Source of the DNA: an uncultured SAR86 cluster bacterium
GTDB taxonomy: Bacteria > Pseudomonadota > Gammaproteobacteria > Magnimaribacterales > D2472
Direction: 5' to 3'
Length of the DNA stretch: 64,000 nt
NCBI GenBank assembly: GCA_902623535.1
Contig: CACNUA010000004.1
Span: forward strand, 23,390-87,389
Positions 1 to 64,000 of this stretch are shown piece by piece. Numbering within the stretch: the stretch's first letter is position 1; every line of letters begins with the position of its first letter. Made by a program: the position numbers and the translations under genes. The notes under the pieces are model-generated. The model was not told the origin of the DNA. It worked only from the letters and a program-made list of their open reading frames with translations, and made no database searches.

Positions 1-195
1 GGTGATTACAACAGTGCTACTTTAAGTTTAAACGTACAATTTCTAAGGGCAGGTGAGCCAGGTCCTTTTGAGGCTATAGGTAAGATTAATAAACTTGGAA
101 GATCGATTGTTTTTACCTCAAGCGAACTATTCCAAAATGATAAGTTGATTGCAACTGCAACTGCTTCAAATATGTTGATACCACTAAATGAATGA
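1..195 (+). CDS. PaaI/hotdog-like thioesterase, C-terminal fragment (starts before window)
   Basis: Frame 1 open from base 1 to TGA at 193-195: GDYNSATLSLNVQFLRAGEPGPFEAIGKINKLGRSIVFTSSELFQNDKLIATATASNML; hotdog-type C-terminus. Confidence 0.6.
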   Translation, partial: GDYNSATLSLNVQFLRAGEPGPFEAIGKINKLGRSIVFTSSELFQNDKLIATATASNMLIPLNE

Positions 196-1270
196 TCAAT
201 CTAAAAAATTTTTAAATTCTATAAAGCCAATAGAACCTTTTAATGTAAGTAATTTACCTCCCGAACCCTCATATTCAGCTCTATACTCTTGGGTTGCTCA
301 TCCTGAAATTGATGGGTATCACCAAATAGTTCCCAAAGGTGAGAACTCAATTTCAAAATCCATGAAAGATATCGATGTATTTTTTATTCACCCAACAGGT
401 TTTTTTGGAAAGAATTGGAATGGACCAGTTGATCGTAATCATGCTTGCTTTCAAAGATCTGAGATTTATATGGCTTCTCAAGCTTCAAGTTTTTATGAGT
501 CCTGTAATATCTATGCACCTGAGTATAGACAGGCAACATATTATAGTTTTTTTGATTTAGAAGGTAATGGTTATCAAGCTCAGGATGTTGCTTATTCTGA
601 TATTGAAAGAGCTTTTGATTATTATATGGAGCACCACAATAGTGGTAGACCCTTTTTTATTGCATCTCACAGCCAAGGATCTTTGCATGCACAAAGATTA
701 ATTTATAATCTTATTGCTGGTAAAGAGCTTACCAATCAATTTATCGCAGCTTATCTTATTGGTTATATAGTTCCATTAAAACATTTCGATCTATTATTTA
801 CTGGACTTAAAAATTCAAATTCTTTAAATGATACTCAGTCTATAATTTCATGGGGTGCAGGTGTTGAGGGTTTTACAAGACCTAGAGCACATGCTATGTA
901 CTGGACGCCAGACGAGTGGATTAGAGAAGCAATGGAGCAACCATTGGTATGTCAAAATCCGATAACTTGGAATAGTTCGAATGAGTGGGTAACAAACACA
1001 AATCAAATTTCTATTAGATTAAAATCCTCTGAAATCAAAGCTTTAGATTACTACGCTACACAACATGCACAGTCAAAAATTTCGATTGAGTACACTGATG
1101 TCACAGAGATGGAAGTGCGTGTTAGCCCAAATCATATGATTGAATTAAGAGGCCCGCTTATTGATAAAGTTAGTAAGCTCACTGCAAACGGTGATTTACA
1201 TAATTTTGATATTCAACTTTTCTGGAAAGCCATAAGAAATAATATCAAAGATCGTATTGCATCAATCTAG
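188..1270 (+). CDS. DUF3089-family alpha/beta hydrolase-like protein
   Basis: 360 aa ORF with HPTGFF...SHSQGS nucleophile-elbow-like motif, DUF3089-like. Confidence 0.7.
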   Translation: MNDQSKKFLNSIKPIEPFNVSNLPPEPSYSALYSWVAHPEIDGYHQIVPKGENSISKSMKDIDVFFIHPTGFFGKNWNGPVDRNHACFQRSEIYMASQASSFYESCNIYAPEYRQATYYSFFDLEGNGYQAQDVAYSDIERAFDYYMEHHNSGRPFFIASHSQGSLHAQRLIYNLIAGKELTNQFIAAYLIGYIVPLKHFDLLFTGLKNSNSLNDTQSIISWGAGVEGFTRPRAHAMYWTPDEWIREAMEQPLVCQNPITWNSSNEWVTNTNQISIRLKSSEIKALDYYATQHAQSKISIEYTDVTEMEVRVSPNHMIELRGPLIDKVSKLTANGDLHNFDIQLFWKAIRNNIKDRIASI

Positions 1271-1272
1271 TT

Positions 1273-2673
1273 ATGGTTACCAATCAAGAAAAATTCTTTT
1301 ATGGGATTGGAGCTTCAGCGAATGGAATTAAAACCGATGCTTTTACGTATTTTTTACTCTTCTTTTATTCAAACATAATAGGGCTTTCACCTGGTCTTTC
1401 TTCATTAGCAATTTTTATTGCCTTGTGTGTGGATGCGGTAACAGATCCACTGATGGGCGTAATCTCTGATCGAACTAATCATAAAAATGGTCGTCGTCAT
1501 CCATACTTTTTGCTTGGAATACTCCCAATGTCGTTATCTTATTTCATGCTTTTTGCTATTAATTCTGATTGGGGCTTTTCCCAAACACAGTTATTTTTAT
1601 GGATGTTAATCTTCACAATTTTTACACGGCTTGGCATAACTCTTTTTGATGTACCGCATAGATCTCTAGGTAGTGAGATGTCCCAATCCTATTCTGAACG
1701 AACCAGCATTTTCTCATGGCGTGAATTACTGCAAACAGCTGGGGGACTTACTAATGCTTTACTGGCTTATTCAGTTTTCTTTCGTGCTACAAATGAATAT
1801 AAAGTAGGACTACTAAATCCAGAGCCATGGATTTACTATGGTATTACTGGTGCGTGCTTGATGGCCATTGTTGTCTTAATAACTTACTTTGGAACATTAC
1901 ACTACAAACATAACAGGAATGCTGTTCAGAGTTATTCATTGGGCGATTTAATTAAACAGATTCTCACAGCCTTAAAAAACAGAAACTTTATATTATTCTT
2001 TTTTGGATATTTATTTATTGCTTCAAGTTGGGGAATTAGCAGTTCATTACAGCTTTATGTGACAACATATTTTTGGGAGTTTGAAACCTCAATGTTAACG
2101 TTCTTTATTCCAATCTATGCCTTTGCTACTTTCAGTGCATTTTTAATCTTGAACCTATTTTCATCAAAATTTGAAAAAAGAAATCTGTTAATGATTGCTA
2201 TATTTATTGCCGCTTTTATTAATGCATTACCGTTCCCGCTAGCTATATTTGGATTATTACCAGAGTTTGGATCATGGATATTATTTTTTGCTACCGCTCC
2301 TTTTTTATTCGTGACAAGTACAGGATTAGTAGCTTCAGCAATCATAAGGGAGTCAATGTTAGGAGACATAAGTGATGAGGTTCAATTAAACACAGGATTT
2401 GGACAAGAGGGCTTAATGTATGCAAGTTCCTCCTTCATTGGCAAACTTAATACAGGATTAGGTATTTTGTTATCAGGTCTTTTATTGGAGTTGATAAACT
2501 TTCCACAAGGTCAAGATGCTATTCCTGATGCAAATCAAATATTTAATTTAGCTTTAACGCAAGGACCATTTGTTAGTTTATTGATGATCATTCCATTTTT
2601 TATTTTCTATTTTTATAAAATTGATAGAAAACGCCACAATGAAATTATCTCTGAAATTAAAAAAAAGCTATAA
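1273..2673 (+). CDS. MFS transporter, GPH (glycoside-pentoside-hexuronide:cation symporter)-like
   Basis: 466 aa, 12 TM-like; DAVTDPLMGVISDRTNHKNGRRHPYFLLG motif. Confidence 0.8.
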   Translation: MVTNQEKFFYGIGASANGIKTDAFTYFLLFFYSNIIGLSPGLSSLAIFIALCVDAVTDPLMGVISDRTNHKNGRRHPYFLLGILPMSLSYFMLFAINSDWGFSQTQLFLWMLIFTIFTRLGITLFDVPHRSLGSEMSQSYSERTSIFSWRELLQTAGGLTNALLAYSVFFRATNEYKVGLLNPEPWIYYGITGACLMAIVVLITYFGTLHYKHNRNAVQSYSLGDLIKQILTALKNRNFILFFFGYLFIASSWGISSSLQLYVTTYFWEFETSMLTFFIPIYAFATFSAFLILNLFSSKFEKRNLLMIAIFIAAFINALPFPLAIFGLLPEFGSWILFFATAPFLFVTSTGLVASAIIRESMLGDISDEVQLNTGFGQEGLMYASSSFIGKLNTGLGILLSGLLLELINFPQGQDAIPDANQIFNLALTQGPFVSLLMIIPFFIFYFYKIDRKRHNEIISEIKKKL

Positions 2674-2689
2674 TAATTTGATTCACATC

Positions 2690-3295
2690 ATGGAAGCGCT
2701 GGAAACCACAAAATATAACCTTAAAGCTCAGTCTATCATTGAGTCAGCTGTCTTTAATTTTAATCGAAATGGATTTCACGGTACCTCTTTAGAGGACATC
2801 ACCAAAAGCTTAAATATGACTGATAAATCTATTTATTATTATTTCAAAAACAAAGAAGACTTATTTATTGCTGCTTTGCATCAAACACAAGAAAGCCTTT
2901 GTTTAGCAATAACTGAAGCCAAAGCATTGAAGGTAAATGCATTGGAAAAAATACAATTTTTAGCCACACAATGCGCCTCGATTGATGGCTTAGAGCTTTT
3001 AAGTAATGTACCTCTCGAAGTCACCAAACATAAGCTCTATCCAAAAATTGAAAAACGCTTAAAAAAACATCATCAAATTACTATTGATTTTTTTGAGATG
3101 GGGCAGAAAGATAAATCCATCATTAAAGGCAATCCTGTTGATCAATGGACGCTTTATACCGGAGGCTTTTTAGCTTACTTTAATTGGTATAAATTTGTTG
3201 ATAGAACCAAAGTCGATTACCAAAAACAAATTGACGACATGAGATTTATGATTGAAAGAGCTTTTTCAACTGCTTATAAAAAAAGTCATGATTAA
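2690..3295 (+). CDS. TetR/AcrR-family transcriptional regulator
   Basis: N-terminal HTH FNRNGFHGTSLEDITKSLNMTDKSIYYYFKNKEDLF; start placed at internal ATG 2690 rather than 2621, which lies inside the MFS gene. Confidence 0.85.
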   Translation: MEALETTKYNLKAQSIIESAVFNFNRNGFHGTSLEDITKSLNMTDKSIYYYFKNKEDLFIAALHQTQESLCLAITEAKALKVNALEKIQFLATQCASIDGLELLSNVPLEVTKHKLYPKIEKRLKKHHQITIDFFEMGQKDKSIIKGNPVDQWTLYTGGFLAYFNWYKFVDRTKVDYQKQIDDMRFMIERAFSTAYKKSHD

Positions 3296-3536
3296 GCTAC
3301 CACATATTATTACATTGATGCTTTGGGCCTTTGGATTGGTTAATTTGTTTGAGCCTTTTAATGGTTTATTTGGGCTCATAGCCACTTTCGTTTTTTATTT
3401 ACTCTTAATAGCGCACATAGTAGAAATATTCATTTTTAATAACAAAATTAAATCTCACTCCATCTCATATCCATATGGGTTACTTATGACATTGCTTTAT
3501 GGAGTGATCTATCTAAATACATTAGACAAAAAATAA
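3288..3536 (+). CDS. DUF1145-like small membrane protein
   Basis: MIKLPHIITLMLWAFGLVNLFEPFNG..., about 3 TM segments; start moved to ATG 3288. Confidence 0.5.
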   Translation: MIKLPHIITLMLWAFGLVNLFEPFNGLFGLIATFVFYLLLIAHIVEIFIFNNKIKSHSISYPYGLLMTLLYGVIYLNTLDKK

Positions 3537-3539
3537 TCC

Positions 3540-4889
3540 ATGAATACTCCTGCAGAGGGATTCATTCCTAAAGGATCTCGCGGGGTTTGGCTTTTGGCAT
3601 GGCCATCAATTATTACTAATTTACTTTATGCAACAGGATCCATAATTGCCATAAAAATTGTTGGGCAATTTGGATCTGATGAAATTGCTGCTGCGGTAAC
3701 CGGCCAAAGAATCTCATTTATATTACAGGCTGTTCTTTCAGGGGTCTTGGCTGGTACAACAGCATTGGTAGCACGTAACTGGGGAGCACAGAATTACAAT
3801 AATGCCAGTCAATTTATTGTTACAACGGTTCAGTTAGTGTTAGTTTTATCAGTGCTAACAAGTATCTTTGTACATAGATATGCGTATGATATTTCCTTCT
3901 TTTTTGCTCTAAGAGGTGATGCACTTAATTATTCATCAGAGTACCTTAAAGTTTTATCCCCATATTTTATTTTCTATGGTCTAGGTATTGCTCTTATTAC
4001 TGCTCTAAGAGCAGTTGGAGACGTCAAAACTCCTCTCATAATTGCAATAATTATGAATATCTCTGGTGTCTTTTTTATGATTGTCTTAGCAAATGGTTAC
4101 TTAGGATTTAAAAATTATGGTTATCTAGGTGCTGCTTTGGGGAATGGCATTTCATACCTTGTTGGTGGAGTATGCATAATTATTGCATGGGTATCTGGTT
4201 TATTATCCGTAAGACCAAAAAATTATTTAGGAATTAATTTCTCTCAAATAAAAGAAATCCTTTTTGTTGGTTATCCAGCTGCCTTAGAGCAAGTTATTTT
4301 TCAGTTTGGCATTACTGCTTTTTTAATACTTGTTTCATATTACGGTACCGATGCCTATGCAGCATATGGAATTGGCGTTCAGATCCTTTCATTTTCTTTT
4401 GTTATTGGATTTGGATTTTCCATTGCTGGAGCAACACTCGTTGGTCAGCATTTGGGTGCATTAGATGTTAATCAAGCAAGAAGATCAGGTTGGGGCGCTA
4501 TGCGACTTTCAATTATTTCTATGTCCCTGTTTGGGCTACTAATTTCATTATTTGCAGAGCCACTAGCGTATTTTATGATCAATGACGAGTCAGTTGTTAG
4601 ATTAACAGTTCTATTTATTTGGCTACTAGGTTCCATGCAGCCATTTATGGCAATTGAATTTTCTTTAGGTGGTGCTCTGAGGGGAGCCGGGGATACCAAA
4701 ACTCCATTAATGATTACTTTGACTTGTTTGGTATTGATTAGGGTAAGCCTTGCTGGTCTATTCTTTTATTTTTCGTTACCAGTTGAGTATATTTTTGCTA
4801 GTTTGCTTGCTGATTATATAGTTAAAGGTTTCCTCTATACCTATAGTTTCCGTTCAGGAAAATGGGTGCACGCAATAAAATCAACTTAA
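3540..4889 (+). CDS. MATE-family efflux transporter
   Basis: 449 aa, MATE-like repeats, LGGALRGAGDTKTPL motif. Confidence 0.85.
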   Translation: MNTPAEGFIPKGSRGVWLLAWPSIITNLLYATGSIIAIKIVGQFGSDEIAAAVTGQRISFILQAVLSGVLAGTTALVARNWGAQNYNNASQFIVTTVQLVLVLSVLTSIFVHRYAYDISFFFALRGDALNYSSEYLKVLSPYFIFYGLGIALITALRAVGDVKTPLIIAIIMNISGVFFMIVLANGYLGFKNYGYLGAALGNGISYLVGGVCIIIAWVSGLLSVRPKNYLGINFSQIKEILFVGYPAALEQVIFQFGITAFLILVSYYGTDAYAAYGIGVQILSFSFVIGFGFSIAGATLVGQHLGALDVNQARRSGWGAMRLSIISMSLFGLLISLFAEPLAYFMINDESVVRLTVLFIWLLGSMQPFMAIEFSLGGALRGAGDTKTPLMITLTCLVLIRVSLAGLFFYFSLPVEYIFASLLADYIVKGFLYTYSFRSGKWVHAIKST

Positions 4890-6290
4890 ACGCGGATTTG
4901 TCTTAATGATCCTTTTCCATAAACGTTTTTCATCTGGATTAGGATTTTTTGAACTTAGATTATTAAAGAATTTTTCTAAGCATTCGTAGAATTTTTCCTG
5001 ATCATTTAAATTAGAATTAAATTTATCTTGTAATACCTTAAGGTTAATTTTGTCTCTAATTGACTGATCTTTTTTTAATGAATCCACATTAGCATGGATT
5101 TCAATTTCAATTACTGCCTCAGTTAAGAGATTCTTATCATTATTAAAATTAGATTTTTCAACCATCTGTCTAATTTTATGAGGAATTGAATCCATATCCT
5201 CAAGATTTTCAATTTTATCTATTAGTGATTCAAAATCTTTTAACTTATTCTTTTTCTTCTCCTCAGCTGCTTTGGTTTTTATACCTAAAAGATATTTATT
5301 TACTTCAGTAAATTCTTTAGATTTAGAGGCATGTTTAATAGTTTGCAGGAAAGACTCGATATCATTTGGTGAAGAGTTACTTAATTCATCTTTAATATAT
5401 TTTTTTAGTAATAAAATCTCTTTATCAGCCATTGCCTTTTTTTCAGCATAGAATTTATCTGCTGCTGCATTCAATTCTTTCCATAACCTATCATCATTTT
5501 TTCTTCCAGCAGATTGAATTCTTTGAAATTGATTTTTAATTTCTAAAAAAGCTTTAATGTTTTCAGAGTTATCTTCATGACTAAGCTCACTTACTTTTGT
5601 TATTAGATTTTCTTTTGAAAGCTTATTGCTTGATTCTATTGTCTTAAGATGATCAAAAATTGGTTTTCTTGCAGCTGAGAATTCTTGTTTTAAGTGCTTG
5701 AAGTCATCATCACGAACAGGAGCAAACTTTTGCCATTCATCAAATTGATTCTTTAAATATTTATACAGATTTTTATTTTTTTTGAAGTCGCTACTTTGTA
5801 CATATGAGTTAATTGATGCAATTATTTCTCTGCGCTTGTTGGCATTTTCAATTTTTATACTATCAAGCTCCGCAAAGAATTCTTCACAGGGCTGCCATGC
5901 TTTATCAGTTAGAGTTTTAAACTCCTCCCATTGATCTCTACTAGCAGGTCTACTTGAATTATCTAGTTGTTGCCATTTTGTTTGGATTTCATGTATTTTG
6001 TTTGCCTGATCTCTAGGTTTAAGCTCACCAGAATCATTAATTAAGGCCTGGACTTCTTTAATCATTTCAGCTCTCTTAGGATTTACGGCGAAGGATGAAA
6101 CATCATTGAAATATCGCGATTGAGCTAAAACAAAATTATGTTTATGTCTAAGCTTATTTGGTACTGATGGTAGCGATTTTAAGTCTTGGTTGAGGCTTTT
6201 AAGTAATTTTTGACCTGCCTTAATTGAACCATCATTAAAGTGAGACTCGATAGCTTCTATCTTTTGAAATAAATCTTTATGTGATCCCAC
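4881..6290 (-). CDS. DUF349-domain protein
   Basis: Repeated charged helical W-x(n)-F-xxx(A/T) units such as KWQQLDNSSRPASRDQWEEFKTLTDKAW and EWQKFAPVRDDDFKHLKQEFSAARKPIF. Confidence 0.7.
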   Translation of the reverse strand: MGSHKDLFQKIEAIESHFNDGSIKAGQKLLKSLNQDLKSLPSVPNKLRHKHNFVLAQSRYFNDVSSFAVNPKRAEMIKEVQALINDSGELKPRDQANKIHEIQTKWQQLDNSSRPASRDQWEEFKTLTDKAWQPCEEFFAELDSIKIENANKRREIIASINSYVQSSDFKKNKNLYKYLKNQFDEWQKFAPVRDDDFKHLKQEFSAARKPIFDHLKTIESSNKLSKENLITKVSELSHEDNSENIKAFLEIKNQFQRIQSAGRKNDDRLWKELNAAADKFYAEKKAMADKEILLLKKYIKDELSNSSPNDIESFLQTIKHASKSKEFTEVNKYLLGIKTKAAEEKKKNKLKDFESLIDKIENLEDMDSIPHKIRQMVEKSNFNNDKNLLTEAVIEIEIHANVDSLKKDQSIRDKINLKVLQDKFNSNLNDQEKFYECLEKFFNNLSSKNPNPDEKRLWKRIIKTNPRLS

Positions 6291-6326
6291 TTTTTGTATC
6301 CGATGAAGTTTATAATTAGTAGTTCA

Positions 6327-7334
6327 ATGAAAAAAAGAATTTTAACAGGTATTACCACAACTGGTATCCCTCATATTGGAAATTTTTTTGGTGCTATTAA
6401 GCCTGCTGTAGAATTATCTGCGTCTAATGACGCAGAATCTTTTTTATTTTTAGCTGATTTACACGCAATTATTAAACAAAATGATCACTCTGCAATTGAG
6501 GATTCTGTTAAGAATGTTGCTCTTGCTTGGCTGTCAGCAGGACTTAATCCTGATAACACATATTTTTACAGACAATCAGATATTCCTGAAATAAGTGAGC
6601 TAGCATGGATTTTGGGTTGCGTTACTTCGAAAGGCCTAATAAATCGGTCGCATGCGTATAAAGCAGCTGTTGATCAGAATAAATCTAATAATTTAGATGA
6701 TGATAAAGCAATCACCATGGGCTTATTTTCTTATCCGGTATTGATGGCAGCAGATATATTAATTTTTAATGCAACACATGTCCCAGTTGGAAGTGATCAA
6801 ATTCAGCACCTTGAAATGACTAGAGATATCGCAGGTAGATTCAATCATATTTATAAAAATGATCTCTTTAATCTCCCAGAGGCTATTACAAATGATGATG
6901 CAAAGACAATACCGGGTCTTGATGGAAGAAAAATGAGCAAGTCGTACAACAATGTCATACCTTTCTTATGTCCAGAGAAAGAACTTCAAAAAGGAGTGAT
7001 GCGAATCGTTACTAATTCACTTGAGCCTGGTGTTAAAAAAGACACAAAAGACTGTAATTTATTTACGATTTATTCATCATTTGCTTCAAATGATCAGATT
7101 AATGCCTTAAAGAAACTTTATGCTGATGGGGTGGGTTGGGGTGAAGCTAAAAAATTAGTATTTAATGACTTAAATGCAATCATAGAACCAGTGAGGGATC
7201 GTTATTTTGACTTGTTGCAAAAACCTGATTATTTAAATGACGTTCTTGATCACGGCTCTTCAAAAGTGACTCCAATAGCTAAAGAACTTTTAGAGAAGGT
7301 TAGAGATCTAGTCGGCATCAAAAAAATCAGTTAA
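6327..7334 (+). CDS. trpS: Tryptophanyl-tRNA synthetase
   Basis: HIGNFFGA (HIGH-type) and GRKMSKSYNN (KMSKS) motifs; likely start at ATG 6327. Confidence 0.95.
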   Translation: MKKRILTGITTTGIPHIGNFFGAIKPAVELSASNDAESFLFLADLHAIIKQNDHSAIEDSVKNVALAWLSAGLNPDNTYFYRQSDIPEISELAWILGCVTSKGLINRSHAYKAAVDQNKSNNLDDDKAITMGLFSYPVLMAADILIFNATHVPVGSDQIQHLEMTRDIAGRFNHIYKNDLFNLPEAITNDDAKTIPGLDGRKMSKSYNNVIPFLCPEKELQKGVMRIVTNSLEPGVKKDTKDCNLFTIYSSFASNDQINALKKLYADGVGWGEAKKLVFNDLNAIIEPVRDRYFDLLQKPDYLNDVLDHGSSKVTPIAKELLEKVRDLVGIKKIS

Positions 7335-7339
7335 TAAAC

Positions 7340-8536
7340 ATGAATAACCATCTTTATTGGCTAAAATTTGGCCTATTTTCAGTGGGTCTAGGCCAATCAT
7401 TTGCCTTTGTGCTTGTACCACCACTTGCAAGAGATCTTGGTTTATCAGAAATACAAACATCCACTATTTTTGCAATCTCTGCAGTTGCTTGGGCCATTAC
7501 AAGTGCATCTTGGGGTAGAGCATCAGATAATTTTGGTAGAAGAAATATTGCAGTAATTGGTTTAATTGGGTATTCAATTTCCATAATCGCATTGATAACC
7601 CCTTTATTTCTTGTAGAGCAAAATCTTCTAGCTTTTGTATACCTTTTTCCTTCGTTGATACTTGGGAGGTTAATAAATGGCCTAATTGGCTCTGCTACAA
7701 GACCTGCATCATTTGCTTATTTAGCTGATATAACACCACCTGAAAAAAGAACAGTTAAATTTGCCCGTATGGAGTCTAGTTTCTTGGCGGGAACCGTTCT
7801 AGGCCCTCTAATTGGCGGATTTTTATTCTTATTTTCACAATCACTTCCGTTTTATTTGTTTGCAGCTTGTGCATTGATAGCTGCATTTCAACTATATCTA
7901 AAAATGCCAAATACAAAAATATCTACTGATACTGCAAATGAGATAAATACTATCTCTTTTAGAGATGCTAATGTTTGGCCATTTTTATTTTTTGCAGCAC
8001 TTATAAGCTTCTGCCAAGCATCTTTACTTCAAAGTATTGGTTTTTATATAACAGATATTTTTAGCGATTTACCAGACTTACCTCTAATTATAAGTATTTG
8101 CTTCGCAATCCTTTCAATTTCAACTATCATTTCTCAATATTTATTTACAGATTTATTTGGCTTAGATAATTCTAAGTTACTCAAATACGGTATTTTAATT
8201 GTATTAATTTCATATTTGATTGCTGCTTACTCTAGTTCGATAGCTATTTTTTACTTCGCAATAATACTAAATGGTATCGGTTCAGGAATGATCAGACCGG
8301 CCAATGCTTCAGCACTTTCGCTTGCACAAAGTCCAGAAAATCAAGGTTCTGCTGCTGGTTATCTAGGCTCTGTAATACCTATTGGACACATGCTAACTCC
8401 TGTTGTTGCGATGCCCATTTACCAAATTGATCCTACTTATTTATATATATTTAGCGCAATGTTATGTTTTATCGCAGCAATCTTTATAATAATAAATCCA
8501 ACAATGAAATCAGTAAAACTTTTAGAAAATGAGTAA
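7340..8536 (+). CDS. MFS transporter (TetA/MdtG-like drug efflux type)
   Basis: 398 aa; WGRASDNFGRRN MFS loop motif, 12 TM-like. Confidence 0.8.
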   Translation: MNNHLYWLKFGLFSVGLGQSFAFVLVPPLARDLGLSEIQTSTIFAISAVAWAITSASWGRASDNFGRRNIAVIGLIGYSISIIALITPLFLVEQNLLAFVYLFPSLILGRLINGLIGSATRPASFAYLADITPPEKRTVKFARMESSFLAGTVLGPLIGGFLFLFSQSLPFYLFAACALIAAFQLYLKMPNTKISTDTANEINTISFRDANVWPFLFFAALISFCQASLLQSIGFYITDIFSDLPDLPLIISICFAILSISTIISQYLFTDLFGLDNSKLLKYGILIVLISYLIAAYSSSIAIFYFAIILNGIGSGMIRPANASALSLAQSPENQGSAAGYLGSVIPIGHMLTPVVAMPIYQIDPTYLYIFSAMLCFIAAIFIIINPTMKSVKLLENE

Positions 8537-9548
8537 ATCTAAAGCATTATTACTTGTAAATTTGGGTACTCCAAATAAGCCCACTTATTTTTCCGTGTTT
8601 AGTTATTTAAGAGAGTTTTTATCTGATTATCGAGTTCTTGATGTGCCTGGTCCAATTCGATTCTTTCTAGTGAATTTCATAATATGTCCATTTAGATCAT
8701 TGAGCAGTTCAAAGCTTTACAAGAAGCTTTGGGAAAGAAATAACTCTGAATCTCCATTGATAAAACATGCAAATGCTCTAAAGAGTATATTAAATAACAG
8801 GTTAAGTGATTATGAGGTTTTTTATGCGATGAGATACCAGAATCCATCTTTAAAAAATGTTATTAACTCAATTATGCAATCCAATCCATCTGAAATAGTT
8901 GTTTTTCCTCTATTTCCTCAGTATGCATCATCTACTACAGGAAGTGTTTTTGAGGCTTTCACAAAAGAACTTTCTAAGTATTGGGTGGTACCAAAAGTTA
9001 CATTTATAAATCAATTTTACACAAATCATAAATTTATTAGTGCATGGGCAAACAAACTGGCAAGTTATGAATTAGATGCATACGATAAGATAGTTTTTTC
9101 TTATCACGGGCTTCCAAATTCGCATGTTGATAAAGTCTATAACAATGGGATGTGTACAGATAGAACTTGTGAATCTGATTTCAATGAAGAAAATAAGTTT
9201 TGTTATAAGGCTGCATCATTTCATACAACGAAACTTATTCAAGAAAGATTGGGATTAAATACAGATAAGTGTATTACATGCTTTCAATCAAGGCTTACTA
9301 AGAATTGGTTAACGCCATTTACAGATAATGTTTTAGAAGAATTAGCAGCTAACAATCATAAGAAGATATTAGTTTTAGCACCTGCCTTTACAGCAGATAA
9401 TCTAGAAACATTAATCGAGATAGATGATGAATATAAAGAATTATTTCTTGAGGCTGGTGGAAAAACTCTTGATTTTGTCGAGTCTCTAAATAACGATGAG
9501 GAATGGGTTCAGGCTATAATTGATATTTTAGGAGAAACTAATGTTTAA
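8529..9548 (+). CDS. hemH: Ferrochelatase
   Basis: KALLLVNLGTPNKPT N-terminus, FSYHGLPNSH, CFQSRLTKNWLTP; 339 aa. Confidence 0.92.
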   Translation: MSKSKALLLVNLGTPNKPTYFSVFSYLREFLSDYRVLDVPGPIRFFLVNFIICPFRSLSSSKLYKKLWERNNSESPLIKHANALKSILNNRLSDYEVFYAMRYQNPSLKNVINSIMQSNPSEIVVFPLFPQYASSTTGSVFEAFTKELSKYWVVPKVTFINQFYTNHKFISAWANKLASYELDAYDKIVFSYHGLPNSHVDKVYNNGMCTDRTCESDFNEENKFCYKAASFHTTKLIQERLGLNTDKCITCFQSRLTKNWLTPFTDNVLEELAANNHKKILVLAPAFTADNLETLIEIDDEYKELFLEAGGKTLDFVESLNNDEEWVQAIIDILGETNV

Positions 9549-10419
9549 GGAAGGCTTATTAAAAGGTAAACGAATCCTCGTAACGGGTGGTGGTACAGGC
9601 CTAGGAAAGGAAATGGCGACACATTATGCGTCATTAGGAGCTGATATTGTTATTTGTGGTAGGCGTTTAAATGTGCTTGAAGAAACTGCCGATGAAATTA
9701 AATCAAATTATAATGTTGATGTATTAGCTCAATCTCTAGATATTAGATCGCCACAGGACGTGGATGATTTTATAGATCAAATATTTGCAACCAAACCGCT
9801 AGATGGGTTGGTAAATAATGCAGCTGGTAACTTTATCTCACCCACGAAAATGCTATCTCCAAGGGGCTTTGACGCAATTGCAAACATTGTGTTTCATGGA
9901 ACTTTCTACGTTACTCATTCAGTTGGACGAAGGTGGATAGAGGCACAACACAAAGGAAATATTATTTCCATTTTAGCAACATGGGTGTGGACTGGATCTC
10001 CTTATGTAGTTCCTTCAGCCATGAGTAAGTCTGCTATCAATGCAATGACAAAATCATTAGCTGTTGAATGGGGTCCTTACAATATTAGGGTTAATGCAAT
10101 TGCACCTGGTCCTTTTCCAACTGAAGGAGCTTGGGCACGTTTAAGTCCAAAAGGAGATTTAGATAATGATAGCTCCTATAGTGCAATCCCGCTTGGCAGA
10201 GTGGGTGAAATGTCAGAATTACAAAACTTGGCATCATTCCTAATGGCAGATGGTTGCGATTATCTAACAGGGCAAACTATTGCTATTGATGGAGCTCAGT
10301 ATATCACTGGCGGAGGTACATTTTCTGGGCTTTCAAAACTCAAAGATTCCGATTGGGAAGAAATTAAAAGTATGATTAAATCTACCAATGAAAAGGATAA
10401 GGCTAATAGAAACACTTAA
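9541..10419 (+). CDS. SDR-family oxidoreductase (2,4-dienoyl-CoA reductase-like)
   Basis: TGGGTGLGKEMA Rossmann motif, NNAAGNF, C-terminal TGQTIAIDGAQYITGGG. Confidence 0.8.
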   Translation: MFKEGLLKGKRILVTGGGTGLGKEMATHYASLGADIVICGRRLNVLEETADEIKSNYNVDVLAQSLDIRSPQDVDDFIDQIFATKPLDGLVNNAAGNFISPTKMLSPRGFDAIANIVFHGTFYVTHSVGRRWIEAQHKGNIISILATWVWTGSPYVVPSAMSKSAINAMTKSLAVEWGPYNIRVNAIAPGPFPTEGAWARLSPKGDLDNDSSYSAIPLGRVGEMSELQNLASFLMADGCDYLTGQTIAIDGAQYITGGGTFSGLSKLKDSDWEEIKSMIKSTNEKDKANRNT

Positions 10420-10432
10420 ATAGGGGGAAGTT

Positions 10433-11851
10433 ATGACAGATATGCATTCAGTACTAAAAAAACAGAAGGATTACTTTATTAAAAATGGTGCTCCTTCTTA
10501 TGAGTTGAGAATTGATCGTCTTAATCGGATGAAAGACATTATTTTACAGAACAAAAATAATATTGTTGATGCGTTAAATGAAGATTTTGGAGTTAGATCA
10601 AAGAACCAATCAATGGTTGCGGATGTTTATTCCATTATTCCCGATATTGAATATGCCAAAAAGAATCTTAAAAAATGGATGAAGGCAGATAAAAGAAAAC
10701 CATCCTTTCCATTTGGTTTACTTGGCGCTAAAGCAGAGGTTCGTCATGAGCCTGTAGGCACCGTTGGAATGATCTCACCATGGAATTTTCCTGTAAATCT
10801 CACATTTGCTCCTTTGAGTGCTGTATTTGCTGCAGGTAATCAAGTTATGCATAAGCCCAGTGAATATACAGAAAATACAGCAAATCTCCTAAAAGAAATG
10901 TGTGATTCTGCATATGACGAAGAGGAATTTGCAACGATTCTTGGTGGGCCAGAAATCGGTGCTGAATTTTCTTCTCTTCATTTCGATCACTTGCTATATA
11001 CGGGTAGTGGAAATGTTGGAAAGCTAATAATGAAGGCAGCTTCTGAAAACCTTGTACCAGTAACACTTGAGCTTGGTGGAAAATCTCCAGTTATTATTGG
11101 CGACGGAGCAGATTTAACAACAACAGCAAAAAGAGTAATGATGGGTAAAACAATGAATGCTGGTCAAATTTGCTTGGCACCAGATTACATACTAGTTAAA
11201 GATTCTAAGGAGCAAGAGGTTGTTGATGAGTTAAAAGCAGCTACTGCTGAGTACTATCCTGATATTAAGCATAATCCTGATTACACCAGCATTATCAACC
11301 AGAAACACTACGATAGAATTAATGGATTGGTTGATGATGCAAAATCCAAAGGCGCTAATGTAGAAGAAATCAATCCTGCTAATGAAGATTTCTCTCAACA
11401 AGAGGCTTATAAAATACCTCCAACTTTGGTCAGAAATGTTAACGACGACATGGAAATAATGCATGAAGAGATCTTTGGTCCGGTTTTACCAATAAAAACC
11501 TATCAAGATATTAATGAGACAACTGAGTATGTAAATTCAAAAGATCGTCCTTTAGGTTTGTATTACTTTGGACATAACAAAGCTGAAGAAGATAAAGTCC
11601 TTAACAATACTACTTCCGGTGGCGTGACAGTTAATGATGTAGTGGGGCACATTCAAGTAAGTGATTTACCATTTGGTGGAGTTGGACCTTCTGGAATTGG
11701 CAGATATAAGGGCTATGAGGGATTTCTTAATTTTTCAAATGCGAGAGCTATAAGTAAGCAAGTTGGCTCTAGGTTTGATAAGTTTTTTGAAGCAATCAGA
11801 CCACCTTACAAAGGCGATATTGAAAAAGTACTAAAGCAAATAGCCAAATAA
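10433..11851 (+). CDS. Aldehyde dehydrogenase, coniferyl-aldehyde dehydrogenase type
   Basis: PWNFPVNLTFAP, LELGGKSPVIIG, MNAGQICLAPDY catalytic Cys region. Confidence 0.82.
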   Translation: MTDMHSVLKKQKDYFIKNGAPSYELRIDRLNRMKDIILQNKNNIVDALNEDFGVRSKNQSMVADVYSIIPDIEYAKKNLKKWMKADKRKPSFPFGLLGAKAEVRHEPVGTVGMISPWNFPVNLTFAPLSAVFAAGNQVMHKPSEYTENTANLLKEMCDSAYDEEEFATILGGPEIGAEFSSLHFDHLLYTGSGNVGKLIMKAASENLVPVTLELGGKSPVIIGDGADLTTTAKRVMMGKTMNAGQICLAPDYILVKDSKEQEVVDELKAATAEYYPDIKHNPDYTSIINQKHYDRINGLVDDAKSKGANVEEINPANEDFSQQEAYKIPPTLVRNVNDDMEIMHEEIFGPVLPIKTYQDINETTEYVNSKDRPLGLYYFGHNKAEEDKVLNNTTSGGVTVNDVVGHIQVSDLPFGGVGPSGIGRYKGYEGFLNFSNARAISKQVGSRFDKFFEAIRPPYKGDIEKVLKQIAK

Positions 11852-11853
11852 AC

Positions 11854-13089
11854 ATGTTCAAATTACCCATATCGTTGGGTATTAGATATCTGACATCATC
11901 AAAAGGGGCGTATGGCTCCTTTTATTCAATTATATCAATTATTGGATTAACTATTGGTGTCGGTGCATTAATTATTGTTTTATCTGTTATGAATGGATTT
12001 GAGCGTGAGTTACAAACACGTATTTTGGGAGTCATTCCGCATGCTTTAATCAAGTCTGATAATCCTATCAACTATAACGATAAGACAATAATTGATACAT
12101 TGAATGTTGAGGGTGTTGAAGCCTACGGCCCATATATTGAGCTTCAGGGACTAATAGGTAGTGATGATCGATCAAGAGGAGTTTTTATCTCAGGCATTGT
12201 TCCTGAATCTGAAAACAAAATGTCCATACTTCCAGAATTTATGGTCAGGGGATCATTAAATGATCTAAAAGACAAATCTGGTGTTGTTATTGGATCATGG
12301 CTATCAAGATATCTAAATCTTTCAATGGGTGACGAAGTTACTGTATTTACTAATACAACTAGAACAAATATTTTTGGAACTTACCCCAGAACAATAAAAA
12401 CTAAAATTGTTGGAATATTTGAACTTAATGCTGAGCCTGATCAGAGTCTGGTCTTAATACACCATAATTTTGCTAGAAATTTAGTTAGCCTTGAGGAAGG
12501 CTATACATCTAGCATTAGAATTAAAACGAAGAACCTTTTTGAAGTTGATAGGGTTGGGTATAGCGTTATTAATCAACTTCCAACAGATTATTTCTTCAGT
12601 ACCTGGAAATTAACTCAAGGAACTCTCTTTAAAGCAATTCAAATGGAGAAAAGATTAGTAAGTTTACTCATGTTTTTAATCGTTACCGTTGCTTCTTTCT
12701 TAATTCTTACAGCTATAGTTACAACCGTTAAGTCCAAAGAAAGAGAGATAGCTGTGCTGAAAACTTTAGGAATGAGGAATTTGGATATAACAGTAATATT
12801 TCTTACTCTGGGCTTATTAATTTCTTTGATTGGTATAACCCTTGGCCTCATTTTAGGGATTATCATTACTTTGAATCTAAATAATATTATTTATTTAGCA
12901 GATGTTTTATTTAATTATAGATTTCTTGATCTTGACGCATACTTCATAAGTTATTTCCCTTATGAATTCAGATTAAATCAATTTGTCTTAACCACAATAT
13001 CAGCAATGATATGTTCAATATTATTCGCGATTTATCCTTCTGTTAAGGCCTCAAAACTTGAACCGGTTGAAATTCTTAGATATGAATAA
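11854..13089 (+). CDS. lolC: LolC/LolE-family lipoprotein-releasing ABC permease (only one copy here)
   Basis: N-terminal IGIRYLTS..., GGALIIVLSVMNGFERELQ-like motif, 4 TM FtsX/LolE topology; adjacent to lolD. Confidence 0.88.
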   Translation: MFKLPISLGIRYLTSSKGAYGSFYSIISIIGLTIGVGALIIVLSVMNGFERELQTRILGVIPHALIKSDNPINYNDKTIIDTLNVEGVEAYGPYIELQGLIGSDDRSRGVFISGIVPESENKMSILPEFMVRGSLNDLKDKSGVVIGSWLSRYLNLSMGDEVTVFTNTTRTNIFGTYPRTIKTKIVGIFELNAEPDQSLVLIHHNFARNLVSLEEGYTSSIRIKTKNLFEVDRVGYSVINQLPTDYFFSTWKLTQGTLFKAIQMEKRLVSLLMFLIVTVASFLILTAIVTTVKSKEREIAVLKTLGMRNLDITVIFLTLGLLISLIGITLGLILGIIITLNLNNIIYLADVLFNYRFLDLDAYFISYFPYEFRLNQFVLTTISAMICSILFAIYPSVKASKLEPVEILRYE

Positions 13090-13744
13090 AATAAAAATCA
13101 TTGAATTAACTAAAAATTATCAATCGAATAAGCAAAATCAGTTGGTTTTAGATAATCTCAATGGTGAAATTAATTTGACTGGTTTAACATCTCTGCAAGG
13201 TAAATCTGGATCAGGCAAATCAACGCTAATGCATATTTTATCAGGGCTTTTAAAACCTACATCGGGTCGTGTTCTGGTTAATGAGATAGAAATCTATAAA
13301 ACTAAACCGATAGAGCGTTCAAGTCTTATTTCATTTGTTTATCAATTTCATGCCTTGTTAGAAAATCTATCGGTATATGAAAATATTTATCTACCCAGGA
13401 AAATACATAAAAATATTGGCTCAGATGAATTTATCAATGATTTAATTAGTCAATGCAAGCTAGAAAAATTACTTAAAAAGTATCCTAGTGAATTATCCGG
13501 TGGAGAGAAACAAAGAGTATCTATTGTTAGGGCCTTATCAAATAAACCAAAATGTGTTCTTTTGGATGAACCTACGGGTAATCTTGATGATGAAACATCT
13601 TCAAGTGTGCAGGAAATGTGTCTTGATATTAATAAAGCCTTCAATATCGGCATGTTTGTAGCGACGCATGATAGAGGCTTTGCAAGTAAAATGCAGTACC
13701 AGTATAAAATAGAACATAAAAGGTTGATGGTGATTAATGATTGA
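13082..13744 (+). CDS. lolD: Lipoprotein-releasing ABC transporter ATPase LolD
   Basis: Walker A GKSGSGKST, LSGGEKQRVSIVRAL, LLDEPTGNLD; likely start ATG 13082, overlapping the lolC stop. Confidence 0.9.
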   Translation: MNKIKIIELTKNYQSNKQNQLVLDNLNGEINLTGLTSLQGKSGSGKSTLMHILSGLLKPTSGRVLVNEIEIYKTKPIERSSLISFVYQFHALLENLSVYENIYLPRKIHKNIGSDEFINDLISQCKLEKLLKKYPSELSGGEKQRVSIVRALSNKPKCVLLDEPTGNLDDETSSSVQEMCLDINKAFNIGMFVATHDRGFASKMQYQYKIEHKRLMVIND

Positions 13745-14342
13745 TTATTTAACAGCTGGTGGTTGGTTCATGCTGCCTTTATTAATTTGCTCAGTTTTAT
13801 TAATTTCAATTATTATTGAGCGTATATGGTTTTTACAAAAAAGATTGGTTAGTCCTGAAGGCCTTCTAAGGACTTTTATTAATCACTCAAAAGATCAATC
13901 TATAACTATTCAACAACAGGATTCATACGTTGAATCATCTTCACTTGGCGAACTCTTAGTGACAGCCTACCGATTCAAAGATAAGCCAAGAAATATAGTT
14001 GAAGATAAGGTTGTGGAGGCATCATCAAACGTCAGAATGAAACTTGAAAGAAACCTTAATATGCTCGGTATAATTGCTAGTATTAGCCCTTTATTAGGAT
14101 TGCTTGGAACTGTGGTTGGAATGATTACTGTATTTGCAAACATAAATCTTGTTGATGGCTCATCAAATAGCGATCTTTTGGCATCCGGTATATCTGAAGC
14201 CCTAATAACAACTGCTTTTGGTTTGTTAGTTGCTGTTCCCGGACTTATTTTTTATAAATATTTCTCAGCACGAGTCAATCTACATATGTTAAATATGCAA
14301 AATGAATTAAGTAAGTTTGTTGATTTTCTAGATTTTAAATGA
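13737..14342 (+). CDS. exbB: MotA/TolQ/ExbB-family proton channel protein
   Basis: LGLLGTVVGMITVF and EALITTAFGLLVAVPGLIFY motifs. Confidence 0.9.
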   Translation: MIDYLTAGGWFMLPLLICSVLLISIIIERIWFLQKRLVSPEGLLRTFINHSKDQSITIQQQDSYVESSSLGELLVTAYRFKDKPRNIVEDKVVEASSNVRMKLERNLNMLGIIASISPLLGLLGTVVGMITVFANINLVDGSSNSDLLASGISEALITTAFGLLVAVPGLIFYKYFSARVNLHMLNMQNELSKFVDFLDFK

Positions 14343-14746
14343 ACTTTGCTACTAAAAATCAATCTAACGATGTCACCATTGAGATTACTCCGTTAATTGA
14401 TATTGTTTTTTTACTAGTAATATTTTTTGTTGTGACTTCAAAAATTGATACAAATCAGGCGCTCAATATTGATTTGCCAGAAACATCGTCCTTTTCATCG
14501 GTATTGGTTGAAAATCAAGAGATGATTTATCTATATGAATCAGGAAAATTAAGATATGGAGATATTTCAGTGGATATTGAATCCAGTGAAACACTAATTA
14601 CCTTTATATCAAGCCAAATCCCAAAATCAGAATTAATAACATTAGCTATAGAAAAACGTGCGTATCATGAGTGGGTTCTCCAATTAATGGATGATCTTCA
14701 ACTTTCTGGATATCAAAATATTCAAATTAGGACTTATCAGGAATAA
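14339..14746 (+). CDS. exbD: ExbD/TolR-family biopolymer transport protein
   Basis: TPLIDIVFLLVIFFVVTSKI TM segment with conserved Asp. Confidence 0.9.
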   Translation: MNFATKNQSNDVTIEITPLIDIVFLLVIFFVVTSKIDTNQALNIDLPETSSFSSVLVENQEMIYLYESGKLRYGDISVDIESSETLITFISSQIPKSELITLAIEKRAYHEWVLQLMDDLQLSGYQNIQIRTYQE

Positions 14747-17502
14747 TGAAATCAAATATTAAAAGATTATTCTCATATACCTTGAGATATAAGTTATCTT
14801 TTACAGTTTCAATAATTGGTTTCCTAATCTTTGCGGCTGCTGATGTTGCTGCAGTTGAATGGATTAGAAGAGTAATTGAGTTCATCAATTCTAGTGACGT
14901 TGTTAATCCTTTGTTTATAGCAATTGCATTGATTTTAATTGCATTTGCAAGAGGCTTAGGATTTTTTATTGGTAATTATTTTATGTCCCGAGTTGGCTTG
15001 GGAATCGTTCATGATATGAGAAATGAACTTTTTAATAAGTTAATTAAGCTTCCAAAAATTTATTTTGATAATAACCAAAGCGGTCAACTTATTAATCGGA
15101 TAACATTCACAACAACTCAAGTGTCTGGGGCAACTTCAAATGCAGTCAAAACTCTAGTTAGAGAAGGCGCATTATTCATCGGATTAATCTCCTACATGTT
15201 TTATTTAAACTGGAAATTAACCCTTTTATTGCTAATAACAGCGCCATTTATAGCAATTATAGTAAATATTGCCGGTCGTCGTCTAAGAAAATTAGCTAAA
15301 AGTATTCAAACAGCAATGGGTGATGTAACCCATATTGCCTCTGAGGCTGTTGAGGGTAATACGGAAATTAAATCATTTAACGCAGAAACCTATGAAAGAG
15401 ATAGATTCCAAAAGGCAAATACCTCAAACAGAAATCAAAATTTGAAGCTTGAGGCTACAAGTAACCTTGCAACACCGATTATCCAAATTCTTGTATCTAT
15501 TTCATTAGGAATTGTTGCTTATTTTGCATTAGGTGCTCAACTTGGAATTAACTTAGATTCTGAAACATTTGTAGCTTTCTTTACGTCTGCTGGTTTAATG
15601 GCAAAACCAATTCGACAACTTTCTAGTATTAATGCAATCATTCAAAAAGGTCTTGCTGCAGCTGATGAAATTTTTGATCAGTTGGATTCATCTGATGAAA
15701 ATGATCAAGGAACACTCGAACCATTAATTGAAGGCAAGATTCAATTTAATAACATTACTTTTGGTTATGAGCGCTCAAAAGATATTCTAAAAAATATCAA
15801 TCTTGTAATTGAAAATAATGAAACTGTAGCAATTGTTGGTAAATCAGGTTCAGGAAAATCTACACTAGCCAACTTAATCTCAAGGCTTTACTTGCCATCA
15901 ACTGGACTAATATCTATAGATGGTATTGATATAAATGAAATTAATCTAAGGTACTTAAGAAGTCACATTTCAATTGTTAGTCAAAATCCAACTCTCTTTA
16001 ACGATACTATTGAAAAAAATATTGCTTATGGCTATCAAGATATAAATTTAGAAAGACTCAATCAGGCTGCTGAACTCTCAGGCTGCATGGAATTTATAGA
16101 AAAACTTCCTGAAGGTTTTAATACTGAAATAGGTGATGATGGTGTTTTACTTTCAGGTGGTCAGAGACAGAGATTAGCGATAGCCAGAGCTTTCTATAAA
16201 GATGCCCCAATCATTATCCTTGATGAAGCTACTTCTGCACTAGATTCAGAATCCGAGTTAGTAGTTCAATCTGCAATTGAAAAGCTCATCGTAAATAGGA
16301 CTACCATAATCATTGCGCATCGACTCAGTACCATAGAAAGCGCTAATAAAATATTTGTAATTGATGATGGTCGCATTGTTGAGCAAGGGAATCATGCAGA
16401 ACTAATTGATAGAGATGGAATTTATAAAAATTTATATAAAAATATGGATTCTAATCAAGTTAAAACAGCTGCCGTAATTACTAAAACAGAAAAATCTTAC
16501 TTGCCAACATTTGTAGAAGAACCTGCTCAGCAAGGTATGCTCTTGGATGCATGGTATAAGAGAAGTGTATGGTTATGGTTATTATCTCCTCTCTCATTAT
16601 TATTCTCCTTTTTTGTTAGATTAAGAATTAATTCATTTAAAGAAAATTCAAAAAAAGTATGGAAACCTAATGTGCCAGTAATTGTTGTAGGTAACATATC
16701 TATGGGAGGTACAGGGAAAACCCCACTTGTTAAAATGCTTGCTCAAAAGCTATCAGAAGAAGGTTTCTTACCTGGTATTGTCAGTAGGGGTTATGGTGGT
16801 AAATATTCTGAAACCTTAGAAGTTACAAGCGATACAACATTCAAACAAACTGGAGATGAAGCTCAAATATTGGCTAAATTAAAGCTACCATTTTTCATTG
16901 ATAAAAATAGATCTAGGGCAGTTAAAAAATTACTCAATAAATATCCCCAGACTAATGTAATTTTGTCTGACGACGGCTTACAGCATTATGCTCTTGGAAG
17001 GGATATAGAAATTGCTGTTATTGATGGTGCGCGCAGACTGGGTAATGGCTTAACCTTTCCCGCTGGACCACTAAGAGAACCTCGAAGTAGATTAAATGAT
17101 GTTGACTTTGTCGTTAATAATGCAGGTCCAGCTGAAGAAGGAGAGCATCTTATGACTCTTGCGCCAGCAAAATTTGTTCACCTGAATTCAGGTAAATCAT
17201 ATGACATTGGTAATTGGCCAATGCATTATCAGGTTCATGCTGTTGCAGGATTAGGTAATCCAAATAGGTTTTTCGATTTATTAGGCAGGCTTGGCTTTCA
17301 ATTTGATAAAAATCCTTTTCCTGATCATCATAAATACAAGAAACAAGATATCTTATTTTTAGATCATCTTCCAATTATCATGACTGAAAAAGATGCTTCT
17401 AAATGCAAGGATTTTAAAAATTCTAAAATATGGTATTTAACTATTGAAGCTGAAATTGACGATAAGTTTTTTGATCAATTAAAGGAGAAATTGCATGTTT
17501 AA
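14746..17502 (+). CDS. msbA-lpxK: MsbA-LpxK fusion: lipid A flippase ABC transporter (about aa 1-575) fused in frame to tetraacyldisaccharide 4'-kinase (about aa 598-918)
   Basis: One uninterrupted 918-aa ORF. N-part has ABC TM domain, GKSGSGKST, LSGGQRQRLAIARA, ILDEATSALD. C-part has WYKRSVWLWLLSPLSLLF, GNISMGGTGKTPLV, SRGYGG, LSDDGLQHYALGRD, FPAGPLREP, MTEKDASKC. Confidence 0.93.
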   Translation: MKSNIKRLFSYTLRYKLSFTVSIIGFLIFAAADVAAVEWIRRVIEFINSSDVVNPLFIAIALILIAFARGLGFFIGNYFMSRVGLGIVHDMRNELFNKLIKLPKIYFDNNQSGQLINRITFTTTQVSGATSNAVKTLVREGALFIGLISYMFYLNWKLTLLLLITAPFIAIIVNIAGRRLRKLAKSIQTAMGDVTHIASEAVEGNTEIKSFNAETYERDRFQKANTSNRNQNLKLEATSNLATPIIQILVSISLGIVAYFALGAQLGINLDSETFVAFFTSAGLMAKPIRQLSSINAIIQKGLAAADEIFDQLDSSDENDQGTLEPLIEGKIQFNNITFGYERSKDILKNINLVIENNETVAIVGKSGSGKSTLANLISRLYLPSTGLISIDGIDINEINLRYLRSHISIVSQNPTLFNDTIEKNIAYGYQDINLERLNQAAELSGCMEFIEKLPEGFNTEIGDDGVLLSGGQRQRLAIARAFYKDAPIIILDEATSALDSESELVVQSAIEKLIVNRTTIIIAHRLSTIESANKIFVIDDGRIVEQGNHAELIDRDGIYKNLYKNMDSNQVKTAAVITKTEKSYLPTFVEEPAQQGMLLDAWYKRSVWLWLLSPLSLLFSFFVRLRINSFKENSKKVWKPNVPVIVVGNISMGGTGKTPLVKMLAQKLSEEGFLPGIVSRGYGGKYSETLEVTSDTTFKQTGDEAQILAKLKLPFFIDKNRSRAVKKLLNKYPQTNVILSDDGLQHYALGRDIEIAVIDGARRLGNGLTFPAGPLREPRSRLNDVDFVVNNAGPAEEGEHLMTLAPAKFVHLNSGKSYDIGNWPMHYQVHAVAGLGNPNRFFDLLGRLGFQFDKNPFPDHHKYKKQDILFLDHLPIIMTEKDASKCKDFKNSKIWYLTIEAEIDDKFFDQLKEKLHV

Positions 17503-17662
17503 AGACGAAATTCTAGACATATTGGTTTGCATTAAATGTAAAGGTAAATTAATTAAAAATGAAGAAAATCTAGAGTGCCATTCATGTAAGATTTATTATC
17601 CTATTGTAGATTCAATTCCAAGAATGGTTGAAGAGGCCATCAAGCCATTAAATGATGAATAA
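17495..17662 (+). CDS. Trm112/YcaR-family small protein (55 aa)
   Basis: Not in the supplied ORF track. Translation MFKDEILDILVCIKCKGKLIKNEENLECHSCKIYYPIVDSIPRMVEEAIKPLNDE; CxxC...CxxC; canonical position between lpxK and kdsB. Confidence 0.88.
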   Translation: MFKDEILDILVCIKCKGKLIKNEENLECHSCKIYYPIVDSIPRMVEEAIKPLNDE

Positions 17663-18386
17663 TTTTCACATCATTATTCCAGCAAGATTAGAATCAACTC
17701 GATTAAAAAATAAAGTTTTATTAGAGATCAATGGCAAATCAATCGTTCAATTGGTTTACGAAAAAGCTCAATCCATCAATCCACTCTCAGTTACTGTTGC
17801 AACTAATCACAAAGATATATTTGATCACATAAAATCTCTTGGGGGTGAGGTTTTAATGACTTCATCTGATCATCAATCTGGAATGGATAGAGTTAACGAA
17901 ACAGCATCATTACTTCAGATTAGTGATGACGAAACGATTCTGAATCTTCAAGGTGATGAGCCATTAATGCCAGAGAACATAATCATCGATACAGGGAACT
18001 CAATACAATCCAACATTATCATTGCTACAGCTGCATGCCTATTATCTGATAAAAATGAGATTACCGATCCAAATAATGTGAAGGTTGTTACAACCAATAA
18101 TAATTATGCTCATTACTTTTCAAGATCTTTAATACCTTATAGCAATGAGGTTTCAGATATAACTTATTATAAACATTTAGGCATTTATTCTTATAATCGA
18201 GGTACTTTACAAGAATTGGCAAATTTAGATGTTACATATCTTGAAAAGACTGAGAGGTTAGAGCAACTAAGATTTTTAGATTATGGTTATAAAATCTATG
18301 TAAACAAATACGATCAAACTGCACCAATTGGTATTGATACCCATAAAGATTACAAGAAAACTTTATCAATCTTAAGTGAAAGATGA
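17652..18386 (+). CDS. kdsB: 3-deoxy-manno-octulosonate cytidylyltransferase (CMP-KDO synthetase)
   Basis: IIIPARLESTRLKNKVL, NLQGDEPLMP, LGIYSYNRGTLQ, EKTERLEQLRFL. Confidence 0.95.
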   Translation: MMNNFHIIIPARLESTRLKNKVLLEINGKSIVQLVYEKAQSINPLSVTVATNHKDIFDHIKSLGGEVLMTSSDHQSGMDRVNETASLLQISDDETILNLQGDEPLMPENIIIDTGNSIQSNIIIATAACLLSDKNEITDPNNVKVVTTNNNYAHYFSRSLIPYSNEVSDITYYKHLGIYSYNRGTLQELANLDVTYLEKTERLEQLRFLDYGYKIYVNKYDQTAPIGIDTHKDYKKTLSILSER

Positions 18387-19327
18387 CTTTAAGATCATCG
18401 TTTGGGATAAGTTTTAAACCTAATAATTATTTAGAAGTTACCACTGCGGATCTAAAACAAAAACTTCAATCAATTGATACTACAAAAGCTATAATTCTAG
18501 GTGAGAATACCAATTCAATTTTTAATGAGTCCGTAGAATTCGATTGTGTTAGGTATATTGATAATGAACTATCAGTTGATGGTTCTTCTATCACAGCAGG
18601 TGCTTCAATAAATTGGCATGAATTAGTAAAAATTTCCATCAATAATAATTTATATGGACTTGAAAATTTAGCGCATATTCCAGGTAGTGTTGGCGCTTCA
18701 CCAATTCAAAATATTGGTGCCTATGGTCAAGATGTTTCACAGGTTATTAAATTTGTTGAATGTCTTGATTTGGAATCATTAGAAACCTTTCAATTAACCA
18801 ACAGTGAATGTAATTTTTCTTATCGATCATCAATTTTTCAATCTAAAAAATATCTAATTACAAAAGTTTCATTTGAACTTGAAACTATTTTCAAGCCAAA
18901 TTTGAGCTATAAATCTCTTTCAGAGTATGTGAAGAAAAACTCAATAAATATTTCTAAAGAGAATATTATTGAAACTATTGGAAAAGTAAGAGCCATAAGA
19001 CTTCCTGATATTAAACTCCTACCAAATTGTGGCAGTTTTTTTAAAAATCCAATTATTGATATTGATCAAGATGTTGATTCAAAGATACATATTATTGAAA
19101 TTTCTGAATCATCTAAAAAATTATCAGCAGCCAGCATGATTGGTTATGTGAAACATAAACTTAAGTTGCAAGGTGGAATCGAATTACATAAAAATCATGA
19201 TTTAGTCTTAACTAACCCTAAAAATGCTTCGTTTAATGAGCTACTTGAATCAATTAAATCGATAAAAAATAGTGTCTTTAATGAGTTTGGTATTCATTTA
19301 CAAACTGAGCCAATAATTTACAAATGA
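18383..19327 (+). CDS. murB: UDP-N-acetylmuramate dehydrogenase
   Basis: LAHIPGSVGASPIQNIGAYGQD, YRSSIFQ, NCGSFFKNP. Confidence 0.93.
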   Translation: MTLRSSFGISFKPNNYLEVTTADLKQKLQSIDTTKAIILGENTNSIFNESVEFDCVRYIDNELSVDGSSITAGASINWHELVKISINNNLYGLENLAHIPGSVGASPIQNIGAYGQDVSQVIKFVECLDLESLETFQLTNSECNFSYRSSIFQSKKYLITKVSFELETIFKPNLSYKSLSEYVKKNSINISKENIIETIGKVRAIRLPDIKLLPNCGSFFKNPIIDIDQDVDSKIHIIEISESSKKLSAASMIGYVKHKLKLQGGIELHKNHDLVLTNPKNASFNELLESIKSIKNSVFNEFGIHLQTEPIIYK

Positions 19328-19914
19328 TTCTTTTGTCCATAATTGCGCACCTCTTAGCTGTAGCATCACCTGGTCCTGATACATTTATAGTGATGAGGCA
19401 GACTTTAGCTTCTGGATTTAAGGCTGGATTAAGTTCTGCTATTGGTATTGGCTTTGGAATTTTAATACATTGCTCATTTGCACTTTATGGGCTAAGTACA
19501 TTGATGTTAAGTGACCCTATAGGAAGTTATATACCTTATATAGGATCCATTTATCTTATTTTCTTAGGAGTGCAATCGATTTCTTCAAGAAATATCACCC
19601 TTGAAGATAATAAAAACACCTTGGATAAAAGATCTTTATTAATTGGTTTTTTTACAAATATTTTAAATTTAAAAGCATTCATCTTTTTTGTTTCTCTGTT
19701 TAGTGCCTTAACATTAAGGTACACAACTTATGAAATTAGTTGGTTGATAGTATATTTTTCATTAGCAACTACAGCTTGGTTTATTTTTCTAGCCTATTTT
19801 TTAAGTATTCCGTCAATCAAAAAAATTTATACTGACAAAATATCGCTAATAAATAAAATACTGGGAATTATCTTAATAATTATGGGCTTATTAGTTTTAA
19901 TAAATATTTTATGA
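19324..19914 (+). CDS. LysE/RhtB-family exporter
   Basis: SPGPDTFIVMRQTLASGFKAGLSSAIGIGFGILIH signature. Confidence 0.88.
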   Translation: MILLSIIAHLLAVASPGPDTFIVMRQTLASGFKAGLSSAIGIGFGILIHCSFALYGLSTLMLSDPIGSYIPYIGSIYLIFLGVQSISSRNITLEDNKNTLDKRSLLIGFFTNILNLKAFIFFVSLFSALTLRYTTYEISWLIVYFSLATTAWFIFLAYFLSIPSIKKIYTDKISLINKILGIILIIMGLLVLINIL

Positions 19915-20423
19915 AGTTAGAAGATCTATCAAAACAAATTGAACAGAATCCTGGTTTTCCTCCAGTTCATTTATGGAATCCAAATTTATGTGAAGGAGTA
20001 AAATTCAGCATTGATAGAAATGGTGAATGGTTTTATCAAAACTCTCCATTAAAAAAAGAATCTTTAAAAATCTTATTTGCTTCAATTTTAAAGAAAGAAA
20101 ATAATAATTATTACTGTGTTACACCTGTAGAAAAAGTACTTGTTGAAGTTGATTTGGCACCTTACATGATTATTGATTTCCACATCGATAATGATACCTA
20201 CATCTTTGATACCAACTTGAATTATTCATTTGCTCTTAAAGATACCCAAATTTCATTCCTAGAATCCAACGAGGAAATAATCCCCATTATTGATGTACGT
20301 GATTCAATTGAAGGATTTTTTTCAAGAAATATTTATTATGAATTAATTAATACTGGCTATGAAAGAGATGGTGCACTTTATATTAAAAGTGCCAATCAAG
20401 AGTATTGCTTTGGGAAGCTATAG
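19911..20423 (+). CDS. DUF1285-family protein
   Basis: PPVHLWNPNLCEGVKFSIDRNGEWFYQNSPL... and YYCVTPVEKVLVEVDLAPY signatures. Confidence 0.75.
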   Translation: MKLEDLSKQIEQNPGFPPVHLWNPNLCEGVKFSIDRNGEWFYQNSPLKKESLKILFASILKKENNNYYCVTPVEKVLVEVDLAPYMIIDFHIDNDTYIFDTNLNYSFALKDTQISFLESNEEIIPIIDVRDSIEGFFSRNIYYELINTGYERDGALYIKSANQEYCFGKL

Positions 20424-22172
20424 ATTAAGCGTATCCTCAATCCAAGAATCAATATTCTCCTCTAGCATGTAAAGCGGTATAGCTCCTCTTTTTAAGACTT
20501 CATGATGAAAATCTTTAACATCGTATAAATCACCAAGCTTTTCTTGTGCTCTATTTTTCAGCTCAAGAATTTTAAGTTGACCAATTTTATATGCTAGAGC
20601 CTGTCCTGGCCAATTAATGTATCTATCAACTTCATTAATAATATCCTGCTGTGTTTTAGCAGAGTTATCTAAAAAATAGTTAATTGCATCTTGTCGAGAC
20701 CAATCCATATAATGCATGCCAGTATCTACCACAAGCCGAATAGCTCTCCACATATCATAAGTTAGCTGACCAAATTTAGAGTAGGGGTCCTTATAAAGCC
20801 CCATGTCATAACCAAGACTCTCACTGTAAAGTCCCCAACCCTCAACAAATGCAGTAAAGCCACCATATTTTCTAAAGTTTGGTAAGTCCAGTTCCATGGC
20901 TAGTGCAATTTGTAAGTGGTGTCCTGGAACTGCCTCGTGAACACTAAGAACTTCGATCTCATATTTAGGCCTAACTTCAGGTCTGTAGAGATTGACATAA
21001 TAATATCCAGCACGAGACCCATCAGCAGCAGGTCTTTGGTAATAGGCCGTTGTTGTATCGGGTGCACTTTCTTCAGGAATGGGCTTAATTCCATATGGTA
21101 TTGATGGTAATACTTTAAATAGATTTACTAGTTCAGGATCTAATCTTTTAGAGGTTGCTAGATATTCCTTAAATAAATCATCAGGATTATCGAAGTAAAA
21201 TTTAGGATTCGTTCGTAAGTCATTAAGAAAGCCCTTAAAAGTACCTTTCCAGGAAACAGATTCAATAACATCATCCATTTCATCCCTGATTCTTTTAACT
21301 TCATTTAATCCAATTTGATGAATTTCTTCAGGTGTTAAATCAGTTGTTGTGAACCTTCTAGCAGTAAATTCATAATATGCCTTACCACTAGGAATCTCGC
21401 TGATACCTATTGATGTCCTACAATTCGGAAGATATTCTTTCTCAAAAAATTTTAATAAGTTTTTATAGGCAGGAATGATATCTCTGCTAATGACTTCAAG
21501 CGCTTGATCTTGAATTTCTTTAATTTCATCTTCAGAAAATAAACGCGTATCCATTTCAGCGAAATGTTTAAAGAAGGGACTTTTATAAGCTGTAGTATTG
21601 GCTTGAAGTTTAATTTGCTCCTTTACTCTTTCCATTAAGATTTTAGGAGGCATAACATTGTTTTCAATGCCTTGGGAGGCTATAGCAATTTCATTAGTAA
21701 TTAGATCAGGAACTTTTTTAAGTCGTTCAATCCAGTCAATGTAGTGATCAATAGATCTAAAAGGCAAAACTGAGGTAGTATCGTGAAGTAATTGGATGCC
21801 ACCTCTGTGACTAAATGGCAGTAAATAAATTTTATATTGCTGCATCTCGACAGATTCAGATACTTGCTTAACGAACAATCTATAATTTGTTAAATCATCT
21901 TCACTAAATGATTTTGGATTAATGTTTTCTAACTCAATAAGCATCTCCTTTTCGTACTCGTGGTCTTTAAAGATTTTTCTTAAAGAGCTATCTCCCCATT
22001 CTTGGTTCCTTGAAAGGTCACCCATGCTTGAGGCATAAACTGGATTATCAGATATAACTTTATTCCATTGTTCATCAACAATTGAATTAAATCTATTAAT
22101 CTCTGAAACTTCCGAGCAAGAAGTAATTAGAAAAATAATAAGAAATGATTTTATAAAATTAGAAATGTCCAT
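20418..22172 (-). CDS. DUF885-family predicted zinc-peptidase lipoprotein
   Basis: Lipobox-like FLITSC near N-terminus; VHEAVPGHHLQIALA metal-binding motif. Confidence 0.85.
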   Translation of the reverse strand: MDISNFIKSFLIIFLITSCSEVSEINRFNSIVDEQWNKVISDNPVYASSMGDLSRNQEWGDSSLRKIFKDHEYEKEMLIELENINPKSFSEDDLTNYRLFVKQVSESVEMQQYKIYLLPFSHRGGIQLLHDTTSVLPFRSIDHYIDWIERLKKVPDLITNEIAIASQGIENNVMPPKILMERVKEQIKLQANTTAYKSPFFKHFAEMDTRLFSEDEIKEIQDQALEVISRDIIPAYKNLLKFFEKEYLPNCRTSIGISEIPSGKAYYEFTARRFTTTDLTPEEIHQIGLNEVKRIRDEMDDVIESVSWKGTFKGFLNDLRTNPKFYFDNPDDLFKEYLATSKRLDPELVNLFKVLPSIPYGIKPIPEESAPDTTTAYYQRPAADGSRAGYYYVNLYRPEVRPKYEIEVLSVHEAVPGHHLQIALAMELDLPNFRKYGGFTAFVEGWGLYSESLGYDMGLYKDPYSKFGQLTYDMWRAIRLVVDTGMHYMDWSRQDAINYFLDNSAKTQQDIINEVDRYINWPGQALAYKIGQLKILELKNRAQEKLGDLYDVKDFHHEVLKRGAIPLYMLEENIDSWIEDTLNL

Positions 22173-22173
22173 A

Positions 22174-23832
22174 TTACATATTTGGGTAATTTGGTCCTCC
22201 GGTTCCCTCTGGCGTTACCCATCTAATGTTTTGAGATGGATCTTTAATATCACATGTTTTGCAGTGGACACAGTTTTGAGCATTAATTACAAATTTATGT
22301 TCTCCATTATCCTCTACAACCTCATAAACACCTGCAGGACAGTACCTTTGGGCAGGCTCATCATAAATTGGTAAGTTAGTAGAAATAGGTATAGAAGGAT
22401 CTTTTAATTGTAAATGACACGGCTGATCTTCTTCATGATTTGTATTGGAAAGAAAAACTGAAGAAAGCTTATCAAAACTAACTTTTCCATCAGGTTTTGG
22501 GTAATCAATTTTAGGTGATTCAGAGACTTTCTTTAAACACGCATAATCAGGAGTTTTATGATGAAGAGTAAATGGCAGCTTTCCTCTAAAAATAAATTGA
22601 TCAATAGCAGCTAGGGCAACTCCTAGCAAACCCTTAAATCCTAATTTGAGGCCCTTATGCAAAAATGGACCCCAATTCCTTGCTTTGTAAAGTTCAGTAT
22701 TGATCCAAGAATTTACAAAAGCATTTTCGTATTCTGTTAAATCCCCATTGAGTTTATCGTTTACTATTGCATCAAAAACTACCTCGGAGGCCAGCATGCC
22801 AGATTTCATTGCTGTATGAGTCCCTTTAATTTTTGGAAAATTAAGAGTTCCTGCATTATCTCCAACCAATAAACCTCCTGGAAATGACATTTTTGGTCTT
22901 GATTGATATCCACCCTTAATCAGGGCTCTTGCACCATAAGCCACTCGAGTTCCTTTTTCTAGTATATTTTTAATATCTTTATGCTGTTTCCATTGTTGGA
23001 ATTCATCAAATGGACTTAAATGAGGATTGTCGTAATCCAAAGGCACTACATAACCTAAGTAAACCTGATTATTTTCACCATGATAAAAATATGATCCAGA
23101 GATAGTTCCATTGCTTGGCCATCCCATGGTATGCATTACTGTCCCTTCTTGGTGATCTTCGGGTTGAATGTCCCAAATTTCTTTAAATCCAATTCCATAA
23201 TGTTGTGGATCTTTTTCATTATCTAAGTTGAATTTAGCGATTAATTCTTTTCCTAAATGTCCTCTGCAGCCTTCAGCAAAGATAGTGTACTTACCGCGTA
23301 ATTCCATCTCTGGTTGATAACTTGGCTTTTTTTCACCATTTTGTGAAACTCCCATTTCTCCAGTAACTATTCCTTTAACTATGCCATCTTCAACAATAAT
23401 ATCTGAGGCAGTAAAGCCTGGAAAAATCTCTACTCCCAATTGCTCAGCTTGTTCTCCAAGCCATCTACAGAAATTAGCCAAGCTCATAATATAATTCCCA
23501 TGATTATTAAATGTGGGTATCAAAAAGGTTGGAAAGGGTATTTTAAAGGATGAATTTTGGGAGATCATGAATTTAACAACATCTTTTTTAGCAGGATTAT
23601 TTAAAGGGGCTCCTTTATCCTTCCAATCGGGAATAAGTTCATTCAATGCGGTTGGCTCAAAGACATTACCTGAAAGTATATGTGCTCCTATTTCCGAGCC
23701 TTTTTCAATTATACATATGCTTAATTCTTTATTATTTTCTTTTGCTAATTGTGCAAGCTTTATGGCGCTACTTAATCCTGACGGACCAGCTCCTACAATT
23801 ACTACATCGTAGTCCATAACATCACGTTCCAT
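22174..23832 (-). CDS. Electron transfer flavoprotein-ubiquinone oxidoreductase
   Basis: VVIVGAGPSGLSSAIKLAQ FAD motif; C-terminal 4Fe-4S NAQNCVHCKTCDIKDPSQNIRWVTPEGTGGPNYPNM; true start may be ATG 23817. Confidence 0.95.
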   Translation of the reverse strand: MERDVMDYDVVIVGAGPSGLSSAIKLAQLAKENNKELSICIIEKGSEIGAHILSGNVFEPTALNELIPDWKDKGAPLNNPAKKDVVKFMISQNSSFKIPFPTFLIPTFNNHGNYIMSLANFCRWLGEQAEQLGVEIFPGFTASDIIVEDGIVKGIVTGEMGVSQNGEKKPSYQPEMELRGKYTIFAEGCRGHLGKELIAKFNLDNEKDPQHYGIGFKEIWDIQPEDHQEGTVMHTMGWPSNGTISGSYFYHGENNQVYLGYVVPLDYDNPHLSPFDEFQQWKQHKDIKNILEKGTRVAYGARALIKGGYQSRPKMSFPGGLLVGDNAGTLNFPKIKGTHTAMKSGMLASEVVFDAIVNDKLNGDLTEYENAFVNSWINTELYKARNWGPFLHKGLKLGFKGLLGVALAAIDQFIFRGKLPFTLHHKTPDYACLKKVSESPKIDYPKPDGKVSFDKLSSVFLSNTNHEEDQPCHLQLKDPSIPISTNLPIYDEPAQRYCPAGVYEVVEDNGEHKFVINAQNCVHCKTCDIKDPSQNIRWVTPEGTGGPNYPNM

Positions 23833-23917
23833 GATTGATCCTTTGGCTTTTATTTTTCTTAAAAAACATTACAATTATAGCTCTTAAACTAAGTTCACAC
23901 TATATTACTTAATAAAT

Positions 23918-24667
23918 ATGAAAATTCTCGTACCAATTAAAAGAGTTGTTGACTATAACGTTAAGGTAAGGCCACTTAGCGATAATTCAAATGTTGATTT
24001 GAATAATGTGAAAATGGCAGTCAATCCATTTTGTGAAATTGCTGTAGAAGAGGCAGTGCGATTAAAAGAAAGTGGTGCAGCTACTGAGATTATTGCTGTT
24101 ACTGTTGGTACATCTGCTTCACAGGAACAGCTAAGGACTGCTTTAGCGTTAGGTTGCGATAGAGCAATTCTCATAGAATCTGAAGAAAATCCTGAGCCTT
24201 TAGTCATAGCAAAGGCATTAGCAAAAATTGCTGAAGAAGAAAATCCTGATCTCATTATTTTAGGAAAACAGGCCATTGACGGTGACAATAATCAAACTGG
24301 TCAAATGCTCTCTGCAATACTTGATCTACCACAAGCTACTTTTGCTTCAAATTTAGTAATTGAAGGGCAGACTGCAAATGTAACTAGGGAAATAGACGGT
24401 GGATTGCAAACCATCAAGGTTAATTTACCTGCAATTGTAACAACGGATTTAAGATTAAATGAACCAAGATATGCATCGTTACCAAATATCATGAAAGCAA
24501 AGAAAAAAGAGCTTGCTACGAAAAGCATTAATGATCTTGGCATTGATACATCGGCAAGAACAGAAATTATATCTGTAGAACTACCACCACAAAGACAAGC
24601 CGGTATAAAAGTTGAGTCAGTTGATGAGTTGGTTGATAAATTAAAAAATGAGGCTAAGGCAATATGA
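23918..24667 (+). CDS. etfB: Electron transfer flavoprotein beta subunit
   Basis: [49 protein letters not shown]. Confidence 0.95.
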
Positions 24668-25590
24668 GTATTTTAGTAATAGCGGAACATGATAACACCA
24701 GTATTAGACCGTCAACCCTTAATACCATAGCCGCAGCAAAGCTATTAGGTGATGACATACATCTATTTGTTGCAACTAATAACTCCGAACTACCTAATTC
24801 CGCATCAACCATAGAAAATATTTCTAAGGTAATTGCAAGTATCGATGACACCTTAGAACATCAACTTCCCGAAGCTCTTGCTCCAATGATAAAAGAGATA
24901 GCAACAAGTTATTCTCATGTATTAGCACCAGCAACAACATTTGGAAAAAACTTAATGCCTAGAGCTAGTGCGCTCTTAGATTCACAACAGATATCAGATA
25001 TATCAGGAGTGATTGATCAAGATACATTTAAAAGACCGATTTATGCTGGAAGTTGTATTGCCACAGTTAAATCTAATGATTCTATTAAGCTTATTACTGT
25101 TAGAGCTACTGCCTTTGATCCTGTGCAGCTTATTGGGGGCTCTGCAGCTGTTGAAAGTTTTGATAGTGTTGCAAGTAATGATAAAAGTGAATTTGTAAGT
25201 GAGGAAATCGCTAAAAGTGATAGACCTGAATTAACAGCAGCTGATGTAATCATTTCTGGTGGTAGAGGTATGCAATCAGGTGATAACTTCCATCTCTTAG
25301 AAACTATTGCGGATAAACTTGGTGCTGCTGTTGGTGCTTCAAGGGCTGCCGTTGATGCTGGATTTGTTCCAAATGACTATCAAGTGGGTCAAACAGGAAA
25401 AATTGTTGCCCCAAATCTATATATTGCAGTGGGTATATCTGGTGCCATTCAACACCTTGCGGGGATGAAAGACTCAAAAGTTATTGTAGCCATTAACAAA
25501 GATGAAGATGCACCAATATTTCAAGTTTCTGATTATGGCTTAGTAGCAGACCTTTTTAATGTTCTTCCTGAGCTTGCTGATAAAATTTAA
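24664..25590 (+). CDS. etfA: Electron transfer flavoprotein alpha subunit
   Basis: [51 protein letters not shown]. Confidence 0.95.
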
Positions 25591-25591
25591 C

Positions 25592-26683
25592 TTACTGATT
25601 TAAAGTTATATTTTTAGAGAGCGAATCAAGTGCACTCGAGCTATTTCCATTAATAATTTCATGTTCTTTTGCAGAAAGGCAATATCTCCATAATGGATAT
25701 TCTTTAGCTACACCCATTCCACCATGAAGGTGCTGTGCCGCATAGGACGTTCTGTGTAAGACATTACCAGTTATATATTTTAAATTTAAGATTTGATTTT
25801 CGAAATCAATACCTGAGCTATATAAATATGATGCTTGTTGCAGGTTTAGATCAAGCTCTTGATGATCTATAAACATATTTGCAGCGCGGTGTGATACTGC
25901 TTGAAATGATCCAATAGGCCTATCAAACTGTTCCCTTTCACTTGTATAAGCTGCAGTTAATTCCAACATCTTTAATATCATACCTCTAGCTAAAGAAGCC
26001 TGGATAAGTACTCTTCGAGCATAGATATTCTTTAATAAAAAAAGTCCTTCACCTGATTTATTGATAATTGATTCTTTACTAACAATTACACCATCAAGAT
26101 TTAACTTGGAGTAGGGCGTCTTACTGGTGACATCAAGAGAAGTAATTTCTAATTGATCCGTTTCTATAAGGGCTAAATATACTCCATCATTAGTAATAAA
26201 GGATATTAAAGCTTTCTTAGCAATATCTAGATTATAAGAGAGTATTTTTGTACCTGATAGCCTATAGCCACGGTTTGATAATTTACCGGCAACATTTGGA
26301 GATTCAATTTCAAAATTTAATGGCTCATTAAGTGCAGATGTATATGAATATAATTTGTTTGAAACTAAATCAGTAATTATTTCTGAAAGCCCATTAAAAG
26401 ATGATTCATGGAGTGTAATTAAAACATCTGATGCTAATGCAGTAAGATTAAGAGGACTATTCGAATATCCCAGTTCTTCAGATAATATCTTAATAACATC
26501 AAAATTAATTTTATTCGTATCTTTATCCACAAGATAACCGCTGTTAATAAGCTCACTAAGTAATGCTGGATCATATCTGTGAGAATCAAATTTTTTCAGG
26601 TAGTCCTCATTACTGAAGGACTCTAGGAGTTTTTTTAGACTTTCTCTAATTAACTTTTCTTCATTAGATAACGAAAAATCCAT
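25592..26683 (-). CDS. Acyl-CoA dehydrogenase family protein, short subunit without recognisable catalytic Glu (beta-like)
   Basis: TSEREQFDRPIGSFQAVSHRAANM; AAQHLHGGMGVAKEYPLWRY; Arg in NIYARRVLIQ where the upstream partner has Glu; 1-nt overlap with partner. Confidence 0.87.
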   Translation of the reverse strand: MDFSLSNEEKLIRESLKKLLESFSNEDYLKKFDSHRYDPALLSELINSGYLVDKDTNKINFDVIKILSEELGYSNSPLNLTALASDVLITLHESSFNGLSEIITDLVSNKLYSYTSALNEPLNFEIESPNVAGKLSNRGYRLSGTKILSYNLDIAKKALISFITNDGVYLALIETDQLEITSLDVTSKTPYSKLNLDGVIVSKESIINKSGEGLFLLKNIYARRVLIQASLARGMILKMLELTAAYTSEREQFDRPIGSFQAVSHRAANMFIDHQELDLNLQQASYLYSSGIDFENQILNLKYITGNVLHRTSYAAQHLHGGMGVAKEYPLWRYCLSAKEHEIINGNSSSALDSLSKNITLNQ

Positions 26684-27861
26684 TATCTTGATCTTGGCAT
26701 TAATAGCCCTGCCATAGAAATGATATCTCGTTGCACTTCATTAGTTCCACCACCAAAAGTAAGGATTGAGGCAGTTCTATACATCCTTTCCAATCTACTA
26801 TTAAGAATTGATAAGCTGTCATCTCTGATAATTGAGAGTTCACCAAAGATCTCCATCATCATTCTGTAAGCTTCTATAAAATACTCAGAACCATATATCT
26901 TAGCTAGAGAAGCATCTGTCATTGAAAGGACATTATTCTCCATTCCCCAAACCTGTTTCCAACAAATTAATTTTAGCGTCTCCAAACCAGAATAGATTTT
27001 TGCAAAATTGGATTTAACCCATTCAATATCTGAAAGAACATTTGTTGAGTCAACCTTTGTTGATTTTGCTAACGATAATAGCTGATGATACAACTCATCT
27101 ACTGGTCCATGATTGACTAGAGCAAGTCTTTCTAGATTTAATTGACTCGTTATTAGATTCCATCCAGAATTTAGCTCACCTACTAAATTGTTTTTTGAAA
27201 CAAAGATATCATCATAGTAAGTCATATTAGTCGTTACATCACCTAGAGTCTGAATAGGCGTATAAGAGAACCCATCATCATCAGTAGGAACAATAAACAT
27301 TGAAATGCCTTTATGCTTTTTAACCTTATTATTTGTCCTAGCTGCCAACCAAATATAGTCAGCATAATTAGCTAAACTAGTCCAAATCTTTTGGCCATTA
27401 ATTTTAAATCCTTCCTTATAGGGCAATGCTTGTGTCTTAAGTGATGCTAAATCAGTTCCAGCGTTTGGCTCTGAATACCCTATGGCAAAAATAGTTTCGC
27501 CCTTTAGAATAGATTTTGCGATAGTTTCTTTAGCCCAATCAGATCCATACCGAGCAATCATTGGCCCAACAGACTCAGTCGTTAAAAATGGAAAAGGAAA
27601 TCCAGTTCTCATAATCTCCTCAACAAAGATATATTGCTCTATTGGAGTGAACTCTTTGCCACCAAATTCTTTTGGCCAACTTAAGCCAATCCATCCATCT
27701 TGACCCATAATTTTTAATGCTTTTTTAAATTCTGGACCTCCACCTTCAAAAAACTGTTGATCACTCATCTCACTCAAAAGTTCTTTATTTAATAAAGATG
27801 AGAAATACTCCTTAAGCTCATCTTTAAGTTTTTGTTGTTTCTTTGTTAATTCAATTTTCAT
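26683..27861 (-). CDS. Acyl-CoA dehydrogenase, long subunit with catalytic-type Glu (alpha-like)
   Basis: GYSEPNAGTDLASLKT, QKIWTSLANYADYIWLAART, QLNLERLALV, FGGGTNEVQRDI. Confidence 0.9.
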   Translation of the reverse strand: MKIELTKKQQKLKDELKEYFSSLLNKELLSEMSDQQFFEGGGPEFKKALKIMGQDGWIGLSWPKEFGGKEFTPIEQYIFVEEIMRTGFPFPFLTTESVGPMIARYGSDWAKETIAKSILKGETIFAIGYSEPNAGTDLASLKTQALPYKEGFKINGQKIWTSLANYADYIWLAARTNNKVKKHKGISMFIVPTDDDGFSYTPIQTLGDVTTNMTYYDDIFVSKNNLVGELNSGWNLITSQLNLERLALVNHGPVDELYHQLLSLAKSTKVDSTNVLSDIEWVKSNFAKIYSGLETLKLICWKQVWGMENNVLSMTDASLAKIYGSEYFIEAYRMMMEIFGELSIIRDDSLSILNSRLERMYRTASILTFGGGTNEVQRDIISMAGLLMPRSR

Positions 27862-27864
27862 AGT

Positions 27865-29184
27865 TCATTCATAGATGTTTAATAATGATTTTAAGAAATT
27901 TCTTTCATTATCCCATTCTTTTCTTCCACCGGATAATCCTAATCTAACAACAATTAATTCTAATTCAGGAATAACAAATAATCTTTGGCCTTGAAATCCG
28001 TTTGCTGAAAACATTTTTTGCTCAATATCATAAAATGCTGGACTAATCTCTTTATCACTTGTATTAAGCCACCATTGACCACCATAATTTTTAATTAATT
28101 TATCGTTATTTAATCTTGTAGGTTGGGTCATAAGATCAAACATTTTTTTACTTATAAATGATTCATCATTCTTTGATGCATTCATCATCATAATACCAAC
28201 CTTTAACCATGACTCAGCGCTTACATATCCAAAAGAGGAAGCTATAAAATTTCCTAGATTGTCGGTTCCAAAATAAATGTTGTTAAGATCTAAAGGTTCA
28301 AAAATATAGTATTTGTACAATTCGATTGGAGTAAAACCAAGAGTACTAGCCTTTTCCGTCATTTTAAAATTTAGGAGATTTGTAGCTGCTGATGAATAAG
28401 ACCAATAATCACCTGGTTTATGTGCCATTTCTAATGAAGATAAATACAAACCAACATTTTCTGAAGTTATCATTGCAAAATAGTCTGTTAAAGGAAAATA
28501 AGATTCCTTATAGTCCAATCCATCAACGTGATTCAGCAAATGCTTAAACGTTAATTCACTCCCATTATCAGCTCTGTTTGGAAGAACTTTATCGGTTAAT
28601 TCAAAGTATCCTTCACCATGCATTCTTGAAAACAGCACAGAGGATAGAGATTTAGTCATGCTCCAAGATAATAAAGGGGTCTCTGCATTTGAGAATAAAT
28701 CATATGACTCACCAGAGACCGAATTCTTATAAAAAACTAGCAAAGCTCTTGTGCCAGGATCCTTTTCTAGTTCCTCATCGATTAAATTTTGAACTTCCTT
28801 ATTAATGTTTCTTCTTGTAAGAGAGGTATTAGATGAAGGATTGTTTATTACTGAAACTATATTGTTGTTGGGAGTACATCCATAGCTTTCTTTAAAGTAT
28901 ATTTTTGAGCTTGAGGGACCAAACTTTACTTCAACAGATTTTTCATCCTTGTCGATTGAATAATCTATAAGATTAAAAATTAAGTTATCAAAAAGGGGTA
29001 TTCCAAATGGATCAGTCCGACCTTCTTGCTTTCGGATAGATTCGAGCGGTCTTTTTGAAATGAAGTAACTGCCACACGCAACCTGAGATGAAAAAAAAGC
29101 GACCTGATTACTTATAAATAAAGCAATTCCATATAAATAAGAAATTACCAAAAATAAAATTAACTGAGTAAATATTCTAATCAT
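27865..29184 (-). CDS. Serine hydrolase, beta-lactamase/penicillin-binding protein family (class C-like)
   Basis: SWSMTKSLSSVLFSRM (SxxK), YSSAATNLL (YxS/N-like), N-terminal TM/signal. Confidence 0.85.
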   Translation of the reverse strand: MIRIFTQLILFLVISYLYGIALFISNQVAFFSSQVACGSYFISKRPLESIRKQEGRTDPFGIPLFDNLIFNLIDYSIDKDEKSVEVKFGPSSSKIYFKESYGCTPNNNIVSVINNPSSNTSLTRRNINKEVQNLIDEELEKDPGTRALLVFYKNSVSGESYDLFSNAETPLLSWSMTKSLSSVLFSRMHGEGYFELTDKVLPNRADNGSELTFKHLLNHVDGLDYKESYFPLTDYFAMITSENVGLYLSSLEMAHKPGDYWSYSSAATNLLNFKMTEKASTLGFTPIELYKYYIFEPLDLNNIYFGTDNLGNFIASSFGYVSAESWLKVGIMMMNASKNDESFISKKMFDLMTQPTRLNNDKLIKNYGGQWWLNTSDKEISPAFYDIEQKMFSANGFQGQRLFVIPELELIVVRLGLSGGRKEWDNERNFLKSLLNIYE

Positions 29185-30190
29185 CCAAAATACCTATCAA
29201 TTCAATGTGTCGAGTATTTACAAACTGATCAAAAATAGCAGATTTATTAATTTTTTTATTAAGCAATTTTAAATCTCGAAAAAACGTCTCGCTGTTACAT
29301 GATATATATATTATCTGTTCAAACTTTTTAATAAAATCAATTGATTCAGTTGATAGTCCTGATCTTGGTGGATCAACTAAGATAGTATCAAATTTATATG
29401 ACTTAAGATCGAAATCATTCAGTCTTCTGAAGGTTTTACCAGTAAATGCTTCAATTGTTTCGAGATCAGACAATCTAGCAATATTAATATTCTTAAAGTT
29501 ATTCTTTTTAATTGATGAATGTAGATGACTTATTGCTTTACGATTATTTTCAGTAGCAAATACATGATTGAAGTATTTAGATAATGGGAGGGTAAAGGTC
29601 CCGCAACCACAATAAAGCTCTAATAGATTGCTAGATTGATATTTGATATTAAGATTTTTACAAATAAAATTGATCATTCTAGGCATTAAATAAAAATTTG
29701 GTTGAAAAAAGCTTTCATCATCTTGTTTTATCCAAAAACTTTCATTACTTAGTTTTACATTTGACCAGTACTCATTGGAACTTCCATAAATTTTTCCCCT
29801 TGATCTACCAACAAAAAGTATGTTTTTGTATTTATCTTCAATGTCTTTAATTTCTAATGCCCATTTCTTATCTAGCGGGCTGTGATAAATCAAAGTACAA
29901 ATTGTCGTGGCATTATTGGATCTATAATTAATACCAAATAATTTATTTTTTAAAGTTTTAGAGCAATTAATATCATTAAGAATTTTTTCCATATTATTGC
30001 TAATCATTTTTATGGGAACATTTGATTTTGAAAAAAATATTCGTGATTCACCATCTATCATGGTGTAACAGTCATTTTTATAACCAAATTCAATTCTACT
30101 TCTAAAATTTTTTGATGGAGATATAAAAACTTCAGGATTTGCTGAAAGTTCATTGAAAGAGTTAACGATTTCAAGGATTTTATTATTCAC
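29177..30190 (-). CDS. trmA: tRNA (uracil-5-)-methyltransferase TrmA-like
   Basis: FFQPNFYLMPRMI, LLELYCGCGTFTLPLS, ILVDPPRSGL, IIYISCNSETF. Confidence 0.9.
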   Translation of the reverse strand: MNNKILEIVNSFNELSANPEVFISPSKNFRSRIEFGYKNDCYTMIDGESRIFFSKSNVPIKMISNNMEKILNDINCSKTLKNKLFGINYRSNNATTICTLIYHSPLDKKWALEIKDIEDKYKNILFVGRSRGKIYGSSNEYWSNVKLSNESFWIKQDDESFFQPNFYLMPRMINFICKNLNIKYQSSNLLELYCGCGTFTLPLSKYFNHVFATENNRKAISHLHSSIKKNNFKNINIARLSDLETIEAFTGKTFRRLNDFDLKSYKFDTILVDPPRSGLSTESIDFIKKFEQIIYISCNSETFFRDLKLLNKKINKSAIFDQFVNTRHIELIGILDD

Positions 30191-30351
30191 GTAATTAAAT
30201 TAATTATTAGTAGTACAAAAAATATAAATGAGCAGTTAATAATTAAAAATAAAAATATAAATTTTCCTAAACTTATATCTTTCATATCATTTTCTAAATC
30301 AGACGATTTTCTTATGCCAAAAAAAGAGGCTATGATACGCTTTAACCACAT
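30187..30351 (-). CDS. DUF2970-like small membrane protein
   Basis: MWLKRIIASFFGIRKSSDLENDMKDISLGKFIFLFLIINCSFIFFVLLIINLIT; start moved to second Met to avoid overlap with nfuA. Confidence 0.6.
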   Translation of the reverse strand: MWLKRIIASFFGIRKSSDLENDMKDISLGKFIFLFLIINCSFIFFVLLIINLIT

Positions 30352-30356
30352 TAAAT

Positions 30357-30953
30357 ATGAGCGAAATAATAACAATTACAGAATCAGCAGAGAAGTATCT
30401 AGCAAAACTTCTTGATGAAAAAAAAGATAGAAGCATGGCAGTTAGAGTCTTTGTTAGTGATCCTGGAACACCTAAAGCAGAAACCTGTCTCGCTTTTTGT
30501 AAAATTGGTGAGCATGAAGATCAAGATACATTAATAGAATTGAAGACCTTAAAGGTTTTTGTGGAAACTCGATCAATACCTTTTCTTGAGGATGCAGAAA
30601 TTAACTTTGATACTGATAATTTTGGGGGTCAGTTAACCATCAAATCTCCAAATTCTAGACTTCCAAATATTTCTCCAGATAGTCCCCTTGAAGATAAAGT
30701 AAATTATGTAATCTATAATGAGATTAATCCAATGCTTGAATCGCATGGTGGGGTTGTAAACTTAGTTGAAATAACTGACGAGGGTGATGCTGTTTTGCAA
30801 TTTGGAGGCGGTTGTCAGGGATGTGGAATGGTAGATGTAACCCTAAAAGATGGCATTGAAAAGACTCTGTTAGAAAAATTTTCTGAATTAAAATCGGTCA
30901 AGGATATTACCGATCATTCCTTAACAGAAAATGCTTATTATTCAGAATCCTGA
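30357..30953 (+). CDS. nfuA: Fe/S biogenesis protein NfuA (degenerate A-type + NifU-like domains)
   Basis: C-terminal NPMLESHGGVVNLVEI...FGGGCQGCGMVDVTLKDGIE. Confidence 0.92.
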   Translation: MSEIITITESAEKYLAKLLDEKKDRSMAVRVFVSDPGTPKAETCLAFCKIGEHEDQDTLIELKTLKVFVETRSIPFLEDAEINFDTDNFGGQLTIKSPNSRLPNISPDSPLEDKVNYVIYNEINPMLESHGGVVNLVEITDEGDAVLQFGGGCQGCGMVDVTLKDGIEKTLLEKFSELKSVKDITDHSLTENAYYSES

Positions 30954-31775
30954 TAGTTTTTTAAGGTATATCATTATCCCAAACTGAGGGTGATCAAAAT
31001 AGTGGACTTGCTCATTAAACACTCTTCTATCTTCATCAATTATTAGAGTTGCAGAGCTTTTACTAATAACCTCATCTACGGGATATTGTTCAATTGTTTT
31101 TATATCACCTTCGAATAAATTATCTATATCAATACTTATTTTTACATCATTTACATCACCTTCATTTAACAAGGCTGTATAAGCTTTACGCTTAATTTCT
31201 TTTATTCCATTAGCATTCTCTGATAACTCAATTGTCTGACTATCAAGCATACCCAGTACATCTAGGTGCAAGTACCTTTCTTTGTATGTTTTGATGTATA
31301 AATTAAGTTCATTAGCAATAACGTTAACAAATTTTGAACTATTGCTGTCAAAAACGCCCTGAACCCAACTTCCTGAATCAATTAACTCATAATCAGATCT
31401 TCTCTCTATTCTTCGTTTAAAAGTTTCTAATTTAGTGAGAGATTTATTTTCATTAAACCAAAGTTGGGGATTTGGATTAGCTAAAGGTTCCTGAGTTAAA
31501 GTTTCTACCTCTTTTTCCTCATAAATAATTTCACCTATTGAATCCAATGATTCATATTTACTATTAAATGATTCATCTAAATTTCTTATGACTATCTCAT
31601 TAGTATCTTTCTTTAATGAAATTACTGAAGATGGGCTAATTGATAACTCTTTTAGGGTAAAAACTTCATCAGTGGTAAATTGCAAATTCTTAAACACCAC
31701 ATATTCAATAAGGTATTCATCGCTTCTTGCAGAGGTAATAAAGAAAATTGCAAATATAACTTTAAATAAGTGCAT
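30942..31775 (-). CDS. CsiV-like secreted protein
   Basis: Signal peptide-like N-terminus, YLIEYVVFKN, TFKRRIERRSDYELIDSGSWVQ; position directly downstream of mfd. Confidence 0.55.
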   Translation of the reverse strand: MHLFKVIFAIFFITSARSDEYLIEYVVFKNLQFTTDEVFTLKELSISPSSVISLKKDTNEIVIRNLDESFNSKYESLDSIGEIIYEEKEVETLTQEPLANPNPQLWFNENKSLTKLETFKRRIERRSDYELIDSGSWVQGVFDSNSSKFVNVIANELNLYIKTYKERYLHLDVLGMLDSQTIELSENANGIKEIKRKAYTALLNEGDVNDVKISIDIDNLFEGDIKTIEQYPVDEVISKSSATLIIDEDRRVFNEQVHYFDHPQFGIMIYLKKLSGF

Positions 31776-34700
31776 TTATGAAACTTTTGATCTGTTGTCT
31801 CGCATCATTGCTTTTTAATTTTAAATTAATTTTATTTTCAGCATTAAGTTTAAATTCATATAAATTAGAATTCATTAGTTCCATAAATTTTTTAAAATTC
31901 TCATCGCTTATCGGTTTAATAAACTTGAACTGCAAAAAATTATTTCTATTGAGATAGATATTGGAAATACCAATTTCAGTTGCAGTTAACGCAATCTCTG
32001 CATCATATAATAAGTTATTCACTGGATTTGGAAGTTTTCCACATTGATCAACAAGTTCTTTTGAAATCATTTTAATATCTTCCACATTTTTGCATGCAGA
32101 AATTTTTCTGTAGTATTTCAATCTGTCTGTCATTGAGGGAAGGTATTGCTCAGGTATAAGCGACTTATCACCTAGATTGATTTCAAAGTCTATCTTATTT
32201 TTATCATCAATTCCTTTCAATTGATTTATACAATCCTTAAGAATAGATAAATATAGAGTTAATCCAATCTCTTCAATATGACCTGACTGTTTTTCTCCTA
32301 AAAATTGTCCAGCTCCTCTGAGCTCTAAGTCCTCTTGTGCAATAAAATATCCAGCACCAAGAGCTGAGTGCCTAGAGAGTACTTCGAGTCTGTTATCTGC
32401 GTGTTTAGGAATGTATTTATCAGGGATTAAATAATAACAATATGCCTGCTTTGATGATCGACCAACCCGTCCCCGAAGTTGATGTAATTGAGCTAATCCA
32501 AACTTGTGCGCATTATCAACAATAATAGTATTTGCATTTGGTATGTCTAAGCCCATTTCAACAATTGTTGTGCAAATTAAAACATCTAGCTCTCCTGTAC
32601 TAAATGCATTCATTTGTTGTTTTATTTCAGATTTTTTGAGTTGACCATGAGCTATACCAATTCTTATATTAGGCATCAATTGTAATAAATACGCTTTAGT
32701 ACCTTCATGCTGAGATATATCATTTGTAACGTAAAACACTTGTCCGTTTCGAGAAATCTCCCTTTGTATTGAAGATTTAATAGTTTGATTTTCATGAACC
32801 TTGACGAATGTTTTTGTAGATATTCTATTACTCGGTGGAGAATACAGATAAGAAAAATCCTTCAACCCTGAGAAAATATAATTTAGTGTTTTAGGGATTG
32901 GAGTTGCAGAAAGATAAAGTATGTGAATGCCTGTCTGTCTCGATTTTATAAACTCTTTTTGTTTGGTACCAAAACGATGCTCTTCATCTATGACCAATAA
33001 TCCCACACTGCTAAAATCAATGTCGCTGTTAAGGAGTGCATGGGTACCAATAAGAATATCAATTTTCCTATTATTAAAGTTGTAAATAATATTATTTTTT
33101 TCTTTAACTGTTTTATGACGTGACAAACCTTCAATTAGGTATGGAAAATTTTTAAATCGAATTTTAAATGTTTCTAGGTGCTGGCTCACTAGAACTGTAC
33201 TAGGGCATAGAATAATGATTTGTTTTTGATTATAGGCAACTAAATTTGTTGCTCTCATAGCTACTTCTGTCTTTCCAAATCCTACATCACCGCATATTAC
33301 ACGGTTCATTGGTTTAATAAGTTTTAAATCTTTGTATACATCATTGATACAAGTAAGTTGATCTTTGGTTAATTGATATGGAAAAGAATTATTAAAATCA
33401 GCATCAATTTTTAAATCTAATCTCATTGGTATAGAGGTTGAGATTGATCTCTTAGATTCGATATCTAACAATTCAATAGCTAAGTCGTTTACCTTATCTT
33501 TTATCTTTTTTTTCTTATTAACCCATTTCTTTGACGACAATGAATCTAAGGGATGATCGATATTATTTCTTTGAAATTTACTTAATAGATAATGTTGCCG
33601 AGTCGGTATAAATAGTTTCTCATTATCTTGGTAAACAATCTCTAAAAACTCTTCTTCATGATTACTTGTAGTAACATTCTTGAGTCCCTCATATATACCT
33701 ATTCCATATGATTCATGGACAACATAATCACCTTCATTAAAATTAATTGATTCAATTAATGAATCTGACTTAGCTTCATCGGTGACAACCGGTTGTAGGT
33801 AATTAGATGATTGGATATTTTCTATATGCAATAGCAGAGTGCTACCTAATACCTGTGATCTTAAATTATTCTGCTTGGTTAGATAAAAACCTTTATTTTT
33901 AATATCTTCAGCATGATACATTAATTCAATATTGGGAATTATTTTCTTAACTTCGTTTAAAGTTTCATCATTATTAGTTGCTATAAATACTTTCTTAAAG
34001 TTTTTTGCAGATTTTGCATCATGAAGATCTGATATTAATTCAAAGATATTTTTTTGTTCAAGTAATAAATTATTGTCTTTAAGATTTATTTTTTTTGATC
34101 TCTCTAAATATCCCTTAAATGTTTCTAATTTTAAAAAAAGCTTTTCGACTGTAGGTATCGGTCTGTAGAGTTGACTACTTTCGATTATATATCTTTCTTT
34201 TAAATATTTATTGTATTCAATTGCAACTTCTAAAGTATTTGAGAAGCTTATAATTTCAAGATTAGGAATATATTCAATAAAGCTACTTAGCTTCATGTCC
34301 TTAAAGAAGAAAGGAAGATAAACTTCATATCCATCTATTAATATTCCATCTGAAATACTTTTAAATAGATCTATATTTCTTTCATCAATATCAAGAAAAT
34401 ATTCACGCCATTGTGATTTAAATAATCCAATCGAATCTTCATCTAAGGGCAATTCATGTCCAGATGAAAGACTAAAACTATCTATTTCATTTAAAGATAA
34501 TTGTGTATTCACATTGAATTCTCGAATACTTTCTAATTCATCGCCAAAAAAATCTAATCTAATCCCATGCGTTGTGTGAGATGGATTTATATCAATGATC
34601 CCACCTCTAACGGAGTATTCATTAAGTGAATCAACTCTTTCAACTCTTGAGTAGCCTAATTGATTTAAGATGTTTAGTACTTCATTAAAATCTATGTCAG

Positions 34701-35043
34701 AATTGATTGTTAATTCCTGACTGGCTTGAAAAAAATACTTTGGTGGCAATAAAGAAAATAAATTCTGAATTGAGCTTATAAATATGGTGTTTTTTGCTTT
34801 AGTGCAATATTTTAAAAACTTAGATCTTTTGAGAAGAACATTTTTATCAGATGAAAATTGATCAAATGGTAAGATCTCTCTATCAGGGAAATATTGAACA
34901 TCGTGCTTAGTAAAAAAACTTAATTCCTTTGAAAGCATATTGGCTTCATAGGGTGAAGAAGCAAGAATTAGATAATTTTTAGCGTCAGATGAAACGTAAT
35001 CTTTAATATCGCTTATATATGACGTAGGAATGGAGAAATTCAT
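31762..35043 (-). CDS. mfd: Transcription-repair coupling factor
   Basis: CGDVGFGKTEVAMRA, DEEHRFGTKQKE, LSATPIPKTL, QLRGRVGRSSKQAYCYYL; CarD/RID domain FNEGDYVVHESYGIGIYEGL. Confidence 0.96.
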   Translation of the reverse strand: MNFSIPTSYISDIKDYVSSDAKNYLILASSPYEANMLSKELSFFTKHDVQYFPDREILPFDQFSSDKNVLLKRSKFLKYCTKAKNTIFISSIQNLFSLLPPKYFFQASQELTINSDIDFNEVLNILNQLGYSRVERVDSLNEYSVRGGIIDINPSHTTHGIRLDFFGDELESIREFNVNTQLSLNEIDSFSLSSGHELPLDEDSIGLFKSQWREYFLDIDERNIDLFKSISDGILIDGYEVYLPFFFKDMKLSSFIEYIPNLEIISFSNTLEVAIEYNKYLKERYIIESSQLYRPIPTVEKLFLKLETFKGYLERSKKINLKDNNLLLEQKNIFELISDLHDAKSAKNFKKVFIATNNDETLNEVKKIIPNIELMYHAEDIKNKGFYLTKQNNLRSQVLGSTLLLHIENIQSSNYLQPVVTDEAKSDSLIESINFNEGDYVVHESYGIGIYEGLKNVTTSNHEEEFLEIVYQDNEKLFIPTRQHYLLSKFQRNNIDHPLDSLSSKKWVNKKKKIKDKVNDLAIELLDIESKRSISTSIPMRLDLKIDADFNNSFPYQLTKDQLTCINDVYKDLKLIKPMNRVICGDVGFGKTEVAMRATNLVAYNQKQIIILCPSTVLVSQHLETFKIRFKNFPYLIEGLSRHKTVKEKNNIIYNFNNRKIDILIGTHALLNSDIDFSSVGLLVIDEEHRFGTKQKEFIKSRQTGIHILYLSATPIPKTLNYIFSGLKDFSYLYSPPSNRISTKTFVKVHENQTIKSSIQREISRNGQVFYVTNDISQHEGTKAYLLQLMPNIRIGIAHGQLKKSEIKQQMNAFSTGELDVLICTTIVEMGLDIPNANTIIVDNAHKFGLAQLHQLRGRVGRSSKQAYCYYLIPDKYIPKHADNRLEVLSRHSALGAGYFIAQEDLELRGAGQFLGEKQSGHIEEIGLTLYLSILKDCINQLKGIDDKNKIDFEINLGDKSLIPEQYLPSMTDRLKYYRKISACKNVEDIKMISKELVDQCGKLPNPVNNLLYDAEIALTATEIGISNIYLNRNNFLQFKFIKPISDENFKKFMELMNSNLYEFKLNAENKINLKLKSNDARQQIKSFINALI

Positions 35044-35181
35044 CGAAGAAGTATAGATTGTTTTATAAACCTAGTTAACAATCATTTATCACTAAAAATT
35101 ATACTTTTGATGAATATTCAAATAAAATATCGGCACATTTAATGTCATAAAATCTAAATCATTTAATTAAAGGAAATACTA

Positions 35182-36357
35182 ATGGATATAAATTTTTCAG
35201 ATGCAGATAATCATTTCAGACAAGAAGTTAAAGATTATCTTGAAAACAAGTACCCCAAGCATGTAAAAGAAAAACAAAATAATGGTGAGCAATTAACCAA
35301 GCAGGACATGATTGATTACCATAAATCTCTCTATGAACAAGGATGGGCTGGATATAACTGGCCTGTTGAGTACGGAGGTACCGGTTGGTCGCCCACGCAA
35401 ATCTATATCTTTCAAGAGGAATTAGGTTATGCAAACACACCAACAATCCTGCCTTTTGGATTAAATATGGTAGGGCCTGTGATCTATACATTTGGCAACG
35501 AAGAACAAAAGAAGAGATTTTTACCAGACATTCTTGAATTTAATACATGGTGGTGCCAAGGATACTCTGAGCCAGGCTCTGGATCAGATTTGGCATCTCT
35601 AAAAACAAAGGCTGTTAGAGATGGCGATCATTACATAGTTAATGGTTCCAAAACTTGGACTACTTTAGCTCAAAATGCTGATTGGATTTTTTGCTTGGTA
35701 AGAACTGAGACTACACAAAAGAAGCAAGAGGGTATCTCATTTCTTCTTATAGATATGAAGACTGAAGGAATTGAGGTCAAACCCATCATTACCATCGATG
35801 GTGATCACGAAGTTAATTCAGTATTTTTTACCGATGTAAAAGTTCCAGTAGAGAATTTAATTGGCGAAGAGGGTAAGGGCTGGACTTATGCAAAATTTCT
35901 TCTAGCCCATGAAAGATTTGGTATTGCTGGCGTTCCAAATCAAAAATATTCTCTAAAGCTATTGAAAGATAGAACAAAAGACTTTGCTGATGATGATTTA
36001 AAAAAGAAAATTGCTGATTATGAAATTGAGCTTTCAGCACTTGAATTTACAGAATTAAGAACTCTAGCTGCACTTGCAAACGGTGGTCATCCTGGAGCAG
36101 AATCATCTATTATTAAAATTAAAGGTACAGAGCTTCAACAAAGACTTACAGAAATGTATGTTGAGGCTGCCGGTCAATACATTCTTCCTTACGAGGGACC
36201 AGAAGGATTTAATTCAAATAATACACCTGCCTCTAATGTATCTGATTTTAGTTCTCAGGCTGTCTCAAGATATTTGAACTTTAGAAAAACCTCAATCTAT
36301 GGTGGATCTAATGAAATACAAAAAAATATTATCGCTAAAGCAATCTTAGGAGTATAA
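35182..36357 (+). CDS. Acyl-CoA dehydrogenase, long subunit with catalytic-type Glu (alpha-like)
   Basis: GYSEPGSGSDLASLKTKAV, LLAHERFGIAGVP, IYGGSNEIQKNIIAKAILG. Confidence 0.9.
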   Translation: MDINFSDADNHFRQEVKDYLENKYPKHVKEKQNNGEQLTKQDMIDYHKSLYEQGWAGYNWPVEYGGTGWSPTQIYIFQEELGYANTPTILPFGLNMVGPVIYTFGNEEQKKRFLPDILEFNTWWCQGYSEPGSGSDLASLKTKAVRDGDHYIVNGSKTWTTLAQNADWIFCLVRTETTQKKQEGISFLLIDMKTEGIEVKPIITIDGDHEVNSVFFTDVKVPVENLIGEEGKGWTYAKFLLAHERFGIAGVPNQKYSLKLLKDRTKDFADDDLKKKIADYEIELSALEFTELRTLAALANGGHPGAESSIIKIKGTELQQRLTEMYVEAAGQYILPYEGPEGFNSNNTPASNVSDFSSQAVSRYLNFRKTSIYGGSNEIQKNIIAKAILGV

Positions 36358-36360
36358 ATA

Positions 36361-37455
36361 ATGAATTTAAGCTATTCAGATGAGCAAAATATGCTCCGAG
36401 AACAAGTTTTAAAATTTTGTGAGTCAGACTATACATTCGATGTTAGGGAAAAAATTGTTGAATCGAATTATGGTCATAATCCAGAAACATGGAAACAATT
36501 TGCAGACCTTGGATGGTTGGCAGTGCCTTTCAGTGAGGAGAATGGTGGTTTTAATTTTGGTCCAATTGAGCTAGCAGTTATTTTTGAAGAATTTGGTAAA
36601 GCATTAGTAGCTGAACCATACCTCGCAAATGTTGTTATGAGTGGATCAGTGCTTGAATCATCAAGTAATGATCTGGCAAAACAGACTATAACTAGGATCA
36701 TTGATGGTACAGTACAAGTCAGTGTTGCATTCTCAGAAGCAAATAATGGTTATAAATTTCATGATATTGAAACATCAGTTGATGATGGAAAGCTTAATGG
36801 AGTGAAAACTGTAGTATTGAATGCTAGCTTTGCAAATTCATTTCTTGTTTATGCAAGAAATAATGGCAACCCTGTAATTTATTTAGTAGATGCAAAAGCA
36901 GCAGGTGTTAGCGTCAATTCGTTTAGCACAGTTGATGGTCAAAATTGTGGTGATGTTACATTTGAAAATGTGGATGTTGATGAATCCTTAATCATTAGTA
37001 ATGAGAATGATGCAACACAAACAATTAATGTAATGCTTGATTTAGCAAACTTATGCTTATGTGCTGAAGCTGTTGGAGGAATGACTGCTTCATATCTAAA
37101 GACTGTTCAATACACAAAGGAAAGAGAGCAATTTGGCCAGCCAATATCTAATTTTCAAGTTTTGCAGCACAGAATGGTAGATATGTTTATTGAAGCTGAG
37201 GTATCAAAATCACTTCTCTTTAAAGCAATGCTTCAATTGGATGGAAAGGACGACGAAGCTAGTAAGACCATATCAGGACTTAAAGCACAAATTGGTAAGT
37301 CAAGTCGTCAAGTAGGTCAGACTGCTGTTCAATTGCATGGTGGTATGGGTGTTAGTGATGAAATGTCAATTGGCCATTACCTCAAGAGATTTACTGTTAT
37401 AGATGCATTATTTGGAAATCGAAACTATCATCTAAATAATTTTAGTAATTTATAA
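36361..37455 (+). CDS. Acyl-CoA dehydrogenase family protein, short subunit without recognisable catalytic Glu (beta-like)
   Basis: TKEREQFGQPISNFQVLQHRMVDMFIEAE, AVQLHGGMGVSDEMSIGHYLKR; MLDLANLCLC where the alpha partner has HER. Confidence 0.88.
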   Translation: MNLSYSDEQNMLREQVLKFCESDYTFDVREKIVESNYGHNPETWKQFADLGWLAVPFSEENGGFNFGPIELAVIFEEFGKALVAEPYLANVVMSGSVLESSSNDLAKQTITRIIDGTVQVSVAFSEANNGYKFHDIETSVDDGKLNGVKTVVLNASFANSFLVYARNNGNPVIYLVDAKAAGVSVNSFSTVDGQNCGDVTFENVDVDESLIISNENDATQTINVMLDLANLCLCAEAVGGMTASYLKTVQYTKEREQFGQPISNFQVLQHRMVDMFIEAEVSKSLLFKAMLQLDGKDDEASKTISGLKAQIGKSSRQVGQTAVQLHGGMGVSDEMSIGHYLKRFTVIDALFGNRNYHLNNFSNL

Positions 37456-37463
37456 AAGTTTCA

Positions 37464-38960
37464 GTGAAAGACCTTACTCAAAATCCAGATCTCAGAAAAA
37501 GGGAGAAACCTGATGACTATTTTGGTGATTGGAAATGGAGAGAAGGTCTATCTGACTTAATGATACCTATAATTGGTAATCTCTACAGAAATGGTATTAA
37601 CATACTGATATACGGTCAATCATTAGTAAATAATTCATCAAGTGAGATTCTTAAAGCTCATAGATTTGCTCGCCAAGTTGATAATAACGAGCTAAGTGAA
37701 CTTGAAACATTTCCTATTCTTCAAAGATTGGTAACTTTAAATCTTGCTGATTGTGAAATTGATATTGGTGAACTAACGCTTAGATGTCCATTTTTTAATG
37801 AATTAAGAGATAATCCTATAGAAAAAATTGATGAGTATCTAAACAGTGAATTGAAGTGTGTTATTGATGTTGAATCCAAAAGACCTGAGTCATCTAAAGA
37901 TATTGTCTTATATGGTTTTGGCAGGATAGGAAGGTTGATGGCAAGGCTTCTAGTTGAGACAACCGGTCCAGGCAATTATTTTAGGCTTAGAGCAGTTGTT
38001 GTCAGAAAAGGGGCTAGTGATGACGATTTACTTAAAAGAGCTTCATTGCTCAGACGTGATTCAGTCCATGGAAAATTTTCTGGGACAATAAGAGTTGATG
38101 CTGATAGTGATACATTGATTGTCAACGGTAACCCAATAAAGTTTATATATGCTAATGGTCCTGAATCCTTTAAATATTCTGATTTTGATATTGATAGACC
38201 AATCGTTATTGATAATACAGGAGTATGGAGAGATAAAGCAGCTTTATCAAAACATCTTGAAACTGGTGCTGAAAAAGTAGTTCTAACTGCACCTGCAAGA
38301 GGAGATATTAAAAATATCGTTTTTGGTGTCAATGAAGAGATACTTGATGAAAATGACCAAATTATTTCTGCAGCATCATGTACCACTAATGCAATAGTTC
38401 CTATTTTAAAAATCATGAATGATAAATATCAAATCAATTCAGGACACATTGAGACAGTGCATTCATATACAAATGATCAAAATTTAATTGATAATTACCA
38501 TAAAGGTGATCGAAGAGGCAGGAGTGCGGCGTTGAATATGGTGATTACATCAACCGGCGCAGTTAAAGCTGTTGCTAAAGCCATTCCTGAGTTAGCAAAC
38601 AAGTTAACTGGCAATGCTATAAGAGTTCCAACACCAAATGTAAGCCTCGCTGTTCTTGTGCTCAATCTAAATGAAGAAGTAGAAAAGTCTGAGCTAAATA
38701 CTTTTTTAAGAGATTCTGCATTCCGATCTGAATACAGAAAAATTCTTGGCTTTGTTAACTCATCAGAAATTGTTTCAACGGATTTTTACTCAAGTGAGTT
38801 TGCCTCCGTAATTGATGCGCAGGCAACCATTGCAGATGGTAAAAAAGTAACTCTATATTGTTGGTATGACAATGAGTATGGATACTCTAAACAAGTACTT
38901 AATTTAACACGAAAAATAGCACATATTGAGTTACCCATTTTACCACTAGCAATTAACTAA
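37464..38960 (+). CDS. gap: Glyceraldehyde-3-phosphate dehydrogenase, long (about 480-500 aa) form
   Basis: YGFGRIGRLMARLL, SAASCTTNAIVPILKIM active-site Cys, WYDNEYGYSKQVL; extra N-terminal about 140 aa. Confidence 0.92.
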   Translation: MKDLTQNPDLRKREKPDDYFGDWKWREGLSDLMIPIIGNLYRNGINILIYGQSLVNNSSSEILKAHRFARQVDNNELSELETFPILQRLVTLNLADCEIDIGELTLRCPFFNELRDNPIEKIDEYLNSELKCVIDVESKRPESSKDIVLYGFGRIGRLMARLLVETTGPGNYFRLRAVVVRKGASDDDLLKRASLLRRDSVHGKFSGTIRVDADSDTLIVNGNPIKFIYANGPESFKYSDFDIDRPIVIDNTGVWRDKAALSKHLETGAEKVVLTAPARGDIKNIVFGVNEEILDENDQIISAASCTTNAIVPILKIMNDKYQINSGHIETVHSYTNDQNLIDNYHKGDRRGRSAALNMVITSTGAVKAVAKAIPELANKLTGNAIRVPTPNVSLAVLVLNLNEEVEKSELNTFLRDSAFRSEYRKILGFVNSSEIVSTDFYSSEFASVIDAQATIADGKKVTLYCWYDNEYGYSKQVLNLTRKIAHIELPILPLAIN

Positions 38961-39020
38961 TTTCCCTAGAATCTAAAGGGTTTTAGAATTATAATTGCAA
39001 CGTCTTTTTTACTGTATACA

Positions 39021-40328
39021 GTGATTAAAATTGCACAAGGATTAGATATACCAATTTCAGGAATGCCATCAAATGAGGTAGAAAATTCTGCCGTCCGGTC
39101 GGTAGGTGTTCTTGCGTCCGATTATCCAGGTTTGAAACCAACCATGTTGGTAAATATTGGCGATGAAGTTAGTGCTGGAGATAAGCTTTTTGAAAACAAA
39201 AAAAATCCTGGATCTTTTATAACTGCACCAGGATCTGGAACAATATCTGAAATTAATCGCGGAGAAAAAAGAAAGTTTCTAAGTATATCTATTGATTTAG
39301 ATGATTCGATAAATCCATTACAATTTGATACATCGGATCCAATTAATTGCTTAGAAGAAAGTGGTTATTTTGCTTTCTTTAAAACAAGGCCTTTTAATAG
39401 AGTTCCTTCAATAGGTTCAAAACCTACTGCTATATTTGTTAATGCATGCGATACCAATCCATTAGCTGTAAGTCCAAGTTCTATCATTAAGCATGAACAA
39501 ACTAATTTTGATAAGGGTTTATGTGTAATATCAAATATTTTCGATCCTGAAATACCAGTTTTTTGTTCTTATTGTGATGAGAAACCATCACCAATTTCTA
39601 ATATCAATTATAGAGAATTTAAAGGTAAGCATCCTGCTGGACTAGTAGGCACCCAAGTTCATTTTACTTTGCCTGTTAGTTTGAAACGTCAAGTATGGAC
39701 AATTGGATATCAAGAAGTAATTGCTATTGGTCATCTCTTTACAACAGGTAACATTAAACTTGATAAATATGTCTCACTTGGTGGTGAAGGTGTGTATGAG
39801 CCAAAGATTCTTAAAACTAATGCTGGTGCAAATATTGACCAATTAACAGCCGGCAAGATTAAAAATAATACAAGAGTAATTGCAGGATCCGTTTTAAATG
39901 GTATTCATGCTAAAGATGTAATGAGTTATCTTGGGGCTTTTGATAATCAAATATCTGTCCTTCCAGATGAAGCCAATGATATTTTATTTAACTGGGTAAT
40001 GCCGGGGTCGAAACTTCATTCTCAAATGGGTGCATTTTTATCATCATGGATTAAACCCAAGAAATTTATATTTAATACATCAATAAATGGAGGTAATAGG
40101 GCAATAGTTCCGCTGCCACCCTATGAAGAAGTAATGCCTCTTAATATATTGGCTACACAACTTCTTAAAGCCTTGGTAACAAAGGATATTGAACTTGGCG
40201 TAAAGCTAGGAGTTCTTGAGCTTGCACCTGAAGATTTAGCCTTATCAAGTTACGTATGCCCAAGTAAATACGATTACCAAACAATTCTTCAAGAAAATTT
40301 AGATCTCATATATGAGGAAATGGCATGA
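39021..40328 (+). CDS. nqrA: Na+-translocating NADH:quinone reductase subunit A
   Basis: MIKIAQGLDIPISG; GTG start; first gene of a complete nqr operon. Confidence 0.94.
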   Translation: MIKIAQGLDIPISGMPSNEVENSAVRSVGVLASDYPGLKPTMLVNIGDEVSAGDKLFENKKNPGSFITAPGSGTISEINRGEKRKFLSISIDLDDSINPLQFDTSDPINCLEESGYFAFFKTRPFNRVPSIGSKPTAIFVNACDTNPLAVSPSSIIKHEQTNFDKGLCVISNIFDPEIPVFCSYCDEKPSPISNINYREFKGKHPAGLVGTQVHFTLPVSLKRQVWTIGYQEVIAIGHLFTTGNIKLDKYVSLGGEGVYEPKILKTNAGANIDQLTAGKIKNNTRVIAGSVLNGIHAKDVMSYLGAFDNQISVLPDEANDILFNWVMPGSKLHSQMGAFLSSWIKPKKFIFNTSINGGNRAIVPLPPYEEVMPLNILATQLLKALVTKDIELGVKLGVLELAPEDLALSSYVCPSKYDYQTILQENLDLIYEEMA

Positions 40329-41560
40329 AGTTACCAATTCTTAGAAACTTTATTGATAGCCAGAAACCTTTATTCGTTGGTCAAGGAAAGTATTCGAAAT
40401 GGTTCCCAATTTTTGATGCTATTGAAAATTTTATTTTCTCAACTAAATCTAAAACAGCAAATCCAATACATGTAAGGGACTCGATTGATATTCAGAGGGT
40501 TATGGTGATAGTGTGGCTATCAACATTCCCAGTGATGTTTTTTGGCATGTACAACATTGGAGATTATGGACTTAGTTACCTTAATACAATTGGGGCAACT
40601 AATACTGGTGATTGGCATCATCTATTAATATCAATTGTAGGTTATGAAAATCCAACAGTTTTCTCGAAGTTTTGGTTTGGAGCAGTATATTTTGTTCCTA
40701 TATATTTTGTTGCTTTTACAGTCGGGATATTTTGGGAAATAGTTTTTGCTGTCATTAGAAAACATGAAATCAATGAAGGTTTATTTGTTTCATCAGTTCT
40801 ATTTGCTCTCACATGTCCGCCAGATTTACCATTATGGCAAGCAGCTCTGGGTATGACTTTTGGAATCGTTATTGGAAAAGAAATATTTGGTGGAACAGGT
40901 AAAAACTTTCTTAATCCCGCTCTAACCGGTAGAGCATTTCTTTATTTTGCTTACCCAAGCCAAATTTCTGGAGACAGAGTTTGGATAGCTGGTCTGTCTG
41001 ATCAAAACATTGTTCCTGAGGGTTATAGTGGAGCTACACCCTTGGCTTATGCAGCTGAATCAGGGGCCAATGGTCTTGAAGCTAACTTTAGTTGGTCTGA
41101 TGCTTTTTTTGGCTTTATACCTGGATCCGTTGGTGAAACCTCAGTGTTACTAATTGCTGTTTCGGCAATTATTTTATTGATGACAAGAGTTGCTTCATAT
41201 CGAATTATATTAGGAACATTAATTGGAATGATTTTAATGACAAGCATCCTCAATATCGTTGGATCTGACACTAATCCAATGTTTAACGTTCCTTGGTATT
41301 GGCATTTAGTGATAGGTAGTTTTGCATTTGGTTTAGTTTTTATGGCAACAGAACCTGTTTCGGGTTCAGGCACGAATGTAGGTAGGTGGATTTATGGTGG
41401 TGTGATTGGTGTGACTGTTATTTTAATTAGGGTAATTAATCCTGCTTTTCCTGAAGGAATGATGCTTGCAATTTTATTTGCTAATCTACTAGCGCCGGTG
41501 ATTGATCATCTTGTTGTAAATACCAACATAAAAAAACGTGAAAGAGCATTAGCATCATGA
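40325..41560 (+). CDS. nqrB: Na+-NQR subunit B
   Basis: RVMVIVWLSTFPVMFFGMYNIG, GYSGATPLA flavinylation motif. Confidence 0.95.
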   Translation: MKLPILRNFIDSQKPLFVGQGKYSKWFPIFDAIENFIFSTKSKTANPIHVRDSIDIQRVMVIVWLSTFPVMFFGMYNIGDYGLSYLNTIGATNTGDWHHLLISIVGYENPTVFSKFWFGAVYFVPIYFVAFTVGIFWEIVFAVIRKHEINEGLFVSSVLFALTCPPDLPLWQAALGMTFGIVIGKEIFGGTGKNFLNPALTGRAFLYFAYPSQISGDRVWIAGLSDQNIVPEGYSGATPLAYAAESGANGLEANFSWSDAFFGFIPGSVGETSVLLIAVSAIILLMTRVASYRIILGTLIGMILMTSILNIVGSDTNPMFNVPWYWHLVIGSFAFGLVFMATEPVSGSGTNVGRWIYGGVIGVTVILIRVINPAFPEGMMLAILFANLLAPVIDHLVVNTNIKKRERALAS

Positions 41561-42333
41561 ATGATTCGATCATCAAAACCTTAAGTGTTGCATTCGCTGT
41601 ATGCTTGGTGTGCTCCCTATTTGTTTCATTTGCTGCGGTTAGCTTAAGAGATACTCAAAATCTTAATAAAATCAATGATCAAAGAGTTAAAGTCCTTCAA
41701 GCCGCAGGTATATATAATAAGGCTAATACCAATATTGAAGAACAATTTTCTGTGCTTGAAGCTATGTTTATAGACTTCTCTAATAATCAGGTTGTTTCAG
41801 CAATTGATGGGCTTGATCTTGATTCATATGATCCTGTTGAATACTCGAGGAAAGATGGATTCTTTACAGCTATTCCAAATGATGAAGATATTGCGATTGT
41901 TAAAAATAAAGAAAATTATGGAAAAATTTTTATTCTTCGTGACGAGAATAACTCAATAAATAAAGTTGTTCTTCCAATTAGGGGATATGGGCTTTGGGGT
42001 ACACTTTTTGGATATATATCATTAGCTGCAGATTTAAATACTGTTGAGGGCCTAGAATTTTATAGTCATAAAGAGACACCTGGTTTAGGTGGTGAGGTAG
42101 ATAATCCAAGATGGAAAAAGATTTGGATTGGTAAGAAGGTATATAACAACAATAAAAATGTATCACTTGAAGTTATCAAAGGTAGTGTGAATCCACAAGA
42201 TCAGTATATTGACTATAAAGTTGATGGTTTATCAGGAGCTACATTAACAAGCAGAGGTGTTACAAATATGCTTGCTTATTGGTTTGGCGAATCAGGATAC
42301 AAGCAGGTTTTGGAGAACTTAAAGAATGGCTAA
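41557..42333 (+). CDS. nqrC: Na+-NQR subunit C
   Basis: [39 protein letters not shown] flavinylation motif. Confidence 0.95.
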
Positions 42334-43009
42334 TAAATATAAAGAAATTCTTTTAAAGCCTATCATTGCCGAAAATCCTATCACGCTTCAGATTTTAGGT
42401 ATTTGTTCAGCTCTTGCTGTAACTAGCAACCTTACGGTCACACTTATCATGTGTGTTGCCCTTACTAGCGTTGTTTCTTTGTCTAATTTATTTATATCTA
42501 TTATAAGAAATCATATCCCTTCGAGTGTCAGGATTATTGTGCAGATGACAATCATCGCATCCCTTGTGATTGTTGTTGATGAGTTGCTCAAGGCTTATGA
42601 CTATGAGACAAGTAAGAAACTATCAGTTTTTGTAGGTTTGATTATTACTAATTGTATTGTGATGGGTAGGGCTGAAGCTTTTGCTATGAAAGAGAAACCA
42701 TTTCCAAGTTTTATAGATGGACTAGGTAATGGCTTGGGATACAGCTTTATTTTGATCGTTGTTGCAGTTATAAGGGAACTATTTGGTGCCGGAACTTTAA
42801 TGGGAGTAGAAATCTTTCCTTTAGTCTCTAACGGTGGTTGGTATCCAGCAAATAATTTACTCTTATTGCCACCCAGTTCATTTATTATTATTGGCTTACT
42901 AATCTGGGTTATAAGAGTATTTAATAAAGAGCAGGTTGAAGAAAAAGATTTCAATCTATCAAAACATGATGTAGCACCTAATTACGAAAAGAGAGAAATA
43001 AATGTTTGA
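42326..43009 (+). CDS. nqrD: Na+-NQR subunit D
   Basis: [43 protein letters not shown]. Confidence 0.95.
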
Positions 43010-43613
43010 ACATTATCTCAATATATTCTTAACGACTGTCTTCATAGAGAATATAGCTTTGTCAGTATTTTTAGGCATGTGTACATTTATAGCTATTTCA
43101 AAAAAAATTGATGCTGCATTTGGTCTTGGTATAGCTGTTATTGTTGTTTGTCTTATTACGGTGCCTTTGAATAATTTTATATACAACAATGTTCTAAGAG
43201 AGGGCGCATTAGCATGGGCTGGATTACCTGAAGCAAATTTACAATTTGTTGGCTTAATTAGTTATATAGGTGTGATTGCAGCTGCTGTTCAAATTCTAGA
43301 AATGTTTTTGGATAAATTTGTACCCGCTTTGTATAATGCTTTAGGTGTTTTCCTTCCATTAATTACAGTTAATTGCGCTATTCTTGGTGCTTCACTTTTT
43401 ATGGTTGAAAAAGATCTTAAGTTTGGTGAAAGTGTTGTCTATGGCTTGGGTGCAGGCGTTGGTTGGGCAATGGCAATTGTAATTTTAGCTGGAATTAGAG
43501 AAAAGTTAAAATATGCTGATATTCCTGAGGGACTCCAGGGTCTAGGTATTACATTTATCATAGTCGGTTTAATGAGTTTCGGGTTTATGTCATTTGGGGG
43601 AATTTCGCTTTAG
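43002..43613 (+). CDS. nqrE: Na+-NQR subunit E
   Basis: [45 protein letters not shown]. Confidence 0.95.
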
Positions 43614-43622
43614 TGAGGTCTT

Positions 43623-44852
43623 ATGCAAATTGATTTAATTTTAGGTGTTGTTTCTTTTACAGGTGTTGTCCTATTGCTTGTTCTTGTAATTATTTTTGCA
43701 AGAAGCAGGCTGGTGAGCACGGGAAGTGTAAATATTGAAATAAATGATGATCCATCAAACACTATTAAGGTACCTGCCGGATCTAAACTTTTACAAACCT
43801 TGGCAGAGAACAAAATTTTTCTTTCTTCTGCTTGTGGAGGTGGAGGCACATGCAGTCAATGTAAGTGTTTAGTTATGGATGGCGGTGGGTCTATTTTACC
43901 AACTGAAGAATCTCACTTTACATCTAAAGAGCAAAATGAAGGTTGGAGACTTTCATGTCAAGTTGCTGTAAAGAATGACCTTAAAATTAAAATTCCAGAT
44001 GAAGTATTTGGAGTTAAAGAATGGGAATGTGAAGTTGTTTCAAATGATAATGTTGCTACATTTATAAAAGAATTGATCTTAAAATTACCTGAAGGTGAGG
44101 AAGTCAATTTTAAGGCTGGCGGTTACGTTCAACTTGAAGCACCAGCATACAAAGACCTCTCATACAAAGCTTTTGATGTAGATAATGAATATCACTCTGA
44201 TTGGGACAAGTTTAAAATCTGGGATAATATTGCAAACAATGATGAGCCTATTATTAGAGCTTATTCAATGGCAAATTATCCTGAAGAAAAGGGTGTCTTA
44301 AAGTTCAATATCAGAATAGCATCTCCGCCACCGGGTAGCGATGTACCTCCCGGCCTTATGTCATCTTGGGTCTTCAATTTAAGGGCTGGTGACAAAGTTA
44401 GAGTTTTTGGACCGTTTGGTGAATTTTTTGCGCGTAAAACTGATGCTGAAATGGTCTTTGTTGGAGGTGGTGCAGGTATGGCGCCAATGCGTGCACATAT
44501 TTTTGATCAACTATTAAGAATTAATACTAATCGTAAAATTACATTTTGGTATGGCGCTAGAAGCCTTAGAGAGATGTTTTATGTAGATGAGTTCGATAAG
44601 CTACAAGAGGATAATGAGAATTTTAATTGGCACGTGGCGTTATCTGATCCATTACCTGAAGACGATTGGTCTGGCGAAACAGGCTTCATACATCAAGTAC
44701 TTCTTGATAATTATTTAAAATCTCATCCGGCTCCGGAAGACTGTGAATATTATCTTTGTGGACCCCCAATGATGAATAAAGCTGTAATAGATATGCTTAT
44801 TAATTTAGGTGTTGAGCCTGAAAATATTATGCTTGATGATTTTGGTGGTTAA
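43623..44852 (+). CDS. nqrF: Na+-NQR subunit F
   Basis: 2Fe-2[29 protein letters not shown] motif, [29 protein letters not shown]. Confidence 0.96.
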
Positions 44853-44857
44853 ATTAT

Positions 44858-45829
44858 TTGAATAGAAGTCATTTATCCAAGCTAGTTGCTTTTATTGTTG
44901 GCTGTCTCTGTATATATGCAGCATATCAGTACAATCAAAGTTCTCTTTATCAAGTCTCAGGTTCAATATATGGAACCAGTTATAACATCACCTCGTCAAA
45001 ATATATTAATGACCAATTAAATCTTCAAATCAAGAATGAACTCAGTCGAATTGATTTAATTGCATCAAATTATAAGAAGGCCTCAGAGCTTAGCGCTTTG
45101 AATGAACACATTCTTAGTGATCCGTTCACTCTGTCAACTGATTTAAAAATTATCATAAATAAAGCAATTGAAATTAATCAACTTTCACCGAAGTATGACA
45201 TAACAATTGGTAATAAGATTAATCAACTCGGATTTGGGCCCGCGACTAATGTTTTAAAAAATACTCGTACGGAGTATAAACCAATGCAAACTAAGTTTTC
45301 ATTGTCGGGAAATCAACTTATAAAGAATGAGAGTTTTTTGTTTGATCTATCCTCAATTGCTAAAGGGTATGCAGTGGATCAAATTTCAAAAATTTTAGAT
45401 AAAAACAATCATAACAATTATCTAATTGACATAGGTGGTGAGCTAATTGCTAGAGGTTCGAAACTTGGTAATTCGTGGGTCGTCGGTGTTCAAAACCCAT
45501 CATCACTGATTAACAACGCAATTTTTACCATTGAGCATAATGACGAGTCTCATTTATCAGTTGCTACCTCAGGAGAATACAGAAATTATTATATTAGTAA
45601 TGATGAAGTTATATCACACACTATCGACCCAGTTAGCGGACAATCAGTTCAAAGTGAATCTTTAAGTGTAACTGTCAAAGGTAATATATCCTGCATGGAA
45701 GCAGATGCCTTTGCTACTCTTTTTAATTTACTTGAACCTCATGATGGTATCGCTCTAGCTAATTCTATGGATCTAGCAATTATCTATCTCATGAATGATG
45801 GAACAAGATTAAACTCAAAAAAATGGTAA
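44858..45829 (+). CDS. apbE: FAD:protein FMN transferase ApbE
   Basis: FDLSSIAKGYAVDQIS, YLIDIGGELIARGSK, SHTIDPVSGQSVQ; downstream of nqrF. Confidence 0.92.
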   Translation: MNRSHLSKLVAFIVGCLCIYAAYQYNQSSLYQVSGSIYGTSYNITSSKYINDQLNLQIKNELSRIDLIASNYKKASELSALNEHILSDPFTLSTDLKIIINKAIEINQLSPKYDITIGNKINQLGFGPATNVLKNTRTEYKPMQTKFSLSGNQLIKNESFLFDLSSIAKGYAVDQISKILDKNNHNNYLIDIGGELIARGSKLGNSWVVGVQNPSSLINNAIFTIEHNDESHLSVATSGEYRNYYISNDEVISHTIDPVSGQSVQSESLSVTVKGNISCMEADAFATLFNLLEPHDGIALANSMDLAIIYLMNDGTRLNSKKW

Positions 45830-45838
45830 AATTTTGCA

Positions 45839-46030
45839 ATGTTTGAATTTATAGCAGGTTTTTTAGTTGTTGCAGCTTCTTTTTCGATGATAGCAACTGG
45901 CCTTATTTTAAAAAATAAACCTGTCGTAGGTAGTTGTGGTGGATTAGCAAATATAGAGGAGGGTGCGCCCTGTGAAATTTGTGGACGCACCGCCACGGGG
46001 GATTGTATAACTCCTAAAACTGATTCATAG
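45839..46030 (+). CDS. nqrM: Na+-NQR maturation protein NqrM
   Basis: VVGSCGGLANIEEGAPCEICGR Cys-rich motif, one TM, downstream of nqrF-apbE. Confidence 0.88.
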   Translation: MFEFIAGFLVVAASFSMIATGLILKNKPVVGSCGGLANIEEGAPCEICGRTATGDCITPKTDS

Positions 46031-47624
46031 TATTAGCCTCACCAGATGCTTTAAGTGCATTTTCACCTGAGAAGTATTCTTTATGAGTGTCGCCAACCGT
46101 TGATCCTGCAAGATCTTGATGTTTTACTGATGACATTTCTCTTCTAATCTCCTTCCTTTGAATACCTTGCACATACGCAAGCATTCCAAGGTCACCGAAA
46201 TATCCTTCAGAAAGCATATCAGTACCTAAAGCAGCTTCATGATATGTAGGGAGTGTAATTAGGTGATGGAAAATACCCGCCTCACGCGAACCATCAGCTT
46301 GAAATTTAGATATAAGCTCATCAGCTTTTTTGCCTAAATCTGTATCATCATATTTTTCATCCATTAAACCCTTGGGATCATCCTTTGAATTTGGATAGGC
46401 GGAAATGTCAGCACCATTTGCCTCCATTTCCTCATAAACTTGTTGTCTAAAAGCAAGTGTCCAGTTAAAAGATGGAGAATTGTTATAAACTAATTTTGCA
46501 TTTGGAATAGTTTTCTTAATTTCATTTACCATAGAAGCAATCTGTTCTACATTAGGTTTCTCAGTTTCAATCCACAAAAGATCAGCTCCATTTTGTAAGC
46601 TGGTAACACAATCAAGGACAACCCGATCAAATCCAGTATTCTTTTTAAATCTGTATAAACCATTTGGAAGGCGAATTGGACGTACTAACTTGCCACCTTG
46701 ATGAATGGTTATATCGTTTTCATCTAGATCATTTACATCATTAACGGGCTCTGTTTCTAAGAAATCATTATATTTGCTAGCCAAATCTCCATCAGTTTTT
46801 GAAACCGGTACCTTTTGTGTTAAACCAGCACCTAATGAATCAGTTCGAGCAACTATAATTCCATTATCAACACCCAACTCCAAGAATGCATATCTAACAG
46901 CATTAATTTTTGCTAGGAAATCTTCATGAGGAACGGTCACTTTGCCATCTTGATGACCACACTGTTTTTCATCAGAAACTTGATTTTCAATTTGAATTGC
47001 GCAGGCACCGGCCTCGATCATTTTTCGAGCAAGCAAATAAGTTGCTTCTTCGTTACCAAATCCAGCATCAATATCAGCAATAATTGGAACAACATGAGTT
47101 TCAAAATTATCAATTCGAGACATAACATCAGAGGTATCTTTACCAGATGATTTAAGGTCATCTAATTCATTGAAAAGATGTTGAAGTTGAATAGAATCAG
47201 CTCGCTTCAGAAATGTATAGATCTCTTTGATTAAAGCAGGAACAGCAGTTTTTTCGTGCATGCTTTGATCAGGAAGAGGGCCAAATTGTGACCTGAGTGC
47301 TGCAACCATCCAACCACTAAGATATACATATGTCTTATCAGTTGTATTTTGTGTTCTCTTAACACCCATCATCATTTGTTGTGCAACAAACCCATGCCAG
47401 CAACCTAAAGATTGAGTGTAAACAGATGAATCTTTATCATAATCTGCCATATCCTTACGCATGATATCTGCAGTGTATCTGGCTATATCTAATCCAGTTT
47501 TAAACTTGTTTTGCAGGGACATTCTTGCAACAAAGCCTGGATTTATAGATTGCCAATTAGAATTCTTAAAACCATCAAGATTTTTTATTCTTTCTATTTC
47601 ATCAAGAAATTTAACATTGGACAT
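46014..47624 (-). CDS. aceA: Isocitrate lyase, long Pseudomonas/Acinetobacter-like form
   Basis: IENQVSDEKQCGHQDGKVTVPHEDF active-site region; 536-545 aa; likely start MSNVKFLDEIE at 47624. Confidence 0.93.
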   Translation of the reverse strand: MSNVKFLDEIERIKNLDGFKNSNWQSINPGFVARMSLQNKFKTGLDIARYTADIMRKDMADYDKDSSVYTQSLGCWHGFVAQQMMMGVKRTQNTTDKTYVYLSGWMVAALRSQFGPLPDQSMHEKTAVPALIKEIYTFLKRADSIQLQHLFNELDDLKSSGKDTSDVMSRIDNFETHVVPIIADIDAGFGNEEATYLLARKMIEAGACAIQIENQVSDEKQCGHQDGKVTVPHEDFLAKINAVRYAFLELGVDNGIIVARTDSLGAGLTQKVPVSKTDGDLASKYNDFLETEPVNDVNDLDENDITIHQGGKLVRPIRLPNGLYRFKKNTGFDRVVLDCVTSLQNGADLLWIETEKPNVEQIASMVNEIKKTIPNAKLVYNNSPSFNWTLAFRQQVYEEMEANGADISAYPNSKDDPKGLMDEKYDDTDLGKKADELISKFQADGSREAGIFHHLITLPTYHEAALGTDMLSEGYFGDLGMLAYVQGIQRKEIRREMSSVKHQDLAGSTVGDTHKEYFSGENALKASGEANTMNQF

Positions 47625-47752
47625 AATTTGCTCCGGAATTATGTAGTGCATTAAAATAAAATGCTTAAATTATGTCAATAAATAATAAAAATAACGTTTT
47701 TATAGGAGAAAATTACATATAAATTGGTAGTTTTACTACTTAATTAAGATAT

Positions 47753-49099
47753 TTATATTGATTTACTTAACCCAATATACGTAGCAGGAGTCAATTTAAG
47801 AAGTTTATTTTTAGACTTTGTTGATATACCCAAAGAATTAATGAGTGATTTATAGGAATTTTCAGTGAGCAATTCACCACGTGTGAGATCTTTAATGATT
47901 TCATATGCATCATCATATCCCTCAAGCTTCATTACAGTTTGAATAGCTTCTCCAAGAACCTGCCAATTATCATTTAACTCTTTTAAAGATTGCTCCTTAT
48001 TAACTTCAAGCTTAGAAAAACCTTTAATTAGAGATTGGATTGCTAGATAACTATGCCCAAATGGCACCCCAATATTCCTTAAAACAGTAGAATCACTTAA
48101 ATCTCTTTGTAATCTTGATTTAGTAAGTTTGTCACCGAAGAATGTAAATAGCGCATTACTTAACTCGAGATTTCCCTCTGAGTTTTCAAAATCAATTGGA
48201 TTAACTTTATGTGGCATAGTTGATGATCCAACTTCACCTTTTATTACTTTCAATCTAAAAAGATCATTAGAGATATACATCCAAATATCCCTGTTCATAT
48301 CAATAAGAACATTATTGATACGTACAATCGAATGAGAAAGCTCAGCAATACAATCATGGGGTTCAATCTGGGTGGTCAAAGTATTAAGCGGCGTTTTTAT
48401 AAATTTAAAAAATCCATTTATAAAGTTAATACAATTTTTCTTTTCATTAATCAGAACAAGTGTATGAAAATTTCCAGTGGCGCCACCCCATTTACCTTTT
48501 ACCTTTATTGACTTTAGATTCTTTATTTCTTTATCTAGTCTGCTTAAAAAAACATTTATCTCTTTGCCAAAAGTAGATGGCGATGCTGCTTGACCATGAG
48601 TTCTAGATAAAAATGGTGAAGCTTTCCAAGCAGAAGTCTTTGATTTGAGTATCTTTTTAAGCTCAAAGATCTTCTCTAAATATTCATCTTTAGCGTTGTT
48701 AATAATTTGTGCATAGGAAGTAGAATTAATGTCTTCACTGGTTAAACCAAAATGTATATATTTCTTAAAGTTTTTAAGGGAAGGGTGCTTGTTAAGCTTT
48801 TCTCTAATTAAATATTCAATAGCTTTTACGTCATGATTCGTTTTCTTCTCAATAGTTTTGGCTCTTTTTGCATCTAGGTTTGTAAAATCGTTAACTAGTT
48901 TAAGAAGTTTTTTTTCATTAGCTTGTGAAAGCTTTCCAAAATGATTTGGTAATTTTTTTGTAATGTAGATTAGCCACATCAGCTCAATTTCATATCTAGT
49001 CTTATTGAGATAAGACTCTGAAAAAAATTTAGCTATGGGTTTAATTTTAGCTGCGTACCTTGAATCAAGTGGTGAAATTGAAGAGTCAAGTTTGCTCAT
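47753..49099 (-). CDS. purB: Adenylosuccinate lyase
   Basis: SPLDSRYAAKIKPI, HFGLTSEDINSTSYA, GSSTMPHKVNPIDFENSEGN. Confidence 0.95.
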   Translation of the reverse strand: MSKLDSSISPLDSRYAAKIKPIAKFFSESYLNKTRYEIELMWLIYITKKLPNHFGKLSQANEKKLLKLVNDFTNLDAKRAKTIEKKTNHDVKAIEYLIREKLNKHPSLKNFKKYIHFGLTSEDINSTSYAQIINNAKDEYLEKIFELKKILKSKTSAWKASPFLSRTHGQAASPSTFGKEINVFLSRLDKEIKNLKSIKVKGKWGGATGNFHTLVLINEKKNCINFINGFFKFIKTPLNTLTTQIEPHDCIAELSHSIVRINNVLIDMNRDIWMYISNDLFRLKVIKGEVGSSTMPHKVNPIDFENSEGNLELSNALFTFFGDKLTKSRLQRDLSDSTVLRNIGVPFGHSYLAIQSLIKGFSKLEVNKEQSLKELNDNWQVLGEAIQTVMKLEGYDDAYEIIKDLTRGELLTENSYKSLINSLGISTKSKNKLLKLTPATYIGLSKSI

Positions 49100-49112
49100 A
49101 AACTTTTGAATA

Positions 49113-50192
49113 CTAATTTATCTGATCAGCTATGATACCACCACCGAGACAAATATTGTCTAAGTAAAAAACTGCGGATTGTCCAGGTGTTATTGCTCTT
49201 ATTTCCTCATCAAATCTGACTACAAGCTCATTTACATCTAATATGCATTTAACAGCTTTGTGACGATGCCGAACCTGAACCTCGCACTCCAACTGACCAC
49301 TGAACTCATCTGTTATCCAATGCAATCTTTCTAAAGTTAAACCTTTGCTAAATAGAAGAGGGTTATCCTCACCCTGGCATACGTACAAGGAATTATTCTT
49401 TTGATCTTTTTTAAAGACATACCAGGGCAAATCTGGCATATCTTTAACACCTCCGACTCTTAGTCCCTGTCTTTGACCAATAGTATACAAAAGTGAACCA
49501 TGATGCTCACCGATAATATTATTTGAATCATCCATGATTGGACCTGGTTCAAAATCAATAAATCTATTTAAAAAATCCTTCATATTACGCTCACCAACAA
49601 AACATATGCCAACAGAATCTTTTTTATCCATATTTGGTAACTGAATGGATTTTGCAATTTCTCTTACTTCTGATTTAGTTAAATTTGCCAATGGAAATAA
49701 ACATTGCTTGAATTCATTTGAGCTGACCTCATGCAAAAAGTAAGTTTGATCTTTATTTAAATCAATAGATCTACTCAAATATGCTTTTTCGTCTTTAAAA
49801 ATTAAATCTGCATAGTGACCGGTTGCCATAAAGTTTGCTCCAATTTTCTTTGCATATTCTAGAAATGACTTAAACTTTATTTCACGATTACATAAGATAT
49901 CAGGATTAGGTGTCCTCCCTTTTTTATGTTCATCTAAAAAATCATTAAAAACTCTATCCCAGTAATCATCACTGAAATTTGCTCGATGAAGTTTTATATC
50001 TAAAAGATCACATACTTGTGAAGCATCATCAAAGTCAATTTCAGATGTACAAACTTCACCTGGCTCTGATTGCCAATTTTGCATAAATAAACCAACAACC
50101 TCATAACCTTTCTGTTGTAATAAGTAAGCCGCAACTGATGAATCAACACCACCTGATATACCAACTACAACTGTTTCTTTACTTTTAATCAT
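49113..50192 (-). CDS. mnmA: tRNA-specific 2-thiouridylase MnmA
   Basis: VVVGISGGVDSSVAAYLLQQKGYEVVGLFMQNW, LNKDQTYFLHEV, DSVGICFVGER, TIGQRQGL. Confidence 0.96.
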   Translation of the reverse strand: MIKSKETVVVGISGGVDSSVAAYLLQQKGYEVVGLFMQNWQSEPGEVCTSEIDFDDASQVCDLLDIKLHRANFSDDYWDRVFNDFLDEHKKGRTPNPDILCNREIKFKSFLEYAKKIGANFMATGHYADLIFKDEKAYLSRSIDLNKDQTYFLHEVSSNEFKQCLFPLANLTKSEVREIAKSIQLPNMDKKDSVGICFVGERNMKDFLNRFIDFEPGPIMDDSNNIIGEHHGSLLYTIGQRQGLRVGGVKDMPDLPWYVFKKDQKNNSLYVCQGEDNPLLFSKGLTLERLHWITDEFSGQLECEVQVRHRHKAVKCILDVNELVVRFDEEIRAITPGQSAVFYLDNICLGGGIIADQIN

Positions 50193-50293
50193 TTCAATAA
50201 TTTAAGGCTATTAAAAGCTAATTATAGAGCTTATTTGGAGTATAATTTGCCAGCTTAAATTAATAAATATTTCTTTAAATAATCGGGGTAGCA

Positions 50294-51550
50294 ATGGCTT
50301 ATCAAAATATAAAAATTCCTGAAACTGGATCAAAAATTACATTAAATGACGATGGATCTTTAAATGTTCCAAATGATCCAATTATTCCTTATATAGAGGG
50401 TGATGGTATTGGCATAGATATTACTCCTGCAATGCTAAATGTTGTTGACTCTGCAGTTGCGAAATCATATGGAGAAGAGAAAAAAATATCATGGATGGAG
50501 GTATATTGTGGAGAAAAATCTACGGAAGTTTATGGTGATGATGTTTGGCTCCCTGATGAAACAATTGAAGCCCTTAGAGAATACGTTGTAAGTATTAAGG
50601 GGCCATTAACGACTCCAGTTGGAGGTGGTATTAGGTCACTAAATGTCTCACTTAGGCAGATCCTTGATTTATATGTTTGCTTAAGACCAATAAGATACTT
50701 CTCAGGTGTACCTAGCCCAGTTAAGAATCCATCATATGTTGATATGGTAATTTTTAGAGAAAACTCTGAAGATATCTATGCCGGAGTTGAGTTTGAGGGA
50801 GGGTCGGATGAATCAAATAGATTGGTTGCGGTTCTTCAAGAACAGTTTGATGTAAATAAAATTAGATTTACAGAGGATGTTGGCTTGGGTGTTAAACCAA
50901 TATCTAAAAATGGAACTGAACGCCTCGTTAAGCAAGCTATTGATTATGCAATTAAAAATGATAGAGATTCTGTAACTCTAGTTCATAAAGGTAATATTAT
51001 GAAATTTACTGAAGGAGCTTTTAGGGATTGGGGTTATGAATTGAGTGTTAGTAATTATGCTGGGGAACCTCTTGATGGTGGTCCATGGCATGTAATTAAG
51101 AATCCAACTAATGGTAAAAATATAATCATTAAAGATGTGATCTGTGATGCATTTTTACAACAGATTTTAACTAGGCCGAAAGAGTACGATGTAATCGCAA
51201 CTATGAATCTTAATGGAGATTATATTTCTGATGCTCTTGCAGCATGTGTTGGAGGTATAGGAATAGCTCCTGGCGCAAATATTGGTGATGATGCTGCTTT
51301 ATTTGAAGCTACTCACGGAACTGCCCCAAAATATGCTGGTCAAGATAAAGTGAATCCAGGATCATTGATTTTGTCAGCTGAAATGATGCTTAGACATCTC
51401 GGTTGGGTAGAGGCAGCTGATCTTATTATTGAGTCAATGGAAAAAGCTATAGAAGCTAAGATGGTTACATATGACTTTGAAAGACTCATGGAGAATGCCA
51501 ATTTAGTTTCTTGCTCAGGTTTCGCTGACGAAATGATTAAACGAATGTGA
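50294..51550 (+). CDS. icd: Isocitrate dehydrogenase, NADP-type
   Basis: [66 protein letters not shown]. Confidence 0.96.
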
Positions 51551-51882
51551 TTATTTCGAGCAATGAAAATGAAACTGATGCAGGCTTGGGTGTCATAACT
51601 CTTGAGAATGAGCCCCAGTTAAAAGAACCGCCTTTATTTCAAGTTGTTTTATTAAATGATGATTTTACGCCCATGGAATTTGTTGTTTATGCTATCCAAA
51701 AAGTTTTTGGTTATGAACACGAAAGAGCAACGCAGATAATGCTATCAGTTCATACTAAAGGGAAGGGAGTATGTGGTATATTTCCTAAAGAGATTGCTGA
51801 GATGAAATGTGCCGAAATGAATAATCTAGCACAAATCAATGAGCATCCACTACTAACTGAAATTGAACCCATGACAGATTAA
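51547..51882 (+). CDS. clpS: ATP-dependent Clp protease adaptor ClpS
   Basis: [40 protein letters not shown]. Confidence 0.95.
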
Positions 51883-54125
51883 TGTTTAGCAAAGAACTAG
51901 AACAATCGATATCAAGCTTATTTGACCAGGCGCAAAAGACTGATATTGAATATATAACTATCGAACATTTGCTGCTAATGATACTTAGTGACTTCGATGT
52001 TAAAGACTTTCTTAAAAGTAATGGCATAAATGTAAATTCATTTAAAAGTTCTGTTGAGGATTATATTCAAGACACAACACCTAGAAAATCTGATCCAAAC
52101 AAATCACCTCAACCAACGCTTGGTTTTCAAAGAGTCCTCCAGCGTGCTGTGTTTCATGTTCAATCATCAGGCAAAGGTGTTGTAAAACCTATTAATATTC
52201 TAGTTGCAATTTTTTCTGAAAAGGAAAGTCATTCTGTTTATCTTTTAACTAAAGCAGGGATATCCAGACTAGATATCGTTTCATATATTTCTCATGGTAA
52301 GACCGCCTCAAAAAAAGAGTCAGACTCTGTTATAGATGGCGTTGATGAAGAAGATGTAATAACTGAAAGTGGGGAGTCAAAATTTTTAATTAACCTCAAT
52401 GAACAAGCCTCCGAAGGAAAAATAGATGCCTTGATTGGAAGACAGGAAGAAATCAGTAGGCTCATACAAATTTTAGCTAGAAGAACAAAAAATAATCCGT
52501 TATTGGTAGGTGAGTCAGGTGTCGGTAAAACTGCAATTGTTGAAGGATTGGCACATCTTGTGATCAATAAAAAAGTACCTGAGTATCTACAAAACTACAC
52601 AATATACTCCTTGGATATAGGTGCATTAATTGCTGGGACTAAATACAGAGGTGATTTTGAAAAAAGATTAAAAGAAGTTATTGAGTTTTTAGAAGGTCAG
52701 GATAAATCAATTTTGTTTATAGATGAGATACATACAATTATTGGGGCTGGATCAGCATCTGGGGGCTCTCTAGATGTATCAAACCTTCTTAAACCCGCGC
52801 TAGGGAAGGGTAGTCTTAGGTGTATTGGATCAACTACTTTTCAAGAATTTAGAGGTATCTTTAATCAAAACCAAGCGTTATCAAGAAGATTTCAGAAAAT
52901 AGATATTAATGAGCCTGATATAGATGACTCAATAGCAATTCTAAAAGGAATAAAACCTTTGTATGAGCAGCATCACAACGTTAAATATCATGATGAATCA
53001 ATTAAATCTGCCGTTGAGCTTTCTCAAAAATTTATTAGTGATAGATTTTTACCTGATAAAGCTATTGATTTAATGGATGAAACAGGTGCATTGTTAAATG
53101 TAAATAGAAAAGATAATAAAAAAATTACTGTAAATCAGATAGATATCGAAAAAACCATATCAAAAATAACTAAAATCCCTGAAAAATCGATATCAAAAGA
53201 TGAATCTAAATCTTTAAAAAATATTGAAAGAGATCTAAAAAGAGTTATTTTTGGTCAAGACAAAGCGATTGTTAGTCTGGGTAACGCAATAAAGCTCTCG
53301 AGAGCAGGGTTAAGAGATGATAATAAGACTATCGGATCGTTTCTATTTGCTGGACCAACTGGTGTAGGTAAAACTGAAATAGCGCGACAACTGGCCTCTA
53401 TTTTAGGTATTGAATTAATAAGGTTTGACATGTCTGAATACATGGAACGCCATACCGTTTCTAGATTAATTGGTGCTCCTCCAGGCTATGTTGGCTTTGA
53501 CCAAGGAGGACTCCTAACTGAAGCAATTGTTAAAAACCCACATGCGGTATTGCTTTTAGATGAAATTGAGAAGGCTAATCCCGATATATTTAATTTGTTA
53601 CTTCAAGTAATGGATAGTGGGGTTCTCACTGATAATAATGGAAGAAAAGCTGATTTTAGGAATGTAATCTTAATCATGACTACAAATGCAGGAGCTGATT
53701 TACTTGAAAAATCATCCATTGGATTTAACTCTCAATCCAATGAATCAGATGCATTAAAGTCCTTAAATAAGCTTTTTGCGCCGGAATTTAGAAACAGACT
53801 TGATGAAATAATTCAGTTTAATTACTTACCTAAAAAAGTTGTTTTATCTATTGTTGATAAATTCTTAACAAAACTACAGGCTCAACTAGATGAGAGAGAA
53901 ATTGAGTTAATTTATTCTAAGAAAGTTGTAAACTGGATAGCTGACAAAGGTTATAACAAGCATATGGGCGCAAGGCCTATGGAAAGGTTTATTACTGATC
54001 ACATTAAAAAACCACTTGTAAACGATGTCCTTTTTGGAGCACTAAACAAGGGTGGTCAGATTAAAGTTGATTTAGTCGATGGAGAGGTAGAATTTACTGA
54101 ATTGACAAAGGAAAAGGTAACTTAG
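51882..54125 (+). CDS. clpA: ATP-dependent Clp protease ATP-binding subunit ClpA
   Basis: Two AAA+ domains: GESGVGKTAIVEGLA and GPTGVGKTEIARQL; LIGAPPGYVGFDQGGLLTEA. Confidence 0.96.
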   Translation: MFSKELEQSISSLFDQAQKTDIEYITIEHLLLMILSDFDVKDFLKSNGINVNSFKSSVEDYIQDTTPRKSDPNKSPQPTLGFQRVLQRAVFHVQSSGKGVVKPINILVAIFSEKESHSVYLLTKAGISRLDIVSYISHGKTASKKESDSVIDGVDEEDVITESGESKFLINLNEQASEGKIDALIGRQEEISRLIQILARRTKNNPLLVGESGVGKTAIVEGLAHLVINKKVPEYLQNYTIYSLDIGALIAGTKYRGDFEKRLKEVIEFLEGQDKSILFIDEIHTIIGAGSASGGSLDVSNLLKPALGKGSLRCIGSTTFQEFRGIFNQNQALSRRFQKIDINEPDIDDSIAILKGIKPLYEQHHNVKYHDESIKSAVELSQKFISDRFLPDKAIDLMDETGALLNVNRKDNKKITVNQIDIEKTISKITKIPEKSISKDESKSLKNIERDLKRVIFGQDKAIVSLGNAIKLSRAGLRDDNKTIGSFLFAGPTGVGKTEIARQLASILGIELIRFDMSEYMERHTVSRLIGAPPGYVGFDQGGLLTEAIVKNPHAVLLLDEIEKANPDIFNLLLQVMDSGVLTDNNGRKADFRNVILIMTTNAGADLLEKSSIGFNSQSNESDALKSLNKLFAPEFRNRLDEIIQFNYLPKKVVLSIVDKFLTKLQAQLDEREIELIYSKKVVNWIADKGYNKHMGARPMERFITDHIKKPLVNDVLFGALNKGGQIKVDLVDGEVEFTELTKEKVT

Positions 54126-54127
54126 AA

Positions 54128-54346
54128 TTATCTACCTCTAAAAGTTATTCTGCCTTTTGTTAGGTCATAAGGTGTCATTTCAACCTTAACCTTATCTCCG
54201 GTGAGTATTCTGATGTAATGTTTCCTCATTTTCCCAGAAATGTGAGCATCTATAACATGACCATTCTCTAATTTAACTTTGAATTGAGTATTTGGAAGGG
54301 TTTCAATTACTTCACCTTCAAATTCTAAATTGTCTTCTTTAGCCAT
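54128..54346 (-). CDS. infA: Translation initiation factor IF-1
   Basis: 72 aa, [64 protein letters not shown]. Confidence 0.97.
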
Positions 54347-54413
54347 GCGCAGTATTTTAAACGAATTTTAGCCTATTTAAAGAAAATAAAGGGGATATAT
54401 ATAATTTAACATA

Positions 54414-54440
54414 ATATATATTATGCGAAGTAATATATAT
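54414..54440. repeat. Perfect 10-bp inverted repeat ATATATATTA-TGCGAAG-TAATATATAT
   Basis: Read directly in the infA/54492 divergent intergenic region. Confidence 0.8.
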
Positions 54441-54470
54441 AGGTTAGGAGAAACTTTCGCCCCAACCTAT
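54439..54470 (+). promoter_or_regulatory. Possible 5'-UTR hairpin: ATAGGTT ... AACCTAT, 7-bp perfect stem with GG/CC extension
   Basis: Sequence ATAGGTTAGGAGAAACTTTCGCCCCAACCTAT about 22 nt before ATG 54492. Confidence 0.4.
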
Positions 54471-54491
54471 TAATAGATTATTATTTAAAAC

Positions 54492-55760
54492 ATGAAAAAA
54501 TCATTAATTTTAATTATAGGTATGCTTATTGGTAGTGGATTAACTGTTGGATGGCAGTTCAGAATATCAACTCCAGAATCATTTGAAACAAATGGAACAA
54601 TTGAATCATCTTATGATGCTTTTATTGAATCACTTATTAAATCAGGTGAGTTTGTTCAGTCTCATGAATATTATTCATCTGATCGAGAAAAAGCACAGGC
54701 TTACATACACATACTTAGTAGCTTGATTGGATCAACTAAACAAGAGGTTTTTATTGATAGTAATTTCCCCTATTTCAATAATATAAATACATTTACTAAA
54801 GCCGGTATGGATAATGCCGATCAAACATACCATCAAACTTTTTTAAATGGATCTGGTGTTTATAGAGTCTGGGGTAATCGTGGATCTTCAAGAACAATAA
54901 CCTTTACCACTTATTTACCTGATTCATTATCAAAATCATTGCATGTACTTGATAAGCTTGAATATGATGAAGATGGGAATTATGAAATAATTTTAGGTGG
55001 CAGAAATAAGAACTCTACTAATTGGATGCCTCTTGATAATACTCTAACAAGACTACTTGTAAGACAGACATATTCAGATTGGGATAATGAAATCCCAGCA
55101 ACTGTTCATGTTGATAGGATTGATGAAGGAAGACCTTTTTACCCTACTATCGACTCTGAATCTGTTTCAGATGATCTTTTAAATTTAGCTAATAAGGTGC
55201 TCCTTAATACAACTCGTTGGCCAGAATTTCAATTAAAAAGAATAGAACAATTAATTGAAGTTAATACCATCTCGAAACCTAGAAAAACTGGTCAAACAGG
55301 TGGATTGGTTGGTCGATTGATGTCGCATGGGCATTTCAATTTAATGGATGATGAGGTTCTTGTAATTAAAGCGTGGCCAACTAATGCTAAATATCAAGGA
55401 ATTCAATTAGGTAATCCTTGGTGGCAATCACTAGATTATGCAAATAGAATTACTAGCCTGAGTGGTGATCAATCATTAGTTAGTTCTGATGGAGCTTACT
55501 ATTATATTCTTTCAAAAACTGATCCTGGTTATGCTAATTGGTTGGATATAGAAAATTACAACAGAGGGGCAATCTTAATGAGATGGGATGGTTTGGAGGA
55601 TGCATATCTTGACCCAAGCCTCTACCCTAGTGCTTATATTGCAAAGTTTGAGGAGCTTAAATCAATACTCCCTAGCGATGAAAAAATAATTTCTAAAAAT
55701 GAAAGAATTAACCAAATAGAAAAAAGAAGGAGGCACGTACAAAAAAGATTTAATTATTAA
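54492..55760 (+). CDS. DUF1214-like exported/membrane-anchored protein
   Basis: N-terminal TM; AYIHILSSLIG, GNRGSSRTITFTTYLPDSL. Confidence 0.55.
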   Translation: MKKSLILIIGMLIGSGLTVGWQFRISTPESFETNGTIESSYDAFIESLIKSGEFVQSHEYYSSDREKAQAYIHILSSLIGSTKQEVFIDSNFPYFNNINTFTKAGMDNADQTYHQTFLNGSGVYRVWGNRGSSRTITFTTYLPDSLSKSLHVLDKLEYDEDGNYEIILGGRNKNSTNWMPLDNTLTRLLVRQTYSDWDNEIPATVHVDRIDEGRPFYPTIDSESVSDDLLNLANKVLLNTTRWPEFQLKRIEQLIEVNTISKPRKTGQTGGLVGRLMSHGHFNLMDDEVLVIKAWPTNAKYQGIQLGNPWWQSLDYANRITSLSGDQSLVSSDGAYYYILSKTDPGYANWLDIENYNRGAILMRWDGLEDAYLDPSLYPSAYIAKFEELKSILPSDEKIISKNERINQIEKRRRHVQKRFNY

Positions 55761-55774
55761 AAAATCTAATTACT

Positions 55775-57007
55775 TCAAGGATTTCCATCTGCATCGATAA
55801 AATCTTTAAGTGTTTGTTGAACATAGGCGCAATCATCATCTGTCATTGTTGGATGACATGGGAGCATAATCCCATATTCCATAATTTGATCACAATTTTT
55901 TAAACCATCTGGATGCACTCTATACTCTTGATTTTTTAACATTGGTTGCCTTGTAACATTTCCAGAGAAAATCACTCTAGAAAAAATTCCATTATCCTCT
56001 AGATGTATTTGAAGTTTTTTTCTACTCCAACCTGTATCAGGATTAATTTGTAAAGGAAAGCAAATCCAAGTTGTCTCTGTGCCATCTAGTGTTTGAGGAA
56101 CGATAAACTGATTTTGATAATTTTCAAAAAATTTATAATAGCTATCAAATCTAGAATTTCTAAGCTCCCATAATTCCTCTATTCTATCCATTTGAGCTAT
56201 ACCAAAGGCCGCACCAGCTTCATTAGGAATAAACCCATAAGCAAGATCCTCGAAAATAAATAATGAGTCATAATCCAAACCATCAAGTTTTTCTAGAAAG
56301 CGACCATCACTCTCATTAACTTTTGTTCCAAACATATACTTTTCTGAAGATCTACCCCATGATCTTAATGAAAGAGCTTTGTCTAGCAATGAATCATCAT
56401 CAAAGAAAACCATCCCTCCATTCCCTAACGCAGTAATAATGTGATAGATAGAAAAGCTTGTAATTGAAATATCAGCTCGCGTTGCAGTTTTCTTTCCCCT
56501 TAAACTTCCACCAAGTGTATCTGCTGAATCATGTACTAATTTTAAATTGTGCTTATTTGCAATGCTTCTTAAAACATCCCAGTCACAAATACCGCCAACA
56601 AGATCAGGAACTAAAATAGCTTTTGTATTAGGAGTAATCAACTCCTCTACAGAGTCAACTAGAATTTGGTAGTCATTCAAACCAACATCAACAAATACAG
56701 GCTTATAACCAGCAAAATATATACTGGAAATATCAGTTGAAAATGTAAGTGCTGGGGTAATGATTTCAGAACCTTTTGGTAAGTCTAACAATCGCATTGC
56801 GAGCATTAAAGCTGATGAACCTGAGTTCACCATTACGCCATGTTTTTTTCCCATAAAAGCAGCTACACGACCCTCGAATTCAGAAACTTTTATGCCTGGG
56901 ATTAAGCCCATAGGATCTGTTAAAACACCATTTACTTGATCAATTTCCTCTTTACCAAACATGGCTCCGCCGTATCTTACGGTTCTAGGTTCTAATCTAT
57001 CATTCAT
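55775..57007 (-). CDS. DegT/DnrJ/EryC1/StrS-family PLP enzyme; His at the usual Lys position suggests dehydratase (ColD/RfbH-like) chemistry or a non-canonical mechanism
   Basis: VNSGSSALMLAMRLL, HDSADTLGGSLRGK, SFSIYHIITALGNGGMV. Confidence 0.75.
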   Translation of the reverse strand: MNDRLEPRTVRYGGAMFGKEEIDQVNGVLTDPMGLIPGIKVSEFEGRVAAFMGKKHGVMVNSGSSALMLAMRLLDLPKGSEIITPALTFSTDISSIYFAGYKPVFVDVGLNDYQILVDSVEELITPNTKAILVPDLVGGICDWDVLRSIANKHNLKLVHDSADTLGGSLRGKKTATRADISITSFSIYHIITALGNGGMVFFDDDSLLDKALSLRSWGRSSEKYMFGTKVNESDGRFLEKLDGLDYDSLFIFEDLAYGFIPNEAGAAFGIAQMDRIEELWELRNSRFDSYYKFFENYQNQFIVPQTLDGTETTWICFPLQINPDTGWSRKKLQIHLEDNGIFSRVIFSGNVTRQPMLKNQEYRVHPDGLKNCDQIMEYGIMLPCHPTMTDDDCAYVQQTLKDFIDADGNP

Positions 57008-57104
57008 AGAAAAACCCTTTTTGAATTAACATCATTCATTTTGAATTAAATTTAATTTTAAAAAGATACAACATTATGAATTTTTTTAAAACATGAAAAA
57101 ATTA

Positions 57105-57818
57105 TTAAGATATCTTTTTTTGAGCTAATGAATTATAGAATTTGGTAGATTGAAAAATCAATTCACCGGTATTTTTATCAAAATCAGTCGAGTAATTCTT
57201 TTCTGGGATAAAACAATTTGACGAATGTACTGAGTGATACCAGTGGCTTGCCCAAACACCATCGTAATCATGTATTCCTTTCTGCCATTTAAGCATCTGA
57301 CTATCCCATGCTATGTCCAACTTTTTACATAGGAGTTTTAAGATTTTTTCTGGGTCGTTTCTAATATCTGTTGCATCAACAACAGGCGGTTCTTCATTAG
57401 TAATATCAGAAATATATTTATAGAGCTCGTATTGTTGATAGAAACCCAAATCATTGATATCAGCATCAGGATATTTCAAACAAAAACTTGGGACAACGGA
57501 TTCAGGTTTACGGATTAAAAAAAAATTTTTTAAAGAAGACATCCAATCATTTGATTCATCAAAATTTACATGCTGCACCATATGTTTTTGAAAAGAGATA
57601 CCAGGGAACTCTTTCAAACAATTATTAATTGCTTCCTTATAGGATGTTGGTTGAGACTTTAAGATCTCCTCATGCATTGGATGCCTTTTAGGTGACCTGA
57701 ACAAGTAGCTTGCATAAAGGGGCTCATCCACTACATTTATCACATCACGCCTGTTAGCAAAACTTCTCATCATCGCAGTTGAAAGATTTCTTGGTCCAGA
57801 CCACATAGCTAATATCAT
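57105..57818 (-). CDS. Sulfotransferase-like P-loop protein
   Basis: MILAMWSGPRNLSTAMMRSF N-terminal PSB-type loop, IRKPESVVPSF, VVDATDIRNDPEKILKLLCKKLDI. Confidence 0.7.
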   Translation of the reverse strand: MILAMWSGPRNLSTAMMRSFANRRDVINVVDEPLYASYLFRSPKRHPMHEEILKSQPTSYKEAINNCLKEFPGISFQKHMVQHVNFDESNDWMSSLKNFFLIRKPESVVPSFCLKYPDADINDLGFYQQYELYKYISDITNEEPPVVDATDIRNDPEKILKLLCKKLDIAWDSQMLKWQKGIHDYDGVWASHWYHSVHSSNCFIPEKNYSTDFDKNTGELIFQSTKFYNSLAQKKIS

Positions 57819-58687
57819 GCAGATATAAGCTCGCTATAGAGTTGATTTAATTGGTTCATGATCACAAATGAATCCTTATTAAATCTTTTATGATCAAGCT
57901 CAAGAACAGGTGTTAAAGAACCGAGAGTTCCAGTTATAAAGCATTCATTAGCTTCATATACATCCTCTAAATAAAAGTTCTTTTCAAAAATTGGGATATT
58001 ATTTTGTTTACAAAGCATGATTACCTTTTTGCGAGTAATACCATTCATGCAGTATTCACCTGTACTGGTCCAAACTTCATCATTTTTAACAATAAAAAAA
58101 TTGCATGAATTTGTAGTATTCACATAACCATTTATATCCATCATCAAGGCTTCATCAGCACCCGCCTTGTTAGCCTGAATGCATGCCAAAATACAGTTTA
58201 ATTTCGAGTGGCTATTAAGTTTGGGATCTTGAGTTGTTGCAATGCCTCTAATCTGCGGAACGCTGGCCATCTTAACCCCTTCTCTTTTAGCATTCGGATC
58301 AGAATGCTCCATGATAATAACAAGGGTCGGATCTCCAATAACTAAACCAGGTTGCTGAAAAGGCTTAGATTTAATACCTCTTGTAACCATCAGTCGAGCA
58401 TGAGCATTGTTACTCATATTATTAGCTTCTTGTGTTTTTAAGATTTCTTCAATTAGCTCTTCTCTTGATAAATGAAGTTCAATATCAATATCTGCTAAAC
58501 CCTCAAACAATCGATCTAAATGCTCATCTAAAAAAATCCATTTATTATCTATGAGCCTAATACCCTCCCAAATACCGTCTCCCATCAAGTAACCACTTTC
58601 ATACACGGTTATTGACGCTTTTTCACGAGGCAATAACTCACCATTAATGTTAATAAGTATTTGTTGATTTAATTTATTAATATCCAT
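57815..58687 (-). CDS. Class IV PLP aminotransferase (branched-chain/D-amino acid aminotransferase family)
   Basis: SGYLMGDGIWEGIRL, NSHSKLNCILACIQANKAGADEALMMD, CMNGITRKKVI. Confidence 0.85.
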   Translation of the reverse strand: MDINKLNQQILININGELLPREKASITVYESGYLMGDGIWEGIRLIDNKWIFLDEHLDRLFEGLADIDIELHLSREELIEEILKTQEANNMSNNAHARLMVTRGIKSKPFQQPGLVIGDPTLVIIMEHSDPNAKREGVKMASVPQIRGIATTQDPKLNSHSKLNCILACIQANKAGADEALMMDINGYVNTTNSCNFFIVKNDEVWTSTGEYCMNGITRKKVIMLCKQNNIPIFEKNFYLEDVYEANECFITGTLGSLTPVLELDHKRFNKDSFVIMNQLNQLYSELISA

Positions 58688-58770
58688 TGAGAAGTCGCTA
58701 AATTTTCTTGCTAAAAATATAAAAAATAAGTTAATTTAGTATATATCTAATAAAGGTTAGTATTTTATAT

Positions 58771-60267
58771 ATGGATAAATTAAAAATTGCTGGCAGCTTT
58801 CTAAAAATTAAATTCCACAACATTTTTAGTGTTATTGTAAAAGCTGCTACTGGATATATCGTTGGGTCTTTTGCCACCATTCAACTTTCCAGTATTGTTG
58901 TTGATAATGTTTCAACTCAGGCAATTATTGGCATGCCTTCTGAAACTTTTATGCAATATCTTTTTGTTGCCCTTCTTGTTCTATTTCCCGTTGTTTTGAT
59001 AATTGCTTTCATAACTAAAAAGAAAAGCCTTAATGCAGATTCTTTAAGTAATTTTGATGAGATAAATTCAACTATTGATAATCAAAAACCAAAGATTGGA
59101 GTTATACCCTTTGAAAATCTAAATGAAAATAGTGAAAGTGGCTACCTGGTTGACGGTATTGTTGAAGACCTAATTACAGAACTCTCAATGGTTAATGAAA
59201 TATCAATTGCAACCAGAAAAACTTCATTTAGTCTCAGAGGTAAAGACTATACATCTCAATCATTTAAAGATGAATGGGGATTTGATTACATTGTTTCGGG
59301 AAGCATTCGCTCTTCAGATGAAAGAATAAGAATTTCAGTTGAGCTCAGCGATATGACTGATGACAGAGTTGTTTGGAGTAATAAGTATGATCGAGTGAAG
59401 GCAGATATTTTTGAAGTTCAAGATGAAATAGTAACAAAAATTATAAATTCAATTATTGGAAATATTGAAATTGCTAGCTTGAAAAGAGCAAATAGAAAGC
59501 CAACAGAAAACATGACTTCCTATGAGTTTATGCTTATGGGTAGAGCGCTTAATCAAAAATTTGATAAAGAAGCCAATAAAGAAGCAATCAAAATGTTAGA
59601 TGCGGCTATTGAAGCAGATAAGACTAATCCACTCCCCTATTCTTGGAAAGCTTGCACCATTGGGCAAGCAATGTTTCTAGGATTTAGAGATCAGGATGAA
59701 AAAACTATGAGTGAATTTTTAGGTGCTTTATCAAAAGCAAATGAAATGAATGACAACGACTGGAATACTAATAGAATTTTGGCTGAAGCACACATAACAA
59801 TGCAGGACTACCCACAAGCAAAGGTATACGCCACAAGAGCATACAAAGCCAATCCAAATAATCCTCACGTTATGTCAGCGTATGGAGATGCATTATTAAG
59901 GAACGATGATGTTGATACAGCAATCAAGGTATTTAAAAAAATGTATTCAGTTGAGCCAATTCCAGCTAGTGATACCAATGAAGATAGGCCCAAAAAAGCA
60001 TTGATGTTTGCATATTACTTAAATAATGATTTTGATAATGCAATTGAAATATTTAATGAGGTTGAAGAACCAGATTTTAGATCTTGGTTAATTTGCGCAG
60101 ATATAAAAGCTAAGCAAGGCTTGAATTATCTTAAAGAGAAATGGTTTAAAGAAGGTTTGAAAACATTTAGAGAAACTGATTTTGATGCAGAAATTAGCCG
60201 ATTCCATCTCCCAAGTAAGGATCATAAATCTCAATTAATTACTTTCTCTAAATCAGTTCTTTCCTGA
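58771..60267 (+). CDS. TolB-like/FlgO-like domain plus TPR membrane protein (adenylate-cyclase-associated architecture without a cyclase domain)
   Basis: Two N-terminal TM-like segments; IGVIPFENLNENSESGYLVDGIVEDLITELSMVNEISIATRKTSFSLRG...YIVSGSIRSSDERIRISVEL; C-terminal TPR-like helices. Confidence 0.75.
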   Translation: MDKLKIAGSFLKIKFHNIFSVIVKAATGYIVGSFATIQLSSIVVDNVSTQAIIGMPSETFMQYLFVALLVLFPVVLIIAFITKKKSLNADSLSNFDEINSTIDNQKPKIGVIPFENLNENSESGYLVDGIVEDLITELSMVNEISIATRKTSFSLRGKDYTSQSFKDEWGFDYIVSGSIRSSDERIRISVELSDMTDDRVVWSNKYDRVKADIFEVQDEIVTKIINSIIGNIEIASLKRANRKPTENMTSYEFMLMGRALNQKFDKEANKEAIKMLDAAIEADKTNPLPYSWKACTIGQAMFLGFRDQDEKTMSEFLGALSKANEMNDNDWNTNRILAEAHITMQDYPQAKVYATRAYKANPNNPHVMSAYGDALLRNDDVDTAIKVFKKMYSVEPIPASDTNEDRPKKALMFAYYLNNDFDNAIEIFNEVEEPDFRSWLICADIKAKQGLNYLKEKWFKEGLKTFRETDFDAEISRFHLPSKDHKSQLITFSKSVLS

Positions 60268-60410
60268 TTTAATAAATGTGGCTGTACACCTTAAATATTA
60301 ATGCCTAAGACCCTATAGCTTAATAATTTTACAACTATCAAATGTAAGTATCTTTTAATAAAATAATGATAATCTTTTAAAAAATACAAATTTCCAATAA
60401 CATAGAATGT

Positions 60411-60941
60411 ATGAATAAATCTTTTATATTTCCATGTTTACTATTAACACTTTTCATTACTTCCTGTGCAAGTCTTACCACCGGTCAAGATCAGGTTATC
60501 TCAGTTGAAACACCCAATTGCCCTAACGCAACTTGCAGAATCTCTAATAATGAGGGCACCTATTATGTAAATAGAACTCCAGGGACTATAACCATAAACA
60601 AATCTGGATCAAACCTAAATGTTGTTTGTGGAATTCCAGGTGAAAATATAGATGAAGCAATTTTTCAACAATCAAATGTTGAAGGACTAACTTGGGGGAA
60701 TATCTTAATAGGAGGTATTATTGGTGCTGCCGTTGATTTTGGAACAGGTGCCGCATATGAATACCCTTCTTTAATTACTCACCCTCTTGATTGCAGAGGT
60801 GATATCACAAACAACAAATTTATTGAAAATAAGTCTAAAACAAAATTCCAAAGATTGGAGGAGTTAAAGAATCTTTTCCAAAATGGGCTGATATCAGAAG
60901 AGTCCTATCAACAAAGACAAAAGGAAATATTAAGAGATTAA
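60411..60941 (+). CDS. Lipoprotein with SHOCT-like C-terminus
   Basis: Lipobox-like LFITSC; C-terminal FQRLEELKNLFQNGLISEESYQQRQKEILRD. Confidence 0.65.
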   Translation: MNKSFIFPCLLLTLFITSCASLTTGQDQVISVETPNCPNATCRISNNEGTYYVNRTPGTITINKSGSNLNVVCGIPGENIDEAIFQQSNVEGLTWGNILIGGIIGAAVDFGTGAAYEYPSLITHPLDCRGDITNNKFIENKSKTKFQRLEELKNLFQNGLISEESYQQRQKEILRD

Positions 60942-60942
60942 T

Positions 60943-61587
60943 TTATATTTCAGATAAGATCTTATTTACTTCTTCTTCATAAACTTTCTTTGAAAGTAAA
61001 CCTGATTCAAATAAATCTTTAAGTTCTAACAATTTGATTTTAAGATCATCATTTTTGAAGTTGTTATTAGTATTTATTAATACTTTTTTTTGAGCTTTTA
61101 TATCAAAAGTACCAACAGTGCTTGTTTGGAAAATAATTTCCTGTTTTTTGAAATTCCCAGTTGCCAGAGAAAACATATTATCTCTTGATTCGTAAACTCT
61201 TCTTTTTTTTGAGGGAAAAATAAAGATTTCTATAACGTCATTATCATTGGCAGTAAAGGAGAATTTAGACCCTTTTGAAGAAGAAAATTCTTTAATTTTA
61301 CTTGCTCCTCTAATTGATTCAATCTGATCTGCTCTATTATTAATTGGCATCAGAGATACATTGATTAAACCATTTTCAATTTTTATTGAGTGAGACTTTT
61401 TTCTTCCAATTTGGCCCAAATATAATTCTTTATCAGAAGTATAAACATGTACTGCTAATTTAATTTCTCTTTGAGAGCCTAAATATTGAATAGAGTCACC
61501 TGATCGAATTATCTTTAATTCAGCAGCTATTAAATCTGAAAACTGCAAAGATGTTACAAAACAAATAAAAATAAATATTTTTTGCAT
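60943..61587 (-). CDS. Secreted protein of unknown function with SHOCT-like C-terminus
   Basis: Signal-peptide-like N-terminus MQKIFIFICFVTSLQFSDLIAA; C-terminal IKLLELKDLFESGLLSKKVYEEEVNKILSEI. Confidence 0.6.
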   Translation of the reverse strand: MQKIFIFICFVTSLQFSDLIAAELKIIRSGDSIQYLGSQREIKLAVHVYTSDKELYLGQIGRKKSHSIKIENGLINVSLMPINNRADQIESIRGASKIKEFSSSKGSKFSFTANDNDVIEIFIFPSKKRRVYESRDNMFSLATGNFKKQEIIFQTSTVGTFDIKAQKKVLINTNNNFKNDDLKIKLLELKDLFESGLLSKKVYEEEVNKILSEI

Positions 61588-61693
61588 ATTTGTTACTAAC
61601 TAAGTTTTTGATATTAAATAATTACTTATATAAAACTTGTCTTAACTAAGTGTATATTACTATTACTAATTATCTAAATTAAAAATAAAAATT

Positions 61694-64000
61694 ATGAAAA
61701 CAAAATTTTATAACGCTATCCTCACAATAATATTTTGTAGTTCGTTGGTAGCTGAATCTCCTATGAAACCTACAAGCTTTTCAAGTGAGCTCTATAAAGA
61801 AAAAATATTAGATGGTAACTATATTGCTTCTATAGATCATCCAAATACTTTTCTTGATTTTAATTATGGTGATCGTGTAGCTAATCACTCCCAGATATCC
61901 AAAGCAATATTAAGATGGTCTAAACAGTCCAATAAAATTAAAGTAATTGAGTACGCTAAATCTCATGAAGGCCGACCACTTTATGTTGCTTTTATTTCAT
62001 CATCAGAAAATCTAAAGAATCTTGATGAGATTAAAAATAAAATTACTAAGTTATCAGATCCGCGAATTACATCTAATACTGAAGCTAAATCCATAATTGA
62101 AAATATTCCTGCAGTTGCATGGATGGCATATTCAATTCATGGAAATGAAACATCAGGGGCAGATGCAGCACTAGGCATAATTTATCATCTAATTTCCAGC
62201 ACTGATCTTGAAATAACGAAAATGCTTGAGGATATGGTGGTCATAGTTGATCCAATGATGAATCCAGATGGAAGAGATAGGTTTGCAAAATCACTAGAGC
62301 AATATCGAGGTACTGCCCCAAACTATGATGATCAATCATTGCTTCATACTGGAGATTGGCCTTACGGAAGAACTAATCACTATTATTTTGATTTAAATAG
62401 AGACTGGTTCTATTTAACGCAACCTGAAACACAGGGACGAGTAAAACTTATTAATCAATGGAGGCCACAGATCTTAGTGGATGGTCATGAGATGGGTGGT
62501 CAAGATACATTTATGACAGGCCCTCCGAGAGAGCCAATTAATAAGAATATTGATTACGATCTTATTAAATGGGGAAATGTATTTGCCCAAGATCAAGCTC
62601 AAGCATTTGATAAAAAAAATTGGAGGTTTTATACAGGTGAATGGCACGAGGATCTTTATCCGGGATATTCCTTTTATGTTCAATTTAGAGGAAGCCTTGG
62701 TATTCTCTATGAGCAGTCTAGGATGGCTGAAGATGGTGTAAGGAGGCCTGAAGGTACCATTCAATCCTATAAAGAATCAGTGCATCACCAGTTTGTAAGT
62801 ACGCTAGCAAACTTAAAGACACTAGAAAACAACTCTAAAGCAATGTATCAAGATTACTGGGATGGAAGAAAATACAACATTTCTAAAGACAGTAAGTATG
62901 CAAATCAAACATTTGTAATATTGCCTACTAAAAATCATGGAAGATTGAATGCTCTGGCAGAGAAACTTAAGGCACAAGATATAGAATTGTTCTCTAATCA
63001 AAAGACTATTGTAACTAAGTCAGCTGTTACACAATCAGGTGAAAAGTTAAGTAATTATGTAATACCTGAAGGTAGTTTAATTATTCCAAATCAACAACCT
63101 GAAGCTCCATTAATAGCTGCTATTTTAGAATTTGATGCTTATATTGATAAATCAGTCCTCATTGAGGAAAGACAAGAAAGTTTGAGAGATGGCTCATCAA
63201 TAATGTATGACACAACAGCTTTTAATTTCACAATGATGTTTGGATTAGAAGCTATCACTGTTGATGAAAAAATTTCTAATAATTTAGAGACATGGACGAG
63301 TGCATCTCCTCAATTAGATATTAATGCTGACTCAATAATATGGGCAACAGATGGCGAAGATGACCGATCAGTTGCATTTGCAGCCAGGTTAATGGAAAAC
63401 AATATTCAAGTTCGCATTATTGATAAGGAATCAAACCTATCAGGTCACGAACTCTCGAGAGGAAGCGTGGCTGTTTTACAAATGGACAATCCAAATGTAG
63501 CAAACTTAAGCTCAATAATAACCCAGACTGGATCTGATTTAGGTATTTCAATTGATTCAATAGAATCAGGATTCGGCCCAGAATTATTACCTGATTGGGG
63601 TGGAAGACACTTTCGACTCCTTGAGAAACCACAGGTAGCAATACTCGGACATTCTAATTTTAATTCTTATGACGTAGGGGTTAGCTGGTGGTCATTAGAT
63701 CATCATCTTGGCATCAGGCATACCCAGCTCAATGGTTCATTTACAGGTTATGCAGATTTAAGACGTTACAACGTAATTATTATGCCAAGTGGTTATCTTG
63801 AAATGAGCGATTATGAAATTAGTGCTTTAAATGATTGGGTGAAACAAGGTGGTACATTAATTGCTCATAATAGGAGCTCTAGATTCATAGCAACTCAAGA
63901 AAATCTTGGCAGCGTGAAACAACTTAAGGATGTTTTGGATCGAAGTAAAGACTATGACTTCGACCTTTTAAGGGAAATATATGCTGTTGAAGATGATCTT
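61694..64000 (+). CDS. M14-family zinc carboxypeptidase-like exported protein, truncated by window end
   Basis: Absent from ORF track because it has no stop in window. Open from ATG 61694 to 64000: MKTKFYNAILTIIFCSSLVAES..., AWMAYSIHGNETSGADAALG (HxxE), DPMMNPDGRDRF, VDGHEMGG. Confidence 0.85.
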   Translation, partial: MKTKFYNAILTIIFCSSLVAESPMKPTSFSSELYKEKILDGNYIASIDHPNTFLDFNYGDRVANHSQISKAILRWSKQSNKIKVIEYAKSHEGRPLYVAFISSSENLKNLDEIKNKITKLSDPRITSNTEAKSIIENIPAVAWMAYSIHGNETSGADAALGIIYHLISSTDLEITKMLEDMVVIVDPMMNPDGRDRFAKSLEQYRGTAPNYDDQSLLHTGDWPYGRTNHYYFDLNRDWFYLTQPETQGRVKLINQWRPQILVDGHEMGGQDTFMTGPPREPINKNIDYDLIKWGNVFAQDQAQAFDKKNWRFYTGEWHEDLYPGYSFYVQFRGSLGILYEQSRMAEDGVRRPEGTIQSYKESVHHQFVSTLANLKTLENNSKAMYQDYWDGRKYNISKDSKYANQTFVILPTKNHGRLNALAEKLKAQDIELFSNQKTIVTKSAVTQSGEKLSNYVIPEGSLIIPNQQPEAPLIAAILEFDAYIDKSVLIEERQESLRDGSSIMYDTTAFNFTMMFGLEAITVDEKISNNLETWTSASPQLDINADSIIWATDGEDDRSVAFAARLMENNIQVRIIDKESNLSGHELSRGSVAVLQMDNPNVANLSSIITQTGSDLGISIDSIESGFGPELLPDWGGRHFRLLEKPQVAILGHSNFNSYDVGVSWWSLDHHLGIRHTQLNGSFTGYADLRRYNVIIMPSGYLEMSDYEISALNDWVKQGGTLIAHNRSSRFIATQENLGSVKQLKDVLDRSKDYDFDLLREIYAVEDDL

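Follow-up and report, generated by a model that had tools for sequence, protein, structure and literature searches.

How the synthesis of lipid A is matched to its export is the question raised by a locus of an uncultured SAR86 bacterium, a member of one of the commonest bacterial groups of the ocean, in which the lipid A 4′-kinase LpxK and the lipid A-core flippase MsbA are read as one protein. LpxK makes lipid IVA, MsbA exports the finished lipid A-core, and a lag in the late steps lets toxic intermediates build up. We asked whether this join is genuine, how far it extends and where it came from, and what it might do.

A single open reading frame encodes a complete MsbA and a complete LpxK

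In the 64,000-nucleotide stretch of DNA that was analyzed (the window), an open reading frame of 918 codons plus stop (msbA::lpxK; 14746–17502, forward strand, as are all features below) runs from ATG to stop in a single frame and encodes a complete MsbA followed by a complete LpxK. The N-terminal part (residues 6–565; 14761–16440), comprising a transmembrane domain and then an ABC ATPase domain, matches the TIGR02203 profile over positions 3–567 of its 572 with a score of 637.1 bits, above the curated equivalog cut-off of 602. The second-ranked model on this half, NF008381/PRK11176.1, scores 548 bits, below its cut-off of 867; it is taken to describe a narrower group than TIGR02203. The C-terminal part (residues 598–918; 16537–17499) is matched by TIGR00682 over residues 611–907 (model positions 3–310 of 324) with 237.6 bits against a curated equivalog cut-off of 91.95, and by PF02606 with 327.7 bits against a cut-off of 27 (model positions 2–327 of 328). 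Both halves can also be aligned to solved structures, the first to those of MsbA (e.g., 9bd6, 3b5x, 7met) and the second to that of Aquifex aeolicus LpxK (4ehx). The proposal of the earlier note, which had read a true in-frame fusion of two complete domains from the letters alone, is borne out by these above-threshold matches in one frame. An AlphaFold2 run on a four-sequence alignment of the fusion returned a pLDDT of 30.

The motifs expected of both families are in place. The MsbA Walker A motif, read off the translation, is GKSGSGKST (residues 365–373; 15838–15864), and the signature and Walker B motifs are likewise present; among 17 aligned diverse fusions the checked ATPase residues of the Walker A, Q-loop, signature, Walker B and H-switch (K371, Q413, S470/G471/G472, D493/E494, and H525, respectively) are invariant. 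In the LpxK part, the GGTGKTP Walker A (residues 654–660; 16705–16725) is seen in the translation, the alignment of fusions and the structure alignment, and the DDGLQH motif (residues 742–747; 16969–16986) supplies the Walker B aspartate pair and the lipid-phosphate histidine; both had been picked out in the earlier note. The segment that corresponds to the N-terminal membrane-associated helix of LpxK, a helix needed for activity, is present and alignable (residues ~603–630; WYKRSVWLWLLSPLSLLFSFFVRLR). The catalytic and substrate residues described for A. aeolicus LpxK (K51, T52, R72, D99, E100, R119, D138, D139, H143, and H261; PMC6286764) correspond in the 4ehx alignment to K658, T659, R681, D704, E705, R722, D742, D743, H747, and H861 of the fusion, and all ten are invariant across the same 17 sequences. 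On every criterion that sequence allowed us to apply, both parts belong to known families; both halves look functional, and from family knowledge two activities and a dimer would be expected. In the window's genome, a draft of 1.2 Mb in 36 contigs that is 71% complete, we found neither a second LpxK match nor a second close MsbA, the other ABC matches being at most 35% identical.

The fusion is conserved throughout the SAR86 order

The SAR86 group makes up the order Magnimaribacterales, in which four families are recognized (PMC11582366). Searches with the whole protein against 61 genomes, namely the window's own and 60 relatives, recovered full-length single-frame matches, of the kind that the earlier note had suggested seeking, in 52 genomes, with identities of 98 to 45% and with all four families (f1–f4) represented. 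That note had also allowed for a stop or frameshift near 16480–16540 in relatives; the opposite was found, the frames being open. The closest named relatives (AG-447-K20, AG-917-F05, AH-324-F14, and TMED104, which are SAR86 single-cell and metagenome assemblies) are 95–97% identical over the LpxK part. Of the remaining nine genomes, four gave partial matches, mostly at contig ends, and five gave no such match.

A search with PF02606 over the 117 genomes of the order that are at least 80% complete detected LpxK in 97, and in 92 of these it lies inside one open frame of 913–966 aa. The other five are either cut at contig ends (G099, G105, G057, and G100) or broken (G074), and none of the 97 has an intact separate lpxK. 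In G074, a SAR86 genome of few contigs, the LpxK part (L116; contig 1, ~459263–460107) is in pieces with internal stops, probably as a result of sequencing errors. The 20 genomes lacking an LpxK match look like assembly gaps, because MsbA runs off the contig end in three of them (G009, G014, and G027) and LpxC is present in nine of the ten that were tested; loss of LPS in these genomes is, on the same observations, not supported. The joining of MsbA and LpxK is real, old and common to SAR86 as a whole, having been present in the ancestor of the order.

The linker between the two domains is open, variable and restricted in length

The earlier note had placed 20–25 residues between the domains; the linker exists but is longer, with ~32 residues in the window's protein (residues 566–597; 16441–16536). 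It is variable and hydrophilic, and is stop-free in all 52 SAR86 copies (48 non-redundant), in which indels are of whole codons only; the chance of a random stretch of the same composition and length being open is 0.08. Approximate dN/dS values from close family-f1 pairs (40 pairs, some from duplicate records) are 0.126 for the linker versus 0.036 for MsbA and 0.063 for LpxK, and the substitutions in the linker are rich in synonymous changes. To judge from the alignments, the linker is translated and constrained. It is at the same time the most variable and least conserved part of the fusion, and its length, measured between residues 566 and 603, is 35–41 residues in three families and 27–28 in family f4.

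Comparable fusions arose independently in other Gammaproteobacteria

Running a profile of the fusion over 370 gammaproteobacterial genomes, 365 of them outside the SAR86 order, we found that six of the 365 carry MsbA and LpxK in an unbroken frame; they are distributed over five families: G203 (f86), G183 (f66), G462 and G374 (f151), G164 (f47), and G293 (f160). The junctions of the non-SAR86 fusions were read directly at loci L105, L158, L159, L104, and L154–L157. These proteins share with the SAR86 versions the unbroken frame and the identical domain order, but fall outside the SAR86 clade and have linkers that cannot be aligned. The case of G183 (L104) is less certain, with two Ns in the linker and further Ns in the codon of the LpxK Walker A. 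Within f86, three genera have the unbroken frame (L105, L158, and L159) while the sister genus G321 has separate genes in different frames (L170), a pattern of either a recent gain or a loss inside one family. The high-GC genomes G468 (950 aa) and G291 (687 aa) have long LpxK frames that were rejected as fusions, MsbA lying in another frame.

In phylogenies built from MsbA plus LpxK, the SAR86 fusions come together in one clade (SH-aLRT 99; 100/98 in a second tree), and the grouping of all fusions in a single clade is rejected (AU test, p=1.8 × 10–6; p=0.0014 for the second tree). Five changes of state are needed on the tree, at least three of which are forced by well-supported branches. The phylogeny points to independent fusion in several other lineages, with a single origin rejected. 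Since the f47 fusion, which comes from the one genome representing that family and sits on a long branch, groups with SAR86 (97/88), the fusion event of SAR86 may slightly predate the order itself, with f47 perhaps its sister.

A simple route to such fusions is loss of a stop codon, as many species have the two genes in phase with one stop between them. This was the arrangement, with exactly one intervening stop, at 13 of 14 loci with separate genes, a figure that is no frequency because the loci were picked partly for matching in this way. At loci L160–L162, L164–L169, and L171–L173 of other Gammaproteobacteria, one mutation or readthrough of the stop would yield a fusion.

Proposed function of the fused protein

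We favor the reading that the fusion works as a bifunctional single polypeptide, and put its probability at roughly 0.85. As in other MsbA proteins, the transmembrane and ATPase domains would pair into a homodimeric lipid A-core flippase. A flexible linker of ~30–40 residues (27–28 in f4) would start at the C-terminal end of each of its ATPase domains and return to the membrane surface. The N-terminal helix of LpxK would dock there, and each flippase dimer would carry two tethered 4′-kinase domains. The latter would convert tetraacyldisaccharide-1-phosphate to lipid IVA, WaaA and LpxL/M homologs encoded elsewhere would finish Kdo-lipid A, and the MsbA domain would then flip it. The arrangement would have originated when the msbA stop codon between abutting in-phase genes was lost, before the SAR86 families diverged. 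That a whole order and several other lineages carry LpxK and MsbA in one reading frame is natural evidence that the two are able to function in 1:1 proportion while physically joined; the gene also offers a ready-made construct for asking whether the proximity of kinase and flippase matters.

Proximity and a fixed ratio are consequences of fusion; either might also be useful, in that a forced 1:1 ratio together with co-localization could match the supply from the kinase to the capacity for export. We hold a selected benefit of this kind only tentatively, at somewhat under an even chance. Usefulness is favored by three observations, none of them decisive: no reversal was seen among 92 genomes, other lineages have acquired such fusions as well, and linker length is restricted. 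About equally likely, at close to an even chance, is that both halves work and joining them brings no functional coupling, the stop loss having been tolerated and fixed, after which the separate LpxK start decayed and reversal became hard; this neutral course fits the data almost as well as coupling. It agrees with the single stop between in-phase genes of many gammaproteobacteria, for which one point mutation is enough, with the weakly conserved linker sequence, with the repeated origin of fusions, with the intervention of the WaaA and LpxL/M steps between the two activities, and with the small, streamlined genomes of SAR86 (PMC11582366). It accounts less readily for the absence of any separation in the 92 genomes of a deep order, though a split needs just a stop and a start, or for a linker length held within narrow bounds in each of the families, although both observations are compatible with neutrality.

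The bifunctional polypeptide could conceivably act as a regulatory hub, with control passing from the conformational cycle or the substrate occupancy of the flippase to the tethered kinase, or in the opposite direction, or with the fusion nucleating a complex with WaaA and LpxL/M; we regard this extension as unlikely. The regulation of LpxK itself has been described as unclear (PMC12444477). Were the hub true, the rate of export would set the upper limit on the commitment of lipid A, and LPS flux in these very abundant ocean bacteria would be under post-translational control.

Less probable still is that the two halves function as separate proteins, either because translation also begins internally, at LpxK, or because a protease cuts the linker. 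The window's own species does retain an ATG (Met598; 16537–16539), possibly the former start of a separate lpxK, with a poorly placed Shine-Dalgarno-like sequence, and has a TTG at 16543 that is preceded by AAGG; the linker, as the most variable part, could be a cleavage site. However, that ATG is not kept in most relatives. When the 12 codons leading up to the conserved LpxK Trp603 were inspected in the 48 non-redundant SAR86 fusions, 35 of the fusions lacked ATG, GTG, and TTG alike, suggesting that most relatives can make LpxK only as part of the fusion, having no start codon for it alone. Nor did comparison of the SAR86 linkers reveal a cleavage-site-like motif common to the families, as would be expected of a cleavage site.

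Channeling of lipid IVA straight from LpxK to MsbA, bypassing WaaA and LpxL/M, is more doubtful again. Suppressor strains of Escherichia coli do export lipid IVA, making LpxK the last absolutely required step (PMC6286764). Against this, each of nine SAR86 genomes tested, the window's included, has one copy of a WaaA-type gene (PF04413), and each of nine has one or two lipid A acyltransferase genes (PF03279); furthermore, kdsB lies directly downstream of the fusion. The caution of the earlier note, that the two steps are separated by the action of KdtA/WaaA and LpxL/M, therefore applies here, both families being found in complete SAR86 genomes. With these homologs present, a direct hand-off is unlikely, and the lipid IVA that the LpxK domain produces would be expected to be glycosylated and acylated before MsbA flips it; as the same genes show, the fusion is not explained by a lack of intermediate enzymes. 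Finally, that a stop was missed or a frameshift arose at the junction through assembly or sequencing error, for which the 71% completeness of the draft might speak, has a negligible probability, assembly error and chance being excluded by the assemblies of relatives across the order (single-cell genomes, metagenome bins, and single-contig genomes), in which the frame is unbroken, and by the synonymous-rich substitutions of the linker.

Comparison with known systems and gene neighborhood

Compared with described MsbA proteins, the fusion has the full-length transmembrane and ATPase domains and the invariant ATPase motifs of this ABC exporter; however, those proteins and the solved chains (569–607 aa) are free-standing, whereas here a linker and LpxK are added at the C-terminus. 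Similarly, it has the full-length domain of LpxK (tetraacyldisaccharide 4′-kinase; TIGR00682, PF02606), with the segment of the N-terminal helix and all catalytic residues of the literature, but this LpxK is without a start of its own and is attached by its N-terminus to the ATPase domain of MsbA. In agreement with the earlier note, which knew of no described MsbA-LpxK fusion, we found none in open-access full texts; databases may list the architecture without comment. The main text of the paper on SAR86 isolates (PMC11582366) mentions neither msbA, lpx genes, nor fusions. A whole order of very abundant marine bacteria ties the kinase to the flippase, and several other lineages have done likewise independently.

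The fusion gene lies in a run of genes that begins with a lolD-like ABC ATPase gene (13058–13744), whose homologs are likewise placed in relatives, followed by exbB/tolQ-like (13737–14342) and exbD/tolR-like (14339–14746) genes, both named from sequence. The TAA stop of the latter overlaps the ATG of the fusion, the first base of which is the last base of that stop codon. Downstream, a gene for a small ycaR/UPF0434-like protein (17495–17662) overlaps the 3′ end of the fusion and is succeeded by kdsB-like (CMP-Kdo synthetase; 17652–18386) and murB-like (18383–19327) genes. The order lolD-(exbBD)-msbA::lpxK-(ycaR)-kdsB-murB is kept across the SAR86 families. Around the pair it matches the gammaproteobacterial exbB-exbD-msbA-lpxK-ycaR-kdsB cluster, with the difference that the latter encodes two polypeptides where SAR86 has one; in E. 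coli the arrangement is ycaI-msbA-lpxK-ycaQ (PMC10328246). The exbB/exbD-like pair found upstream in f1 has no match in most f2, f3, and f4 loci (L120–L137), and the ycaR-like gene is absent downstream of the fusion at some loci, in part of f1 and in f3 and f4.
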